This document shows, piece by piece, positions 1 to 64,000 of a DNA stretch of 64,000 nucleotides. The position numbers and the translations under genes are program-made. The first letter of the stretch is position 1. Every line of letters starts with the position of its first letter. The stretch is taken from positions 1,426,001 through 1,490,000 of the forward strand of contig NZ_CP015772.1 of NCBI RefSeq assembly GCF_001654455.1. The letters run 5' to 3'. Source of the stretch: Niabella ginsenosidivorans (GTDB lineage: Bacteria; Bacteroidota; Bacteroidia; Chitinophagales; Chitinophagaceae). Under the pieces are notes generated by a model. That model searched no databases, was not told the origin of the DNA, and saw only the letters and a list, made by a program, of their open reading frames with translations.

Positions 1-2598
<2,598 letters not shown>

Positions 2599-2704
2599 AA
2601 TTTTATTTTAGAGTTGGGTACTCTTTCTAATATTTTTTTTCCGATATGTTAATTTATTATCTCACCTGACCTTTCCTGAAGGAGAGGGATAAGATGAGAA
2701 CCTT

Positions 2705-2817
2705 TTTATGGTGGTTATACCAAGGGTGTTCACCTCTTCCCATACCGAACAGAGAAGTTAAGCCCCTTATGGCCGATGGTACTGCACCACAATGCGGGAG
2801 AGTAGGTAGCTGCCATT
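2705..2817 (+). rRNA. 5S ribosomal RNA
   Basis: 5S rRNA about 105 nt downstream of the 23S 3' end. The core TCCCATACCGAACAGAGAAGTTAAG and the loop E/helix IV segment GCGGGAGAGTAGGTAGCTGCCA are typical, and the ends ATGGTGG and GCTGCCAT pair. It completes the 16S-23S-5S operon. The ends are accurate to a few bases. Confidence 0.95.
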
Positions 2818-2830
2818 CTTATTAGAGAGA

Positions 2831-2858
2831 GCCTCACAGTAATGTGGGGCTTTTTTTT
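2831..2858 (+). terminator. Intrinsic terminator of the rRNA operon
   Basis: GCCTCACA and TGTGGGGC form an 8-bp stem (one G-U pair) around a short loop, followed by eight T. It lies 14 nt after the 5S gene. Confidence 0.9.
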
Positions 2859-3003
2859 GTGCGTATACGTACTACCTGCTACCGGTTTACTGGCTGACGA
2901 AGATGTGAACAGATCATCCGGCAGCGCACAAACGGAAATGATACCATTCCCCCGGGAAGAACCAAAAGAAAAGCTTCGCGCCGTTCAATGTTTCCGCAGA
3001 AAT

Positions 3004-3121
3004 CGCTGCCGGCGAGGCAGGGAACAGCGCTGACAACGGTTCCTCTGCGCTTCCGTCAATAGCGGAAGTCTGCGTTTCGGGGAAATTTTCGGTCTGATTA
3101 AAAGGGCACTTCCCTATTACT
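3004..3121 (+). repeat. Dispersed intergenic repeat, copy A
   Basis: About 118 bp that align over their whole length with 19453-19642. Shared blocks are GCTGCCGGCGAGGCAGGGAA, CTGCGCTTCCG, CAAT.GCGGAAG and TTTTCGGTCTGATTAAAA, ending in TATTAC. Copy B carries about 70 extra bases in the middle. The flank at 2944-3003 (GGAAG.ACCAAAAGAAAAG) also resembles 18851-18900. The gap 2859-3409 shows nothing else besides upstream sequence of the sigma gene. Confidence 0.7.
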
Positions 3122-3409
3122 TGCCAACAGATGCATTCACGCAGACTTACTGCTAACCTGCCTGATGCAGGATCAATTTCCTGATCCTGTATGATCTGTA
3201 AGTGCAACCGTTTGCACGGTAAACAGATCACTTTTTATCTTAATATCGTAAAGTAAAGGAGTTTAAAGATTGTTTTTTGCTTGTTTTATAGTTATGCAGT
3301 TTGTGAATCTGTAAATTTCTTTCAATGATAGCAGTTCACAAATATTTTTATTACTGCCTGACAAGGCTATAACTGGTTCAGGGAATCCGGTTCATTTTAA
3401 AAATTCAGC

Positions 3410-3973
3410 ATGATCGGTTATAATCAATACAGTGACCAGGAGTTGACAAACCTGTTGAAAGCAGGAGACAGGGAGGCTTTTAATGAGATCTATTTTCGTT
3501 ATTCCTCCCTGCTGTATCATTATGCTTTAAATATCCTGCAACAGGAAGATGAATGTACAGATGCACTACAGGACGTTTTTGTATGGCTTTGGGTGAACCA
3601 GAAAAAACTGAATATTACCTGTCTGAAAGCTTACCTGATGGCCGCGGTAAAATACAAGCTTACCAGGGTGATCCTGGCCAGTAAAAAAAGAGCTGAATTA
3701 CTAAGCAGAACATATGCGTTAAAGGAAATGGCTGTTGAAGAGGACAGTATTGAAATAAAAGAGCTGAAAGCCGCGATCAATGATTTTGTAAATAACTTAC
3801 CACAGCGTGCAAAAGAAATCTATCAGATGAGCCGGGAACAATACCTGAGCAATAAAGAAATAGCTTCCCGTTTGGGAATTACTGAAAAAACGGTTGAGAA
3901 CCAAATGACCATTAACCTGAAAAAATTAAAACTGCATTTAGGTAAAATGTCATTCTGGAGCACTTTCCTGTAA
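3410..3973 (+). CDS. ECF RNA polymerase sigma-70 factor (PUL 1)
   Basis: A 187-residue extracytoplasmic-function sigma factor of the type expanded in Bacteroidota. It should direct RNA polymerase to the promoters of the SusC/SusD locus that follows. Region 2 covers about residues 12-65 (LLKAGDREAFNEIYFRY...ALQDVFVWLW) and region 4 about 123-175, with the helix-turn-helix NKEIASRLGITEKTVENQM. The long sigma-1.1 and sigma-3 regions of housekeeping factors are absent. The adjacent FecR gene at 4176 is its expected membrane-bound anti-sigma partner. By family knowledge, ligand binding to the SusC STN domain is relayed through FecR and releases the sigma factor. The ATG is followed immediately by conserved sequence. 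Which substrate triggers it cannot be read from the sequence. Confidence 0.92.
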   Translation: MIGYNQYSDQELTNLLKAGDREAFNEIYFRYSSLLYHYALNILQQEDECTDALQDVFVWLWVNQKKLNITCLKAYLMAAVKYKLTRVILASKKRAELLSRTYALKEMAVEEDSIEIKELKAAINDFVNNLPQRAKEIYQMSREQYLSNKEIASRLGITEKTVENQMTINLKKLKLHLGKMSFWSTFL

Positions 3974-4175
3974 ATTACCGGCCTCTTTTTTTATTATACA
4001 GGCAGAGAGGTTCTCTACAGCAACCTTATGAACCGGCCACCTCGTGCATACAGCTGTTTTGTGGCATTATTTCAGTTTCCAAATTTTCTTAAAAAAAAAG
4101 CTCCGGGCTTTGGGGGTAGGTCTTCTTTTATGTCCCTATCATATAAAGGAACGTTAAATATCGTCACTTAAAAAA

Positions 4176-5309
4176 ATGATCAGCGCGGAGGAACTTTTAA
4201 AAATTATTGAGCGTATTCAAAACAATACGGCTTCTGAAGAAGAGCTGCGCATTTACAATGCCTGGTGCAATTTACAGCAACAGCCAGACAAACAAATGCC
4301 TTCAGAGGCATTTACTCAAAAACAAGGGGCATTATTTCGCAAAATAAACAAACTGATTAACAGAAAAAGAAATGTGACCCGGTTGTGGGCGGGTATTGCA
4401 GCGGCAATTATTCTGATTGCTGTTTTGCCTGCTACTATTAAACTGCTAAAGTCCCCGGCCAGTGACCACAGCCAGATGGCAGCGGCTCCCGAACGGGATA
4501 TAGCACCGGGAATAAACAGCGCAACATTGATTTTGTCAAATGGGCGCAGAATCACTCTGGCTGCAGGAATGCAGGGCAAGTTAGCAGAAGAATCAGGCAC
4601 TGAAATTATCAGGACATCGGACAGCACTGTTCTTTATAAGAACTTTATGTCTATGCCGGCAAATAGCAACGGGGCAATTGCATATAATACACTTACTACT
4701 GCCAGGGCGCAACAATACCAGCTAGTACTTCCGGACGGATCAAAAATATGGCTTAATGCGGCAACATCAGTCAGGTTTCCGGTAAGTTTTTCAGGATTAA
4801 AAGAACGCAGGGTAGAACTGGATGGAGAGGCCTATTTTGAAGTAGCCAAGGATGCTTCCAAACCCTTTATTGTACACTCAAGACAGCAGGATATAAAAGT
4901 GCTGGGCACGCATTTTAATGTAAATAGTTATGCAGATGAATCAGAAGCAAGAACAACTTTATTAGAAGGGTCAGTAAATATAAACGGAAAACTAACATTG
5001 AGACCGGGAGAACAGGCAAAGCTGGATAGAGAAGGCAAAATTGAGATTGCAAAGGTTAAAACAACGGCTTCCATTGCCTGGCAGAAAGGTTATTTTGAAT
5101 TTAACGATGAAAATGTATATGAGATTATGAGAAAGATTTCCCGTTGGTACGATGTGGAAGTGATTTATGAAGGAACTATTCCTTTAGATAAGATGGAGGG
5201 AACTGTATCCCGTTTTCAGCAGGTATCTAAAGTGCTTTCGATTATGCAGGCAACAGGTTTATTGAAGTTTCGTATTGAAGAGAAAAGAATTTATGTAAGC
5301 AGGGGATAA
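4176..5309 (+). CDS. FecR-family anti-sigma factor (PUL 1)
   Basis: A 377-residue inner-membrane anti-sigma regulator. Residues 1-68 are a cytoplasmic sigma-binding segment, about 70-90 are a single membrane helix (WAGIAAAIILIAVLPATIKLL), and the rest is periplasmic. The FecR domain lies at about 175-255, with LPDGSKIWLNAATSVRFP, ELDGEAYFEVAKD and VLGTHFNVNSY. The C-terminal DUF4974-like domain (about 305-375, ISRWYDVEVIYEG) is thought to contact the STN domain of the receptor. The gene lies 202 bp after the sigma gene and just before an STN-bearing SusC, the usual order of a trans-envelope signalling cassette. Confidence 0.93.
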   Translation: MISAEELLKIIERIQNNTASEEELRIYNAWCNLQQQPDKQMPSEAFTQKQGALFRKINKLINRKRNVTRLWAGIAAAIILIAVLPATIKLLKSPASDHSQMAAAPERDIAPGINSATLILSNGRRITLAAGMQGKLAEESGTEIIRTSDSTVLYKNFMSMPANSNGAIAYNTLTTARAQQYQLVLPDGSKIWLNAATSVRFPVSFSGLKERRVELDGEAYFEVAKDASKPFIVHSRQQDIKVLGTHFNVNSYADESEARTTLLEGSVNINGKLTLRPGEQAKLDREGKIEIAKVKTTASIAWQKGYFEFNDENVYEIMRKISRWYDVEVIYEGTIPLDKMEGTVSRFQQVSKVLSIMQATGLLKFRIEEKRIYVSRG

Positions 5310-5402
5310 ATACTTTTTATTTTAATTACTGCCAAAATTTGATTGCCGCTATTCTTAATAGACAATATAATATATCCTACCAATAATTTAAAAAACCAAA
5401 GT

Positions 5403-8400
5403 ATGTACGGTAAAGTTTTGTACAGGATAGCCGATTCGCTATCTGAGACCGGATCGCCAAGAGGCTTATTTGCACGGAAGATGCTGGCTTTTTTGCTGCT
5501 GTTTTCATTTTTACAGGTAAGCGCCGGGGGGTATGCGCAGCGGATTAATCTGTCTGAAAAAAATGTGCCGCTGCTTAAAGCAATGATGGCCATCCGGGCT
5601 CAAAGCGGGTATGATTTTTTTTATGTAAAATCTTACCTGCAAGATGCAACGCCTGTAACTGTTACTATAAAAAATGCTTCTTTGAAAGATGCGCTCGATC
5701 TTTTATTTCAAAACCAGCCCTTAACTTATGAAATAAAAGACAATGTAATAGTTATAAAACGAAGAGAAGTAACACCGGTTAATGCTGCAACGGCCATGAA
5801 TCTGTATCAGCCTGTTACAGGGCAGGTGAATGATGAAAATGGCAAGCCGTTAGGAGGTGTCAGTATTTCTGTAAAGGGAAGTAACCGTGCTGCAATAACA
5901 AACCAGGAGGGAAAATTTACAATTGACGTAAACAAAGGAGAAACAATTGTAATCAGTTATATTGGTTATGAAACCCAGGAAATCATTTATGAAGCCCGGA
6001 CCACATTAGCAGTTGCGCTTAAACTGGCTAATAACCCCCTGACAGAAGTTACAGTAATCGGATATGGCAGCTTACGTCAACGGGATGTAACAGGAGCCAT
6101 TGCCAAAGTATCCGGAAAAGACCTGGATGTGAGCATTACTTCCAGCTTTCAGCAGGCATTACAGGGGAAAGCTTCAGGGGTGCAGGTTACCCAGGGCACC
6201 GGTCAGCCCGGCGCGGGTGTATCTGTGCAAATCAGAAGCAACCCTTCATATGCAAATGCCGGAGTGTTATATGTGATTGATGGAGTGCCGGTAAATGACG
6301 CGGCCGGCGAGCCAAAAATTGGCGGCGACATCGGCGAAAAATACCAGGTAGGCGGTGTAGACAAATCGCCGTTAAACTTTATTAATCCCAACGATATTGA
6401 ATCCATACAGTTTTTAAAAGATGCCAGCGCCGCCTCCATTTACGGGGCCCGGGCAGGCTCCGGAGTGGTATTGATCGTTACCAAAAAGGGCAGTGCCAAT
6501 AAGGCCAGGCTCCAGTACTCGGGCTCTTATGGCGTACAAAAAGCAGATAAAATGTGGCCCGTTTATGGTGCAAAGGAGTATATGGAGGAACGTAATGAGC
6601 TGGCTCTGGAAAAGTGGTATAAGGATAGTTCCATAGCGCCCTATTACGGCACCAGGGATGCGGCTTCTGTAAAACCATACACGCCGGTATTTACACAGGA
6701 CGAGATCAATAATGCCCTTTCAGGAAAATCAGCAACTGAGGCCATCACCAGGAATGGCTTTACGGAGCAGCATAATATATCTCTTACCGGCGGAAATGGT
6801 AAAACCAGCTATTTTGCATCGGGTAACTATTTTGACCAGCGCGGAGTGATTATTGGTACGGACTACCGCCGCTATAACGGCAGGCTGAACCTGGACCAGG
6901 TTATATCTGATAAGATTAAGGTGGGAACCAATATTGTGGTATCTAATTCGGAAGCTAATAACACTGTTACCGGCGGTGAAAACGAAAACGGAGGTATTGT
7001 TACAGCTGCAATTTACTGGGCGCCTATACAACCCTTGCAGGCGGCTGATGGCAGCTACCCGCTTAGCCCGTACTACCCGGCCATTCCCAACCCGCTTTCT
7101 TATGGCACTGTAACAGACCTTACAAAAGCGAACCGGCTGTTGACCAGTGCGTATGGAGAGTGGACGATCATACCGGGGTTGAAAGCCAAAGCCAACTTTA
7201 GCTATGACCAGTCCTATACCAAGCGGGCCACTTATTTTCCCAGAACTTTTTTGTACGGATCTAACGCAAATGGTGCCGCAAGTATTTCAGAGTCCGATGC
7301 ACAATCTAAATTATATGAATACACCCTTACCTATAATAAAGATCTGTCAGAAAGGCACCGGTTAAACGCGGTTGCTGGCTACTCTTATCAACAAACAGGC
7401 TGGAGCGGCTTTAACGCAGGAAACCAGAACTTTCTTTCAGATCAGACGCTTTATTACAACTTAAAATCAGGTGCGGCACTAACCCCAGCGGTAGGCTCCA
7501 GCAGGAGCGAGCAGATCTGGGCCTCCTATTTTGCAAGGGCCATTTACACCTATAACAACAATATAACCCTGCAGGCCTCCATAAGAAGAGACGGGTCTTC
7601 TGTTTTTGCGCAAAATAAAAAATGGGGTTATTTCCCGGGGGTATCAGCCGGCTGGGTGCTTTCAGACGAGCCATGGTTGAAGGGGATCGGCGCGATCAGC
7701 TATCTTAAGCTGCGTATCGGTTATGGAGAAACCGGGAACAGTTCTTTCGGAGCCTCTGCCTTTCCTCTTTACCAATCATCCCTCAGCCCGTATTTCGGAA
7801 GCGGCAGCATCAATACCGGGGTTGTATTGACCCAGGCCGCTAATCCAAATCTTACCTGGGAAACGGCCGGGGAATTTAATACCGGCCTGGATTTTGGATT
7901 TTTAGATAACAGGATTTCCGGCTCCTTTGACTATTTTAATAAAACCATCCGGAACCTGATCTTCTATGTGCCTTATCCCACCGGTTTTATTATCAGCGGC
8001 GTGTATGACAATGCAGGTAAAACAAGATCCACCGGCTATGAGCTCAGCTTCAATACAAAAAATATCAGGTCAGAATCGCCCGACGGGTTTAACTGGTCTA
8101 CCAGCATCAATTTCTCTCATTACCTGAACTACTGGGTGGAAAGGTCTGCGCTGGCATTGAAACAATTAGCAAAATATGAGTATGCAACCGGCAGCAAAGC
8201 CTTGTTCAATCCTGTTTTTGGTTACCTGTCTGACGGTCTCTTTACCGGCCAATACGGAACGGCGCCGGCCTGGATGCCCAATATGCTGCCGGGCGGCCTT
8301 ATTTTAAAAGATATTCATGGTTATGATGCTGACGGAAACCTGACAGGGCCTGACGGGAAAATAACAGAGGCCGACAGGACTTATCTGGGCAATGGCGATC

Positions 8401-8882
8401 CTCAGTTTAACTTTGGTTTTGGTAATAATTTCCAGTTCAAAGGTTTCGACCTGAATATCTATATGTCCGGCATGAAGCGCAAATTATGGTCTCCGTTGGA
8501 AAGTGGAAGAGCTACAGAAACCAGCATGGCATCCAATAAGGGCTTTAATGGAATGCCTGTTACCAACAGATGGGGCATTAACAATATAAACGGTACTTTT
8601 CCAACGGCTCTTTATGATCCTACCTATAGCGGCTATCAGAACGGTGCGAGTTACTGGCTGGTAGATGGCAGCTTCCTGCGGGCCAGGAACATTACACTGG
8701 GCTATACCCTGCCGGGGAGTTTAATGGCCAAACAAAAAATATTTTCTTCAATACGGGTTTCTTTTGATGCGCAGAATCTGTTTACCATCACCAGCTATCC
8801 AGGGCTGGACCCTGAGCTAAGTCAGGATAACTTCTACCCGCTGGTGAAAAGTTATGTCTTTGGTATCAATGCTACATTTTAA
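5403..8882 (+). CDS. SusC/RagA-family TonB-dependent receptor with STN signalling domain (PUL 1)
   Basis: Outer-membrane beta-barrel that imports oligosaccharides with TonB energy, working with the SusD lipoprotein encoded 17 bp downstream. I start it at the ATG at 5403. The frame is open further upstream to a TTG at 5343, but the signal peptide (KMLAFLLLFSFLQVSAGGYAQ) fits the later start, giving 1159 residues. Domains in order: STN (about 48-120, VPLLKAMMAIRAQSGYDFFY), carboxypeptidase-regulatory-like domain (about 135-210, VTGQVNDENGKPLGGVSI), TonB box and plug (TEVTVIGYGSLRQRDVTGA; FLKDASAASIYGARAGSG), then the barrel ending in YVFGINATF. The STN domain matches the upstream sigma/FecR pair. 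The substrate is unknown. Confidence 0.96.
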   Translation: MYGKVLYRIADSLSETGSPRGLFARKMLAFLLLFSFLQVSAGGYAQRINLSEKNVPLLKAMMAIRAQSGYDFFYVKSYLQDATPVTVTIKNASLKDALDLLFQNQPLTYEIKDNVIVIKRREVTPVNAATAMNLYQPVTGQVNDENGKPLGGVSISVKGSNRAAITNQEGKFTIDVNKGETIVISYIGYETQEIIYEARTTLAVALKLANNPLTEVTVIGYGSLRQRDVTGAIAKVSGKDLDVSITSSFQQALQGKASGVQVTQGTGQPGAGVSVQIRSNPSYANAGVLYVIDGVPVNDAAGEPKIGGDIGEKYQVGGVDKSPLNFINPNDIESIQFLKDASAASIYGARAGSGVVLIVTKKGSANKARLQYSGSYGVQKADKMWPVYGAKEYMEERNELALEKWYKDSSIAPYYGTRDAASVKPYTPVFTQDEINNALSGKSATEAITRNGFTEQHNISLTGGNGKTSYFASGNYFDQRGVIIGTDYRRYNGRLNLDQVISDKIKVGTNIVVSNSEANNTVTGGENENGGIVTAAIYWAPIQPLQAADGSYPLSPYYPAIPNPLSYGTVTDLTKANRLLTSAYGEWTIIPGLKAKANFSYDQSYTKRATYFPRTFLYGSNANGAASISESDAQSKLYEYTLTYNKDLSERHRLNAVAGYSYQQTGWSGFNAGNQNFLSDQTLYYNLKSGAALTPAVGSSRSEQIWASYFARAIYTYNNNITLQASIRRDGSSVFAQNKKWGYFPGVSAGWVLSDEPWLKGIGAISYLKLRIGYGETGNSSFGASAFPLYQSSLSPYFGSGSINTGVVLTQAANPNLTWETAGEFNTGLDFGFLDNRISGSFDYFNKTIRNLIFYVPYPTGFIISGVYDNAGKTRSTGYELSFNTKNIRSESPDGFNWSTSINFSHYLNYWVERSALALKQLAKYEYATGSKALFNPVFGYLSDGLFTGQYGTAPAWMPNMLPGGLILKDIHGYDADGNLTGPDGKITEADRTYLGNGDPQFNFGFGNNFQFKGFDLNIYMSGMKRKLWSPLESGRATETSMASNKGFNGMPVTNRWGINNINGTFPTALYDPTYSGYQNGASYWLVDGSFLRARNITLGYTLPGSLMAKQKIFSSIRVSFDAQNLFTITSYPGLDPELSQDNFYPLVKSYVFGINATF

Positions 8883-8899
8883 AAAGTAAAAAAAGAAAT

Positions 8900-10414
8900 A
8901 TGAAATTATCTATCTCATATAAGAGCATAATAACAGCCGCATGCAGCGCAAGTCTGCTGCTTGTACTGGCCGGTTGCGAAAAGAAACTGGATTACACAAG
9001 TTACGGCGATCTGAATTCAGTAATCAAAACACCTGAAGGCGTGGCTGCCACCGTAAATGCCGCTTATACCGGACTGGCCGGCGGTGGCGACTGGCAAGGC
9101 GGAGCAATGGCCGGCACCTATAGCTGGAAGACCCAGGCCATGATGACCACCGATGAAGGTGTTTGCGCATGGGGTGGCGACTGGAGCCGTATGTATAGTT
9201 TAAACTTTTCGCCGGACTTTGACTGGGTAACCCATAATTACGGCAACTACCTGGCTTTTGTTTCCAGGGTTACAATTGCACTGGATGGTATTCAGGAAGT
9301 TACTTTGGACGAAGACCTGAAAAAAAGGTATATAGCTGAGCTGAAAGCATTACGCGCCTATTATGCGCAGATGTTGTATTTTAATTATGGGCCGCTTACC
9401 ATAATTACCGATGCCGAAATAGCGTCCAACCCGGATGCCGATCCGGTACCGCGGCCCAGCAGTGAGGAGATGGTAGCCCAAATTGAAGCAGACTGGCAGG
9501 ATGCCATCAACGGGCTGCCGCCCAAATTTACCGGTGGCGATTATGGCCGGTTTTCCAAAACCGCGGCGCTTACTGGTCTTATGAAGTTGTATATGCACGA
9601 AAAGCAATGGCAAAAGGCAGTAGCAACCGGGCAGCAGATTAAAACAATGGGCTATTCGCTGGAGGGCAGCTATCAGGATCTGTTTAATATTAATAACAAG
9701 GGAGGTAACTCTAAGGAGATCATCCTTGCGGTGGTATGCACCAATATCGCCAGCGTAACCAACTATACCAATATGTGGCTGGCGCATGCATTACCCGCAG
9801 ATTATATAGACTCTACCGGTATCAGCCTCACCGCATGGGGAGGCTATAAAATGCCGTGGAAAAGCTATGATAAGTTTAATCCGCAAGACAAACGGTTAAA
9901 TGTATTGTTACGGCGGTACCCCATTGGCAAAAACGCAGATGGCAGTGTTAAGTATAAAGATGCGCGAGCTGCAGGAGATATAGGAGCCGTGCCTATGAAA
10001 TACGCGCCTGATCCGTCAAAAGCTAATTCGCAGAACAGTGCCGTCGATATGCCGATTTACCGGTATGCTGATGTATTGCTGATGCTTGCTGAAAGCATCA
10101 ATGAAGCAAATGGAGGCCCCAATTCAGAAGCGTATAACGCCATAAACGATGTCAGGGCAAGAGCAGGTCTTGCTGCAATACCCACCGGATTAAATCATGA
10201 TCAGTTCCTGCAAAAAATTCAGGATGAACGCTTGTTTGAATTATGGGCGGAAGGTCAGAGGAGGGATGATCTCATTCGCTGGAACTTATATACCCAACGT
10301 GCTGCAAATGATGGTTCCACTACTGCAGAGCCTTATAAAGTATTATTCCCTCTTCCCAGAACGGCAGTTACACAAAGCAATGGCATTATTAAGCAAAACC
10401 CCGGCTATAATTAA
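8900..10414 (+). CDS. SusD/RagB-family nutrient-binding outer-membrane lipoprotein (PUL 1)
   Basis: A 504-residue surface lipoprotein that caps the SusC barrel and binds glycan. The signal peptide ends in the lipobox LAGC, with Cys26 as the lipidated residue. The SusD fold is recognisable from the TPR-like N-terminal half (YIAELKALRAYYAQMLYFNYG; ALTGLMKLYMHEKQW) and the C-terminal motif YRYADVLLMLAESINEANGG...INDVRARAGL...IQDERLFELWAEGQRRDDLIRW. The last residues (NPGYN) are typical of the family. It lies 17 bp after SusC and is surely co-transcribed with it. Confidence 0.96.
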   Translation: MKLSISYKSIITAACSASLLLVLAGCEKKLDYTSYGDLNSVIKTPEGVAATVNAAYTGLAGGGDWQGGAMAGTYSWKTQAMMTTDEGVCAWGGDWSRMYSLNFSPDFDWVTHNYGNYLAFVSRVTIALDGIQEVTLDEDLKKRYIAELKALRAYYAQMLYFNYGPLTIITDAEIASNPDADPVPRPSSEEMVAQIEADWQDAINGLPPKFTGGDYGRFSKTAALTGLMKLYMHEKQWQKAVATGQQIKTMGYSLEGSYQDLFNINNKGGNSKEIILAVVCTNIASVTNYTNMWLAHALPADYIDSTGISLTAWGGYKMPWKSYDKFNPQDKRLNVLLRRYPIGKNADGSVKYKDARAAGDIGAVPMKYAPDPSKANSQNSAVDMPIYRYADVLLMLAESINEANGGPNSEAYNAINDVRARAGLAAIPTGLNHDQFLQKIQDERLFELWAEGQRRDDLIRWNLYTQRAANDGSTTAEPYKVLFPLPRTAVTQSNGIIKQNPGYN

Positions 10415-10442
10415 TTCCCCGCAACCTGACAGTTCAAATGTG

Positions 10443-10470
10443 GGAGGCTTATAATGCCTCCTCATTTTAT
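10443..10470 (+). terminator. Possible weak terminator after susD (PUL 1)
   Basis: GGAGGC and GCCTCC form a 6-bp stem around TTATAAT, followed by the T-rich TCATTTTAT. It lies 29 bp after the SusD stop. The U-tract is broken, so it may only attenuate read-through into the hydrolase genes. Confidence 0.5.
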
Positions 10471-10550
10471 GGTATAAAAACTCCGGTGATATGCTCCTTC
10501 TGAGTTCAAACAGCAGTAACTCATTTTTTAATGACAGGTAATATTTGACC

Positions 10551-11989
10551 ATGAAAAAAAAGGGATTTTTACAATTATGTACAGGTATCCTGTCTCTTTT
10601 GCTCTGTACCCGGCTTTATGGTCAGATCGAGAATTTTTCGGCACAGAGGATCGCTCGTATTATTCCAAAAGAGATCGATAGTGTATTAACGAACCCGGGA
10701 ATCGGCTTCACCACTTTTCAGCGGTTCAATGGTGATACGCTGAATCAGGGGCTGGAATGGACAGAAGGCAGGCCCATCGTTTATCAGCCATTCAAGGGAA
10801 ATTTAACCAATAAGGAATACCCGCTTACATCCATTGCTTATTTCAGGGTTTACTGGCGGTTCCTGGAGCCGGAAAAGGGTAGGTTTAACTGGAAAATCAT
10901 TGATCAGGCACTTCTTACAGCTCATGAGCGCGGGCAAACGCTCATGCTGCGCGTGGCGCCCTATGGAGAAGGCGATGACAAAGATAGTGATGTGCCCGGC
11001 TGGTACCGGGCTATGGTGGGATCGAAAAATGAATGGTTCACAGATTCTGCCGGCTGGCGGGTAAATCCGGAAGATCCGCGATACGCGCAATATTACGGGG
11101 GAATGATTGCCGAACTGGGTAAACGGTATGATGGGCACCCGGATCTGGAGGCCCTGGATCTTTCTATTGTTGGCTTCTGGGGGAAGGCCGCGGCGCTTCG
11201 CAGCTTTCCCGGCAAACAAGGGAAGCTTTGGTGGACGCCTATACAGACCATTTTAAAAAGACGTCTTTGATTGCTTTGTTAACCGATAAGAAAACAGAAA
11301 CATATGCCCTGTCAAAAGCCGGTATTGGTTGGCGCATCGACTGCCTGGGTGATATGGGAGGCTTTGATAAGAACTGGTCGCACATGCTGGATTATTATCC
11401 GGAAGGCATTATCAATTTCGGAATGCAGGATGCTTGGAAGAAAGGGCCTGTGAGCCTGGAAGTTTGCTGGGTAATGCAAAAATGGAAAGATGAGGGATGG
11501 AATATTGATTATATTATAGATCAGTCGCTTAAATGGCATGTTTCAAGCTTTAATGCTAAATCATCTGCCGTTCCAAAAGAATGGTGGCCACAGGTGAACC
11601 GGTGGCTGAACAAAATGGGGTACCGCTTTGTAGTGCGCAGGTTCACTTATCCGAAGGAGATCATGCGTGGCGGAAAATTATGGTTCACCTCCTGGTGGGA
11701 AAATAAAGGCGTAGCGCCCATATATAAAAGAGATTATTGCTTCGCAATACGGTTGCAGAACAGGCGGGATACGGTGATCCGTACTACTGATGCTGCTATT
11801 ACGGAATGGATGCCGGGAGATAACCTGTATGATAATGCAGTGTACCTGCCTTATGATTTACCGGCAGGTAATTATCAGCTTGACATTGGTATCATAGAAA
11901 AACAGACAAATGAGCCCAAAGTAAAACTTGCTATTGAAGGCAGGACAGCAGATGGCTGGTATCGCCTCGGCAGCATCAGTGTTAAATAA
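10551..11989 (+). pseudogene. DUF4832-type secreted glycosidase-like protein, split by a frameshift
   Basis: Two overlapping frames (10551-11270 and from 11177 to 11989) together encode one secreted protein of about 480 residues. The first half has a signal peptide (GILSLLLCTRLYG), then NPGIGFTTF and a TIM-barrel-like stretch (YFRVYWRFLEPEKGRFNW). The second half carries the C-terminal beta-sandwich of DUF4832 proteins (PKEIMRGGKLWFTSWWENKGVAPIY). The frame breaks after VGFWG at the G5 run 11179-11183. One more G would read GFWGEGRGAS and then join VDAYTDHFKK with no stop. The family motif GxWGEG is restored exactly, so one base appears to be missing. Start taken at the ATG 10551 rather than a TTG two codons earlier. 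If the loss is real, the protein is truncated near residue 240. The substrate is unknown; the locus suggests glycan degradation. Confidence 0.8.
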
Positions 11990-12201
11990 ACAGTAACTCA
12001 GGGCTTTCCGGAACAAGACAGTGTAAAGGCCCCAAATTACTGTTTGTTATAAAGTGACCGTTATTGTAGTGATCCTGTAGTAATTACAGCCAGAAATAAA
12101 AAACGCAATCAATATAAAAACAGACTAATGAAAATTTTTTTTACCTGGTACTGATCCTATCCGCTATAACCGCCAGTGGCCAGCAAAACAAGAATGAACA
12201 G

Positions 12202-13707
12202 TTGCACTTAATGGGTACCCGCAGCTGGATACGTGTAGGCTGGGATACGGTACCCGGCGCAAAAGAGTACCGGCTTTATTGGTCCGCGAAAGGAAAAAAG
12301 CCCGGGAAACCGGATACCATAATAAACGCAGGATCAAACCGGTTTTACATACAGAATGTGCAGCCGGAAGCTGTGTATAAAGTATGGGTGGCGCCGGTTA
12401 CTGAAAGAAAAATAAAAGGCGTGTTAGCCGGTATTGTCAGGACACAGAAAAAATGGATACAGGATCCTGAAGAATTAAAGGAATTAAAAATCAACCCCAG
12501 CTCCGCAGCAGTGCCAAAAGGCATGAAGCTTTTCTGGCAGGATGAATTTAACGACGCATTATTAAACCGGAATAAATGGACGACCAACTATTTTTCTACG
12601 TTAAATTATCTGAGCCCGCAATCCCGCAAAGAAATGCTTAAAGATCAGTTGCCGCAACCGGCTTACAGGATGAACGGAAAAACGATCGATCTTTTTGTGA
12701 ACGACTCATTGCCCGTAAGATTATATGACCCCAAGGGGAGCCAGAAAATATCCTCAATTCAAACCTATGACTGGAGAACAAATGAAAATCTTTTGGATAA
12801 CAGCCGGGGTGGTTATTTTGAAGTAAAAGTAAGACGCAGCAGCAAGGGCAACCCAAAAGGCCTGAATACAGCTTTCTGGCTGGACTCACCAGGGCCGGAC
12901 CTGCGTTATTATCTGGAGCAGGGAACTGTGTTAAATGGCGTACATGGCATCCGGCCGCCAGGTCAGGTTTTTGAGATCGATGTGTTTGAAAACCTGAACG
13001 CCCAGTTTGTATTGCACGGGCAGGTAGATAAGAACGGGAAATTTATACACAATCTAGCCACGCATATTGCTAATGGGTATCAGCACAAGGACAATTGGGT
13101 CACCCATGGCATTTTGTGGACGCCGGTCAGCATTAAACATTATATCAACGGCACCCTGATCCATGAGTATACAGACAAGCATAAAATTTATTCGCCCAAT
13201 CATTTTATGAACGTTTTTTTGGGTAGCTATGGATCCGGCAACGCCGTAAATATGGAAGTGGATTATATCCGGTATTATCAATGGCCCTTAAAGGATAGTA
13301 ACGAATTGCCCAATCCGGGTTTTGAAGATAGCGAAAGTCTTGTACCCTGGGAGGGTACCGGCACGCTGACAACGGGTACCGGCAGAAACAGCAACCGTGC
13401 CGTATTACTGGATCCCGGCCAGATGATTGAACAATATGTGTATGTTGATCGTCAATCCGATTATAAAATGGAATATTGGTTCAGCGGAGCGCGCATTACA
13501 GCAACCATTGAAGACGTGGCACCGGTAAATGGCGCCCTGACCCCGCTTGCGGTGCACAATGAAAACGGGGAGGGCTCTTTTAAAAAAAGGATAATCCGTT
13601 TTAAAACAGGCAGCGATTTCAGAAACAATAAAAAAACGATCCGTATCTCATTTGCCAATCATGGTGCCTCAGCTGTTGTTTTAGATGATATCACTATAAA
13701 AAAATAA
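12202..13707 (+). CDS. GH16-like glycoside hydrolase with N-terminal FN3-like and C-terminal CBM-like domains
   Basis: Likely a secreted beta-glycanase of the GH16 fold. Numbering is from the ATG at 12202. Residues 1-70 look like a fibronectin-III domain (WIRVGWDTVPGAKEYRLYW). The catalytic jelly roll spans about 110-355, starting MKLFWQDEFNDALLNRNKW, with the GH16 signature EIDVFE (Glu258 nucleophile, Asp260, Glu263 acid/base) and the closing strand MEVDYIRYYQW. A CBM-like beta-sandwich follows (NPGFEDSESLVPWEG to the end). The reading frame is open upstream and encodes FFYLVLILSAITASGQQ, a signal peptide, but its ATG at 12128 is one base out of frame across a T8 run (12138-12145). With nine T the protein would start MKIFFYLVL. 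As written, the enzyme has no export signal. It probably acts on the polymer imported by the preceding SusCD pair. Confidence 0.85.
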   Translation: MHLMGTRSWIRVGWDTVPGAKEYRLYWSAKGKKPGKPDTIINAGSNRFYIQNVQPEAVYKVWVAPVTERKIKGVLAGIVRTQKKWIQDPEELKELKINPSSAAVPKGMKLFWQDEFNDALLNRNKWTTNYFSTLNYLSPQSRKEMLKDQLPQPAYRMNGKTIDLFVNDSLPVRLYDPKGSQKISSIQTYDWRTNENLLDNSRGGYFEVKVRRSSKGNPKGLNTAFWLDSPGPDLRYYLEQGTVLNGVHGIRPPGQVFEIDVFENLNAQFVLHGQVDKNGKFIHNLATHIANGYQHKDNWVTHGILWTPVSIKHYINGTLIHEYTDKHKIYSPNHFMNVFLGSYGSGNAVNMEVDYIRYYQWPLKDSNELPNPGFEDSESLVPWEGTGTLTTGTGRNSNRAVLLDPGQMIEQYVYVDRQSDYKMEYWFSGARITATIEDVAPVNGALTPLAVHNENGEGSFKKRIIRFKTGSDFRNNKKTIRISFANHGASAVVLDDITIKK

Positions 13708-13839
13708 ACCGGCATTGAAATGTATAAGAGGTAAAAAATGTTGCACCTCTACAGCCCGCTTCGGGAATCTTTTGATCTGCCTAATTTTTCATTACCGGAT
13801 AAGAGCATATTCTTTATAATTTTACAGGAAAACACGGTT

Positions 13840-14997
13840 TTGATCATACAACGGTATTTATGGGTTTTTGTGACGCTTACAGCGCTGGCTGCGGGCAGTT
13901 GTGCGTCCAAAGCCCCTTTGCAAAGCACATTCCATACAGAAGCACTGCATCATAAATGGAAGATAACAGCGCTAAAGGATTTTCCATTGTCAATGCCTTA
14001 TGCTTTCCTGGATCTGAGGAATGTATACCATTCTACGGCTGCAATTGGCTGCGATACGCTAAGCGTGACACCCAGGCTGGGCTACAACCGGATAGAGCTG
14101 GACGACCGGGTATCCGCCGGCGGCCCCCCCAATTGTACAGACAGTGCTACCCGTTCCTTATTTATAAAGCAACTGGCTGATGTATATACGTATAAGGTTA
14201 CTGCCACCCGCCTGGAGTTACTGGACCGGAAAGGTGCAACCGTTTTACAGGCTGAGATTGATCCAGAGGATGAAAAAGGGAGCCTTAACCGCAGATGGGC
14301 TATTGTAAAAATGATCAACGTTACATCGGACAGCTTTAACCTGCTGGATCCTTTTATTGACCTGACCGATCTTACCCGGGCCCATGCTTTTGCCGGCTGT
14401 AATCAACTGCGGTTCCAGGCAAAGGCCGTTGCGCCCTATTCCCTTTCTTTCAGTAAGGTGGCCGGCACCCGCAAATATTGCAAAGCAGCAATGGAATATG
14501 AATCCATCCTTACAAAGGCGCTGCCATTGGTTACCAAATACCAGGTCATCGGTAACCGCTTAAAATTATTTGATAAGGAGAATGTGCTTTTACTGGAGGG
14601 AAGGGCTGCTCTCAATGAAACCGGCCTTTCAGGGGCAAGTATGCCTGTCAAAAGCCCACTGAACCGTCAGTGGATGCTGACCGGAATGGAAGGTTTTACC
14701 AAAGGCGAACTGATAAAAGCAAAGGCTTCTATTGATCTTACTGACTTACAGCATGCCGGTAGTAAGGTTGGGTGCAATACGATCCGTTTAACGGCCATAG
14801 CACAGCCAGGCAACCGGGTTCAGTTTACGAACCTGTCCTCAACAAAAATGTATTGTGCTCCTTTTATGAAACTGGAAGCTGCCTGCATAGAAAAGCTGGA
14901 ACAGGTACGGGTATATACCCTTGAAGGGCATAGGATTCAACTGAAAGACAGCGCAGGGAACCTGCTGATAGAAGCGGTGGCGGCTGATTGGGATTAA
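13840..14997 (+). CDS. Lipoprotein with three META (DUF306/HslJ-like) repeats
   Basis: Envelope lipoprotein of unknown role. The frame is open from an ATG at 13738, but the signal peptide (LWVFVTLTALAAGSC) suggests initiation at the TTG at 13840 (IIQRYLWVF), giving 385 residues with lipidation at the Cys of AGSC. Three tandem META-like units follow, each opening with W.I......, passing through IDLTDL and GCN.(I/L)R, and ending with a short strand such as LKLFDKENVLLLEG. Each unit has a Cys in the GC(D/N) turn and a second in the KYC/MYC segment, which could form a disulfide. META domains occur in HslJ and other stress-linked surface proteins, but no activity is established. The gene sits 132 bp after the GH16-like gene and need not belong to the PUL. 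Confidence 0.75.
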   Translation: MIIQRYLWVFVTLTALAAGSCASKAPLQSTFHTEALHHKWKITALKDFPLSMPYAFLDLRNVYHSTAAIGCDTLSVTPRLGYNRIELDDRVSAGGPPNCTDSATRSLFIKQLADVYTYKVTATRLELLDRKGATVLQAEIDPEDEKGSLNRRWAIVKMINVTSDSFNLLDPFIDLTDLTRAHAFAGCNQLRFQAKAVAPYSLSFSKVAGTRKYCKAAMEYESILTKALPLVTKYQVIGNRLKLFDKENVLLLEGRAALNETGLSGASMPVKSPLNRQWMLTGMEGFTKGELIKAKASIDLTDLQHAGSKVGCNTIRLTAIAQPGNRVQFTNLSSTKMYCAPFMKLEAACIEKLEQVRVYTLEGHRIQLKDSAGNLLIEAVAADWD

Positions 14998-15055
14998 AGC
15001 CGGGCATTAAAGAGCTTTTTGTGAATGGTGAAAGGTGAATGGAGACAAAAGATAA

Positions 15056-15148
15056 GGACTGACTAAAAAGTCTGTTTATAGTAGATTGTCGTTCTGAACT
15101 TGTTTCAGAATCTATTGACAATGACAAAAGGGGCTTTTGGTCAGCCCC
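15056..15148. repeat. MITE-like element, copy 1
   Basis: A 93-bp element whose ends are inverted repeats (left GGACTGACTAAAAAGTC, right GGGCTTTTGGTCAGCCCC). The interior block TCTGTTTATAG.AGATTGTC and GTTCTGAACTTGTTT is shared with the copy at 28076-28194. It has no coding capacity. The ends of this copy have diverged more than those of the other. Confidence 0.7.
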
Positions 15149-15367
15149 GGATAGCTGATACCTGACCGGGACGATGAAGGGAGTGACACAACCACGCCGG
15201 GCCCTGTTCTGCAGCCGGCTAAAAAACAACAATTAATACGCTTTTCTTCCGGAATTTGTATTGATTCTGACCGGGAGGAGTTTTTCATTCATCTTTGTGA
15301 AATTTTATAAGTGAAAAATTTTATGTACGTTTAAAGGGTATTTTCAGCTTATTTTGCAGGAATTTCC

Positions 15368-15375
15368 TACCTTTG
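15368..15375 (+). promoter_or_regulatory. -7 element of the fusA promoter
   Basis: TACCTTTG fits the Bacteroidota -7 consensus TAnnTTTG and is followed by CAGCC. No clear -33 TTG lies at the usual distance. Transcription should start near 15382, giving a leader of about 100 nt before fusA. Confidence 0.6.
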
Positions 15376-15484
15376 CAGCCTTAAATTCCATTCTTTGGGT
15401 TCAGTTGGCTACTTGTATTTGTAAAACGCTGGTAATTAACAGGATGGAATTTGTCAAACAAAATCATTCAACTTTAGAACAATC

Positions 15485-17632
15485 ATGGCAGATTTAAAAT
15501 TTCAAAGGAACTTTGGTATTGCCGCTCATATTGATGCCGGTAAAACCACTACAACAGAGCGTATTTTACGTTATACCGGTATGATTCACAGGATTGGGGA
15601 AGTGCATGAAGGCGCTGCCACCACCGACTGGATGGAACAGGAAAAAGAGCGTGGTATTACCATTACTTCTGCTGCGGTAAGCTGCCAGTGGAATTTTCCT
15701 ACCGATAAAGGAAAAGTAACACCAGAAACAAAAAAATATTCTTTCAATATCATTGATACTCCGGGGCACGTGGATTTTACTGTTGAAGTAGAGCGTTCCA
15801 TGCGTGTACTGGATGGCCTGATTGCATTGTTCTCTGCAGTAGACGGGGTAGAGCCGCAATCAGAAACCGTTTGGCGCCAGGCAAACCGCTACCGTGTACC
15901 GCGGATCGGTTTTGTAAACAAAATGGACCGCCAGGGCGCCGACTTCCTGAATGTTGTAAAGCAGGTAAAAGAAATGCTGGGCGCAAAAGCCGTTCCCCTG
16001 CAATTGCCGATTGGTGCTGAAGATCATTTTAAAGGAGTGGTAGACCTGATCAAAAACACAGGGATTATCTGGGATGACGCAACTGAAGGGATGACTTATA
16101 CAGAAGTGCCGATTCCTGATGACATGAAGGCTGAAGTGGAAGAATGGAGAGCGCACCTGATTGAAGCCGTGGCTGAATATGATGATCAGTTGATGGAGAA
16201 ATTCTTTGACGACCCGAACACTATTTCAGAAGATGAGATCCATGAAGCCATCCGCAAAGCCTGTATTGACCTGAGCATTGTGCCGATGATGTGCGGATCT
16301 TCTTTCAAAAATAAAGGGGTGCAGACAGCGCTGGATGCGGTTTGCCGTTACCTGCCTTCTCCGGTAGATATTGAAGCGATCGAAGGTACGGACCCGAACG
16401 ACCCTGAGAAGGTACTGACCAGGAAGCCGGATGCAAAAGAGCCTTTTGCAGCATTGGCATTTAAGATCATGACAGACCCGTTTGTAGGCCGTCTGGCATT
16501 CTTCCGTTGTTACAGCGGCCACCTGGATGCAGGTTCTTATGTATTAAATGTAAGAAGCGGTAAAAAAGAGCGCATCAGCCGTATCATGAAAATGTTTGCG
16601 AACAAGCAGAACCCGGTTGATTTTATTGAAGCGGGTGATATCGGTGCAGCCGTAGGCTTTAAAGAAATTAAAACGGGAGATACACTTTGCGATGAGAGCC
16701 ACCCGATCGTGTTAGAAAACATGTTCATTCCGGAACCGGTAATCTCTGTAGCAGTAGAGCCTAAGACACAGGCCGACGTTGATAAAATGGGTATGGCTAT
16801 TGCAAAGCTGGTGGAAGAAGATCCTACTTTGCGCGTAAAGACCGATGAAGACACCGGCCAGACCATCTTAAGCGGTATGGGTGAGTTGCACCTGGAGATC
16901 ATTGTAGACCGTATGCGCCGCGAATTTAAAGTAGAAGTGAACCAGGGGGCGCCCCAGGTAGCTTATAAAGAAGCGTTCAATGCAACTGTTGAGCACAGGG
17001 AAATACTGAAAAAGCAAACCGGTGGCCGTGGTAAATTTGCGGATATCCAGTTTAGCCTTGGCCCGGTTGATGAAGACTGGAAGAAAGAAAATCCTGATAA
17101 GAACTACCAGTTTGTAAATGACATTTTTGGTGGTGCTATTCCAAGGGAATTTGTTCCGGCCATCCAGAAAGGCTTTGAAACATCCATGACCAGCGGTGTA
17201 CTGGCCAACTACCCGGTTGATAATATGAAGATCCGTGTATTTGACGGAAGCTTCCACGCGGTAGACTCTGACTCAATGTCTTTTGAGCTTTGCGCCAAAC
17301 AGGGTTTCCGTGAGGCTGCCCGTAAGGCAAAACCCATTTTACTGGAGCCGATCATGAAAGTGGAAGTGATCACTCCGGAGCAATATATGGGGGATGTAAC
17401 AGGTGACCTGAACCGCCGCCGTGGTATGATGGAAGGTATGGATACCCGTGCAGGCGCGCAGGTGATCAAAGCACAGGTTCCGTTAAGTGAAATGTTCGGG
17501 TATGTAACCCAGCTGCGTTCCTTAACTTCCGGCCGTGCATCCAGCACCATGGAATTCTCTCATTACGCTCCGGCACCCACCAATATAGCCGAAGAGGTAA
17601 TTGCGAAAGCAAAAGGAAAAGTGACTGCATAA
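15485..17632 (+). CDS. fusA: Elongation factor G
   Basis: A 715-residue translational GTPase that drives tRNA-mRNA translocation and, with RRF, ribosome recycling. The P-loop is at residues 14-21 (AHIDAGKT), switch I holds RGITI, G3 is DTPGH and G4 is NKMD. Domains II to V follow, including the domain IV segment [15 protein letters not shown] and the C-terminal SYAP-like loop [14 protein letters not shown]. Length and motifs are those of canonical EF-G. It stands alone, with its own promoter and terminator, rather than beside rpsL/rpsG or rpsJ. Whether another copy exists elsewhere cannot be seen here. Confidence 0.98.
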
Positions 17633-17659
17633 TTATAAAGTCAATACTTTTAAGATACA

Positions 17660-17685
17660 AGCCCTGGCTCTGGCCGGGGCTTTTT
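17660..17685 (+). terminator. Intrinsic terminator of fusA
   Basis: AGCCCTGGC and GCCGGGGCT form a 9-bp stem with one G-U pair and a 3-base loop, followed by TTTTT. It begins 27 bp after the fusA stop. Confidence 0.9.
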
Positions 17686-17821
17686 CATTTGAGAATAGGA
17701 TAGCCTCCCGCAGAATGCGTACCTGCCTGGGGCGAAGCAGGAAACAATGCAGAAGAAAAGGTTCCCAACTATCCTGTATTCATAGTAGTGGTCGGGAAAA
17801 AAGATTCCGGGAGGCTGCTTT

Positions 17822-17850
17822 TTGTAAAAAACGTTAATTTGCTTATTTTG
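17822..17850 (+). promoter_or_regulatory. Promoter of the plsC-like gene
   Basis: TTG (17822-17824), 19 bp, then TATTTTG (17844-17850), close to the Bacteroidota consensus TTG-N19-TAnnTTTG. The ATG at 17875 follows about 18 nt after the expected start site, which supports that start codon over upstream alternatives. Confidence 0.55.
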
Positions 17851-17874
17851 ACCCCAAAAAATCTCCGTACGAAT

Positions 17875-18621
17875 ATGAGCAAACCAACTGGCCGCATCAG
17901 AAATGTAAATATTGTAAGAAAGTTTGTTCATTTTACAGTAGGGATTTTTACATACCCGGGTATCGCCATTTTTAATAAACTAAGAATCCATGGTGCCGAA
18001 AACCTGAAAGCACTGCCAAAAAATAATGTACTGTTCGTAAGTAACCACCAAACCTATTTTGTAGATGTTATTACTTTTTTTCATATCCTTTCTGCATTGA
18101 AATGGGGCAAGAAGGAGCGTTTGGGTATCCCGTATTATTTTCTGAACCCTTATACAAGAGTGAACTATGTGGCGGCAGAACAAACCATGAAAAGCAGCTG
18201 GCTGAGCCGGTTGTTTTTGCTGGCCGGAGGGCTTACGGTGAAACGCACCTGGAATGAGAACAGCAATGAAAAAAGAACAGGGCTGGACCCATCGGACACC
18301 CGCAAGATCCAGCGGGCTCTGGATAAGAACTGGGTGATCACTTTTCCGCAGGGCACCACCACGCCCTATGCTCCTGCAAGAAAGGGCACTGCGCTGATCA
18401 TAAAGCACCACCAGCCCATTGTTATCCCTGTTGTGATCAATGGGTTTTCAAAAGCCTTTAATAAAACAGGTATTACCTTAAAAAGAAGAGGGACACAGCT
18501 TACAGTAACTTTTAAACCCCCGCTGGAGATTGATTATAATGCATCGGCCCAGGAAATCACCAACCAGTTAATGGATGCGATTGAGCAGAGCAAAGAATAC
18601 ATGCCGGAAGTGCTGAAATAG
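17875..18621 (+). CDS. 1-acyl-sn-glycerol-3-phosphate acyltransferase-like (PlsC family)
   Basis: A 248-residue membrane-associated acyltransferase expected to transfer an acyl chain to lysophosphatidate in phospholipid synthesis. Motif I is SNHQTYFVD, containing the catalytic His-Asp pair but with five residues between H and D instead of the textbook four. Motif III is FPQGTTTP, in the place of FPEGTRS, so Gln replaces the usual Glu. A hydrophobic segment (FVHFTVGIFTYPGIAIF) lies near the N-terminus. The frame is open upstream to 17788, but the ATG at 17875 follows the promoter. Other acyl acceptors, such as ornithine- or glycine-lipid precursors, cannot be excluded because these motifs do not fix the substrate. 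Confidence 0.82.
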   Translation: MSKPTGRIRNVNIVRKFVHFTVGIFTYPGIAIFNKLRIHGAENLKALPKNNVLFVSNHQTYFVDVITFFHILSALKWGKKERLGIPYYFLNPYTRVNYVAAEQTMKSSWLSRLFLLAGGLTVKRTWNENSNEKRTGLDPSDTRKIQRALDKNWVITFPQGTTTPYAPARKGTALIIKHHQPIVIPVVINGFSKAFNKTGITLKRRGTQLTVTFKPPLEIDYNASAQEITNQLMDAIEQSKEYMPEVLK

Positions 18622-19638
18622 TGAGTGGTGAGCAGGGAATAGTAAATGAGATGGTTGATAGTTCATGGCTTATGTTTTTGCCCGATTCCGGGCTCTGGTT
18701 TCCCGATTCTCAATTCTGATTGCTGAAAACTGATAGCTTATACAATAGTGAAATTTATTATAGCCCTAAACAAAGTATTGCTACTAAAAAACCGGGGCAT
18801 TAAAATTCCTCCAAAGCAGATGGGATCTATTGATTCCCGACACTCTGGTATTTCCAGGAAGCACCAAAAGAAAAGGTACATGCAGTAAATGCTCCCGCGG
18901 AAATCGTGCCTTCCTGCCGGCGGGCTACCCTGTACACATATCTTTTGCTAACAGATATAAGCGTTTCTGATTATTATACGCTGCTTTTTCTTGTTTTTCA
19001 TCCGAATGTTCGGATTCCGGAACACAATTACGACTACTACAGCTAACCGGCTTTGCGGCGCCCGCCCGTTGAACCAACCGTTCGCCTGAACTGCCGAACG
19101 GCAGGCAGGGACGAGCCGCTTTTAATAACTTCGATTACTTGTTTTCTTTCTGATCCTTTTTGTTTGCCCAGAAAGGATCGCAAAAAGGGCAGCCGGTTCC
19201 GAAATTTCGGAAGGTTACAGCACGATTCCGGCAGGGCACTACTATCCGCTTTAGAATATAGTGGTGTGTCCCGCCACAATTGACCAACCCGGGAGGGCGG
19301 GACGCTCGACTTTAGAATTTCTATGATTAGGCCCAGGCAGCTTTACAGCTATCCGAAGTTCGGATATTTTGCCCGTCTCCTAAAGGCTAATTACAATTAC
19401 AGTTACTACACGCTCCCTGATAATATGAGAAAATAGTTGTAGGTACAGCGTAGCTGCCGGCGAGGCAGGGAATAGCGCTGATAATCCTCCATCTGCGCTT
19501 CCGCCAATGGCGGAAGCCTGCGTTCCGAAGGTTCGGAACAGCGGGACGTAACACGATAGTGAAATTCATTACAGGCAATAAAAAAGGGTTGCATTTTTGC
19601 GGGAAACTTTTTGGTCTGATTAAAATGCCATATCCGTA
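18622..19638. other. Repeat-rich intergenic region
   Basis: About 1 kb without a convincing gene. It starts with GTGAGTGGTGAGCAGGGAATAG-type low-complexity sequence and CCCGATTCTCAATTCTGATTGC, resembling 24184-24274. Next comes a block like 2944-3013 (AGGAAGCACCAAAAGAAAAGG at 18857), an imperfect palindrome near 19140-19190 (TTTCTGATCCTTTTT / AGAAAGGATCGCAAAAA), and finally repeat copy B. ORFs on both strands at 19043-19283 overlap the palindromes and have no recognisable domain. Confidence 0.6.
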
Positions 19639-19642
19639 TTAC
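19453..19642 (+). repeat. Dispersed intergenic repeat, copy B
   Basis: A 190-bp copy of the repeat at 3004-3121. The first about 75 bp and the last about 42 bp align; the roughly 70 bp between them are absent from copy A. The right end reaches a few bases past the ccmF stop codon, so the repeat abuts or overlaps that gene's 3' end. Confidence 0.7.
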
Positions 19643-22239
19643 GTCTGAATTCCTTTCCGCATCCGGTTCAGCCGCAGCCTGTTGAACATGCTGATCAATG
19701 TGCCGATAACGGTAATGATCACACCTCCCCAGAGAAGGTTTATATATGGGAACTTATAAGCCTTTAAGGTAACATATTCCATAACATTGGAGGACTCTTT
19801 AACGCCGATCTGCGCAACACCGTTTACTACATTGTTCAGCATCAGCACGAGGCTTTGTGCCATTACTGTATCCTGCGACTGGAATAAGGTCTGCCCTTTG
19901 CCCCTGATCATTAAAAGATCCGACTGATAGGAGGGGCCTTTAATAGACTGTACTTTCAGCGAAGCGGTGTAACCGGTATCGCTCTTATCAAAACCGGCGA
20001 GTGGCAGGTTGTCTTTGCCAGCCAGTTTTTCCAGCACAATAAATCCGCGGCTATAGAAGATCGTATCACCTACTTTTTTGGTGCTGAACGCAAATTGTGC
20101 GGTATCCTTGTTCTTTTCCGGATTGGGCAATGCGGAAACATAGGCAAATATATCATGATCCCAGTAATGCCTTGCAGAAGGATTGGCCATCAGCCCCTCA
20201 TTGCCTTTGTAATTGATGAAGGCATTCGGGTGCAGCATAAAGCTGTCGGTGGGGGATCTGAACCAGATCTTAAAATAGGTCTGCTGCTTTTTGGGATGGG
20301 CAGAGTCCCCGATATAGGTGACATCATAAGGCCCCATTTTCATAGAAATGCCTTTTACCAGCGTCAGGTTTTCCCCGCTCACTTCTTTGCTGTCCTTACC
20401 AAAATCAATAGCAATGCCGCTGGTATTATAGGAAAGCACTTCTTTTTTACCCGCAGAAAGCAGGATGCCTACCAGCACCAGGCCAAACCCAAAATGCGCA
20501 ATAGAGCCACCGCTGTTCCGGATATTGCCTTTCATTGCGGTGAATAGATAGGCCAGGTTGGCTACAACGGCATAAACACCGGCAACCAGCGCTATCCAGA
20601 TGTTGATGAGGAATCCCAGGCCTTCTTTATCATAGTTGATCTTTATGACTACAAGGATGAACGTGGCAACCAGGGCGCTGATCAAAGTAGGTACCGCTAT
20701 CTTTTTTAAGAACAGGTTAATGGGGGTTTCCTTATAACGAAAGTATTGGACAATGGCTGTGAGGATGCCCACAATAATAGCCACCAGTACCTGGATCTGG
20801 TTATAGGAAAACTCATTGTTTTCTCCTGGTGCTGCATTTATTTTATAAAGCTTGTTGAATACCGGTAAGGACGTCTGGAAGATGATGATCAGTGACGACA
20901 GGAAGAGCACGAGCGAGCCGATGAACATCCAGAACTCCCGGCTGCTGGCACTTTCCTCTTTTTTGGCTGCGGGCACCTGCCGGTTCATGAATACAATAAA
21001 AGTAATGATGCCCCCCAGGATCACATACAATGGAAAACCGGGAATGACCTCGCTGAGGAAATAAGTGCCCAGTGAAAGCAGCACTGTAACGCCTGCAATG
21101 ATCCATCGCTGTTTATTGGTGGTGGCGGCCATCAGGGGCATTACCCAGGTAAATACCAGGAGGAACAGGAACAACTGGCCGTTCATTCCTATATCTGCAA
21201 AGGCATGCACAGAGGCTTCGCCCAAAACACCGCTTTTGGTAAGGAAGGTGGAGTACAGGATAAAAATGAACGAAAGCCCGAAGAACAAAAATGTAGCACG
21301 TAATGAAAAACCGGTATGCTTAAAGACCAGTAAGGTATGCACCCCGGAAACCATGATAAGCCAGGGCACCAGGGAGGCATTTTCTACCGGGTCCCAGGCC
21401 CAGTATCCTCCAAAATTCAGCGATTCGTAAGCCCATTTTGCACCCATCATAATACCCAGTCCTAATACGGCTACAGAAAAAAGTGCCCATGGCAATACTT
21501 TGCTGATCCATTCTTTTGTTCTGCCCGTCCACAGGCCGGCCATTGCATAGGCAAAAGGAAAAAGGGTAGAGGCAAAGCCCAGGAATAATACAGGCGGATG
21601 GATCGTCATCCAGTAATTCTGTAATAAGGGGTTCAGGTCATTACCATCTTTAATCAGGGTCATATAATCCGGGCGGATAGGATTGGCCGGATTGAAGCCA
21701 ACGTGCATAACAGGCGCATTATCCAGCACTCCGGATTCCCTCAATAAGATAAAGGGGTCGGACCCGATCTTTACATCAAGCACATAAACGCCCAGGATCA
21801 TGGTGGCAAGGAAGAATTGCGCAAAGCTCACGATCATCATTACCGGGGCCTCCCATTCTTTATCTTTTTTAATAACGATCAGCCCCAGCACACAGTGCCA
21901 GAACGTCCACAACAGGGTACTTCCTTCCTGTCCTTCCCAAAAACCGCTGAGGATGTATTTTAATTCCAGGGAACGGCTGCTGTGCTGCCAGGCATATTTG
22001 TATTCAAATAAATGATGATAAAGGATATGAAAAAGGGCGGCAAATATGACAATAACGGAAAAGGCCTCTGTAAGAAAGGAAAGGCGCGCCAGTTTTAACC
22101 AGGATTTCCGGTCGTCCGGAACAGCTGACCGGGTTACTTTAAAATAACTGAAGCTGGCAACAAATGATGCAACAAGAGACAGGATTACAAAAAAATGTCC
22201 AATTTGTCCGGGCAGTGAATCCTCGCCGATATAATTCAT
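19639..22239 (-). CDS. ccmF: Cytochrome c heme lyase subunit CcmF/CcsA family
   Basis: An 866-residue polytopic inner-membrane protein of System I cytochrome c maturation, which attaches heme to apocytochrome c at the periplasmic face. The heme-handling WWD signature is clear (NFGGYWAWDPVENASLVPWL), with conserved periplasmic His residues flanking it (TIHPPVLFLGF; ASVHAFADIG). An N-terminal block of helices is followed by a large periplasmic domain at about 600-830 and a last membrane helix. The start lies 8 bp after the ccmE stop, so the two form an operon. No ccmA-D or apocytochrome chaperone gene is visible here. Confidence 0.93.
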   Translation of the reverse strand: MNYIGEDSLPGQIGHFFVILSLVASFVASFSYFKVTRSAVPDDRKSWLKLARLSFLTEAFSVIVIFAALFHILYHHLFEYKYAWQHSSRSLELKYILSGFWEGQEGSTLLWTFWHCVLGLIVIKKDKEWEAPVMMIVSFAQFFLATMILGVYVLDVKIGSDPFILLRESGVLDNAPVMHVGFNPANPIRPDYMTLIKDGNDLNPLLQNYWMTIHPPVLFLGFASTLFPFAYAMAGLWTGRTKEWISKVLPWALFSVAVLGLGIMMGAKWAYESLNFGGYWAWDPVENASLVPWLIMVSGVHTLLVFKHTGFSLRATFLFFGLSFIFILYSTFLTKSGVLGEASVHAFADIGMNGQLFLFLLVFTWVMPLMAATTNKQRWIIAGVTVLLSLGTYFLSEVIPGFPLYVILGGIITFIVFMNRQVPAAKKEESASSREFWMFIGSLVLFLSSLIIIFQTSLPVFNKLYKINAAPGENNEFSYNQIQVLVAIIVGILTAIVQYFRYKETPINLFLKKIAVPTLISALVATFILVVIKINYDKEGLGFLINIWIALVAGVYAVVANLAYLFTAMKGNIRNSGGSIAHFGFGLVLVGILLSAGKKEVLSYNTSGIAIDFGKDSKEVSGENLTLVKGISMKMGPYDVTYIGDSAHPKKQQTYFKIWFRSPTDSFMLHPNAFINYKGNEGLMANPSARHYWDHDIFAYVSALPNPEKNKDTAQFAFSTKKVGDTIFYSRGFIVLEKLAGKDNLPLAGFDKSDTGYTASLKVQSIKGPSYQSDLLMIRGKGQTLFQSQDTVMAQSLVLMLNNVVNGVAQIGVKESSNVMEYVTLKAYKFPYINLLWGGVIITVIGTLISMFNRLRLNRMRKGIQT

Positions 22240-22247
22240 TTCTTCTA

Positions 22248-22703
22248 TTATTGTTTAACCATGGCAGCGGGTGGCTGGGTACTTGTATAGGAGGTCCTGG
22301 TATCGCCTGGCTGTGGTACATGTTTGGAGGGGTCTTCGTCTTTGTATTTGCTCGGGCATTTGGTCTGTATGCTCTGGCATTCAAAAACCCCGTTATTGTA
22401 TTTCCCTTTCAGCACTAACCGTTCGCTTAATTCAAAATTCTCCGGTTTAGGGTTGTGATAGACGACATTTATTTTTTGCCCAAGGCTGTCAACAGCTGTA
22501 AACTCCATAAAATTCGGGTCTTTAACGGCATCATACTGAAGCGGTTCGCTCTTATCCCATTTTGCCATCAGATGCACAAATTTGCCCGGTTTTGCCTTTG
22601 CAGTAGCCACCGTATCATAAGTAGTGGTAGTTTGCAGAAAGCTTACTAAAACGGCTATTGCGCCAGCCACCAGGACCAATAATATAATGTGGATTTTCTT
22701 CAT
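22248..22703 (-). CDS. ccmE: Heme chaperone CcmE, CxxxY variant
   Basis: A 151-residue periplasmic heme chaperone anchored by one N-terminal helix (HIILLVLVAGAIAVLVSFL), with an OB-fold domain from about 35 to 115. It receives heme and passes it to CcmF. The canonical covalent heme site HxxxY is replaced by Cys116-Pro-Ser-Lys-Tyr120, a CxxxY motif. CxxxY CcmE proteins are known from archaea and Desulfovibrio, where Cys binds heme. The tail after residue 121 is polar and low in complexity. It is the first gene of the ccmE-ccmF pair, divergent from erpA. Confidence 0.88.
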   Translation of the reverse strand: MKKIHIILLVLVAGAIAVLVSFLQTTTTYDTVATAKAKPGKFVHLMAKWDKSEPLQYDAVKDPNFMEFTAVDSLGQKINVVYHNPKPENFELSERLVLKGKYNNGVFECQSIQTKCPSKYKDEDPSKHVPQPGDTRTSYTSTQPPAAMVKQ

Positions 22704-22917
22704 TACCGGGGTTTAAAATTTTTGGCAAATTTACATCAAAAAATCGGCATCTTTTACACTAACATTACAATTGGAAAAATGTTGCAACAAGGTTAAAGTT
22801 TATTTTAGGATTGTAAAGAGCCCGTTCAGGCTAAGGCGTTGAACAGTTCAGTATGCCGTTTGTTTTAAAAAGTAAATAGGTGAATGCCAGGAGCTCACGC
22901 CTTTTCTTTAAATTGAT

Positions 22918-22925
22918 TAATTTTG
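22918..22925 (+). promoter_or_regulatory. -7 promoter element immediately before the ErpA/IscA gene
   Basis: TAATTTTG fits TAnnTTTG and ends 4 bases before the ATG at 22930. Transcription would then begin at or within a few bases of the start codon, implying a leaderless mRNA. No good -33 TTG is seen at 19-20 bp, so confidence is moderate. Confidence 0.45.
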
Positions 22926-22929
22926 CAGA

Positions 22930-23277
22930 ATGGATAATGTAACAACAACAGCACCTGTAACGTTTACCCCCGGTGCTGTAAAGGAAATAAAAAGGCTGAT
23001 GAGCGCTCCTGATTTTGAGCAGGAGCAATTTTTGCGCGTAGGCGTAAAAGGAGGCGGGTGCTCGGGTTTAAGTTACCTGCTTGGTTTTGATAAAAAAGAA
23101 GCGAACGATAAAGAATTTGAAGTGGAAGGCATTCCCTGCATCATTAATAAAGCGCATGAAATGTACCTGGCGGGGATGGAGATCGACTGGTCAGAAGGAC
23201 TGGACAACCGCGGCTTTACCTTTTCTAACCCTAACGCCTCCAGCACCTGTGGCTGCGGAACCAGTTTTGCCGTTTAA
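22930..23277 (+). CDS. HesB/IscA/ErpA-family iron-sulfur assembly protein
   Basis: A 115-residue A-type Fe-S carrier that accepts clusters from the scaffold and delivers them to apoproteins in the cytosol. The three cluster-ligand cysteines are present: one in GGGCSGLSY and two in the C-terminal CGCG. The body FTPGAVKEIKRLM and NPNASSTCGCGTSF is typical. The sequence does not separate ErpA from IscA. The ATG at 22930 is required because the next Met (residue 24) lies inside the conserved fold. The gene leads an operon with the methyltransferase 9 bp downstream. Confidence 0.92.
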   Translation: MDNVTTTAPVTFTPGAVKEIKRLMSAPDFEQEQFLRVGVKGGGCSGLSYLLGFDKKEANDKEFEVEGIPCIINKAHEMYLAGMEIDWSEGLDNRGFTFSNPNASSTCGCGTSFAV

Positions 23278-23286
23278 ATTTTATTC

Positions 23287-24183
23287 ATGTCCCGGATCCA
23301 CTATTCCAGTTGCCCCGTTTGCGGAGCTGCGCAACTCAATACTGTTTTTTCAGTAAAAGACTATACTGTTAGCGGGGAATTGTTCCCTGTTGTTGAATGT
23401 GCCGGCTGCACCCTGCGTTTTACACAGGATGTTCCTGCGCAGGATGCCATAGGCGCTTATTATAAATCCGAGGACTATATTTCCCACACCAATACCCGTA
23501 AAGGACTGATCAGTAAGCTGTACCAGGCAGTGCGTACCAGAACAATGCAGCAAAAAGCAGAAATGGTTAGGAAGTTTACGAAGAAGAAAACGGGCCGGCT
23601 GCTGGATCTGGGCTGTGGTACGGGAACCTTTTTGCATACCATGCAGCAGGAAGGCTGGGAAGTTACAGGCCTTGAGCCGGATGCGGATGCCCGCCATATG
23701 GCAAAACAACTGTATCAACTGGATGTAGCCCCTTCGCCTGAACTTTACCAGCAACCTGAAAATTATTTTGATGCGATTACGCTATGGCATGTGCTGGAAC
23801 ATGTGCATGAGCTGCAACCCTATATAGCACAGTTAAAGAAGCTTTTAAAGCAGGAAGGCGTTTTACTGATTGCTGTGCCTAATTATACCAGTAAGGATGC
23901 CCGGGTTTATCAGCAGTACTGGGCTGCTTATGATGTGCCCAGGCATTTGTATCATTTTTCGCCCCGGGCGATAGAAATACTGCTGGCGCAGCACGGTTTA
24001 AGGATCTCCCGGATGCTGCCCATGTGGTTCGACAGTTTTTATGTGGGCCTGTTAAGCAGCAAATACAAATTTGGAACCACGCGATACATCAGCGCTGCGC
24101 TGCATGGCTTGTCTTCCAATATCAATGCCATTGGCAATACCAAAGAATGCAGTTCGGTGATTTATGTAATCCGGAAAGGGTGA
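23287..24183 (+). CDS. Class I SAM-dependent methyltransferase with N-terminal zinc-ribbon-like motif
   Basis: A 298-residue methyltransferase. Residues 8-45 contain two Cys pairs (CPVC and CAGC) that probably bind zinc. The Rossmann core starts with the SAM-binding motif LLDLGCGTGTFL (about 102-113), followed by the acidic Glu of VTGLEPD and by ITLWHVLEHVHE. A Trp/Tyr-rich segment (YQQYWAAYDVPRHLYHFSPRAIEILL) continues to the C-terminus and is typical of methyltransferase_23-like enzymes acting on sugars, quinones or lipids. The substrate cannot be assigned. It is translationally close to the Fe-S carrier gene, but a shared function is not evident. Confidence 0.85.
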   Translation: MSRIHYSSCPVCGAAQLNTVFSVKDYTVSGELFPVVECAGCTLRFTQDVPAQDAIGAYYKSEDYISHTNTRKGLISKLYQAVRTRTMQQKAEMVRKFTKKKTGRLLDLGCGTGTFLHTMQQEGWEVTGLEPDADARHMAKQLYQLDVAPSPELYQQPENYFDAITLWHVLEHVHELQPYIAQLKKLLKQEGVLLIAVPNYTSKDARVYQQYWAAYDVPRHLYHFSPRAIEILLAQHGLRISRMLPMWFDSFYVGLLSSKYKFGTTRYISAALHGLSSNINAIGNTKECSSVIYVIRKG

Positions 24184-24264
24184 GAAATGAATAGTTAATA
24201 GTAAGATGTGAGCAGTGAGTGTGAATAGAGTGAAGACGGATCATTATTGACTGCTGAAATCTTA

Positions 24265-24487
24265 ATTCTCAATTCAATGTCGTTTCCTTTGGAGACCGAA
24301 TATCTTCCGCTGGCGGGAGTCCCCGAAGGGGGAAGGTGGATCTCTTCCCCCGGCCTTCGGCCACCCTCTCTAAGAGGGGGACAATTGCCAGGCCTTCACT
24401 AAACGAAAAAAATAGTATACGCCCTATGCACCTGTCAACGTAGAACTTTACATATCTCGCTTAAGGAAACGACATTGATTCTCAATT
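24265..24487. mobile_element. 203-bp MITE-like element with 10-bp target-site duplication
   Basis: The element (24275-24477) is bounded by perfect 15-bp inverted repeats CAATGTCGTTTCCTT / AAGGAAACGACATTG. Directly outside both ends is the same 10-mer ATTCTCAATT (24265-24274 and 24478-24487), as left by a transposase-made staggered cut. There is no coding capacity; the interior contains a G/C-rich hairpin (CCCCCGGCCTTCGGCC..CTCTAAGAGGGGG). The right duplication contains the stop codon of the minus-strand glutaminyl cyclase gene, so insertion was just past that gene. Confidence 0.85.
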
Positions 24488-25330
24488 TCCAAACTGCACT
24501 TCGTACAACTCCGGCCATTTTTTCCCGGTTATATAGATCTTTTTAGTGTCTGAATCATAGGCAATACCATTGGGAACGTCATCCCGTGGATTGAGCTCCG
24601 GAGCGATTTTTTTGATCCTGTCCCAGATGGGAGTAACGTCAATTCTTCCGGTAACCCGTCCGCTGGCCGGGTCAATTTTACAAATATAAGGCTGTTGCCA
24701 TTGGTTGGCGTATACGGAACCTTCAATAAATTCCAGTTCATTGATCGAATTGATCAGGTCACCGTTTAATGTTACGGCCTGAGTGCTTAGCAGCCGGAAA
24801 GTATGCGGATCATAAAAGTACAGGTTGCTGGTACCATCGCTTACGATCAGTTCTTTGCCATTATTAGTCAGGCCCCAGCCTTCAGTAGTAATAGGGAATT
24901 CTTTCAGCTTTTTAAAATTCATGTCATAAACAAAAACAGCATGCTCCGTCCAGGTTAACTGGTAAATGGTATCGTTCAGAATGGTGATGCCTTCACCAAA
25001 ATATTTTTTATCAAGGTCCAGTGATCGCAGGATCTTACCGGTGGTTATATTGGTTTCTAATAACCTGGATGGCTGGCTGCTGACAACGTTGGAATCGTCA
25101 CCGCCGGTGCCTTCATACATCCGGCCTTTATAAATAATAAGGCCTTGTGTAAAAGAAGTAGTGTCATGCGGATAGGTTTTAATGAGGGAAAAGCTGATAT
25201 TTTTTACATTGTCAGTCTTTGTAGTGTCTGCAGAAGTGTTGCCATTACTATTACCGGTATCTGTACATGAGAGAGTGAAGATTGGAAGCAGGATAGCTAT
25301 TGCCAGCGAAAAAAGGAGGTTTTTTATCAT
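24482..25330 (-). CDS. Glutaminyl-peptide cyclotransferase-like lipoprotein (copy 1)
   Basis: A 282-residue lipoprotein of the plant-type (papaya-like) glutaminyl cyclase family, a five-bladed propeller that converts N-terminal Gln to pyroglutamate. The signal peptide ends in the lipobox TLSC. Family motifs are TYPHDTTSFTQGL, YEGTGGDDS, KYFGEGITIL, LIVSDGTSNLYFYDP, INELEFIEG, YANQWQQPYI and PNGIAYDSDTKKIYITGKKWPELYEV. I use the ATG at 25330, since the two upstream codons begin with TTG. It is a tandem paralogue of the gene at 25545-26387. A mobile element lies directly after its stop codon. Confidence 0.88.
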   Translation of the reverse strand: MIKNLLFSLAIAILLPIFTLSCTDTGNSNGNTSADTTKTDNVKNISFSLIKTYPHDTTSFTQGLIIYKGRMYEGTGGDDSNVVSSQPSRLLETNITTGKILRSLDLDKKYFGEGITILNDTIYQLTWTEHAVFVYDMNFKKLKEFPITTEGWGLTNNGKELIVSDGTSNLYFYDPHTFRLLSTQAVTLNGDLINSINELEFIEGSVYANQWQQPYICKIDPASGRVTGRIDVTPIWDRIKKIAPELNPRDDVPNGIAYDSDTKKIYITGKKWPELYEVQFGN

Positions 25331-25544
25331 TAACAAATATAACCGAAAAACTTCCGGGTGGCCGCGTGCATCAATTTATTTTTTACTGAAATGGGCTATG
25401 AATAAGATTCATCCGCAATGCCACGAATAAGCGCCCAATGGCGCTATTCGTATCCGTTTAAAAAAAAACGTATTTTGTTTATTCGTGTATCTGTGGCATA
25501 ATTGTTTACAGATTTATGCGTTCGGCTTGGTTGATGTGCTTACA

Positions 25545-26387
25545 TTAATTCCCGAACTGCACCTCATACAGCTCCGGCCATTTTTTCCCGGTTATATAGA
25601 TCTTTTTAGTGTCCGGGTCATACGCAATACCATTGGGAACATCCGCTGCCGGGTCAATCTGTTTGATGCGGTTCCAGATGGGCGTTACATCAACCCTTCC
25701 TGTAACCTGCCCGCTGGCCGGGTCAATTTTGAAAATATAGGGTTGCTCCCATTGATTGGCATATACTGCACCGTCAATAAATTCCAGCTCATTAATGGAA
25801 TTGATCAGATCACTGTTTAATGTCACGGATTGGGTCCTTAACAGTTGGAAGGTATGCGGATCATAAAAATACAGGTTGCTGGTACCATCGCTTACGATCA
25901 GTTCTTTGCCATTGGTGGTCATTCCCCAGCCTTCTGTATTAATGGGAAATTCTTTCACCTTTTTAAAATCAGGGAGCGTATATACAAATACCACTTTCTC
26001 TTTCCAGGTCAGCTGGTATACCGTGTCATTTAAAATAGTAATACCTTCTCCAAAATATTTACCATCCAGCTTTACTTTTTTCTCAGCTTTGCCGGTAGCA
26101 AGGTTTACTTTCATTAAAGCAGAACCAGCTCCCTCCGGGGCATAATCGGCCCCGCCTGTTCCTTCATATAACTGTCCTTTATAGAGAACCAGGCCCTGGG
26201 TAAAAGATGCCGTGTCGTGAGGATAGGTTTTTATTACGGAAATACCGATGTTTTTTACATTGTCAGCCTTTGAAAGATCCGGAGTGGTGCCGGTGGTGTT
26301 TTTATCATTATCCCGGCATGAAATAGCCAGTGCGGAAACAGTAACTGCGATCACCAGCGAAAAATAGCTGCTCTTTATCATATTCAT
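25545..26387 (-). CDS. Glutaminyl-peptide cyclotransferase-like lipoprotein (copy 2)
   Basis: A 280-residue paralogue of the preceding protein, with the same motifs (TYPHDTASFTQGL, YEGTGGADY, YFGEGITIL, LIVSDGTSNLYFYDPHTF, YANQWEQPYI) and a lipobox AISC. Start set at the ATG 26387; upstream codons in frame would give a non-signal N-terminus. The two copies are separated by about 214 bp containing an inverted CCACGAATA / TATTCGTGTATCTGTGGC repeat. Most divergence is in the signal peptide and the 70-110 region, while the C-terminal GKKWPELYEVQFGN is identical. It is transcribed away from the Lrp-type gene at 26571. Confidence 0.88.
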   Translation of the reverse strand: MNMIKSSYFSLVIAVTVSALAISCRDNDKNTTGTTPDLSKADNVKNIGISVIKTYPHDTASFTQGLVLYKGQLYEGTGGADYAPEGAGSALMKVNLATGKAEKKVKLDGKYFGEGITILNDTVYQLTWKEKVVFVYTLPDFKKVKEFPINTEGWGMTTNGKELIVSDGTSNLYFYDPHTFQLLRTQSVTLNSDLINSINELEFIDGAVYANQWEQPYIFKIDPASGQVTGRVDVTPIWNRIKQIDPAADVPNGIAYDPDTKKIYITGKKWPELYEVQFGN

Positions 26388-26518
26388 ATTATTTATTGCC
26401 TTAGGCGGATGCAAAAATAGCGAAAACAGTAAAGCTATTCTGCTGTATCAGCCTACAGGGGAATGATACAGGGTGGTCCTCTTTTTTAGAATTATTGTTT
26501 ATAAAATGTATAATTATA

Positions 26519-26566
26519 AGAATAATATTCTATTTTTTTTATTTATTCAGAATAATATTAAATTTG
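26519..26566 (+). promoter_or_regulatory. Promoter of the Lrp-type gene with two palindromic half-site clusters
   Basis: AGAATA-A-TATTCT (26519-26531) is a perfect odd palindrome. The same sequence returns as AGAATAATATTAA at 26549-26561, centred 30 bp away, about three helical turns on the same face. A third palindrome, TTATTC-A-GAATAA, overlaps it (26543-26555). The second site runs into the -7 element TAAATTTG (26559-26566), which ends 4 bp before the ATG. This arrangement suits autoregulation by the Lrp-family protein encoded next. Confidence 0.6.
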
Positions 26567-26570
26567 GGGC

Positions 26571-27044
26571 ATGGAAAAGAGAATGATTCACCTGGATGAA
26601 ACGGATCTGGCCATTTTAGAGCTGCTGCAGGAAGATGCCCGCATTACCAATGTGGCGCTGGCCAACCAGTTAAAAATGGCACCATCTGCCATGCTGGAAC
26701 GGGTACGAAAGCTGGAGGAAAAAGGAGTGGTGAAAGGATATAGCGCTGCAATCGATCCGCTGGCGGTAAACAGGGAACTGCTGGTCTTTATTTTTATCAA
26801 AACGAAGGACAGCTTTGCCAATGATAAATCTGCGCGGGCGCTGGCGGCTATTCCCCAGGTTATGGAAGTGCATCATATTGCCGGCGATGATTGTTACCTG
26901 GTAAAGGCGCGGCTCTCCGGCCCGATGGAACTGATGGAAATGAAACGGTCAAAGTTCAGCAAGATACCCAATATCATTTCCATGCGCACCACTATTGTAC
27001 TGGAAACTGTAAAAGAATCTTCTCATATTTCAATTGAAAAATAA
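26571..27044 (+). CDS. Lrp/AsnC-family transcriptional regulator
   Basis: A 157-residue feast/famine regulator. The N-terminal winged helix-turn-helix spans about 7-60 (LDETDLAILELLQEDARITNVALANQLKMAPSAMLERVRKLEEKGVVKGYSA), and the C-terminal RAM effector domain about 70-150 (LVFIFIKTK; VHHIAGDDCYLVKARL). Family members form dimers or octamers and sense amino acids. The EamA-type transporter starts 1 bp after the stop codon, so this is probably a local regulator of an amino-acid or metabolite exporter. Palindromes in its promoter suggest autoregulation. Confidence 0.93.
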   Translation: MEKRMIHLDETDLAILELLQEDARITNVALANQLKMAPSAMLERVRKLEEKGVVKGYSAAIDPLAVNRELLVFIFIKTKDSFANDKSARALAAIPQVMEVHHIAGDDCYLVKARLSGPMELMEMKRSKFSKIPNIISMRTTIVLETVKESSHISIEK

Positions 27045-27045
27045 C

Positions 27046-28050
27046 ATGAATCTGAAAAAAGCGCCATCCACTTTACTGGTTATAATGGCGTTTGCTGCTG
27101 TATACCTTATCTGGGGCTCTACCTACTTCTTTATAGAAATAGGAGTGCATTTTATACCCCCTATGCTGCTGGGTGGTCTGCGGTTTGTGACTGCAGGCAT
27201 CATTATGCTGGTAGGAACTGGTTTAAAAGGCGAAAAGATATGGAACCCATCAGTTATTATACATTCAGTCATAAGCGGTGTGCTGCTGTTGTTTGTGGGT
27301 AATGGGGCGGTTATATGGGCAGAGCAGTATTTGCATAGTTCGTTTGTTGCGATCTTTCTGGCTTCTGCGCCTATCTGGTTCCTGGTTTTTGACAAGCCCA
27401 ACTGGTTGGAGAATTTTACCAATAAATTCACCCTGCTGGGGGTAGCCATGGGGCTGACCGGCGTCATTGCCTTATTTTATGAAAAGGTAACAGGCCGAGA
27501 TCGTAATCAGAGCCTGTTGCCTGTGCTGGCTATTTTTATCGGCAATATCGGCTGGGTGGTGGGATCCCTTTATTCAAAATATAAAGTAAAGGTAGTAGCT
27601 CCGTCTGTAAATGCTGCCTGGCAAATACTATCCGCCGGGGTGGTATTTTTTATTGCCGGGTTTGCGGATGGCAGCATCGCCCATGTGAAATGGAAACAAA
27701 TACCTGCGGAAGGCTGGATGGCGCTGGGTTACCTGGTCCTGTTCGGATCTGTTATTGCTTACAGTGCCTATGTGTTCTTACTGGGCGCACGTAGTGCTGC
27801 ACAGGTTAGCAGCTATGCTTATGTGAACCCGCTCGTAGCAGTGCTGCTGGGCGTTCTGATTAATAAAGACCCGTTGACAGCGTTGCAGGTTACGGGGCTG
27901 GTAGTTATTTTATGCAGCGTACTGTTTATTAATCTTGCCAGGAAAGAGCGGGCAAAGAAGCAGGCGAAAACGGGCCCTCAACTTCATTCTGCGACGCAAT
28001 GCACAAATAAAGAAGTACATCCGGTTTGCAATCAGAGCTCCTCCGCCTGA
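27046..28050 (+). CDS. EamA/DMT-superfamily transporter
   Basis: A 334-residue inner-membrane permease with ten predicted helices in two EamA repeats. The first repeat starts AVYLIWGSTYFFIEIGVHFIPPMLLGGLRF, a hallmark of YedA/RhaT-like drug-metabolite exporters. The second repeat begins near LAIFIGNIGWVVGSLYSKY and ends NPLVAVLLGVLINKDPLTALQVTGLVVILC. The cytoplasmic tail is short and polar. I take the ATG at 27046; the open frame also contains an upstream TTG. Coupling to the Lrp-type regulator suggests export of an amino acid or related metabolite, but the substrate is an inference. Confidence 0.9.
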   Translation: MNLKKAPSTLLVIMAFAAVYLIWGSTYFFIEIGVHFIPPMLLGGLRFVTAGIIMLVGTGLKGEKIWNPSVIIHSVISGVLLLFVGNGAVIWAEQYLHSSFVAIFLASAPIWFLVFDKPNWLENFTNKFTLLGVAMGLTGVIALFYEKVTGRDRNQSLLPVLAIFIGNIGWVVGSLYSKYKVKVVAPSVNAAWQILSAGVVFFIAGFADGSIAHVKWKQIPAEGWMALGYLVLFGSVIAYSAYVFLLGARSAAQVSSYAYVNPLVAVLLGVLINKDPLTALQVTGLVVILCSVLFINLARKERAKKQAKTGPQLHSATQCTNKEVHPVCNQSSSA

Positions 28051-28075
28051 ATTAATTTTAACAATGGGGTTGATA

Positions 28076-28194
28076 GAGGCTGACCAAAAAGTCTGTTTAT
28101 AGCAGATTGTCGTTCTGAACTTGTTTACAATCAGATGCCATTTTAGATGCTGAAATAAATTCAGCATGACAAAGGGGACTTTTTGGTCAGCCCC
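28076..28194. repeat. MITE-like element, copy 2
   Basis: A 119-bp element whose termini are inverted repeats sharing GGCTGACCAAAAAGTC (left GAGGCTGACCAAAAAGTC, right GGGACTTTTTGGTCAGCCCC). It has an internal hairpin ATGCTGAA / TTCAGCAT at about 28147-28168. Related to copy 1 at 15056-15148 over the left 50 bp and the right end. No obvious target duplication is seen. Confidence 0.75.
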
Positions 28195-28384
28195 ACCTGT
28201 AAAACAATGGAGCGGCCTGTTAGCAGCGGCGGCCTTGTGTGGCTTGCTTTCTATGCTTTAGTATCTTATCGGGTACCGTTTTTTGCGAGCCGGATTTGGG
28301 GCCCGGCTCCGGCGGCTTGTAAAATCTGAATGTTGATTCTATAAAAATAGTATCTTCAGACCTGATAAAATAAACGAAGCAAAT

Positions 28385-30106
28385 ATGGATAAGGAGATTC
28401 AGCAAAAAGCAGATCAATGGTTGCAGGGCAATTATGATCAGGAAACCAAAGAGGCTGTAAAAAAACTGCAGGAAGACCCGAAAGGGTTAACCGAAGCCTT
28501 TTATCAGAACCTTGAGTTCGGTACCGGCGGCCTCAGGGGCGTTATGGGGGTGGGCACCAACCGCATGAATAAATATACGGTTGGAATGGCCACACAGGGA
28601 TATGCCAATTATCTGCTGCAAACCTACCCGGGTACAGAAGTATGCGTGGCCATTGCGCATGACAGCCGGAACAACAGTCGTTTTTTTGCGGAGACCACTG
28701 CCCATGTTTTTGCTGCCAATGGCATAAGGGTGTTCCTGTTTGAAGCGTTGAGGCCCACTCCGGAGCTTTCATTTGCCATACGGGTCTTAAAATGCCAGGG
28801 GGGTGTGGTTTGCACCGCCTCGCATAATCCAAAAGAATATAACGGGTATAAAGCCTACTGGAATGATGGCGGGCAACTGGTGCCGCCCCATGATAAGAAC
28901 GTGATCAGGGAAGTGGAAAAAATAGCTTCGGTAGATGATGTGAAATGGACGGGCAACGATGAATTGATCACCATCATTGGGAAGGATATAGACGAGCAGT
29001 ATATTGAAATGGTGAAGGGCCTGAGCGTGTTCCCGGAGGTAATTGAAAAACAAAGCGATCTGAAAATTGTATATACGCCCATTCATGGAACCGGTATTAC
29101 GCTGGTGCCGCAGGTACTGGAACGTTTTGGCTTTAAGAACGTGCATATTGTAAAGGAACAGGAAACGCCGGATGGCAATTTCCCTACGGTGGAGTATCCC
29201 AATCCTGAAGAAAAGGAAACCATGAGCATTGGCCTGGAGAAGGCTAAGGAACTGGATGCGGATATTTTGCTGGGAACAGATCCGGATGCCGACCGGGTAG
29301 GCATCGGTGTAAAGGATAACCATGGCAACTGGGTGCTGATGAATGGCAACCAGACCGCTGTGCTGGCTTTTAATTATTTGCTGGAAGCAAGAAAGGAAAA
29401 AGGCCTGGCACAACCCAACGATATGATCATTACCACTATTGTAACCACCGGTATGATCGATGAACTGGCCAAAGGATATGGCGTGCATTGCTACCGGGTG
29501 CTGACCGGTTTTAAATGGATCGCAGAGCTGATCCGGGAAAAAGAAGGAAAAGAAAATTATATCATCGGCGGCGAGGAAAGCTTTGGACTGATGATAGGGG
29601 ATCAAATCCGTGACAAAGATGCAGTAAGTGCTGTGGCACTGCTTTGCGAAATGGCCGCATATGAAAAGGATAAGGGTAAAACCCTATTTGAAAAATTAGT
29701 GGAGCTCTACATCCTCTTTGGTTTTTATAAGGAACGGCTGATCTCTATTACCAAAAAAGGAATAGACGGCCAGCAGCAGATCGCTGCTATGATGCAGGAC
29801 TACCGCGATCATTTGCCCAAAGAAATTAATGGCTCCAAAGTGGTGCGCGTACTGGATTACCAGAGCAGGAGGTCTACAGACCCGCATACAGGTGCCTTCA
29901 CTGATATTACACTGCCCAAATCCAATGTGCTGCAATTTCAATTAGAAGACGGCAGCCTCATTTCTGCAAGACCCAGTGGCACAGAACCAAAGATAAAATT
30001 CTATTTCAGTGTAAAAGAAAAATTAGCCGGCGCAGATCAGTTTGATGAAGTGAACCGGCAACTGGAAACAAAAATTGACCGCATTATTGCGGATATGAAG
30101 TTATAG
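28385..30106 (+). CDS. Phosphoglucomutase/phosphomannomutase family phospho-sugar mutase
   Basis: A 573-residue alpha-D-phosphohexomutase that interconverts hexose 1- and 6-phosphates via a phosphoserine. The catalytic loop is TASHNP with Ser146. The metal-binding loop is GTDPDADR, the sugar-binding loop GGEESFG, and the C-terminal phosphate-binding loop RPSGTEPKIKFY. The N-terminal GTGGLRGVMGVGTNRMN matches the PGM2/PgcA branch. It feeds glucose-1-P into glycolysis or nucleotide-sugar synthesis. Glucose versus mannose specificity cannot be decided from the sequence. It is monocistronic, with its own terminator. Confidence 0.94.
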   Translation: MDKEIQQKADQWLQGNYDQETKEAVKKLQEDPKGLTEAFYQNLEFGTGGLRGVMGVGTNRMNKYTVGMATQGYANYLLQTYPGTEVCVAIAHDSRNNSRFFAETTAHVFAANGIRVFLFEALRPTPELSFAIRVLKCQGGVVCTASHNPKEYNGYKAYWNDGGQLVPPHDKNVIREVEKIASVDDVKWTGNDELITIIGKDIDEQYIEMVKGLSVFPEVIEKQSDLKIVYTPIHGTGITLVPQVLERFGFKNVHIVKEQETPDGNFPTVEYPNPEEKETMSIGLEKAKELDADILLGTDPDADRVGIGVKDNHGNWVLMNGNQTAVLAFNYLLEARKEKGLAQPNDMIITTIVTTGMIDELAKGYGVHCYRVLTGFKWIAELIREKEGKENYIIGGEESFGLMIGDQIRDKDAVSAVALLCEMAAYEKDKGKTLFEKLVELYILFGFYKERLISITKKGIDGQQQIAAMMQDYRDHLPKEINGSKVVRVLDYQSRRSTDPHTGAFTDITLPKSNVLQFQLEDGSLISARPSGTEPKIKFYFSVKEKLAGADQFDEVNRQLETKIDRIIADMKL

Positions 30107-30137
30107 CAAAGCTTCTTTATTTGTAAATATACCAAGT

Positions 30138-30168
30138 GTACCGGCGAATATTTGCCGGTACTTTTTTT
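30138..30168 (+). terminator. Intrinsic terminator after the phospho-sugar mutase gene
   Basis: GTACCGGC and GCCGGTAC form a perfect 8-bp stem with loop GAATATTT, followed by TTTTTTT after the closing C. Confidence 0.92.
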
Positions 30169-30384
30169 GCAGGAATAATGCTTACTGATAAGGAACGAAA
30201 ACCAGCATATTTCAGGCTGAACTACGCGGACCCGCATTCATATAAGTGAATTTATTGCAAAGGAAGATAAAGCGTTGCGTTTCTGCCCGTATGTTTTTAA
30301 CGGCAGTTTTTAGTGTAATTACAGTAAGCAGGCAGCCGGATAGAGGATCCCGTTTTACATGAATGACTCAATAAAATCCTGGTG

Positions 30385-31458
30385 CTAAAATGTATACTTA
30401 CTGCCGGGATAAAGCTCCTTATATTGCCTGTACACAATTTGCGCTTCCCTGTACTTTTTATTTTCCTTAAAAAACCGGATGATCTGTTCCAGCTTTTGCT
30501 GAGAAGGGATAAATGTATGTCCTGCGCTTTCCGAGAATTTTTTATAGGAGTTTATAATAATATCCGGCTGCCGGGATATTTCTTTAAAATCCACTTCATA
30601 TCCTGTAAAAATAAATTTTAACGCGTCGTACAGAGCCGGCAGGGCAATAGTGCCATGGTCTTCCTGTTCATAGAATTTGTATTTATGTTCAAGAAAGGGT
30701 ATTCGGCAGGCGCCCACTACATTGTTGAACTGTTCAGTAGCATCATTACCGGCGTCAAAACTGGCTGATTTGGTCTTATTGTTGGCCTGTGCAAGGTATA
30801 GCTTTGTTTTATGGCGTATTTTTGAAGGTGCCAGGCTCCGCGCTTGTCGTAAGATGTACGCATTGTCCCACCAAATGCTGGGATCCATTAATATATATGC
30901 GTTAAACAGGCCGGCATGATGCACCAGAATATTCGAAGCCGCCAGGCCGCCAAATGAATGGCCGCTTATGATCCTGTAGTCATCAGTTCTGTAATGCCGG
31001 CTGATGTACGGGAACAATTCCTTTGCCAGAAATTGAATAAAGTGCTCATTGCCACCGCTGTTTTGAAACAGGCGCACCGTACTGTCATCCGGTGATCTTA
31101 TAAAAGATTTTGTAGGGGTCAGGTCCCTCGTGCGGTCTTTGTTTTTAATGCCAACAAGGATCATTTCAGGCATACAGGCATATGCACCCTTGCTCAGGAA
31201 TTGCGTTACCGCTTTATAAAAGCCGATGCTGGTTTCCCCATCAAAAAAATAAAGAACGGGGTAGCGCGCCGCGGAATACCGGGCATCATCATAACCCGGC
31301 GGCAACGATATATAAATTTCACGGTCTTCATTAAGGATATCAGAATGAAGCGTTGCGATGGAAAAACTTTTATTAAGATCCTGCGTGCGCCCTGCAATAA
31401 AAAAACAGAGACAGGCAACGGTAAAAAAAAATGATTTTTTCCTCTCCCGATACTTCAT
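30385..31458 (-). CDS. Secreted alpha/beta-hydrolase-fold esterase (esterase D/IroE-like)
   Basis: A 357-residue secreted hydrolase. The start is the ATG at 31458, where the signal peptide KKSFFFTVACLCFFIAGRTQ begins; the frame is open to 31548. The esterase core includes ISLPPGYDDARYSAARYPVLYFFDG, the nucleophile elbow GHSFGG and the catalytic-His segment EQEDHGTIALPALYDAL. The C-terminal about 60 residues are helical (LEQIIRFFKENKKYREAQIVYRQY) and resemble a TPR unit. Related proteins hydrolyse siderophore or carbohydrate acyl esters, but the substrate here is unknown. The gene is isolated on the minus strand. Confidence 0.85.
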   Translation of the reverse strand: MKYRERKKSFFFTVACLCFFIAGRTQDLNKSFSIATLHSDILNEDREIYISLPPGYDDARYSAARYPVLYFFDGETSIGFYKAVTQFLSKGAYACMPEMILVGIKNKDRTRDLTPTKSFIRSPDDSTVRLFQNSGGNEHFIQFLAKELFPYISRHYRTDDYRIISGHSFGGLAASNILVHHAGLFNAYILMDPSIWWDNAYILRQARSLAPSKIRHKTKLYLAQANNKTKSASFDAGNDATEQFNNVVGACRIPFLEHKYKFYEQEDHGTIALPALYDALKFIFTGYEVDFKEISRQPDIIINSYKKFSESAGHTFIPSQQKLEQIIRFFKENKKYREAQIVYRQYKELYPGSKYTF

Positions 31459-31731
31459 ATTACCTGGTTTGTATTTTATTATTGAAATGACCTGCCTGGT
31501 AAAGCAATATGCAACGGAGCAAATATACCCGGAAAGGAACGGCTGCATTTTCGAATTCAGGAATTTTTGATAGCAGGGGTTTGCTGTCTGCGATAACCGG
31601 CGCCTAACAGGCCCGGGTCAGAACAGGCTTTACTATGGGGCCCGGGACGTATCAGCGGGCTACAGAACACTTACGGGCGTAGTGAAAAGCCGGTATGATT
31701 TTCCAGCTCCAACAAAGGATTGCAGGCTCTT

Positions 31732-33405
31732 TTATTCCTTTGTTTCTATTTTTTCCACTTTCTTTTCTTTCGGATCTTTTTTGCTCCAACTGCCTACAGT
31801 TACAAAACCCCAGTGTGTTTCATCAGCATATTCAAAATCAATCTTATGTTTTTCAGGGATATTCCCTTCCGCTAATGTACCTTCTTTTACAGAGGGAAAG
31901 ATTTCTTCAAAAGTGTGCATAGATGTCAGCGATATCCTGCGGTACACATGTGAACGGGTGATATCGCTCATACTTTCCAGCCCCGCCGCGCCCATCAGCT
32001 CTACAAAAGACCGGACAGTGTTTTTATGAAAGTTGGCCACCCGGTGCTTTTTGTCGTCCACTACAAGCCCTTTGGTATATTTAGGATCCTGTGTGGCCAC
32101 TCCGGTTGGGCAGCGGTTGGTATTACAGAGCAGCGCCTGTATGCACCCCACGGCAAGCATCATGGCCCTTGCGCAATTGCAGGCATCAGCACCCAATGCT
32201 GCGGCACGTGCTATATGAAAGCCCGTAGTGATCTTTCCGGATGCAATGATCTTTATATGATGGCGGATATTCAGCCCTCTCAGTATGTCATCTACAAAAG
32301 CAAGCCCGTCTAAAAGCGGCGCCCCTACATAGTTAGAGAACTCCTGGGGTGCGGCGCCGGTTCCTCCCTCGCCACCATCAACCGTAATAAAATCGGGATA
32401 AGTGTCCTGGGAGATCATGGCTTTACAAACTGCAATAAATTCGGTTTTATGGCCGATGCATAATTTAAAGCCTATGGGTTTGCCGCCCGATAGATTTCTT
32501 AATTGCCTTATAAACCCGATCAGCTCCCTGGGAGAGCTGAACGCTGTGTGATAGGGAGGTGATTCTACCGTAGTGCCCGGGGCAATATGCCGGATCTGTG
32601 CGATTTCCGGTGTGTTTTTTGCAGCCGGCAATATGCCCCCATGACCGGGTTTTGCACCCTGGGAAATTTTAATTTCGATCATTTTCACAGCAGGGATCTT
32701 TGCTTTTTCTGCAAACAGTTCCGGAGAAAAGTTGCCGTTTTCATCGCGACAGCCAAAATACCCGGTGCCGATCTGCCAGATCAGGTCGCCTCCGTGCTTT
32801 AAATGAAACTCGCTCAGGCCTCCTTCACCGGTGTTATGTGCGAAGTTTCCGATCTTTGCACCTGCATTCATTGCTTCAACTGCATTTGAGCTCAATGACC
32901 CGTAACTCATGGCAGAAATATTGAGGATACTGCCATTATAGGGTTGTTTGCAATCTTTGTTTCCAAAGAGCACGCGCGGATCATGATCCAGGGTATTAAA
33001 ACCTTTCGGAGCAATAGAGTGACAGATCCATTCATATCCTGGTGCGTACACATCCAGTTGGGTGCCAAAGGGCATGGTGTCATTGTCTTCCTTGGCACGC
33101 TGGTAAACGGTTGACCGGTCGATCCGGTTCAGCGGACGACCGTCAATATCTGATTCAATAAAATACTGGTAGATCTTGGGGCGCAGCTCTTCCATCATAT
33201 AACGCATACGGCCAAATACCGGGTATATGCGCCGGATAGTGTGCTTTGTTTGTACCATATCATAATAACCCATAAGGGAAAGCACCAATGTGGCCGCAAA
33301 GATAACATACCAGTTCTTGCTGATATACCAGGCAAGGAAGAACGTAACAATGAGCGACAACAGGGATACAAAAATAAATATGCGTCTCATAGAAAACCGG
33401 TTCAT
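31732..33405 (-). CDS. FMN-binding glutamate-synthase-family protein
   Basis: A 557-residue membrane-anchored protein built on the FMN/Fe-S synthase domain of glutamate synthase, without the amidotransferase domain. Two hydrophobic helices open it (IFIFVSLLSLIVTFFLAWY and WYVIFAATLVLSLMGYY). The barrel contains NISAMSYGSLSSNAVEAMNAGA, GEGGLSEFH, KISQGAKPGHGG, TVDGGEGGTGAAP and the cysteine cluster ADACNCARAMMLAVGCIQALLCNTNRCPTGVATQD for a 3Fe-4S centre. These stand-alone homologues are widespread, and their reaction is not established. Start set at the ATG 33405; an upstream in-frame extension lacks conservation signals. Confidence 0.88.
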   Translation of the reverse strand: MNRFSMRRIFIFVSLLSLIVTFFLAWYISKNWYVIFAATLVLSLMGYYDMVQTKHTIRRIYPVFGRMRYMMEELRPKIYQYFIESDIDGRPLNRIDRSTVYQRAKEDNDTMPFGTQLDVYAPGYEWICHSIAPKGFNTLDHDPRVLFGNKDCKQPYNGSILNISAMSYGSLSSNAVEAMNAGAKIGNFAHNTGEGGLSEFHLKHGGDLIWQIGTGYFGCRDENGNFSPELFAEKAKIPAVKMIEIKISQGAKPGHGGILPAAKNTPEIAQIRHIAPGTTVESPPYHTAFSSPRELIGFIRQLRNLSGGKPIGFKLCIGHKTEFIAVCKAMISQDTYPDFITVDGGEGGTGAAPQEFSNYVGAPLLDGLAFVDDILRGLNIRHHIKIIASGKITTGFHIARAAALGADACNCARAMMLAVGCIQALLCNTNRCPTGVATQDPKYTKGLVVDDKKHRVANFHKNTVRSFVELMGAAGLESMSDITRSHVYRRISLTSMHTFEEIFPSVKEGTLAEGNIPEKHKIDFEYADETHWGFVTVGSWSKKDPKEKKVEKIETKE

Positions 33406-33590
33406 TGAATAGACGAAAGTAAGAAGAAAAACCATTCCGTCAAGATCTGCTGAACGGAAGCCTGTTCCCGATGGAATGTATAAAATGCCGGCTGTTCCGG
33501 AACCAGCCATCACCTCCAAGGCGCAAACAGTCCCTGTTTCCTCACAGACCGTTTTTTCTTAAGAAATTATCCGTAACAGACTATTTGATA

Positions 33591-33613
33591 TATATTTGCA
33601 ATATAGTTGCAAA
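33591..33613 (+). promoter_or_regulatory. Promoter with overlapping palindromic operator (Fur/Zur-like layout)
   Basis: The -7 element TATATTTG (33591-33598) overlaps the perfect palindrome TTTGCAA-TATAG-TTGCAAA (33595-33613). The operator covers the likely start site, so a protein bound there would block transcription. Length and symmetry resemble Fur-family boxes, but the family assignment is inference. The ATG of the His/Cys-rich protein follows 6 bp later. Confidence 0.55.
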
Positions 33614-33619
33614 TAAAGA

Positions 33620-33976
33620 ATGAAAGTTGCAGGAACATATTACCAATATATGACGGCCATACTTTTGATGGCTTATTTGTTTATTGCGGCTCCTGTTCAG
33701 CTATGGCATCACCACCCTGTTATTAAGCAGGCAGGGCAAAACGGAAACGCGGTGCAGAGAGCCATATTGCAGCAAGGAGTTTTTTATTATACCAGAGACT
33801 GCCCTGTTTGCGACCATCAGTATTCAATATATCACCATTTTGTTTTTGAGGTAATAATACCATTCATTACCTGTGGCCTGCAAACGCATGTGTTTTATTT
33901 TCAGCCATCTTATTCTTTCTTTTACCTGTCTTTTTCCAATAAAGGGCCGCCCTGTTGCCATCTATCCTGTTTGTAA
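33620..33976 (+). CDS. Small His/Cys-rich membrane protein of unknown function
   Basis: A 118-residue protein without a family I can name. It has a hydrophobic segment at about 10-28 (YMTAILLMAYLFIAAPVQLW), then WHHHP at 29-33, a CxxC-plus-His cluster at about 59-71 (RDCPVCDHQYSIYHH), a second hydrophobic stretch (FVFEVIIPFITC), and a tail ending NKGPPCCHLSCL. The His/Cys clusters look metal-binding. Coding is supported by the signal-like start, by the promoter/operator directly upstream, and by membrane-protein composition. The palindromic operator suggests metal-dependent repression, but this is not proven. Confidence 0.6.
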   Translation: MKVAGTYYQYMTAILLMAYLFIAAPVQLWHHHPVIKQAGQNGNAVQRAILQQGVFYYTRDCPVCDHQYSIYHHFVFEVIIPFITCGLQTHVFYFQPSYSFFYLSFSNKGPPCCHLSCL

Positions 33977-34370
33977 AATATCCGGAAGAAGATGTAACTG
34001 CTCAGTGCTCTTTTCCCGGAAAATAAAAATGGGTCTTAAAATAATTGAAGGACGGGGGTATCTCTTATTCCCGGTAAATGGCAGACGTGGAAATTTCCTT
34101 ATTGCGTAAAGTCATTTCCTTATATAGTAAATCCTCAGATGCATACTATCTTATCTTTATTAATGATCAGGTTATGACCGGCAATCCTGTAACCAGGATG
34201 TTTTTTGTTGCTATTTCCGGTATCCGTTTTACCTGCGTCCCGCTCCGGCCCAAGCCATTACCGGTTCAGAAACAGAAGCCTTACTGTAAAAGAATGCCGG
34301 CCGGCATGGGGTATCCGGAACGTTCATTGAATTACGTTACTTCATTTTCATTATTCTATAATATAAAAAA
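33977..34370. other. Intergenic region before sodA-like gene
   Basis: About 390 bp without a credible gene, hairpin terminator or repeat that I can recognise. The last 60 bp are A/T-rich and presumably hold the promoter of the superoxide dismutase gene. Confidence 0.5.
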
Positions 34371-35096
34371 ATGGTTATGAAAGAGGATTTTAATTTTAGT
34401 CGCAGGCAGTTTATTAAAAGTACAGGTATGGCAGGGCTGGCAGTTAGTGTTGGCCTGGATTGGAAGCAGCAGGATGGCCTGCCTGCACCAATCGGGTGGG
34501 TCCAGCAGCCCCTGGGATACAGTTATAATGCACTGGAGCCGGTGATTGATGCGCAGACGATGGAAATACACTATACGAAACATGCTGCTGCCTATGCAAA
34601 AAACCTGGCAGAGGCTGTAAAGGAAGAAGGAATATCAACCGGCATTTCTGTTGAATCTGTTTTAGCCCGGATATCGAAATATAGTGCGAAAATGCGTAAT
34701 AATGCCGGCGGGCATTACAATCATGAATTATTCTGGAAAACGCTTCACAAGCCGGCTGAGGGAAACCTCCCTGGTGAAAAGCTGGCTGCGCTGATCCGCC
34801 GGAACTTTAATTCCTTTGAGGCTTTTCAGAAGGAATTTAACACTGCAGCGGCTGCGAGGTTTGGAAGTGGCTGGGCCTGGCTGGTTCGTACACCGGATAG
34901 TAAACTGATCATAACATCCACGCCCAACCAGGATAACCCGCTGATGGATATTGCGGAAGCAAAAGGATTCCCGGCCTTTGGCCTTGATGTGTGGGAGCAT
35001 GCCTATTACCTGAAATATCAGAACCGGCGCCCTGATTATATTGCGGCGTGGTGGAAACTGGTAAACTGGGATTTTATTGAATCCCGGCTTGCCTGA
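34371..35096 (+). CDS. Fe/Mn superoxide dismutase with Tat signal peptide
   Basis: A 241-residue superoxide dismutase that converts superoxide to oxygen and hydrogen peroxide. The N-terminus carries a twin-arginine motif (SRRQFIK) and a short hydrophobic stretch (GMAGLAVSVGL), so it should be exported folded to the periplasm. The mature enzyme starts near YSYNALEPVIDAQTMEIHYTKH. Metal ligands are the His of MEIHY, the His of NNAGGHYNHELFW, and the Asp and His of DVWEHAYYLKY. GSGWAWLV and QDNPLMD are typical of Mn or cambialistic forms. Two Mets open the frame (34371 and 34377). It is monocistronic. Confidence 0.93.
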   Translation: MVMKEDFNFSRRQFIKSTGMAGLAVSVGLDWKQQDGLPAPIGWVQQPLGYSYNALEPVIDAQTMEIHYTKHAAAYAKNLAEAVKEEGISTGISVESVLARISKYSAKMRNNAGGHYNHELFWKTLHKPAEGNLPGEKLAALIRRNFNSFEAFQKEFNTAAAARFGSGWAWLVRTPDSKLIITSTPNQDNPLMDIAEAKGFPAFGLDVWEHAYYLKYQNRRPDYIAAWWKLVNWDFIESRLA

Positions 35097-35546
35097 TCCG
35101 TAAAACGAAAGGCAGGCATCATCCTGTTGCAAAGAGCTTCCTGCCTGAACGTCGTTCAGGGGAGAAGACTGCGTCAGGCCGGCCTGCCGGACGTTTCCCG
35201 ACAGTGATCAATCAGAGAACAACTGCCTCGCTTTTGTTATCACTAATGTGCCAAAAGCGGCGGTAGCAGGATGGGTGGCTTCTATAAAAAGATGCAAGGT
35301 TCTGTAACCTAAAGGGCGCCTTACTTTCTTTGCGCGGGCCTTATCACTGACAGGCATGAGTGTTGCCATGGTTCCACATTGCGTCAGGAATTCCCCATTT
35401 GCGGTATAACCTGCCGGAGAGCAATCTTTTCCCGGTAAAGCGCTTACTATAAAAGCGCTTTGTCCATTGTCTGTAGCTTTACCAGTTGATGAATTTTTCC
35501 GGTATGGTATTTGGCCGGAAGATTAGATAGCTTAAAATATTATTTT
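35097..35546. other. Intergenic region
   Basis: 450 bp with no credible gene. It contains a G/C-rich imperfect palindrome near 35170-35205 (CGTCAGGCCGGCCTGCCGGACG) and an inverted repeat AAAGCGCTT...AAGCGCTTT near 35437-35461. Confidence 0.45.
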
Positions 35547-35747
35547 ATGAAGATCTTAATTTTAGCCATTGTCGCCGTCCTGGTTGGAAGCTGTGGTAAT
35601 TCGTCAAGAGAAACACCGGAACAGACGGATAGCATGAACGGACCTGTTACAAACCCGGGAAACGGATCAATAGGAGACAGCCAGCAAAACCGTATTAATG
35701 ATACAGCAACTTGGGAAGGGGCTACCAGCGATACCAGCCATAGGTAG
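35547..35747 (+). CDS. Small secreted lipoprotein
   Basis: A 66-residue protein with a short signal peptide (KILILAIVAVLVGSC) and lipobox VGSC, so lipidation is expected at Cys16. The mature part is polar and low in complexity, rich in Asn, Gly, Asp, Ser and Thr, with no domain. I place the start at the ATG 35547. The strong lipoprotein signal is the main reason to believe it is real. Function unknown. Confidence 0.6.
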   Translation: MKILILAIVAVLVGSCGNSSRETPEQTDSMNGPVTNPGNGSIGDSQQNRINDTATWEGATSDTSHR

Positions 35748-36994
35748 GGTGCCGGTTTATCGGGCTGACTGTCTTTGCCTTATTGAAAAGGAAAGCTGAA
35801 TCAGCCGGTATAAAATATAGAACCATCAGTTCTGTGTCCCTTTTATCTGGATATAATCTTATAATAAAGGTGAACGACACCCTTGTTTAAAATACCCTCG
35901 TGCAGTTTCGCCATTTAAGGCGGGTGCTGTTTACAGGCCTTATCCAAGGTTACAGGTAAAAATTCCGGGATCTTTTATCATCTATCCAAATCAAAATAAC
36001 GTTTAGTCCGGGTTAAATGTAACCACCAGAGACTATTCTGCAGCCGGGTAAGTGATTAAGCCGGTTGCAGTTCAATGCGTGTTCTCTGCTCGTTATTATC
36101 TTTACCGTAAGGTTCCATGACCTGCTGCCTGAAGTGATCCGGTATTCTTTTATCATTAGGAACCGGATGGTGAAGCGCCCCGTTATCCGGATCTGTTGTG
36201 CCCGAGACCGGCCTTTATCCGGATGCCTGCATATATCGAATCGGAGCGTATCATTTACAAAACGGAAAATAAAGCAGGGAAGAACGGGGCCGCCGGGGTT
36301 TATGAGAATTTGGTACAAATCGACAAAATAATGAACAAGAAACGCAGATAACATTTATTTTCTTCGCATCATAGAATCGGTAGCTCAAATTGTTTGTCCT
36401 TATACTGAATAAAGATACGTTGGTAAAAGATGATCTTCATTGAACGGTGTCTTGAAATTCAGTTATGAATGGTCCACAGCAGTAAGGCTGAATATATTCC
36501 CTTTAATGTTGATGTTGTTTTAAAAAACACAGATAAGTATGCCGGAAAAAACGGGGCATAAAAGAAAAATGAGAAATGAAATCGCATCCTGCAAACCAGG
36601 TGTCGTTTTTTCAGTAATTAAATGTGCAAATAGGGTTCATTAATTTAAAAACGGTTGTTTATGCATAACGCTACCTGGAAAAACCTTGGTGTATTTACAC
36701 TTACTGATTTTGCGCTGCGGAACCTTGTACATTAATCTGCCGCAACGCCGGCAGTTCCGCTATTTCAGGCTGGTGCCCAAACCCGGCCACGACAGCCAGA
36801 AGCAGCCGGCCTTGGCAGAAGTGGCCACCTTCCGGTTGAAGGACTAAGCAGTGCTGCAGCTGATCGTAATAGTTGTGAAACCACGAATACACTGCTGTTC
36901 ATTCGTATATTCGCGGTAAAGAATACATTATTTTATCCTAAGCAGAACATCAGATTAGTGATGGAATGGATTGAACAATTTAAAAGTTAGCAGA
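35748..36994. other. Long intergenic region, possible decayed sequence
   Basis: About 1.25 kb with no intact gene. At 36158-36350 the plus strand has an open stretch (after a stop at 36155) encoding MPAYIESERIIYKTENK and ending QIDKIMNKKRR. It has protein-like composition but no start signal, so it may be a gene remnant. At 36878-36921 there is a CCACGAATACAC / ATTCGTATATTCGCGG inverted repeat like that between the glutaminyl cyclase genes. Nothing else is recognisable. Confidence 0.4.
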
Positions 36995-37222
36995 ATGAAT
37001 AAAAGCATCTTTACGGTATTGTTGTTATTTCCTTTTCAGTTTTTATTTGCGCAGAGAGATGCACAGACCCGTTTCCCCAAAGGCTATACGCCTGAAGAAG
37101 TGGGAAAACGGGCTGCCTACCGTTTTGTGCATGTCAAGCACATGCTTCACGTAGGAAAGTGGATCAGCTATCCGGAAACCTTTTACTGGAACGGCGCTCC
37201 TGGAAAAATAGCAGGCAAATAA
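36995..37222 (+). pseudogene. N-terminal remnant of a GH88/GH105 unsaturated glucuronyl hydrolase
   Basis: A 75-residue fragment with a signal peptide (SIFTVLLLFPFQFLFAQ) followed by FPKGYTPEEVGKRAAYRFV and WISYPETFYWNGA. This is the opening of GH88/GH105 unsaturated uronyl hydrolases, which run to about 350-400 residues. Homology stops at the WNGA segment and the frame ends PGKIAGK-stop, 26 bp before the GH43 start. The catalytic (alpha/alpha)6 barrel is missing and no continuation is visible in another frame, so this is a deletion scar and not a frameshift. It suggests that the locus once handled uronate-containing glycans. Confidence 0.65.
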
Positions 37223-37248
37223 AACAGACTATTCTTCAATCAAAAACA

Positions 37249-38355
37249 ATGCGAAAAATTTTATTATCAGCCGTTTTTTGTTGCCTGGCAGTTGCCATAG
37301 CTGCTCAAAATGCCGGAACATACAGCAATCCACTGGATGTACAGTTTGGAGACCCCTACATTCTGCGCACAGCCGACGGTAAATACTATATGTATGGCAC
37401 AGGAGCCGGCGCCCACAATGGTTTTGCCGCTTATTCGTCAAATGATCTGATCAACTGGAAGCGTGAAGGGCAGGTCTATTACGGGAACAACAGGAACGGC
37501 TGGGGCGAGCATTCGTACTGGGCACCGGAAGTATATGAGCGGCACGGAAAATATTATCTGTTTTATAGTGCGCAATGGAAGGTCAATCCCGGTAAAGAAC
37601 TTGAAAATTTCAGAATAGGCGTGGCTGTTGCCAGCAAGCCGACCGGCCCTTTTGTTGATCTGCAAAACAAACCTGTTTTTAACCCCAGATATCCGGTGAT
37701 CGATGCCAACGTATTGTTTACAGAAGATGGTAAAGTGTACCTCTATTACTCAAGATGCTGCTACAAGCACCCGGTGGAAAGCGAAGTGGCAGCATGGGCC
37801 CGCAAAAAAGGCTGGTTCAGCCAGGTGGAAGAAAGCTGGGTATATGGAATAGAAATGAAACCTGATTTTAGTGGTGTCATCGGCGAGCCTGTTTTGTTGT
37901 TGCGCCCGCCGGTAAAAATGAGCGATCCGCAGGCGGCATGGGAAAGCCGTTCCGTTACTTCAAAAGAAGTGAACCGCCGCTGGACAGAAGGCTCCTGCAT
38001 TTTCAAAAAGGGCGATACTTATTATATGATGTATTCGGCTAATTATTTCGGAGGAAAAAATTATGCGGTAGGGTATGCGACGTCCAAAAACCCACTCGGC
38101 CCTTTCAAAAAAGCGGCTAATAATCCGGTGTTGCAAAAAAATACGGCAACAGGCGGCATTGTTACCGGTACAGGGCATAACAGTGTTACTTACGCCCCTG
38201 ATGGAAAAACGATGCTGTGCGTGTATCATGGCCGTACCAGTAAAACCGGCGATGAAAGGGTGGTGTTTATTGATCGGATGAAGATAACAAAGGATGGTGA
38301 ATTAATGGTGGAAGGCCCCACCACTACAAAACAATTGATGCCCGGGGCGCGCTGA
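37249..38355 (+). CDS. Glycoside hydrolase family 43 protein
   Basis: A 368-residue secreted five-bladed propeller hydrolase, probably an arabinofuranosidase, xylosidase or galactosidase. The signal peptide is KILLSAVFCCLAVAIAAQ. The three GH43 carboxylates are recognisable: the base Asp in QFGDPYIL, the pKa-modulating Asp in VIDANVLF, and the acid Glu in WTEGSCIFKKGDTYYMMYS. The frame is open from 37159, but the ATG at 37249 starts the signal peptide. It lies just after the GH88/105 remnant and ahead of the group II intron and PUL 2. It may be a detached accessory enzyme of that PUL. Specificity is not readable. Confidence 0.9.
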   Translation: MRKILLSAVFCCLAVAIAAQNAGTYSNPLDVQFGDPYILRTADGKYYMYGTGAGAHNGFAAYSSNDLINWKREGQVYYGNNRNGWGEHSYWAPEVYERHGKYYLFYSAQWKVNPGKELENFRIGVAVASKPTGPFVDLQNKPVFNPRYPVIDANVLFTEDGKVYLYYSRCCYKHPVESEVAAWARKKGWFSQVEESWVYGIEMKPDFSGVIGEPVLLLRPPVKMSDPQAAWESRSVTSKEVNRRWTEGSCIFKKGDTYYMMYSANYFGGKNYAVGYATSKNPLGPFKKAANNPVLQKNTATGGIVTGTGHNSVTYAPDGKTMLCVYHGRTSKTGDERVVFIDRMKITKDGELMVEGPTTTKQLMPGAR

Positions 38356-38894
38356 AATGGCGCCGGTGCCGCCCGCATAACAGGGCGATAGCATTTGGTG
38401 CGTTGTACTGCTATACAGGTAGGCGTGCATGGTACACCAATGTTCAGGCAGCATTTTAGAGTTTGAAACGATTTAACAAAAGAGGCTGTCAAAATAAAAA
38501 AGCCGTCATATCGGCTGAAGCGAAGTAGAGATATTTCATAATCAATACAAAACATTTTATAAGATTTATTGGCTACACTACATTTCGAAATGACGACTTT
38601 GGTTACACCCTTGTAGCTACTTATTTTGCTATGCTTAATCAGCGTATTAAAATATCCTTTAGAAAAATAGTTCAATGAAATCCAGATTATCCGCTCTTTT
38701 ATTTTTATGTGCAATCTTTCCCTCTCTGCACAATTTAACCCTGGTGTGGGAGCAAAATCAGCCAACACAGTTTGTTTTCAGAATATAAAAATAGTTTATG
38801 ATGCTCATGATCCTGTATGAGAGGGCCTCTCGTTTACGCTATACAGGTAGAGTAAACAAACCACAACATGCTGCGATAATCAAAAGTTATGGTA
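38356..38894. other. Intergenic region with repeat fragments upstream of the intron
   Basis: About 540 bp. Bases 38482-38605 (GAGGCTGTCAAAATAAAAAAGCCGTCAT...CGAAATGACGACTTTG) look like another MITE-type element with one eroded end. GAGAGGGCCTCTC at 38819-38831 and GTTTAC...GTAAAC just after it form short hairpins close to the intron's 5' end. Part of this could be the 5' exon or the first bases of the intron. Confidence 0.45.
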
Positions 38895-39337
38895 GTGAGC
38901 GATGTTGGAAAAGGCTGCTAAAGCAGTCAGGTAAGTATTAAGGAGTTGAACGAAAGTGAACCGGCCGATGGCCGATCGATAAAACTACAGATCCTGTCAA
39001 AATTATCATGATCCTATGTATGGTAAGAATCAATTATAATGGTTACCTGTTTACTGGCTATAAGGCAGGCAGTTGTAAGGCGGCAAGAACTTAATACAGG
39101 CTATTGGAACTTGAGAAACTACTTTCGTGATGCGCGAAAGCCTTACAGGGGTTTGGAACTATCCTTTCCATCCTTTTCTTTAAAGGAGCTGTAATTCAAG
39201 GTATCCCTAAGGGAGCCGATGCACGAAAGAGTGGCGGACTAAGCCATAGTAGCGAAGACGTCCTGTGAAAGCAGGAAACAGCGAAGGGCTTGGGTTATCC
39301 ATGTAATGAACTTACACAACCATAACCAAATGGGAAG

Positions 39338-40594
39338 ATGAAAGATGCAATTACAAAATCACTGCCGGTAACATACGATATGGTGTGGATAGCGTACCTA
39401 CAGGTTAAGGAGAACGGAGGAAGTGCAGGAGTGGATAAGGAAAGTCTCACGGATTTTGAGGCTGATTTAGCTGCGAACCTGTATAAGATCTGGAACCGGC
39501 TTGCCAGTGGAAGCTATTTCCCACCACCCGTTAAAACGGTGCTTATTGACAAAAAGAGCGGTGGCAAAAGACCGTTGGGCATTCCAACGGTTGGAGACTG
39601 TATTGCACAAACAGTAATCGAGCAGTACATTGAAGCAAAGATCGACAGCCTTTTCTACGCCAATTCCTATGGTTACAGACCGGGCAAAAGTGCGCATGAG
39701 GCTATTGCTTCATGTGAAAGGAATTGCAAATTATATAACTGGGTCATAGACCTGGATATTCGCAATTTCTTTGAGACAATAAACCATGACATATTAATAG
39801 AGCTGATGTGGCATTATACCCAGGAAAAATGGGTAGTAATGTACATCCAGAGATGGTTACAGGCAGATATCCAGCAACCCGATGGGAGCATACAATCCAG
39901 AAAGCAGGGCACGCCGCAAGGCGGTGTGATCAGCCCGCTTCTGGCCAATGTATATTTACATCATGTTTTCGATCAGTGCATGGCCTGCAGTAACGAGCAT
40001 CAATTTCAATTGTTTGAAAGGTATGCTGATGATATTGTGGTACACTGTCGTAGTAAAGCTGAAGCTGAAAAGCTATTAGCTGCAATCAAGGTAAGACTGG
40101 AGGATTACCAGCTTGAGGTACACCCGGATAAAACGCGGTTGATCTACTGCAAAGACTACAGAAGGAAAGAAAAGCATAAATCAAACAGCTTTACATTCCT
40201 TGGATTTGGTTTTGAGCCGGGAATGAGGTATATCAGAGCGGCAAAGAAAATGACGATGCGTTATTTTCCCAGCATTAGTAAAGATGCCAAAACCAGTATC
40301 CGGCAATCCATGCGAAAAGTATTGATACCAAGATGGATTGATGTAGATCTGGAAGAATTTGCACATAGATTAAATCCGAAGATCAGGGGATGGGTACAGT
40401 ATTACACAAAATTTGACAAATGGGCCATATCACCGGTGTTCATATACCTGAATACTTTAATTATGAAGTATCTCAAGAATAAATACCGTATCAGGACGAA
40501 AGATAAGGTCTATAAGAAATTTGTAGAATTACAGACCCAGCAACCGAAGTTGCTTGTGCATTGGACTTTTGGAATAAGAGTAGGTTTAGGATAA
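39338..40594 (+). CDS. Group II intron reverse transcriptase/maturase
   Basis: A 418-residue intron-encoded protein that helps the intron fold and splice and copies it into new sites by target-primed reverse transcription. RT blocks: KRPLGIPTVGDCIAQTVI, YGYRPGKSAHEAI, VIDLDIRNFFETINHD, KQGTPQGGVISPLLANVYLHHVFD and the active-site YADD at residues 229-232. The X (maturase) domain covers about 300-400 (LNPKIRGWVQYYTKF). No HNH endonuclease follows, so the element is endonuclease-minus and may prime from nicks or replication forks. The frame is intact. Confidence 0.96.
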   Translation: MKDAITKSLPVTYDMVWIAYLQVKENGGSAGVDKESLTDFEADLAANLYKIWNRLASGSYFPPPVKTVLIDKKSGGKRPLGIPTVGDCIAQTVIEQYIEAKIDSLFYANSYGYRPGKSAHEAIASCERNCKLYNWVIDLDIRNFFETINHDILIELMWHYTQEKWVVMYIQRWLQADIQQPDGSIQSRKQGTPQGGVISPLLANVYLHHVFDQCMACSNEHQFQLFERYADDIVVHCRSKAEAEKLLAAIKVRLEDYQLEVHPDKTRLIYCKDYRRKEKHKSNSFTFLGFGFEPGMRYIRAAKKMTMRYFPSISKDAKTSIRQSMRKVLIPRWIDVDLEEFAHRLNPKIRGWVQYYTKFDKWAISPVFIYLNTLIMKYLKNKYRIRTKDKVYKKFVELQTQQPKLLVHWTFGIRVGLG

Positions 40595-40597
40595 CAA

Positions 40598-40631
40598 GAG
40601 CCGGATGCGTTGAGAGGCGCACGTCCGGTTC
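40598..40631 (+). ncRNA. Group II intron domain V
   Basis: The 34-nt catalytic hairpin, with GAGCCGGATGCG and CGCACGTCCGGTTC pairing around GTTGAGAGG. It carries the AGC-type catalytic triad and the two-base bulge expected in this domain. It starts 4 nt after the reverse transcriptase stop codon. Confidence 0.9.
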
Positions 40632-40678
40632 TGTGAGCGGCTGATGCTGAAATGCATGGGTCTACTCGACTTAGCAAC

Positions 40679-40707
40679 GCCCGGCTTTTTCTAAGGCTGG
40701 GCTTTTT
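40679..40707 (+). terminator. Intrinsic terminator just 3' of the group II intron
   Basis: GCCCGGC and GCTGGGC pair (one G-U) around TTTTTCTAAG and are followed by TTTTT. It begins 9 bp after the inferred intron end, so the insertion was next to a transcription terminator. A-rich flanks make it potentially bidirectional. Confidence 0.75.
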
Positions 40708-40810
40708 ATTTTTTGTGAGATCTGCCATTTGGAATAAAAAAAGTCAGGATAGGCCATACTCCTTTATTCCATTTATATTTGCCTTTTATTGCCAATTGCT
40801 TTCACCAACT

Positions 40811-41382
40811 ATGAGAGATAAAGGGGAAATATTACAAAATGATCAAAGAATACCGGATCGCCTGAAAAACGGATTCGAGCGTATTTATAAAGAACATTTA
40901 CAGGTATTGTGCATCGCCGCGTATAAAATTGTTCGTGATAAGGAAAAGGCCAAAGACTGTGTTCAGGATCTGTTCATGGAGCTTTGGGATGGCAATAAGA
41001 TCTCCAGGCTCCTGGAAATGGAAGATGCTGGAGCGTATTTATTTACGTGTGTGCGTCATAAATGTTACAGACTGCTTTCTTTGGAAAACCGGCAGGGTAA
41101 AGTGAATGACCTGCTGTCCGGTTTGCAGCAGGATACGCCGGTGCTGCCGGAGAAAGAAGAAGATCCTCGGAAAACTGCTGTTTTAATGGACGCTGTTCAA
41201 AACATGCCTCCCCAACCTTATAAAGCGTTTCAGTTACACGTGATTGAAGGAAAAAAAGAAAAGAAGTAGCCAGTTTAATGGGAGTAAGCATCAATACTGT
41301 TAAAACCCATTTGAAAATCGCTTTCCGGATCGCAAGAAATAATATTGTTAAAAATTCTAAAAATATTCACCCTGATTCGTAA
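40811..41382 (+). pseudogene. ECF sigma-70 factor of PUL 2, frameshifted in region 4
   Basis: Sigma factor of about 190 residues as restored. The real start is the ATG at 40811 (MRDKGEILQNDQ); the frame is open upstream only because of the terminator sequence. Region 2 is intact (FERIYKEHLQVLCIAAYKIVRDKEKAKDCVQDLFMELWDG). After QLHVIEGKK the frame runs into a stop at 41267-41269. The next frame continues with EVASLMGVSINTVKTHLKIAFRIARNN, the missing helix-turn-helix, and ends at 41382. Adding one A to the A7 run (41253-41259) gives EGKKRKEVASLMGVS and restores the protein. As written, the protein lacks its -35-recognition helix and could not activate PUL 2. It pairs with the FecR gene at 41416. 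Confidence 0.8.
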
Positions 41383-41415
41383 ATCGGGTATTATATAACT
41401 GAGGCAGGTAAACAA

Positions 41416-42549
41416 ATGGAAAACTGGAGCAAAGATACTGTAAGCAGGAAGTTGATACAAAAAGCGCTCAATAAATTGAACGCAGAGGAAAATGTGGTGT
41501 TGGAAAGAATGATCAATGAAGATGATGCCATTAAAAAAGAATGGGAAGAAATAGTATTACTTACAGAACAATGGCCCGATCTTCCGGATGAGCAGGCCGG
41601 CTGGTTGCAACTGGAACCCCGGCTTACAGATCCGCCGGCATACCTGAAACCTCTAAAAAGATCTTATAAGAAGCTTATTTCAGTAGCGGCAGCCCTGTTT
41701 ATAATCGGTGTATTGTCTTACATAGCTTTTTGGGCCTTTAAACCTGCTTCAGAACCCATAACTGCAACAACAGATCCGGTAAGGAGTAAACAATTAGCGC
41801 TAAAGCTGGGGAACGGGCAAACAGTAAACCTGGGGAAGGTGAGTAATATTGTACTGGATAATGGCATTAAAATAGAAAATGATTCATCAGGCAGGATGCT
41901 TTCTTATAACGGTGAAGTGAATACGGATGAAGTAAATACGCTTTTTGTTCCGCCCGGGTTGGATTACCGGCTGAATTTATCAGACGGAACAGAAATTATG
42001 CTCAACTCTGCAACGACCTTAAAATTTCCCTTTAAATTTAATGGGAGCAAAAGAGAAATCACCATTTCCGGGGAAGCATACCTGAAAGTGGCGCATGACG
42101 CAAACCGGCCCTTCATTGTTCACTTACCTAACGGAGATGTAAAAGTATTGGGCACTGAATTTAATGTAAATACCTATACACAAAGCGAAAAAGTTTCTCT
42201 GGTAAAGGGAAGCATTGACTTTGTCAGTGCCAATGACAGTGTCAGGCTCAGACCCGGCTATGCTGCCTTGGTCTTAAAAGGGGGCTTTAAAACAGTAGTA
42301 CTGGACCAAAACGATCTTGCCTGGATCGAAGGCAGGTATATCCTGGATGGTACTTCTGTCAGGGAAATTGCACAGTTGATCCCCCGCTGGTATGGGGTGG
42401 ATGTAAAAATAGATAATGAAGAAGTGGCGAACCGGGTTTTTGATGGGGTCATCTATAAAAATAAGCCTCTGGACGGGTTGCTTGAATTATTAAAAGGCAC
42501 AACGGATGTAGACTATTATTACCAGGGCAATGTTTTGCATTTAAAATAG
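41416..42549 (+). CDS. FecR-family anti-sigma factor (PUL 2)
   Basis: A 377-residue anti-sigma regulator. The cytoplasmic N-terminal part (1-90) ends at one membrane helix (about 91-112, LISVAAALFIIGVLSYIAFWAF). The periplasmic FecR domain spans about 175-265 (LNLSDGTEIMLNSATTLKFP, ISGEAYLKVAHDANRPF, VLGTEFNVNTY). The C-terminal DUF4974-like part (LIPRWYGVDVKIDNEEV...) reaches the end. It lies 34 bp after the restored end of the sigma gene, which supports that the frameshifted sigma gene was functional until recently. Confidence 0.92.
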   Translation: MENWSKDTVSRKLIQKALNKLNAEENVVLERMINEDDAIKKEWEEIVLLTEQWPDLPDEQAGWLQLEPRLTDPPAYLKPLKRSYKKLISVAAALFIIGVLSYIAFWAFKPASEPITATTDPVRSKQLALKLGNGQTVNLGKVSNIVLDNGIKIENDSSGRMLSYNGEVNTDEVNTLFVPPGLDYRLNLSDGTEIMLNSATTLKFPFKFNGSKREITISGEAYLKVAHDANRPFIVHLPNGDVKVLGTEFNVNTYTQSEKVSLVKGSIDFVSANDSVRLRPGYAALVLKGGFKTVVLDQNDLAWIEGRYILDGTSVREIAQLIPRWYGVDVKIDNEEVANRVFDGVIYKNKPLDGLLELLKGTTDVDYYYQGNVLHLK

Positions 42550-43233
42550 TTCATATTTTCTTTAAAGCGGTTTCTTAAAAAGACTTGTTCCCGGGCGTGT
42601 CCCTGCCCGGCTGCGAAGAAATATTTTAAGTTCATTCAAATGACAAACCTTTTTATCGTCACCCAGTGTTTTCAATTCGTTTGCGCCAAATCACCCAAGG
42701 AGCGGATGTAGCAATGACAGATTTGCCTGCCGCCATCCTGAGTTTTCCATTTGTAAAAACAAAATCAATAAGGCAATGACAATTATTCTTACGGGTCACC
42801 CTGAAGATGTCCTCCCGGACTTATTCCGGGGATCTGTTTTTATTTCAGGGCCAAGGTGAGCGATAAATAGATGCCGGAACAATTCCGGACTATCGGAACG
42901 GCATGACAAAAAAGAAAGATTGATTTTCAAATCAATAACACATCTGTCATTGGCAGCGTATCCGCCAACCGGCGGAGAAGCCGAAGTATAATTGACCCTC
43001 ACTGCTCAATGCCTTCTGTCATTGGCTGTGCAATACCGGACCTTTGTAACGGGAGATCCTTCTGAGCGAAAGTGCAGGGCGCACAATATATCAAAGCCGG
43101 CAGACAGCAGGGAAAAAGAACCCGTAAGCTGTTTTTCAAAAAAAATATTTTTTTTGAAAACGGTTCACCCGCTTTTGCATTTTATGTATTATACTAAATA
43201 AAACATTCCGTTTTAATTAGTCAACTTTTGCCT
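42550..43233. other. Intergenic region before susC (PUL 2)
   Basis: About 680 bp without a gene. Several short inverted segments built around CGTCACC, GCAATGACA, CTTATTCCGGGGATC and CAATTCCGGACTATCGGAACGGCATGAC look like eroded intergenic palindromes. The last 60 bp (A/T-rich, ATGTATTATACTAAATAAAACATTCCG) probably carry the promoter that the PUL 2 sigma factor would use, but no consensus is known for it. Confidence 0.45.
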
Positions 43234-46200
43234 ATGCCAGTTAAATTCCTAAGCAAGGATCTGTGTGTTTTATTGCTTTTGCTGCTTTTATCGGGGTTAC
43301 ATGTATACGCCCAACAACCGATTGAAAAGGTATTTATAGATCTGAATCAGAACAATGTTCCGCTGTCGCAGGTGATGAAAGAAATTGAAAAACAATCAGG
43401 TATCAATTTCTTTTACAGCAGGAGGCACGTGAATAGTGCAGCAAAAATAACTGCTGTTTTTAAGCATGAGCCGCTGAATAATGTTCTGGAAGCGATCTTT
43501 CCTCCAAAGGGATTGAAGTGGAAATACGTTCCTCAGCAAAATGCTATATTATTAAGCCCCGGGAAAGCTCCTCCGCCCTTAAAAAAAGATCCGATGAATG
43601 TTCAGAAAAAACCCTCGGGCGATTCAATACCCATCACTATATCAGGTACGGTAACGGATGCGCTGAACAATCCCATGCCCTCGGTAACCATTAGTGATAT
43701 AAATTCCGGCAGAACAACCATCACTGACAGTTTGGGCAGATACAGGTTGCCGGTAACTGAAGGGCATGATGTGCTGTTTTCTTATGTAGGGTATAAACCG
43801 TTTACCACTACCGTAAAGGACCGAATAACGATCAATGTAGTACTGGAAGCAAACCCGGGAAGCATGAATGATGTGGTAATAGTTGCCTATGGGCAGCAGA
43901 AGAAAATAACCAGTGTTGGTGCGGTCAGCACCCTGAACCCCGAAGAGTTGAAACAACCTGTTGCCAACCTGTCTACAATGCTGGCAGGCCGCGTATCGGG
44001 CGTTATTGGTATGCAGCGAAGCGGTCAGCCGGGATATGACGGTGCCGATATTTATATCCGGGGTATATCCACCTTTACCAACAGCAGCCCCTTAGTGCTG
44101 ATTGACGGAGTAGAACGGTCTTTGTCAGAAGTGGATCCTGAAGACATTGCCAGCTTCAGCATCCTGAAAGATGCAACCGCCACTGCTATGTATGGTACGA
44201 GGGGCGCTAACGGCGTTATTCTTATCCAGACCAAAACCGGCAAGCCGGGAAAACCTCAGATTAATTTTCAGTATGATCAGGGGCTGACGCAATTTACACA
44301 GCTTCCGAAATTTGCGGATGGGGTTACTTATATGAAGATGGCTAATGAGGCCTACAGGAACAGCAACCCGGATGATCCTTTACCAAAATATTCCGATGAA
44401 AAAATAAAAAATACAGAACAGGGCATTGATCCTGATCTGAATCCTAATGTAAACTGGTTTGATGCGTTGTTCAATAAATTCGGACAAAACAGGCGTGCAA
44501 GGGCAAATGCAAGCGGAGGGTCTGAAAATGCAAAATACTATTTGTCTGTAGGATATTATGATGAAAACGGGTTAACCAAGGTAGATGAGCTGGCCCAGTA
44601 CAATTCCTCATTAAAATATAAGAGGTATAATTTTACTTCCAACCTCAACTTAAATGTAACCAAAACCACAAAAATTGATTTCGGCGCTTCAGGGTGGATC
44701 AGCAATGGCAATTATCCGGGCACAAGTATTGAATCGATATGGGGCAATGCTTACCGGCATACGCCCATCAGCATTCCTGTTAAATATTCCAATGGGTATT
44801 TTTCCCAGATAGAGTCCGGGGATGTTATCAATCCTTATAATCAGTTAACACAGACGGGTTATATAACCGAGTTCAGAAGCCAGCTCTGGAGCAATCTAAG
44901 GGTAACGCAGGATCTTGATGCCCTTTTGAAGGGACTGTCGGTTACAGGAATGTTTTCCTTTGACAGCTACAGTTATAATACCATAAAGCAAACAAAGGAG
45001 CCGGATACCTATCTGGCCACCGGAAGAGATGCAGATGGAAACCTGGTCTTTAAGCAAACCAGGGTAGGAACAGGCTTTCTGAACTATGATAAAGATAACG
45101 GGGGCAGCCGTCAGTATTATACGGAAGCTGCCTTGAATTATTCAAGAAAGTTTGGTTTGCACGCTGTCACCGGAATGTTCCTTTTTAACCAGTCGGATCG
45201 ATCTAATGGTTTTTCCGGCGATTATATTGGCGCAATCCCATACCGGATCCGGTCACTGGTGGGGCGCTTTACCTATGGATATGATGATAAATATTTATTA
45301 GAGACCAACTTCGGTTACAACGGGTCCGAAACATTTGCACCGAACCACCGGTATGGCTTTTTCCCTTCTGTAGGGCTTGGGTATATTGTTTCCAAAGAAA
45401 AATATTTTGCTCCGTTAAATGATGCGATCCAATTCCTGAAACTTCGGTTCTCTTACGGTTTAACAGGCAATGGAAATATTGGCGGCAACCGGTTTGCCTA
45501 TTTATCAAAGGTAGGATCCGGTGGCCCTTATGATTTTGGCAATAATGTGAACACCCATTTTGACGGTTATTATATCGGGGAGTATGGGGTGGATGTTACC
45601 TGGGAAAAGGCTAAGAAAATGAATGTGGGTATTGATCTGAAAACGTTGCACAATGATCTTACATTGAACCTGGATCTTTTCCAGGAAGCCCGCACCGGTA
45701 TTTTTCTCCGGCGGGCCGATGTGCCGCTTTATGTTGGGGTAGGCAACCTGCCCTATGCCAATATTGGTGCATTTAACAACAGGGGAATTGATGCCACCAT
45801 AGATTATAACAAGCGCATATCTTCCGACTTTAATTTTCAGATAAGAGGAAATATAACCTATACCCATTCTAAAGTAATTGATGATGCACAGGCACCCTGG
45901 CCTTATCCCTGGCAGCAAAGGATCGGAAGAAAATACGGTCAACGGTTTGGATACATAGCGCTGGGCCTGTTTACCAGCGATGAAGAAGTAGCAAACAGCC
46001 CGCAGCAGGCTGGCACTACAAAAGCCGGCGATATAAAATATAAGGATCTAAACGGCGATGGTGTCATTAACACGTATGACCAGGGCCCCATTGGTTATGG
46101 CTCGATGCCGAGCGTTGTATATGGGTTTGGGCCAACGATAACTTTTAAGCGTATCTCGGTCGGAGCGTGGTTTAAGGGGATCAGTGCTGTAGACATCATG

Positions 46201-46599
46201 CTGAACGGGGATGGATTACAACCTTTTAGCCAGGGTGGGGAAAGGGGGAACCTCTTTGCTGAAATTGTAGACAGGTGGACGCCGGATAACCCCAGCCCGC
46301 ATCCTATGTATCCGAGGCTGACTTATGGTAACGATAATATGAATTACGTGGCCAGTAGCTGGTGGGTAAGGAATGGCTCTTTTTTAAGACTCCAGACCTG
46401 CCAGTTGAGTTACGAATTTAAACGGTCAGACTGGTTGTCGAAATGGGGGCTCAATAGTCTGAGCTTATACTTTATCGGGGAAAACCTGGTCACCTTTAGC
46501 CGGTTTAAACTTTGGGACCCGGAATTGGGAGATGGCAACGGTGCTCAATATCCTTTGATAAAAACGTATAATATAGGTATAAGATGCTCTTTTAAATAG
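43234..46599 (+). CDS. SusC/RagA-family TonB-dependent receptor with STN domain (PUL 2)
   Basis: A 1121-residue outer-membrane importer. I use the ATG at 43234 (MPVKFLSKDLCVLLLLLLLSG) because the frame's earlier codon is TTG. Order: signal peptide, STN domain (about 30-100, VPLSQVMKEIEKQSGINFFYSRR), a Pro/Lys linker, carboxypeptidase-regulatory-like domain (about 130-205), TonB box and plug (MNDVVIVAYGQQKKITSVGAVS; FSILKDATATAMYGTRGANGVILIQTKTG), then the barrel, ending YNIGIRCSFK. It pairs with the SusD gene downstream. The STN domain matches the sigma/FecR pair upstream. The associated GH2 enzyme suggests a beta-galactoside-containing glycan. Confidence 0.96.
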   Translation: MPVKFLSKDLCVLLLLLLLSGLHVYAQQPIEKVFIDLNQNNVPLSQVMKEIEKQSGINFFYSRRHVNSAAKITAVFKHEPLNNVLEAIFPPKGLKWKYVPQQNAILLSPGKAPPPLKKDPMNVQKKPSGDSIPITISGTVTDALNNPMPSVTISDINSGRTTITDSLGRYRLPVTEGHDVLFSYVGYKPFTTTVKDRITINVVLEANPGSMNDVVIVAYGQQKKITSVGAVSTLNPEELKQPVANLSTMLAGRVSGVIGMQRSGQPGYDGADIYIRGISTFTNSSPLVLIDGVERSLSEVDPEDIASFSILKDATATAMYGTRGANGVILIQTKTGKPGKPQINFQYDQGLTQFTQLPKFADGVTYMKMANEAYRNSNPDDPLPKYSDEKIKNTEQGIDPDLNPNVNWFDALFNKFGQNRRARANASGGSENAKYYLSVGYYDENGLTKVDELAQYNSSLKYKRYNFTSNLNLNVTKTTKIDFGASGWISNGNYPGTSIESIWGNAYRHTPISIPVKYSNGYFSQIESGDVINPYNQLTQTGYITEFRSQLWSNLRVTQDLDALLKGLSVTGMFSFDSYSYNTIKQTKEPDTYLATGRDADGNLVFKQTRVGTGFLNYDKDNGGSRQYYTEAALNYSRKFGLHAVTGMFLFNQSDRSNGFSGDYIGAIPYRIRSLVGRFTYGYDDKYLLETNFGYNGSETFAPNHRYGFFPSVGLGYIVSKEKYFAPLNDAIQFLKLRFSYGLTGNGNIGGNRFAYLSKVGSGGPYDFGNNVNTHFDGYYIGEYGVDVTWEKAKKMNVGIDLKTLHNDLTLNLDLFQEARTGIFLRRADVPLYVGVGNLPYANIGAFNNRGIDATIDYNKRISSDFNFQIRGNITYTHSKVIDDAQAPWPYPWQQRIGRKYGQRFGYIALGLFTSDEEVANSPQQAGTTKAGDIKYKDLNGDGVINTYDQGPIGYGSMPSVVYGFGPTITFKRISVGAWFKGISAVDIMLNGDGLQPFSQGGERGNLFAEIVDRWTPDNPSPHPMYPRLTYGNDNMNYVASSWWVRNGSFLRLQTCQLSYEFKRSDWLSKWGLNSLSLYFIGENLVTFSRFKLWDPELGDGNGAQYPLIKTYNIGIRCSFK

Positions 46600-46655
46600 C
46601 AATAAAAAAACGACACATGCAATATCTTTTTCCGATGTTAAAGCCACAATATAGT

Positions 46656-48407
46656 ATGAAGCATACGTTCATTGCTCTGTCCTTTGTAATGCTGATTGGT
46701 TTTGGTTCCTGTAAGAAATTTTTCGACCAGGTGCCCAATGATCAGATCACCATTGACCAGGTTTTTCAGAAAAAAGCGGCTTCACAGAATTTCTTAGCTA
46801 ATGTTTACAGTTACGTTGATGATGAATCTAAACAATGGACCGATTTCCCATGGACCGGGAATTCGGATGAGCTGGATGTGACCTGGTCCAAATATGCAAC
46901 TTATGATCTGGCGCGCCTGAATATGAGTGCCGGCAATGTACTGTTTAACAAGTGGGGAGAATATTACAGGGGCATCAGGGCGGCTACTTATTTTATCAAT
47001 CATATTGACGGTAATCAGGAAATTCTGGCGCTCAACGGCCAGCAATTAATAGATCAGTATAAAGCCGAAGCCCGTTTTTTAAGAGCCTATTATTATTTTT
47101 TGCTGATGCGGCAGTTTGGCCCCGTAGTGATTATTGGGGAAAATGAGCTCCCTGTTGATGCCACAGCCGCTGATCTGCAATTGCCCAGGTTGCCTTTTGA
47201 TGAATGTGTTGATTATGTTGTAAAAGAACTGGATATGGCGGCATCCGTGCTTCCCTTGGTACCGGAGGTAAACGGTACGCCCAGCGCTTCGGAGGCCGGA
47301 AGGGCCACAAAAGGAATGGCTTTAGCCGTTAAAGCGCGCCTTCTTTTGTATGCGGCAAGCCCATTGTACAATGGCAATAAAGAATATGCTAATTTTAAAA
47401 ACCCCGATGGAACGCCATTAATTAATCAAACCTATGATGAAAGCAAATGGAAAAAAGCGTCAGACGCTGCCAAAGCGGTCATTGATCTCAACCAGTATTC
47501 ATTATTCAAAGACCCGGGTGGAGACCCTGTAACTACAGCATCCAATATTTTATTATCGCCCTGGAACAATGAGGCCATCTTTGTAAGGAAAAGCAATTCT
47601 TTAACGGACTGGGATAAAAATGCTTTTCCAAGGCAGGGCGATGGATGGTGCGGTTTAGGCCCCACACAGGAAATGGTGGATGCTTATTTTATGAGCGACG
47701 GAAAACCCATATCAGAATCACCTTTATATAGCGAATCCGGGTTTACTGATGTGAACGGTGTATCTGTGTATAATATGTACAGGAACAGGGAGCCGCGGTT
47801 TTACGCATCCATTACCTACAATAACAGTTTATGGATGAGCGGGCAGATGACCGCTCCAAAACCGATCTCGTTCTTTGTAGATGGCCCCAATGGCAAAAAC
47901 GGTCATCCGACAGACTGGACAAAGACGGGTTACCTGATCCGCAAGAACGTAAGCTGGAACCAGACAGCGCGTCCACTTGTTTTATTTCGTCTGGGAGAAA
48001 TTTATTTGAACTATGCAGAGGCATTAAATGAATATGACCCGTCTAATCCTGATATTTTAAAGTACCTGAACCTTATCCGGGAGCGGGCCGGTATACCACA
48101 GTATGGCACGGGGAGTAATGCATTACCGGTACCTGCCGATCAAAATGAAATGCGGAAAAAGATATGGGCTGAACGGAGAGTAGAGCTGGCATTTGAATAC
48201 CACAGGTGGTTTGATATAAGAAGATGGAAGATTGCCGGGCAGGTAATGGGCGACCTGCATGGGATGGATGTGAATAAGACCGGGAATGATTTTTACCATC
48301 GTGTGGTAGCTACCTCCCATTTGTTTAAAAATGCGTTCTACTGGTTTCCGATAGAGCAGTATGAGCTGGACCGCGCCCGTATGATTGTGCAGAACCCCGG
48401 CTGGTAA
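46656..48407 (+). CDS. SusD/RagB-family outer-membrane lipoprotein (PUL 2)
   Basis: A 583-residue glycan-binding lipoprotein. I start at the ATG 46656 (MKHTFIALSFVMLIGFGSC), where the lipobox GFGSC is found; two Mets upstream add a non-signal extension. The SusD fold is seen in QYKAEARFLRAYYYFLLMRQFGPV, GMALAVKARLLLYAASPLYNG and the C-terminal VLFRLGEIYLNYAEALNEYDPS...WAERRVELAFEYHRWFDIRRWK, ending IVQNPGW. It is co-transcribed with SusC. Confidence 0.95.
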   Translation: MKHTFIALSFVMLIGFGSCKKFFDQVPNDQITIDQVFQKKAASQNFLANVYSYVDDESKQWTDFPWTGNSDELDVTWSKYATYDLARLNMSAGNVLFNKWGEYYRGIRAATYFINHIDGNQEILALNGQQLIDQYKAEARFLRAYYYFLLMRQFGPVVIIGENELPVDATAADLQLPRLPFDECVDYVVKELDMAASVLPLVPEVNGTPSASEAGRATKGMALAVKARLLLYAASPLYNGNKEYANFKNPDGTPLINQTYDESKWKKASDAAKAVIDLNQYSLFKDPGGDPVTTASNILLSPWNNEAIFVRKSNSLTDWDKNAFPRQGDGWCGLGPTQEMVDAYFMSDGKPISESPLYSESGFTDVNGVSVYNMYRNREPRFYASITYNNSLWMSGQMTAPKPISFFVDGPNGKNGHPTDWTKTGYLIRKNVSWNQTARPLVLFRLGEIYLNYAEALNEYDPSNPDILKYLNLIRERAGIPQYGTGSNALPVPADQNEMRKKIWAERRVELAFEYHRWFDIRRWKIAGQVMGDLHGMDVNKTGNDFYHRVVATSHLFKNAFYWFPIEQYELDRARMIVQNPGW

Positions 48408-48469
48408 CTGTTGTGACCATATTGAGCAAAAAGGGCCCGGAACCCACTAAAAATATAAAATATATACAG

Positions 48470-49426
48470 ATGAGATTGAAGATAATAAATGCATTTTTCC
48501 TGGCTGCTTTATTGGCGCTGGCAGGTTGTTTTAAGGATTCAGTGTCACTGCCTCCGCAACCTTTGGAAAATTATATAAAAGTATATATGCCACAGGCTGT
48601 CAATAACCCGGCGGTTTACTCCTACAGCACCAGCGATAGCAGTGCGCATACTATAATTTATGGCGCCAATTATGGGGGCGCCGGATATCCTGACGCAGAT
48701 ATAGAAGTACAGTTTGCTGTTGATGCGGCTGCCGCCGATAGTTTTAACACTGCTAATAATACGGATTATGCGCTGCTGCCGGAGAAAAGTTATAAACTGA
48801 GTAGCTTAACAGGGTATATAAAGAAAGGAACCTTGTCCACAGACCCGTTGCAACTTACGGTTACAACATTTGGTAAGAATGCTCCTGATGATATTTCAAA
48901 AACATATATACTTCCTGTAAGTATAAAAACGGCTACTGAAAAAATAAATGAGTCGTTAAGAACCTTTTTCTGTATTATAAAAATTGAGCCTACCTTCTTC
49001 AACAGGACTGACTGGATCATCACCGGCTTTTCTTCTCAGGAAAGTGTAGGTGAGGGAGAGAACAATGGCCGCGCGATCTTTATACTGGATGATAATAAAA
49101 ATACTTACTGGCACAGCCAGTGGAAAGACGGCCAGCCGGGGCCACCGCATTATGTTACCATTGATATGGGAGCAACCAAACAGGTGCGGGGTTGTGGTTT
49201 TATAGGGCGGCAGAGTTCTAATGCCGGTAAACCGCAGGATGTACAGATCTTTATGAGCAATGACGGAAGCAACTGGGAGCTGGCATTTACACAGACATTG
49301 CAAAATATCAATGATCTGCAAAGATTCTTTTTTGATAAGGCTGCAGAGGGGCGATATGTAAAACTGCAGATCAATGCTGCCTATGGAGCCACCTATACAC
49401 ATTTGGCAGAGTTTTATTTATTTTAA
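48470..49426 (+). CDS. Surface lipoprotein with DUF1735 and F5/8 type C (discoidin) domains
   Basis: A 318-residue probable accessory glycan-binding protein. The start is the ATG at 48470, where the lipoprotein signal (IINAFFLAALLALAGC) begins. The N-terminal half resembles the DUF1735 beta-sandwich common next to SusD (VYMPQAVNNPAVYSY...AVDAAAADSFNTANNTDYALLPEKSY). The C-terminal about 140 residues are an F5/8 type C jelly roll (GRAIFILDDNKNTYWHSQW, HYVTIDMGATKQVRGCGFIGRQ, VKLQINAAYGATYTHLAEFYLF), a fold that often binds galactose-type sugars. It follows SusD by 62 bp and precedes the beta-galactosidase, fitting galactoside recognition. Confidence 0.85.
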   Translation: MRLKIINAFFLAALLALAGCFKDSVSLPPQPLENYIKVYMPQAVNNPAVYSYSTSDSSAHTIIYGANYGGAGYPDADIEVQFAVDAAAADSFNTANNTDYALLPEKSYKLSSLTGYIKKGTLSTDPLQLTVTTFGKNAPDDISKTYILPVSIKTATEKINESLRTFFCIIKIEPTFFNRTDWIITGFSSQESVGEGENNGRAIFILDDNKNTYWHSQWKDGQPGPPHYVTIDMGATKQVRGCGFIGRQSSNAGKPQDVQIFMSNDGSNWELAFTQTLQNINDLQRFFFDKAAEGRYVKLQINAAYGATYTHLAEFYLF

Positions 49427-49580
49427 AAGAAACAGAAGCCGTTTGGAGCAGTGCGATTGGCAGGAGGTATATTGTGCCGGCGGGAAAACAGCGGCCGACA
49501 TATCAAAAGCTTTTAGTGATAATTAGGTTATTAAAGGGCTGGCCTATAAATTTGGGGAAAACCGAATCGGGTAAACAGAT

Positions 49581-52500
49581 ATGAAAAAAGGAATAGTTAC
49601 ACTTTTATTTGCTGCAGCGTTTTTTGCAAACCCTGGTGTATGGGCGCAGCAGGATCCTGTAAATCACTTATTCTCTGCATCAGATACAGCATCTGTGCCT
49701 TCAGAAATTGAAAACCCGGAATGCCTGGGCATCAATAAGGAACCGGCGCATGCCACACTGATGCCTTATGCTTCATTGCAGGAGGCATTGGCCGCCAACA
49801 GGCATCAGTCCTCCTTTTACAGGAGCCTGAACGGGACCTGGAAGTTTAAATGGGTGCCCTGGCCGCAAAAGCGCCCGGTCGATTTTTATAAGGAAGATTA
49901 TGATGTTTCCGGGTGGGCCGGTATTCCCGTTCCGTCCAACTGGGGTATGCAGGGGTACGGTACGCCGGACTACAGTAATTTTACCTATATTTTTAAGAAA
50001 GATTTTCCGCGGGTCATGAGCGCGCCCTCTGTTGACTATACCACCTACAGGGAGCGGAATCCGGTAGGCAGCTACCGCCGTGATTTTGAGGTGCCGCAAT
50101 CCTGGATCGGCCGCAGGATCTTTGTGACGTTTGACGGGGTAGATGCAGGCTTTTTCCTTTGGATCAATGGCAAAAAAATCGGCTATAGTGTTAACAGCCG
50201 CAATGCTGCAGAGTTTGATATTACGGATTATGTAAGACCAGGCAAAAACATAATAGCGGTTGAAGTATACCGGTTTACTTCCGGAAGCTATCTGGAAGAC
50301 CAGGATATGTGGAAACTGAGCGGCATATTCCGGAATGTTTCCTTATGGAGCAGCCCCCAGCTGCACATCCGCGACTTTTTTATTACAACCGGTTTTGATG
50401 CGCAGTATAAGGATGCTGTTGAACGGATAAAGACAAAAATAAAAAATTTTGGCATTACTGTTATGCCGGAGGGCGAAGTGGAAGTGGGTGTATATGATGG
50501 CATTTCAAAAATAGCTGGTATTGTACATAAAGTTCCTGCATTAGCCCCGGGCGAGGAAAAAGAAATTACCGTTGAAGTACCGGTGAAGCAACCCCGCAAA
50601 TGGACAGCAGAAACGCCGGTGTTATATACTACTGTTATAAAATTGAAACAGGATGGCAAAGACAATGAAATTATTTCTGCAAAAACCGGGTTTAGAAAAT
50701 TAGAGATAAAAGGGCGGCAATTTCTGGTAAACGGAGTGCCCATAAAATTAAAAGGGGTAAACAGACACGAGAACTGGCCTGATGACGGGCATGCTATTAC
50801 TGAAGAGCAGATGGTCAGGGATATTGTACTGATCAAACAGGCGAATTGCAACCATGTAAGGACCTGCCATTATTCTGATGACCCCCGCTGGTATGAGCTT
50901 TGCGATGAATATGGTATTTACCTGGTAGCAGAAGCCAATCTCGAAAGCCACGGTTCAATGGGGGAATTTGATGAAGAGCCCCGGGTGAAACAGGCGATCA
51001 TTGACCGGAATGTTGCCAATGTTGAAAATTTCAAAAATCATCCGGCAGTCATTATATGGTCTTTAGGCAATGAGTGCGGGGAAGGCGGCTCTAATTTCAG
51101 GGCGGCGCTGCAGGCTATAAGAACAATTGATCCGACCCGCCCCACGCATTATGAAGGCTTTGGTATTGAAAAAAGCAACCCGGCCGATCTGGATAGCCGT
51201 ATGTATACAGATATCTATAACGTGGAAAAAATTGCTAATGATGAAAAACGTGTAAAACCCTTTTATTTATGCGAGTATGCGCATACCATGTTCAACTCAA
51301 TGGGCTCTATTGACCGTTACAATGCGCTTTTTGATAAATATCCCTCCCTGTTAGGAGGCGCTGTCTGGGAATGGCAGGATCAGGGATTGTATAACAACCG
51401 CGATCCGCAGCACCCTATTACAGCATACGGCGGAGGTTTTGGCGAAGTGCCAAACGATCGCTTTTTTATTCATAAAGGCGTTGTGTTTTCTGACCGGACT
51501 TTGAAACCGCAATACCCCGAATTAAAACGTGCCTACCAATGGATAAGTGTGCATCCTTCCGATATTGCAAAGCAACAATTCCTTATTAAAAACAGGTACC
51601 AGTTTACCGATCTTAAAACTACTACTGCTAAATGGGAGCTTAGTGAGAATGGTATAGTGATCCAGTCCGGGAAATTGAATACAGGATCCCTTTTGCCGGG
51701 TCAGGAAAAAGAAATCCATATCCCGTACCATTATAAGCCCAAAGCAGGAGATGAGTATTTTATACGGGTCTTTTTTGAACTGAATAGTGCTACAATATGG
51801 GCTGATAAAGGGTTTGAAGTAGCATCCGTACAACTGCAGCTGCCCGGTATTAAAGCTGTGGAAAAAGAAAATAACGGCAGCGCAGTAACATTATCAGACA
51901 AAGAAGGAGTGTACGATATCAGGGGTGATGGGTTCCGGCTGGTATTTGATAAGCATACCGGAACCTTTGCACAAATGCAGAGAAACGGCAGGCAATTGCT
52001 CATAAAAGATGGCGGCCCCAGGCTGCATCTGTGGCGGGCGCCGCACCGGAATGATGATATGTGGGCTTACCGGGATTGGGACCACTATGGTTTAAGATTT
52101 CTTTCCTGGAAAGTTGAAGATATGAGTTACAGACAAATAGCCGGTAATCTTGTTGAAGTAACAGTAGCGCTGACCGGCACCGGAAGAAATGATTTTAAAG
52201 TATCGCATAAGGCAACCTATACCATAAATGGTGCAGGGCGTATTACAGTTGCAAATGATGTTGCTTTTAATGCTCCGCGCTTTAGCCTGGCCCGTATTGG
52301 GATAAGAATGTTTTTAGACAGATCCATCAGCAACGTAAATTACTTCGGAAGAGGGCCTATGGAAAATTATGCCGACAGAAAAGCCGGTTCTGATGTAGGC
52401 CGGTATAAGGCTACTGTATTGCAGCTGATGACTCCTTATGAAAAACCGATGGAGTGCGGTAATCATGAAGATGTAAGATGGGTACGCTTATCATCAGCCG

Positions 52501-52742
52501 CAAATGCCAATTTTACGGTCAGTAAAGCCGACAGCCTTTTGCAATTTTCTGCGCTGCCCTATAGCGACGAAGAGATGGAAAGAACCGATTATAAAATAGA
52601 TTTGCCGGAAAGTAAACATACCGTGCTTTGCATAAGCACTAAAACACTGGGAGTAGGCTCTAACGGTTGCGGTCCCCAGCCTTTGGAGCAATATAAAGTT
52701 TATACCGAACCAACCCGGTTCAGCTATGTGATCCGGTTATAA
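49581..52742 (+). CDS. Glycoside hydrolase family 2 beta-galactosidase
   Basis: A 1053-residue secreted LacZ-like enzyme with signal peptide KKGIVTLLFAAAFFANPGVWAQ. Domains: GH2 sugar-binding jelly roll (about 45-220, RSLNGTWKFKWVPWPQ, GYGTPDYSNFTYIF), immunoglobulin-like domain (about 225-330), TIM barrel (about 335-630) with acid/base Glu498 in SLGNECGEGG and nucleophile Glu565 in LCEYAHTMFNSMG, and a C-terminal small chain (about 745-1050, RNDDMWAYRDW; FGRGPMENYADRKAGSDVGRY; NHEDVRWVRL; GSNGCGPQP). It hydrolyses terminal beta-D-galactosides, here probably from glycans imported by the PUL 2 SusCD pair. Longer or branched substrates cannot be excluded. Confidence 0.95.
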   Translation: MKKGIVTLLFAAAFFANPGVWAQQDPVNHLFSASDTASVPSEIENPECLGINKEPAHATLMPYASLQEALAANRHQSSFYRSLNGTWKFKWVPWPQKRPVDFYKEDYDVSGWAGIPVPSNWGMQGYGTPDYSNFTYIFKKDFPRVMSAPSVDYTTYRERNPVGSYRRDFEVPQSWIGRRIFVTFDGVDAGFFLWINGKKIGYSVNSRNAAEFDITDYVRPGKNIIAVEVYRFTSGSYLEDQDMWKLSGIFRNVSLWSSPQLHIRDFFITTGFDAQYKDAVERIKTKIKNFGITVMPEGEVEVGVYDGISKIAGIVHKVPALAPGEEKEITVEVPVKQPRKWTAETPVLYTTVIKLKQDGKDNEIISAKTGFRKLEIKGRQFLVNGVPIKLKGVNRHENWPDDGHAITEEQMVRDIVLIKQANCNHVRTCHYSDDPRWYELCDEYGIYLVAEANLESHGSMGEFDEEPRVKQAIIDRNVANVENFKNHPAVIIWSLGNECGEGGSNFRAALQAIRTIDPTRPTHYEGFGIEKSNPADLDSRMYTDIYNVEKIANDEKRVKPFYLCEYAHTMFNSMGSIDRYNALFDKYPSLLGGAVWEWQDQGLYNNRDPQHPITAYGGGFGEVPNDRFFIHKGVVFSDRTLKPQYPELKRAYQWISVHPSDIAKQQFLIKNRYQFTDLKTTTAKWELSENGIVIQSGKLNTGSLLPGQEKEIHIPYHYKPKAGDEYFIRVFFELNSATIWADKGFEVASVQLQLPGIKAVEKENNGSAVTLSDKEGVYDIRGDGFRLVFDKHTGTFAQMQRNGRQLLIKDGGPRLHLWRAPHRNDDMWAYRDWDHYGLRFLSWKVEDMSYRQIAGNLVEVTVALTGTGRNDFKVSHKATYTINGAGRITVANDVAFNAPRFSLARIGIRMFLDRSISNVNYFGRGPMENYADRKAGSDVGRYKATVLQLMTPYEKPMECGNHEDVRWVRLSSAANANFTVSKADSLLQFSALPYSDEEMERTDYKIDLPESKHTVLCISTKTLGVGSNGCGPQPLEQYKVYTEPTRFSYVIRL

Positions 52743-53099
52743 TGCGTAGGCGTAGCCTCAGCATAACAGGGGCAGAACGTAATGCCAGCCTGTTCCGGGG
52801 CTGGGAACAGGACCCGCCGGGTTCCGGCAATGGGAGCATTTAATAGCGGACGGATGATACGGCGATTTTGAACTGCTGCCCGATCTGGGTATTGATAGCA
52901 GCGTTTTTATGCGTACAAACAAAGAAGAATGTTTCCAGGTCTGTATAGGTTATCATGATCATATTACCACATGAATCAACAGCCGGTTGATTGTTGAATT
53001 TAACGGCGATAATCCCCGTATGCCGGAAGGAGCTGAATGCCGGTGGAAAAATATCCCGATAAAACAACTATAAGACAAATATTTTACGATCTTTAAACA

Positions 53100-54050
53100 A
53101 TGACTGAACATACGATGCACTCCGGTAAAAATCATACACGGCGGAATTTTATAAAAACCGGCATATGGAGTACCGCCGGGATCGGCTTATCGGGCCTGGC
53201 AGGAAAAAACTTTGAGAAAGGGCAGGAGGCAGCACCCGGTTATGGGTTACCTTATAAAATAGGAATCCGGCAGGCCAGTATTCCTGCCCCTGATGGTTCC
53301 CGTAAAAATATGGTAGCCAGCTTTGATACGTTTAAGGCTGCCCGTCATCTTGCCGGCATTACCGGCGTAGAGTTACAGGTAGCTTCCGGTAAGCCGAATA
53401 TGTCGGATTTAAATGTGGTCAGGACCTATAAGACCGAATCACAGAAATGGGGGCTGATGGTGCCCAGTACGGCCGGCGTATGGTTTTCACAACCCTGGGG
53501 CGCTGATGCTGTGTCAGAGCTTTTAAAGGCGATTCATGCAACGGAACTGCTGGGCGCCCGGGTGATGCTCATCGCATTTTTTACTAACAGTGCACCGGAT
53601 ATGCACAACGAAAAATCGTATAGCCCGGTTGTGGATATCTTAAAACAGGTAGCTCCCGCTGCACAGGAAGCGGGCATTATCCTGGGCCTGGAAAATTCAC
53701 TGAGCCCGGCAGATAATAAAAAACTGGTTGACCTGATCGGATTGCCCAATGTACAGGTGTACTATGATCTTGATAATATGTTTCAGTATGGATATGGTGA
53801 GCAGGTGGTCAGCGGCATCAGGCTTTTGGGCAAGGAACGCCTTGCAGCCATCCATGTTAAAAACAATGGCCGGCTCTTGTCTGATCACTGGCGGGTAAAC
53901 TGGGCAGATGCGTTCCGCGCACTTACGGAGATCAAATATGAGGGCTGGCTGATGTTTGAAACCGAGCATAAGAATTTTGAAAAATGTATTAAGGAAACTG
54001 CACTGAATATCCGTTTTATTAAACAACATTTTCATCCGCCGTCAGCCTGA
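53100..54050 (+). CDS. Tat-exported sugar phosphate isomerase/epimerase-like TIM-barrel protein
   Basis: A 316-residue protein with a twin-arginine signal (NHTRRNFIKTGIWSTAGIGLSGLAG). The AP-endonuclease-2/xylose-isomerase-like TIM barrel has metal-ligand candidates in the Glu of GVELQVA, the Glu of GLENSLSPAD, the Asp and Asn of YYDLDNM, the His of AIHVKNN and the Glu of LMFETEH. Members of this family isomerise or epimerise keto- and aldo-sugars. It follows the beta-galactosidase by about 357 bp and is probably the last gene of PUL 2. The exact reaction is unknown. Start at the ATG 53100; a second Met lies five codons on. Confidence 0.87.
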   Translation: MTEHTMHSGKNHTRRNFIKTGIWSTAGIGLSGLAGKNFEKGQEAAPGYGLPYKIGIRQASIPAPDGSRKNMVASFDTFKAARHLAGITGVELQVASGKPNMSDLNVVRTYKTESQKWGLMVPSTAGVWFSQPWGADAVSELLKAIHATELLGARVMLIAFFTNSAPDMHNEKSYSPVVDILKQVAPAAQEAGIILGLENSLSPADNKKLVDLIGLPNVQVYYDLDNMFQYGYGEQVVSGIRLLGKERLAAIHVKNNGRLLSDHWRVNWADAFRALTEIKYEGWLMFETEHKNFEKCIKETALNIRFIKQHFHPPSA

Positions 54051-54342
54051 ATTTTTTATTTGCGTTGTAAACGCAATAAAACAGTAATAAGTATTGTTTT
54101 GCTCCCCGGTAACTGGTGAACCCTGAATGGAGCGGTTTTACAGTTATTGGTACCGGAGACCCTGCAAAATGAAAAAGGAAAATAAGATGCAAGCAAATAT
54201 TCATAGCTGATTTGCCGGGTATTGCTTTGTGCCTTACAGTAAGCAATTACATTGTGAAAACAGGAGCCGGCATTAACAAACTGGCTAATGAGCGTGCATC
54301 CGTAAAAAATAGTTTTTTTAGAATATAAAAAGAATATATATT

Positions 54343-54363
54343 TGTCTACTTGTTTGGTAGATT
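54343..54363 (+). promoter_or_regulatory. Operator site 1, TGTCTA-N9-TAGATT
   Basis: An imperfect copy of the palindrome AGTCTA-N9-TAGACT. The 9-base spacer contains TTTG, as at the third site. It lies 28 bp upstream of the poly-cysteine ORF at 54391. A good TAnnTTTG element is not present downstream, so the promoter may depend on an activator or be degraded. Confidence 0.65.
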
Positions 54364-54390
54364 AATAGTAAAAGTTCTAAAAAACAGAAG

Positions 54391-54486
54391 ATGAATTATC
54401 AAAACCAGCACGTAATCATCTCCCGGGTTACACTAACAAACTTTAATAACAGCAGACGGGCACAGCATCGGTTTTGTTGTTGTTGA
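54391..54486 (+). CDS. Candidate poly-cysteine leader peptide 1
   Basis: A 31-residue ORF with ATG start (MNYQNQHVII...) ending SRRAQHRFCCC-stop. Three consecutive Cys codons (all TGT) directly precede TGA. It starts 27 bp after operator site 1. Short ORFs ending in Cys runs act as cysteine-responsive attenuators in mycobacteria; ribosome stalling when Cys-tRNA is scarce controls the downstream gene. Here no gene follows for about 560 bp, so it either acts over distance on the TauE/SafE fusion gene at 55050 or is a leader whose gene was lost. Not a structural protein. Confidence 0.55.
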   Translation: MNYQNQHVIISRVTLTNFNNSRRAQHRFCCC

Positions 54487-54613
54487 AGTATCTGACTTTT
54501 TTGCAACGGCCAGGACTATTGCATCCAGTAACGTGAATTGCACGTAGCGGAGGCGGATTTGCACTATTTATAAAATATAATGTATAGCAAGAAGGACCTG
54601 TTCAGGCTTGTTT

Positions 54614-54634
54614 ATTATACTTATTTAGTAGACT
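54614..54634 (+). promoter_or_regulatory. Operator site 2, degenerate left half
   Basis: ATTATA-CTTATTTAG-TAGACT matches the right half-site and the 9-bp spacer pattern but has lost the left half. It aligns with site 1 over CTT(A/G)TTT(A/G)GTAGA(C/T)TAAT. It is the weakest of the four copies. Confidence 0.5.
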
Positions 54635-54960
54635 AATGAATATTGATTTATTACTTAGCATTCACCTGTTATAGTGAGTTACATCAAAAAGAGCCTGTTG
54701 ATATTTTTATCGCTATTTATGAATGTTGCTTTTTGTACGGCGTATTGTCAGAATATAAAAGCTGTTATTCATTCGGTCCTGGAAGGCCGGCAGCCGTGGC
54801 AAAGGAGAAGAAAGCAGCGCATCGAGCAATCTGGGGTTCCGGTGTGTGAAAGATATAAGCCCTGTAAAAAAATGAAATCGGTGTAAAGGCTGAATAACTA
54901 CTGATTTACATAGTTGCATTGGTGAAAATACTGCTTCAGGAAATGTGTTTTCATATGTTA

Positions 54961-55002
54961 AGTCTATTTATTTGGTAGACTATTAAAGGGCTATTATCTT
55001 TG
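54961..55002 (+). promoter_or_regulatory. Operator site 3 overlapping the promoter of the TauE/SafE fusion gene
   Basis: Perfect palindrome AGTCTA (54961-54966), N9, TAGACT (54976-54981). Its spacer holds the -33 TTG (54972-54974), and TATCTTTG (54995-55002) is a perfect -7 element 20 bp further on. The regulator would sit on the -33 element. Transcription should start near 55008, about 40 nt before the gene. Confidence 0.75.
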
Positions 55003-55049
55003 CCGCTCTGTTATGCGCAGCTTCAACAGGAGACTTTTCAAATAAAATA

Positions 55050-56363
55050 ATGAAGAATAAACGCATTCCTGCATCAGATATAAATGAAAGTATACCGCAA
55101 ATAAATGCCCAGGTTTTTGTGCGTGTGGAAAAGGTGAATGTACTGATGATAGGTGGAGATCGTTATGCATTGAAGCGGCTTAAGGAAATTTTAAGGAACG
55201 CCCCATTGGCATCTGTAAAAGTTGTGGCAAAAGAGGCAGACGCTGCTGTGCTGGATCTTGCTGCAGCCTTTCCAAATATAAAGATCGTTAATAAAGAATA
55301 CGAGGCAACGGATATTGAAAATGCTGATATTATTTTTATTGCTGCAAAACAACAACAGCTTATTCAGCAAATAGAGGATGATGCAATCAGCCGGGGCCTG
55401 ACCAATATTCCTATTATTGAGGACCAGACGGGCAGAGATACCGGCGTAGCCCGGATTTCCGGCATTCAGCAAAACAGACAATCCCTGTCTTACAGAAAAA
55501 TGGCTACTTATGCGATAACCGCTTTTGGCCTGATGCTTTTGGGCCATTTCATTTTTTCTTATTTGCCGATTCATTCCTTAAAAGCGCATGCGACAGGACT
55601 TTATCATTCTTTGGATAGCCGGTTTCTGATCATGCTTGCCGCCGGCTTTATAGCGCAACTGGTAGACGGCGCCCTGGGTATGGGCTATGGCGTTGCCAGT
55701 ACAACCGTATTACTTTCAGCAGGCGTGAGCCCGGCTGCCATAAGTGGTAGTATTCATACAGCAGAAATGTTTGCCAGCGGTGCTTCCGGGTATAGCCACT
55801 ATAAATTCGGGAATGTAAATAAAAAACTGTTCAAAGCACTTTTAATACCTGGTGTCCTGGGAGCCGTTTTGGGTGCTGTGCTCCTGGTATACCTGGGGGA
55901 GAAATACAGCGATTGGATAAGACCTGTATTGGCTTGTTATACAATGTTTCTGGGAACGAAAATTTTGTACAATGCTTTCCGGAGCCAGATAATAAAAAAG
56001 AAGTTTAAAAATTATAGCACACTGGCCGGTGCCGGTGGTTTTTTTGACTCTTTTGGCGGTGGAGGCTGGGGCCCGATTGTTACAACCACTCTTATTACAA
56101 AAGGACGGAGCCCGCGTTTTGTTATTGGCACTGTTAGCCTTACAGAGTTTTTTGTGACCCTGTCCAGTGCGGTCACCTTTTTTATTTTATTAGGCGTCAG
56201 TCATTGGCAGACCATTCTGGGACTAATAGTCGGCGGTTTGGCAGCAGCTCCGGTTGCCGCAAAGCTGGCAGGGAAATTACCAAGGAAAACGGCGCTTGCT
56301 TTGGTGGGTTGTTTGGTAATTGTATGGAGTGCCCGGATTCTTTTAAAAATATTTTTCTCCTGA
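55050..56363 (+). CDS. Fusion of a siroheme-synthase-like Rossmann domain and a TauE/SafE-family exporter
   Basis: A 437-residue membrane protein. Residues about 20-135 resemble the NAD-binding N-domain of precorrin-2 dehydrogenase/siroheme synthase (VFVRVEKVNVLMIGGDRYALKRLKEIL...VNKEYEATDIENADIIFIAAKQQQ). The dinucleotide loop is GGDRYA, where siroheme synthases have GGGxVA, so catalysis is doubtful. Residues about 145-437 form the TauE/SafE permease (FIAQLVDGALGMGYGVASTTVLLSAGVSPAAISGSIHTAEMFASG; FFDSFGGGGWGPIVTTTLITKG), which moves sulfite or organosulfur anions. The fusion suggests redox or sulfur sensing coupled to transport; this is inference. It is controlled by operator site 3. Confidence 0.85.
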   Translation: MKNKRIPASDINESIPQINAQVFVRVEKVNVLMIGGDRYALKRLKEILRNAPLASVKVVAKEADAAVLDLAAAFPNIKIVNKEYEATDIENADIIFIAAKQQQLIQQIEDDAISRGLTNIPIIEDQTGRDTGVARISGIQQNRQSLSYRKMATYAITAFGLMLLGHFIFSYLPIHSLKAHATGLYHSLDSRFLIMLAAGFIAQLVDGALGMGYGVASTTVLLSAGVSPAAISGSIHTAEMFASGASGYSHYKFGNVNKKLFKALLIPGVLGAVLGAVLLVYLGEKYSDWIRPVLACYTMFLGTKILYNAFRSQIIKKKFKNYSTLAGAGGFFDSFGGGGWGPIVTTTLITKGRSPRFVIGTVSLTEFFVTLSSAVTFFILLGVSHWQTILGLIVGGLAAAPVAAKLAGKLPRKTALALVGCLVIVWSARILLKIFFS

Positions 56364-56483
56364 GCGGTATTATATTATTGGATGCCGGCTGCAGGCTTCG
56401 TGAAAAATTCAGGCATACCGGCAAAATGATCATGATACCGGCTGCTGTTTTTGCACCTTTACCCATATGTTTTCTTATAGAAA

Positions 56484-56514
56484 TAAAAAGGGCATTCTGT
56501 AAAAACAGAACGCC
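56484..56514 (-). terminator. Terminator after tRNA-Cys (minus strand)
   Basis: On the minus strand GGCGTTCTGT and ACAGAATGCC pair, followed by CTTTTTATTTC. It lies about 28 bp beyond the tRNA 3' end. The same hairpin could also slow plus-strand transcription from the TauE/SafE gene. Confidence 0.7.
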
Positions 56515-56542
56515 AGTTCTCTGGTTTGATCTTGCCTGAAAG

Positions 56543-56613
56543 ACGCCACGGCAGGATTCGAACCTGCGTAAAAGATTTTGCAAAGCTCCGCCTGACCGCT
56601 CGGCCACGTGGCT
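56543..56613 (-). tRNA. tRNA-Cys (anticodon GCA)
   Basis: A 71-nt cloverleaf: D-arm GCC GAGCGGTCA GGC, anticodon loop TTGCAAA with GCA at 34-36, 4-nt variable loop, and a perfect T-arm GCAGG TTCGAAT CCTGC. The discriminator is U, as expected for Cys. Two oddities: an A1-G72 mismatch at the acceptor tip and a C30-U40 mismatch in the anticodon stem. No CCA is encoded. It lies 65 bp after the SDR gene on the same strand. Confidence 0.85.
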
Positions 56614-56678
56614 TTATAGAGTACGGATGGTGTAACTTCATATAGATGTATCCTGTTTCAGCAATAAGGGCCCCGTTT

Positions 56679-57458
56679 TTAGCGGGGTTTATAAATGTTG
56701 GCCGCTACCCGCTCTACAAGGCTCTTGGGTATAAATTTTATTATGGTAGCATTCAGTTTATTGGTAAATCCCGGAACAATTTCTGCTTTGCCCTTTAATA
56801 AACCTTTTACTGCGATCTTTGCCACTTCCTGCGGGCTCATATTGAATTTTTCTGCTGTTTTTAACGTATGTGGCTGCATTCCCGCTCTTGAAACAAAGGC
56901 GGTGTCTGTGGCACCGGGAATCAAACAGCTTACAGATACCGTACTGTTTTTTAATTCAAATCTCAGGCTCCGGGTAAAGGATATAACAAATGCCTTGGAA
57001 GCCGCGTATACTGATAAATAGGGTACAGACTGGTAACAGGTAGTGCTTCCTACATTTAATAAATAGGACTTGGGGAACTTCTGTAACACGGGAATAAATA
57101 AGTGGGCAATGCGTAATTGTGCTTTTACATTAACATCAATAATGTTTAATTGCTCTTCCACAGGTGTTGTAAGAAATGGTGTATTTAAACCATAACCTGC
57201 GTTATTGACAATGATTCTTAAAAAAGGATGATAGAGTTTTGTTTTTTCAAATAGCAGGCTGGCAGCATGCGGATCAGATAAGTCCTGCACAATTGTCTGA
57301 ACTTCTACAAAGTGCTTATTCCGGATATAATCAGCGGCTTCAGACAGGCAGGGTTCGTCTATATCCACCAAAAATAAGCTCTTCTTTAATTTGGCTAATT
57401 CAATGGCAATGGCGTAACCAATACCTTTTGCTGCTCCTGTTACAAGTGCATACGACAT
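56679..57458 (-). CDS. Short-chain dehydrogenase/reductase
   Basis: A 259-residue classical SDR. The NAD(P)-binding motif is TGAAKGIG (7-14), followed by VDIDEP (cofactor preference undecided) and NNAGYG. The active site has Ser in LNVGSTTCYQ and Tyr-Lys in YAASK. The C-terminus GKAEIVPGFTNKLNATIIKFIPKSLVERVAANIYK is typical of the DltE/YqjQ-like group. The substrate is unknown. It starts 60 bp after the PhyH gene and is followed by tRNA-Cys, so all three may be one transcript. A weak hairpin (CCCCGC/CGGGG) overlaps its stop codon but lacks a U-tract. Confidence 0.92.
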   Translation of the reverse strand: MSYALVTGAAKGIGYAIAIELAKLKKSLFLVDIDEPCLSEAADYIRNKHFVEVQTIVQDLSDPHAASLLFEKTKLYHPFLRIIVNNAGYGLNTPFLTTPVEEQLNIIDVNVKAQLRIAHLFIPVLQKFPKSYLLNVGSTTCYQSVPYLSVYAASKAFVISFTRSLRFELKNSTVSVSCLIPGATDTAFVSRAGMQPHTLKTAEKFNMSPQEVAKIAVKGLLKGKAEIVPGFTNKLNATIIKFIPKSLVERVAANIYKPR

Positions 57459-57518
57459 ATTAACCGGCGGTTTTTTTTCTGAAATAGTTTCGTAACAGTG
57501 TTATAATTAATAACGGGA

Positions 57519-58385
57519 TCATAGGGAAGGTGTTAATCCGGGTTCATTTTGTGCAATTGTACGCTGTTTAGGTCTCCAGTTGGTGAACCGGGCTAACTGG
57601 TGATAGATCGGGGTTTTACTATCGGCATGCTTGGGAGCATAAGCCCCGGTTACTACAGGTATGTACATAACACGCCTGCGGCTTGACTCCCCGATATGTG
57701 GTGACTGCTGCACCCGGTGCCACAGGCGCCCGTCATGCACAGTAAGGTCTCCGGCCTCAATATCAAAGCCGATTTCCTTCTCATCCGGTTTATGGTCTAT
57801 AAAATATTTCTTTTTAAAGAACAGGGTTAGTAATCCTTTGTTATGTGTGCCTGCCAGAACCCGCAACCCGCCATTGCTTTGAGGGCAATCATCCAGATGA
57901 AGGCCAACGTTCAGCATGGGTTTTATTCTTGATCCCAGGAAGAGGTCCCGGGGGCTGTCGGTATGCCAGCCCAGTCTTGTAAATCCGCTGTCCTGGGTGT
58001 TTAAATAATGATTCACTACAAGGCCATCTTTTTCTGTTGCCCCGATGCGTCCTTCAAATGGGCGCAATAAATTTACGATCTGCTGAACACGATCACTTTT
58101 TAAGAAATTGTAAAGCGCTGCGCTGTACTGGGAGGCAAACGCGATGCGTTGTATAAGGGGCGACCCGTCTACATCAGTGCCGAATTTTAGCGGGATGCCA
58201 TTTACGCTGCTTATACTCTTATTTAGTAAATATTTTTCTACTGATTTTACTTCTGCAATGAATTCCTGCACCGCTTCAGGAGTAATAAATTGTTTGAAAT
58301 GCAGGATGCCATGTTCTTTCAGGTGGTGGATATGTACCGGCTTTATTGCATCCGGAAAATAGAAAGGTTGTGTCGGCTGGCTCAT
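57519..58385 (-). CDS. Phytanoyl-CoA dioxygenase (PhyH) family protein
   Basis: A 288-residue Fe(II)/2-oxoglutarate oxygenase. The metal triad is in WHTDSPRD (His and Asp, HxD) and the distal His of VHDGRLWHRVQQS, with the 2-oxoglutarate-binding Arg in the following RRRVMYIP. The cupin fold is visible in PMLNVGLHLDDCPQSNGGLRVLAGTHNKGLL and IGFDIEAGDLTVH. PhyH members hydroxylate many substrates, so no reaction is claimed. Expression appears to be tied to cysteine or sulfur status by the operator and leader ORF upstream. An oxygenase of sulfur-containing compounds is an attractive but unproven idea. Confidence 0.88.
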   Translation of the reverse strand: MSQPTQPFYFPDAIKPVHIHHLKEHGILHFKQFITPEAVQEFIAEVKSVEKYLLNKSISSVNGIPLKFGTDVDGSPLIQRIAFASQYSAALYNFLKSDRVQQIVNLLRPFEGRIGATEKDGLVVNHYLNTQDSGFTRLGWHTDSPRDLFLGSRIKPMLNVGLHLDDCPQSNGGLRVLAGTHNKGLLTLFFKKKYFIDHKPDEKEIGFDIEAGDLTVHDGRLWHRVQQSPHIGESSRRRVMYIPVVTGAYAPKHADSKTPIYHQLARFTNWRPKQRTIAQNEPGLTPSL

Positions 58386-58458
58386 AATAATGATATTAAA
58401 AGGGTTAAGAATGGATAAAAGTAAAGGTGGGGAAGACAGTAAGTATCCGGCAAATGCA

Positions 58459-58539
58459 TTAACAACAACAGCACATACCTGCCAGATACGATAAGATCCG
58501 TATCGATTGTGCTATGTGTATTGTTGTTGTTATAATCAA
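58459..58539 (-). CDS. Candidate poly-cysteine leader peptide 2
   Basis: An ORF from a TTG at 58539, or only MCCCC from the ATG at 58476, in the leader of the PhyH gene. Its 26 residues end LSYLAGMCCCC-stop, with TGC TGT TGT TGT just before TAA. The stop is 73 bp upstream of PhyH. The Cys codons (TGTGCTGTTGTTGTTA) can pair with an upstream segment TAACAACAACA...GCACA (58532-58508), and a GATACG/CGTATC hairpin lies between. This is the architecture of an attenuator in which ribosome position decides RNA folding. The start codon is uncertain. Confidence 0.5.
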   Translation of the reverse strand: MIITTTIHIAQSIRILSYLAGMCCCC

Positions 58540-58559
58540 GGTATAAAGTAATTTGGAGA

Positions 58560-58601
58560 CAAATATATAGGCAATTTATTAGTCTACAAAATTTATAGAC
58601 T
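58560..58601 (-). promoter_or_regulatory. Operator site 4 and promoter of the PhyH-SDR unit (minus strand)
   Basis: Perfect palindrome AGTCTA (58581-58586), N9, TAGACT (58596-58601). Reading the minus strand, -33 TTG (58589-58587), 19 bp, then -7 TATATTTG (58567-58560), an ideal Bacteroidota promoter. The TTG lies in the palindrome's spacer, exactly as at site 3. Transcription should start near 58553, giving a leader of about 168 nt that contains the poly-cysteine ORF. Confidence 0.75.
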
Positions 58602-59332
58602 AATATTTTTAAAAATTTATTTCTATAAGGTCAGTTGTTTGATCCTGAGCTGTTTTGTAATAAAACTCCCGGGAAAAATTTATGCAACCAGCAGCAAGGA
58701 TTCCGGGAAACGGTAAAAAACCTCTCTTTTGATTTATACCACGAAGAGCCACCGGTGCAATTTTCTAATTTGATATAGCTCGCCCTTACAGGGCTTAATA
58801 GGTTTGGGTTCCTGCCGGTTACCGTTATATTGCCCCTGACGGGGCTGCCCTGTAATTAGAGTAGACGCAATAGGATACAAATTTTAGAGAAAAAGACGAG
58901 CATTAATTTACGGACAGCCATTATGAGTATGGACAAGCCATTAACACGGCGGGCCGGGCAATGGCTGCAATCTTGCATGAGAGTCGTACCAGTATTTAAT
59001 ACCGTTTAGATTTAAATTGCACCAGGTGAAGGTATGTCAGGCTGAGCTTGCCAACGACTGATCACCCTTCGGCAAGCTCTGGGTAACAGTGTTCTTTTAA
59101 TGTCGGAATAATATAAGTAACCAGGCAGGGGATGCAGCTGAAACTTAGCCGGATTACTAAAAGCGTGCTTAATTTGAGAAAAAATAATACTCCCGCAAGC
59201 TGCACAGTAAAAGAAATGCCTTCTTCATTGAACGATCAGATTCCGTTCAAACGGTGCCTGGACGAATTTATTTGGTTCCTTATAGTTAATTTAGTTTAAA
59301 TTCGTCTTATTCATTTCTGCGTTTGCTTAAAT
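58602..59332. other. Intergenic region between the PhyH unit and PUL 3
   Basis: About 730 bp without a gene. It contains palindromic pieces of the kind common between Bacteroidota genes: CGCCCTTACAGGGCTTAATAGG with TTGCCCCTGACGGGGCTGCC (58788-58851), and GGCTGAGCTTGCC...GGCAAGCTCTGGG (59040-59085). The promoter of the sigma gene is probably in the last 60 bp but has no clear consensus. Confidence 0.5.
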
Positions 59333-59899
59333 ATGGAGAAGGATCATCAGCTGACATATCAGCTTGCTTTTCGGAAAGCCTTTTATGAATACAGCAAGAA
59401 GCTGTATCATTATTTATTGATAAAAACGAAATCGGAATACCTGGCAAACGAGGTAACACAGCTTACTTTCATCAAGCTCTGGCAATATCCCGGGTATTTA
59501 GAAGAAGCTCATAACCTGTCGGCCCGTATCTTCCAGATCGCCCGCACTACGCTGATCGATGAATTGCGAAAAGAGGAAAGAGGCAGAAAAAAATTGAAGA
59601 GTATAACGCTGCAACAGAATATTTTTAAGCAAACGCAGGATGATGGTTATGCTGTTTTGCAGGAAAAAGATCTGAAAGAAAAGCTGCAGCGCGCTGTGGC
59701 ACAGTTGCCCCCGGTGCAAAAAAAAGTGTTTTTGCTTAGTCGCGAGGAACAGCTAAGCTATAAGGAAATCTCCAGTGAACTTTCCATCTCGGTAAAAACA
59801 GTGGAAAAGCACGTACAGCTGGCGCTCCGTTTCTTAAGACCGATTTTGAAAGCGAATTTTACCATTTTCATAGCTTTGTATTATGTATGGCTCAGATGA
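59333..59899 (+). CDS. ECF RNA polymerase sigma-70 factor (PUL 3)
   Basis: A 188-residue ECF sigma factor. Region 2 is at about 10-75 (AFRKAFYEYSKKLYHYLLIKTKSEYLANEVTQLTFIKLWQYPG) and region 4 at about 120-172 (QLPPVQKKVFLLSREEQLSYKEISSELSISVKTVEKHVQLALRFLRP). The frame is intact. The FecR gene follows 34 bp downstream and a SusC gene after that, so it should drive PUL 3. Confidence 0.92.
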   Translation: MEKDHQLTYQLAFRKAFYEYSKKLYHYLLIKTKSEYLANEVTQLTFIKLWQYPGYLEEAHNLSARIFQIARTTLIDELRKEERGRKKLKSITLQQNIFKQTQDDGYAVLQEKDLKEKLQRAVAQLPPVQKKVFLLSREEQLSYKEISSELSISVKTVEKHVQLALRFLRPILKANFTIFIALYYVWLR

Positions 59900-59933
59900 G
59901 ATGATCGTTTAAGATTGCTCTAAACGTTTTGAG

Positions 59934-61013
59934 GTGAGAAAAAGGTTACTGAAAAAATATAATAAAAAAGCGGATCATCAATTGTATGCGGGGATTGATC
60001 CGGAAGCGCCAGCTTTTATGGCGGAAGAGGAGTGGGAGCAGTTTCATGCACCAGCTCTTCAGGTTAGTGAGCTTTCCGAGGCTTTTATACAAAAGGTAAC
60101 GGCTCCCCTGCCAAAAGTGCGCCCGTTCAGGAGGTTTATTGTAGCAGCTTCTCTGTTGGCAGCCGCGGCGGCACTTGTAGGGCTCCTATACAACCGGGAT
60201 CCTTCATCGCCCGTGGAGGCATACCACCGGGAAGGGCGTTGGGTGCCGTCGAATATGACTTTTCATTCAATGTACCTGAAAAATACCGGGTCTGCTTCCC
60301 AAACGGTTTTTCTGCCGGATCACTCGCAGGTGATACTAACGCCAGGCAGTGAAATAGCATATTCCCACTCATTGTTATTCGAGCAAAAACGTGAGGTGCA
60401 CCTGAAAGGGGACGCGCTGTTTAAAGTGGCTAAAAATACCTGTAAGCCATTTACCGTATACTGTGGTGATGTGGCTACCACTGCCCTTGGAACTATTTTC
60501 CGCGTAACAGATCGGTTAAAAAGCGGGCGCGTGGATGTTGCTTTGCTGGAGGGGAAAATAATGGTGCGTTCTTTTGGGGTTAAAGACACGTCGGCTAAAT
60601 ATTATCTGCTGCCCGGAAACCGGATCCGGTATAATACAGAAAAAAAACTCTTTGTTTTTATGGCAGTGCCGGAAAACAATGACCGGGGAACCGCATCAGC
60701 GGTGCAATCAGCAGAACCCTCTTCCGGGCCCGGGCTGGTTACTGCAATACCTGAAAGCAGGATGCCGGCGCCGGCAGTGACCGTTAGCAGTTCCCTGATT
60801 TTTAAAAATGAACCCCTGGCACAGGTATTGGACCAGCTGGCTCATCGCTATGGGGTGGAAATAGCCTATCCGACTCAAAAAGTAGCGGCAATCAATTTTA
60901 TCGGAACGATCAAAGCCGGACGTTCGCTGAAGAAAATATTATCCGACATTGCACTGATGAACGACCTTAGGCTAACCATTGATTCCGTACAGGGAAAATA
61001 TATCCTTCGCTGA
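59934..61013 (+). CDS. FecR-family anti-sigma factor (PUL 3)
   Basis: A 359-residue anti-sigma regulator read from a GTG start (59934), the only start giving the full cytoplasmic segment. One membrane helix lies at about 67-86 (FIVAASLLAAAAALVGLLY). The FecR domain is periplasmic (about 110-235, TVFLPDHSQVILTPGSEIAYS, LKGDALFKVAKNTCKPF, ALGTIFRVTD). A Pro/Ala/Ser-rich linker leads to a C-terminal DUF4974-like domain (about 285-359, FKNEPLAQVLDQLAHRYGVEIAYP). The partner receptor downstream lacks an STN domain, which is unusual for this arrangement. Confidence 0.9.
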   Translation: MRKRLLKKYNKKADHQLYAGIDPEAPAFMAEEEWEQFHAPALQVSELSEAFIQKVTAPLPKVRPFRRFIVAASLLAAAAALVGLLYNRDPSSPVEAYHREGRWVPSNMTFHSMYLKNTGSASQTVFLPDHSQVILTPGSEIAYSHSLLFEQKREVHLKGDALFKVAKNTCKPFTVYCGDVATTALGTIFRVTDRLKSGRVDVALLEGKIMVRSFGVKDTSAKYYLLPGNRIRYNTEKKLFVFMAVPENNDRGTASAVQSAEPSSGPGLVTAIPESRMPAPAVTVSSSLIFKNEPLAQVLDQLAHRYGVEIAYPTQKVAAINFIGTIKAGRSLKKILSDIALMNDLRLTIDSVQGKYILR

Positions 61014-61103
61014 AATAAAAAAAGCTGCTGCGCATTACGGGATACCCATTTCTTATTTCGTTGTATATAGTACGATCTTAAAACCATTTAAAGCATAAGC
61101 GAA

Positions 61104-64000
61104 ATGAGAAATAGTGCAAGCTTATTTGTTGCTGCCATTGCAGCCAGTTTATTGGCTGTTATGCCCCGGATGGGCCTTGCCCAAACTAAGGCAACGGTCA
61201 CCGGAATTGTTAATGATGATAAGGGAATTCCAATACAGGGGGCAACGGTAGCCTCTGTTGCTGCCGGGAAAAACATCACCACGGTCAGTACAGACAGCCT
61301 GGGGCGATTCCGGATGACCGAATTACCAACGGGAGAATATAGCTTTAACGCTACGATGATCGGGTTTGAACCACAGACCCTTACAGGATATACGTTAAAG
61401 GAGGGAAAAACCACCTCTATCCTTATTTCCCTGGTTCCACAGCCCGGTGCCATGACGGAAGTGGTGGTAGTTGGTTATGGCACTCAAAAGAAAGCGAACT
61501 TAACCGGGGCGGTCAGCAGTGTAAAAATGGACGAAGTGCTCCGGGATCGTCCGGTAACCAGCACTTCACAAGCCCTGCAGGGAACGATCCCGGGCGTACA
61601 GGTTACGTATGGGTCCGGACAGCCCGGAACAGGAACCAGTATCAATATAAGAGGTTTTACTTCTATTAACGGATCATCAGGCCCGTTGGTATTAGTAGAT
61701 AATGTGCCGATGTCCATGGATGATGTAAACCCGAAGGATATCGCAAATATTTCGGTACTGAAAGATGCTGCGGCTTCAGCCATATACGGAGCGCGGGCTG
61801 CATTTGGAGTGGTGCTTATTACAACCAAGAAAGGGGGCCGGAACCAGCCCATACGGTTTGAATATTCCAATAACTTTGCTATTACCGAAGCCAGCACGCT
61901 GCCGCAAAAAACAACGCCGCTGCAGTTTGTAAGCGCATTAAACGATTTCGGCACCAAAACTGCCTGGACGGGGCAGGATATTGCTACCTGGCTGGACTTA
62001 TTGCAACAATACCAGCAGGACCCCGGAAAATATCCGGAGGGGTTTACTTCAATTAACGGTACACGCTATCCTTTACAGGAGCATGATCTGTACGGAGCGC
62101 TTTTTAAAAAGGGCTTTGAACAGATCCATAATCTTTCATTCAGCGGTGGTTCGGAAAAAACAAGTTTTCGTACTTCAATAGGATATACAGATCAGGATGG
62201 TATCCTCGTTGGCAGAAATGATACTTACAAAAGGTATAATTTCAATTCGTTTATCAACACCTCCCTGACTTCCAATCTTACTGCCAGTGTGAACGCATTT
62301 TATTACCATGATCTTAAAAGGACACCTGCAAATTACGGCACTGTATTCAGCGATGTTGTAAAGTATGGTTCCTTTGCATATACCGATTATGGTACGCTGC
62401 CCGGCAGTGGGGAGCAACTGCCTTATTCATCAGCCAATAACATTGTTACGAACCAGCCACCGGAAAATCAAACCAATGACAACCTGCGGCTGTTTGGGAA
62501 ACTGGAATACCGTCCCATTAAGAATCTGAAGATAAATATGGAATATACCTATAATTATTCCAATCAAAACATCATGCAATCTTTTCCGACGAAGCGGTAT
62601 ATACAACCGGAAAATTTTCAGCTAGATATTGTTAACCCTACTTCTTCCTATAAACGTGCGTCTTCAACCACGTTCTATAACGCGTTGAATCTTTATGCGG
62701 ACTATTCGGTAAAGATTCACAATGCACATGATATCAATATAATTTTAGGCACCAACCAGGAGCAGAGTAAGCAAAACGGTTATACCGCCACAAGGCTCGA
62801 TCTGATTGCAGAGGATGTGCCTTCGCTTTCCACAAGCACAGGGCTCAGCACTACGGGAGACGATTTCAACGAGTTCGCGGTATCCGGTTATTTCGGACGT
62901 ATTAATTATGCTTATAAAAACAAATATCTGCTGGAGCTGGTTGCGCGTTATGATGGGTCATCCCGTTTTCCCGCGGGCCATCGTTTTGGTTTCTTTCCGG
63001 CCTTTTCCGCGGGATGGGTACTGAGCGAAGAACGATTTATGAGCAACCAGAATGTGTTTCAGCTTTTGAAGCTGCGTGGTTCTTTCGGGGAGATTGGTAA
63101 CCAGGTGGTTCTTTTACGGGATAACAGCGGTCAGCAGGACTATTATCCAGCAATTCCAGGTTTGCCAACGCAAAATTCCGGCTGGATTAATCCTTCTACT
63201 AATGTGCTGAACCCCACATTAAGCCCGCCTACCCTGGTAAGCAATAATTTTACCTGGGAACGGGTGCAGACAACCAACCTGGGACTGGATTTTGGTGTGC
63301 TCAACAATAAACTGGGAGGTACATTCGAGGTATACCGGAGGCGCACCCTGGGTATGCTGATCCCTTCCAAGCCATTACCGGCTACCCTGGGCACCACACC
63401 GCCGCTGGAAAATGCCGCCGATCTTAAAACAGACGGATGGGAGGCGGAGCTTAGCTGGAGAGACCAGGTGGGCAAAGTGCGTTATTCGCTGGGATTAAAT
63501 GTGTTTAATAATCAGGCTACCATTACCCGGTATGATAATCCCGGCGGTATCCTTAATATTAATGGCAGTGGCAATAATACCTATTATTATGTTGGGCAAA
63601 AATTGGGTGAAATATGGGGCTATGTAACCCAGGGATACTATGTTGCAGATGATTTTGTTTCCGGTGTATTAAATGATCAGCTGATCAACAACCGCACAGT
63701 GGCAGAAAACGGGGGCTTAAAGCCCGGAGTAGCGCCCTACCGCGGGTTTTATCAGAATCCGGGTGATATAAGATACAGGGATCTGAATGGCGACGGCGTT
63801 ATTTTTACAGGCAACAATACGCTGGCTGACCCTGGCGACCGCAAGATCATTGGCGATAATACGCGGCACTGGCAGTTTGGGGTTAATGGCAGTATCTCCT
63901 ACGCAAACTTTGATTTTTCCTTTTTTCTCCAGGGAGTAGGAAAAAGGGACCTGTGGATCAGCAACCAGGTTTTTTGGCCCTACATAAGCCAGTTTGCACA
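61104..64000 (+). CDS. SusC/RagA-family TonB-dependent receptor without STN domain (PUL 3, 3' end outside window)
   Basis: Open from the ATG at 61104 to the window edge (965 codons visible). After the signal peptide (SLFVAAIAASLLAVMPRMGLAQ) the carboxypeptidase-regulatory-like domain starts at once (ATVTGIVNDDKGIPIQGATVA), so the STN domain of the other two receptors is missing. TonB box and plug: MTEVVVVGYGTQKKANLTGAVS, DIANISVLKDAAASAIYGARAAFGVVLITTKKG. The barrel follows, with the late motif GDIRYRDLNGDGVI. It lies 90 bp after the FecR gene. The SusD partner is expected beyond the window. Confidence 0.93.
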   Translation, partial: MRNSASLFVAAIAASLLAVMPRMGLAQTKATVTGIVNDDKGIPIQGATVASVAAGKNITTVSTDSLGRFRMTELPTGEYSFNATMIGFEPQTLTGYTLKEGKTTSILISLVPQPGAMTEVVVVGYGTQKKANLTGAVSSVKMDEVLRDRPVTSTSQALQGTIPGVQVTYGSGQPGTGTSINIRGFTSINGSSGPLVLVDNVPMSMDDVNPKDIANISVLKDAAASAIYGARAAFGVVLITTKKGGRNQPIRFEYSNNFAITEASTLPQKTTPLQFVSALNDFGTKTAWTGQDIATWLDLLQQYQQDPGKYPEGFTSINGTRYPLQEHDLYGALFKKGFEQIHNLSFSGGSEKTSFRTSIGYTDQDGILVGRNDTYKRYNFNSFINTSLTSNLTASVNAFYYHDLKRTPANYGTVFSDVVKYGSFAYTDYGTLPGSGEQLPYSSANNIVTNQPPENQTNDNLRLFGKLEYRPIKNLKINMEYTYNYSNQNIMQSFPTKRYIQPENFQLDIVNPTSSYKRASSTTFYNALNLYADYSVKIHNAHDINIILGTNQEQSKQNGYTATRLDLIAEDVPSLSTSTGLSTTGDDFNEFAVSGYFGRINYAYKNKYLLELVARYDGSSRFPAGHRFGFFPAFSAGWVLSEERFMSNQNVFQLLKLRGSFGEIGNQVVLLRDNSGQQDYYPAIPGLPTQNSGWINPSTNVLNPTLSPPTLVSNNFTWERVQTTNLGLDFGVLNNKLGGTFEVYRRRTLGMLIPSKPLPATLGTTPPLENAADLKTDGWEAELSWRDQVGKVRYSLGLNVFNNQATITRYDNPGGILNINGSGNNTYYYVGQKLGEIWGYVTQGYYVADDFVSGVLNDQLINNRTVAENGGLKPGVAPYRGFYQNPGDIRYRDLNGDGVIFTGNNTLADPGDRKIIGDNTRHWQFGVNGSISYANFDFSFFLQGVGKRDLWISNQVFWPYISQFA

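Follow-up and report, generated by a model that had tools for sequence, protein, structure and literature searches.

CymR, the Rrf2-family cysteine regulator of Bacillus and Staphylococcus, works in complex with CysK and recognizes an operator that differs from the dyad described here. IscR binds its iron-sulfur cluster through ligands arranged as C-x5-C-x5-C-x2-H, a spacing that likewise differs from that of the Rrf2 protein considered below. Leader peptides with runs of Cys stand 5' of cys operons in Actinobacteria, as described in PMC1262725 and, according to papers that cite it, in Canestrari 2020, and the Cys attenuator uORFC-8-2 stands 5' of cysS in Rhodobacterales, according to an excerpt of PMC8632094. 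No report of a sulfur regulon combining such an operator with Cys leaders in Bacteroidota was found in the literature that we searched. Here we analyse a locus of Niabella ginsenosidivorans in which a shared palindrome, poly-Cys leader ORFs and sulfur-related genes occur together.

Results

The window, meaning the whole 64,000-nucleotide stretch of DNA analysed, had been credited in a preliminary description with four palindromic sites, two of them exact. A pattern scan of the window confirmed them at 54343..54363 and 54614..54634 (sites 1 and 2; 2 mismatches each to the exact dyad, matrix scores 20.1 and 25.4) and at 54961..54981 and 58581..58601 (sites 3 and 4; both exact, matrix scores 23.7 and 34.1). 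These are the sole matches at up to two mismatches, while at up to three the window holds 11 pattern matches against a chance mean of 16. The sites had also been assigned to both strands, a statement that is void because the element is a palindrome. The placement of a -33 TTG within the spacer, said to be the same at two sites, is indeed shared by sites 3 and 4. In site 3, TTTG at 54971-54974 is followed after 20 nt by a -7 type box, TATCTTTG, at 54995-55002, and on the minus strand the -7 type box TATATTTG (58560..58567) lies 19 nt past the TTTG within site 4. The relevant section of PMC7366714 gives the -7 promoter consensus as TAnnTTTG, and among the gene-side regions of all sites this motif begins 13-15 nt past the site core in 18 of 97.

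The gene at 55050..56363 (plus strand) encodes a fusion whose TauE/SafE part is confirmed by a PF01925 match, whereas the portion formerly called Rossmann is more correctly a CysG-N-like domain (PF13241). The CysG-TauE protein encoded in the sulfate-assimilation cluster carries the same domain at its N-terminus and is 50% identical to the fusion over the TauE part. On the minus strand, the PhyH-SDR pair was found as previously described, with a putative Fe/2-oxoglutarate dioxygenase of the PhyH family at 57519..58385 and a short-chain dehydrogenase (SDR) at 56679..57458. Pfam PhyH is the sole family match of the former, with no NCBIfam family at E<=1e-20, and its nearest solved structure is MysH (E 2e-5). 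A tRNA-Cys(GCA) is present downstream of the SDR gene (56542..56613, minus strand), but its membership of the unit is not supported, and it is retained in part of the genus only: it follows the SDR gene in N. ginsenosidivorans itself and, among the six relatives from the same genus that were inspected, in three (G309, G119 and G022) and not in the other three (G335, G358 and G379), nor does it do so in the scanned loci of other families.

Both poly-Cys ORFs of the window are also real open frames. One, LIITTTIHIAQSIRILSYLAGMCCCC, begins with TTG, ends in MCCCC before its stop and lies 5' of PhyH (58459..58539, minus strand), about 20 nt past the end of the -7 box. The other, MNYQNQHVIISRVTLTNFNNSRRAQHRFCCC, ends in RFCCC (54391..54486, plus strand) and has its stop 563 nt 5' of the TauE start with two more sites between; its target is uncertain. 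The poly-Cys sORFs of mycobacteria, for comparison, are leaderless. The arrangement of such leaders 3' of sites recurs in other genera, as short codirectional ORFs of about 15-45 codons 5' of genes, with clustered Cys codons at or close to the end. Among PhyH loci with a site, 24 of 25 carry a leader (20 of 25 by a strict rule; shuffle mean 0.48, maximum 3 in 100 shuffles), compared with 0 of 25 loci lacking a site. This last figure represents few independent events, because in the PhyH tree the sites are nearly confined to one clade (24/27, plus L218), with 3 changes. A poly-Cys ORF accompanies six of the ten site-gene pairs of the N. ginsenosidivorans genome (shuffle mean 0.46; 0/1000 reach 6), under a rule set after inspection. 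Over all sites, 14 of 97 gene-side regions have a leader (shuffle mean 0.61, maximum 4 in 100 shuffles); the contrast is weaker under a looser CC rule, with 10/97 gene sides, 7/94 other sides and 4/112 controls (shuffle means 1.6-1.8). Intergenic poly-Cys ORFs also occur without a site, at L053 and L054. Coding constraint was not clear in the dN/dS of any of four leader pairs, and an Rfam search of the leaders returned no match. A plain scan for TGYTGYTGYTRA (69 places, 30 with loci read) was dropped as a leader measure because most of the 30 places overlap longer genes. These tiny upstream ORFs probably sense cysteine supply through their Cys clusters.

No intrinsic terminator was detected between leader and PhyH in 24 spacers by a hairpin-plus-T5 scan, one of these frames having been wrongly picked. 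The PhyH spacers are C-rich and G-poor, a composition of the kind that follows the leader in Rho-dependent, tnaC-like attenuators, with a C-G value of 0.135 compared with 0.026 in comparison loci drawn largely from another PhyH clade; this test was confined to spacers >40 nt, which removed the wrongly picked frame (L175) and left 23. A C-rich spacer was not seen at the SusC, TonB and TauE leaders of the N. ginsenosidivorans genome.

Across genomes, the operator takes the form of a 27-bp dyad, ATTAGTCTAC-N7-GTAGACTAAT, carried by at least nine loci of the N. ginsenosidivorans genome. The hexamer pattern by itself is unspecific, since over this genome it matches 9 places at up to one mismatch and its backwards control matches 18; a pattern with the spacing off by one base gave two-mismatch matches only. 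The exact AT-constrained dyad, in contrast, gives 56 matches spread over 33 of 117 family genomes; its reversed control gives none (0/117 genomes). In one scan of an 84,980-genome collection, run without a control pattern, 69 stretches carried the dyad and 68 of these were titled Bacteroidota.

Extending the sites to their downstream genes, the check proposed at the outset, recovered the sulfate-assimilation cluster, sulfatase-bearing SusCD operons and TauE genes; the loci of the N. ginsenosidivorans genome also include a TonB receptor, the TauE fusion and PhyH-SDR. Three of its SusCD operons with the dyad have neighbouring sulfatases, and a sulfatase lies within 8 kb of four of nine site loci (random mean 0.76, P 0.005), while the overlap of SusD, sulfatase and site at 5 kb was not significant (P 0.17). 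At L096, L284 and L285, sites lie inside or immediately 5' of cys operon genes. The sulfur theme holds for the cys cluster, sulfatase SusCD operons and TauE genes, but some sites in other genomes lie 5' of genes not evidently connected with sulfur (glutamate dehydrogenase, HAD, DinB, Hen1, MarC and a histidine kinase). Taken as a whole, the comparison supports the palindrome as a putative mark of genes for sulfur-related functions and nutrient scavenging in these bacteria.

The palindrome is probably the operator of an Rrf2-family protein encoded beside cysHDN. In the N. ginsenosidivorans genome its gene lies outside the window (G000:C1:4493595-4493999), at the head of the sulfate-assimilation cluster and beside prx-cysH-cysD-cysN. 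The protein belongs to the Rrf2 superfamily (PF02082, 122 bits against a cut-off of 30; TIGR00738, 124.8 against 73.3) and falls below the equivalog cut-offs for CymR (NF047409, 71 against 195 bits) and IscR (TIGR02010, 85.4 against 207.55 bits). An Rrf2 match at E<=1e-20 is present in 79 of the 117 family genomes; all 33 genomes with exact sites are among these, and none of the 38 Rrf2-lacking genomes has a site (hypergeometric P 1.4e-7, over genomes that are not independent). No exact site occurs in 46 of the 79, and 19 of 21 further site genomes have an Rrf2 match. Nine of ten Flavobacteriales rrf2 loci read, namely those of all nine Chryseobacterium genomes tested, have a site immediately between rrf2 and a cysH or tauE gene; in the N. 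ginsenosidivorans genome and at L149, L222 and L229 a site separates rrf2 from prx.

Discussion

The dual-level cysteine/sulfur response originally suggested for this locus, an operator combined with leader peptides, gains support from the sites at sulfur genes and the recurring leaders, and we consider it likely that sulfur and cysteine are controlled in two layers, by an Rrf2 repressor over the promoter and by attenuation at Cys-codon leaders. Sequence comparison provides the candidate operator, its overlap with the promoter, its ties to Rrf2 and sulfur genes, and the Cys-codon leaders; we infer the repression, its effector, ribosome stalling and the readout of the leader. In this proposal, the Rrf2 repressor would occupy the dyad and, because the dyad covers the -33 element, would block transcription under sulfur sufficiency, to be released on low sulfur, low cysteine or a dependent Fe-S or thiol state. 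A subset of transcripts, namely PhyH-SDR and several SusC/TonB operons, would then pass a second check at the leader ORF, where scarce Cys-tRNA would stall the ribosome and allow the downstream gene to be made, whereas with plentiful Cys the ribosome would leave the leader and expression would be attenuated, in the case of PhyH perhaps via Rho loading onto the C-rich, G-poor spacer. More tentatively, and with slightly less than even confidence, we suggest that the two layers act as an AND gate, such that the SusCD/TonB systems (some with sulfatases) and PhyH-SDR open only when the low-sulfur signal of Rrf2 coincides with stalling for Cys-tRNA. If so, these glycan-type uptake systems would be run for sulfur rather than carbon, and PhyH-SDR would represent an undescribed sulfur-scavenging or sulfur-sparing pathway.

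The Rrf2 protein may instead chiefly sense Fe-S or redox state, in an IscR-like manner linked to peroxiredoxin, with the sulfur genes as one arm of an Fe-S or oxidative response and the Cys leaders acting independently. Four Cys residues (C91, C100, C103 and C108 in the numbering of the N. ginsenosidivorans protein) are invariant in 31/31 Rrf2 rows, with a His or Asn three residues past the last of them, and recall the ligands of IscR; the IscR spacing is absent, its place taken by C-x2-C-x4-C-x2-H/N with an upstream Cys, and the protein may bind a cluster through this other spacing. In 14 of 31 rrf2 loci the short locus also contains a peroxiredoxin gene, IscR exceeds CymR among the top equivalog scores (both below cut-off), and the TonB receptors in the target set might in principle transport iron. 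Against this stand the many sulfur-acquisition genes, with no suf or isc gene among the annotated part of the targets, and we regard a mainly redox role as rather unlikely. That some other regulator binds the palindrome, rrf2 being merely a regulated or linked gene, would fit the distance of most exact sites from rrf2 (within 25 kb in only 8 of 33 site genomes), but is hard to reconcile with the strict co-occurrence of Rrf2 and site over the 117 genomes, their adjacency in two gene orders, a helix-turn-helix stretch largely conserved among site-bearing genomes and a dyad length as expected for Rrf2 dimers, and we judge it improbable.

We give similarly little credence to the view that the Cys-ending ORFs do not sense cysteine and merely arise as a by-product where a conserved TGTTGTTG RNA element pairs elsewhere in the leader. 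The Cys codons of the window PhyH leader do base-pair with ACAACAACA further 5' (fold z -2.07), and those of other leaders also fold into hairpins; yet the pairing partner varies between loci, the 25 PhyH leaders with a site gave no poly-Cys match on their opposite strand, and Cys is retained where TGC codons are used and where the cluster is split (RCCSCRC, RCCACCC), remaining in frame and usually directly 5' of a stop.

Under two-layer control by Rrf2 and Cys leaders, Bacteroidota would possess a sulfur regulon for which a candidate regulator, its operator and a leader peptide acting as second layer can be named, and one more phylum would join those in which leader peptides with Cys runs occur. 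The regulon's testable members are the SusCD-sulfatase loci, TauE fusions, PhyH-SDR and a fatty-acid hydroxylase, and it suggests that some polysaccharide-utilisation-like loci serve to acquire sulfur.

Compared with described systems, the candidate regulator shares with CymR its fold family (PDB 2y75 and 3t8r were matched by sequence) and the placing, here inferred, of cysteine and sulfur-source genes under a dyad operator; unlike CymR, it has four conserved Cys in its C-terminal part, is encoded beside prx/cysHDN and scores 71 bits where 195 would be required. With IscR it shares the closest equivalog score (85 bits), a place among the best PDB matches and a Cys set near the C-terminus, but it lies below the 207.55 cut-off and its predicted targets serve sulfur acquisition. 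An Rrf2 protein of another phylum is likewise a predicted controller of sulfur metabolism; in the portion of the source available it has no sulfur genes nearby, unlike rrf2 here, and that portion mentions neither operator nor leader peptide. The leaders resemble those of Actinobacteria, as far as the consulted sections of PMC1262725 describe them, in being short ORFs with a Cys codon run near the stop and no obvious terminator, Rho having been suggested there, and differ in belonging to Bacteroidota, in being coupled to an operator and in standing 5' of genes for outer-membrane uptake and for PhyH instead of cys operons. Tandem Cys codons within the uORF are shared with uORFC-8-2, for which the same excerpt of PMC8632094 reports two prominent stems besides an intrinsic terminator, whereas no terminator-like element was detected in the PhyH spacers here. 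Rrf2/CymR-like sulfur regulators and Cys leader peptides are thus known kinds of control, and the present case is a variant of both.

Proposed operator and targets in the genome

The four sites of AGTCTA-N9-TAGACT type (54343, 54614, 54961 and 58581) and the two poly-Cys ORFs (54391-54486, + strand; 58459-58539, - strand) of the preliminary description are present at those positions. The hexamer pattern itself is common, with 11 matches at up to three mismatches in the window (chance mean 16) and nine places genome-wide at up to one mismatch, against 18 for the backwards control. What is rare is the exact AT-constrained form AGTCTAYNWWWWWNRTAGACT, which occurs at 56 places in 33 of the 117 family (Chitinophagaceae) genomes (control 0); the stricter TAGTCTAC-N7-GTAGACTA has 13 matches, spread over 8 of the 117 genomes, and none in the control. 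The operator consensus is ATTAGTCTACTAAATTAGTAGACTAAT. A scoring matrix built from 57 distinct sites, all from genomes other than this one, found twelve sites at nine loci here, with scores of 12.4-34.6 and the next-highest at 8.0 (315,520 bases read, with some overlap); since it scored only the surroundings of pattern matches and Rrf2 genes, it may have overlooked weaker sites in the rest of the genome. A weak site of score 8.0 lies in the gap separating two sulfatase genes (L035:8077, or G000:C1:978076, where G000 is this genome).

Three sites lie at the TauE fusion (55050-56363, +) and one at the PhyH-SDR unit (57519-58385 and 56679-57458, -). Another, in the gap between rrf2 and prx, heads the cluster prx-cysH-cysD-cysN-cobA-cysJ-cysI-cysE-cysG/TauE, the first ATG of prx being 63 nt downstream, and two lie at the TonB receptor directly behind it. 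Four SusCD loci carry one each: ECF sigma-FecR-SusC-SusD-sulfatase; SusC-SusD-sulfatase, with SusC in two ORFs; SusC-SusD with a divergent sulfatase; and SusC-SusD-GFO/3-keto-disaccharide hydrolase. The last site is at a TIM-barrel/two-component/efflux unit that diverges from a fatty-acid hydroxylase gene. TonB-receptor plug domains are present in the SusC-type proteins encoded at SusCD loci one, three and four, and the SusC-type protein of the second locus matched the SusC/RagA model. The two ORFs of the split SusC-type gene, of 450 and 560 aa, are at L041:5540-8610 (SusCD-sulfatase operon, G000:C1:4919540-4922610). The window fusion is 50% identical to the CysG-TauE protein of the cys cluster over the TauE part.

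On distance alone, four of the nine site loci have one of the genome's 31 sulfatase matches no more than 8 kb away, where random placement gives a mean of 0.76 (P 0.005). At the same radius, nine of 83 SusD matches have a sulfatase, six a site and four both (P 0.0009), two of these six being mere neighbours of window sites; at 5 kb the overlap is only one of three (P 0.17). Upstream of TauE, window positions 54343-55049 contain three sites in tandem together with an orphan poly-Cys leader. In the three relatives of the same genus whose stretch includes TauE, the corresponding region has no leader and one or two sites, so the arrangement may be the remnant of a lost operon. The window also contains a group II intron (38819-40670), in which a 418-aa ORF (39338-40594) separates the Rfam matches group-II-D1D4-2 (38819-38932) and Intron_gpII (40596-40670).

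Poly-Cys leaders

PhyH homologues, gathered by protein similarity, were found in 100 of 394 genomes, and 50 loci were analysed (the best 30 including our own, and 20 hand-picked from the list). A site scoring over 8 is present in 25. By a strict rule, 20 of these have a short ORF that carries CC among its five final residues, where 100 shuffles gave a mean of 0.48 and no more than 3; in four more (L180, L188, L190, L195) the cluster is slightly more internal, and one (L193) lacks a leader despite its site. None of the 25 site-less loci has one. In the PhyH tree the site is nearly limited to one clade (24 of 27, plus L218), and this contrast therefore depends on few events. The leaders have diverged almost throughout while keeping the Cys cluster, which is striking.

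Leaders also occur at the TauE, SusC and TonB loci of this genome, giving, with PhyH, 6 of 10 site-gene pairs, a count reached by 0 of 1000 shuffles under a post hoc rule that asks for CC among the final eight residues. Elsewhere they precede SusC-type genes (L278, in a same-genus genome, and L109) and a glutamate dehydrogenase gene (L116), and other orders have them in Pedobacter (L154, upstream of PhyH) and Mucilaginibacter (L127). Across all sites, near-copies removed, 14 of 97 gene sides have an ORF with three Cys in four residues, where shuffling gives a mean of 0.61. The corresponding counts are 1 of 94 for the other sides and 3 of 112 for control intergenic regions, and one of those three regions is upstream of a PhyH gene. 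The contrast is weaker under the looser CC rule (10 of 97, 7 of 94 and 4 of 112). Two intergenic ORFs ending in Cys runs (L053, G000:C1:518850, ...RGCCC*; L054, G000:C1:606109, ...KKCCCC*) have no operator within 1.5 kb.

The motif TAnnTTTG lies within the first 60 nt on 32 of 97 gene sides, 18 starting 13-15 nt past the site core, and on 9 of 94 other sides, four of them at 13-14. At this spacing the dyad sits over the -33 element, which suggests repression. Ribosome stalling on the leader Cys codons is predicted. No terminator-like element was found in 24 PhyH leader-to-gene spacers; those exceeding 40 nt, 23 in number, are rich in C and poor in G (C-G 0.135, against 0.024 in other intergenic regions and 0.026 in site-less loci, the latter with P 2.7e-7), as would be a Rho-loading site, a composition not seen at the non-PhyH leaders of this genome. 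In the window PhyH leader, the Cys codons can pair with an upstream ACAACAACA (fold z -2.07).

Candidate regulator and wider distribution

Of four Rrf2 proteins encoded here, one (G000:C1:4493595-4493999) heads the cys cluster and scores below the NCBIfam cut-offs of CymR and IscR. An Rrf2 match at E<=1e-20 is present in 79 of the 117 family genomes, including all 33 that have an exact site, and the site occurs in none of the other 38 (kinship uncorrected). Among 21 chosen collection-scan genomes, including eleven Flavobacteriales (nine Chryseobacterium, a Flavobacterium and a Moheibacter MAG), 19 have an Rrf2 match at E<=1e-10 and the remaining two are MAGs. In ten Flavobacteriales rrf2 loci read, a site (score 13 to 32) directly separates rrf2 from cysH or a TauE gene in all nine Chryseobacterium; the Flavobacterium locus has no such intervening site. 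C91, C100, C103 and C108 are common to all 31 Rrf2 rows. The rrf2-prx gap also holds a site in three loci (L149, L222, L229), and sites occupy the cysH-cysD gap (L096), the cysN-cobA gap (L284) and the position directly upstream of cobA (L285). In the other thirty family rrf2 loci, with 1.5 kb flanks, the site is absent in most; 5 of 32 searched have one scoring over 8, and 8 of 33 genomes have an exact site within 25 kb of rrf2.

An operator scan of an 84,980-genome collection returned 69 stretches, 68 of them Bacteroidota by title; in the exception, Rhizobium sp. ICMP 5592 (L134, L304), an Rrf2 homologue (45% identical) is divergent from a cysH homologue. These 69 and the 13 stricter-pattern family loci (82 loci) were clustered by neighbouring gene, with 20 representatives annotated. 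The neighbours include SusC/TonB-type and carboxypeptidase-regulatory-domain proteins (19), PhyH (10), NIL-domain proteins (7) and a Cys/Met-metabolism PLP enzyme (4); an L093-type cluster of seven matched no Pfam family. Fatty-acid hydroxylase (three directly, more beyond a small gene), sulfatase (two), CysD, Prx and others also occur. Counting against a sulfur theme, sites also adjoin genes for Hen1 (4), glutamate dehydrogenase, HAD, DUF2490, DinB, MarC, a histidine kinase and a glycine transporter. In three Chitinophaga loci (L104, L129, L140) the site is flanked by the Hen1 RNA-repair gene and the PLP enzyme gene. Here (L038:8440) and in relatives (L088, L090, L097, L117, L132, L133, L138, L146, L157, L278, L279) the next gene after the operator, or the one behind a small gene, encodes a fatty-acid hydroxylase family protein, and in L135 a ceramidase-like protein follows it; this may be connected with sulfonolipids or with membrane remodelling when sulfur is short.

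Discussion

The operator and poly-Cys leaders are real and conserved, and they probably form a system mostly as the preliminary description guessed, with a predicted response to sulfur. Rrf2 and the genes listed here are strong candidates for its regulator and regulon, though our confidence is slightly reduced because most of the family rrf2 loci read lack an adjoining site and the leader rule in this genome was post hoc. Titles and abstract openings from a literature search yielded no recognisable Bacteroidota Rrf2 sulfur regulon or poly-Cys leaders. Known relatives include the Bacteroides promoter consensus (PMC7366714), an Rrf2 protein labelled 'regulator of sulfate adenylyltransferase' (PMC8557817), the actinobacterial Cys leaders (PMC1262725) and uORFC-8-2 (PMC8632094).
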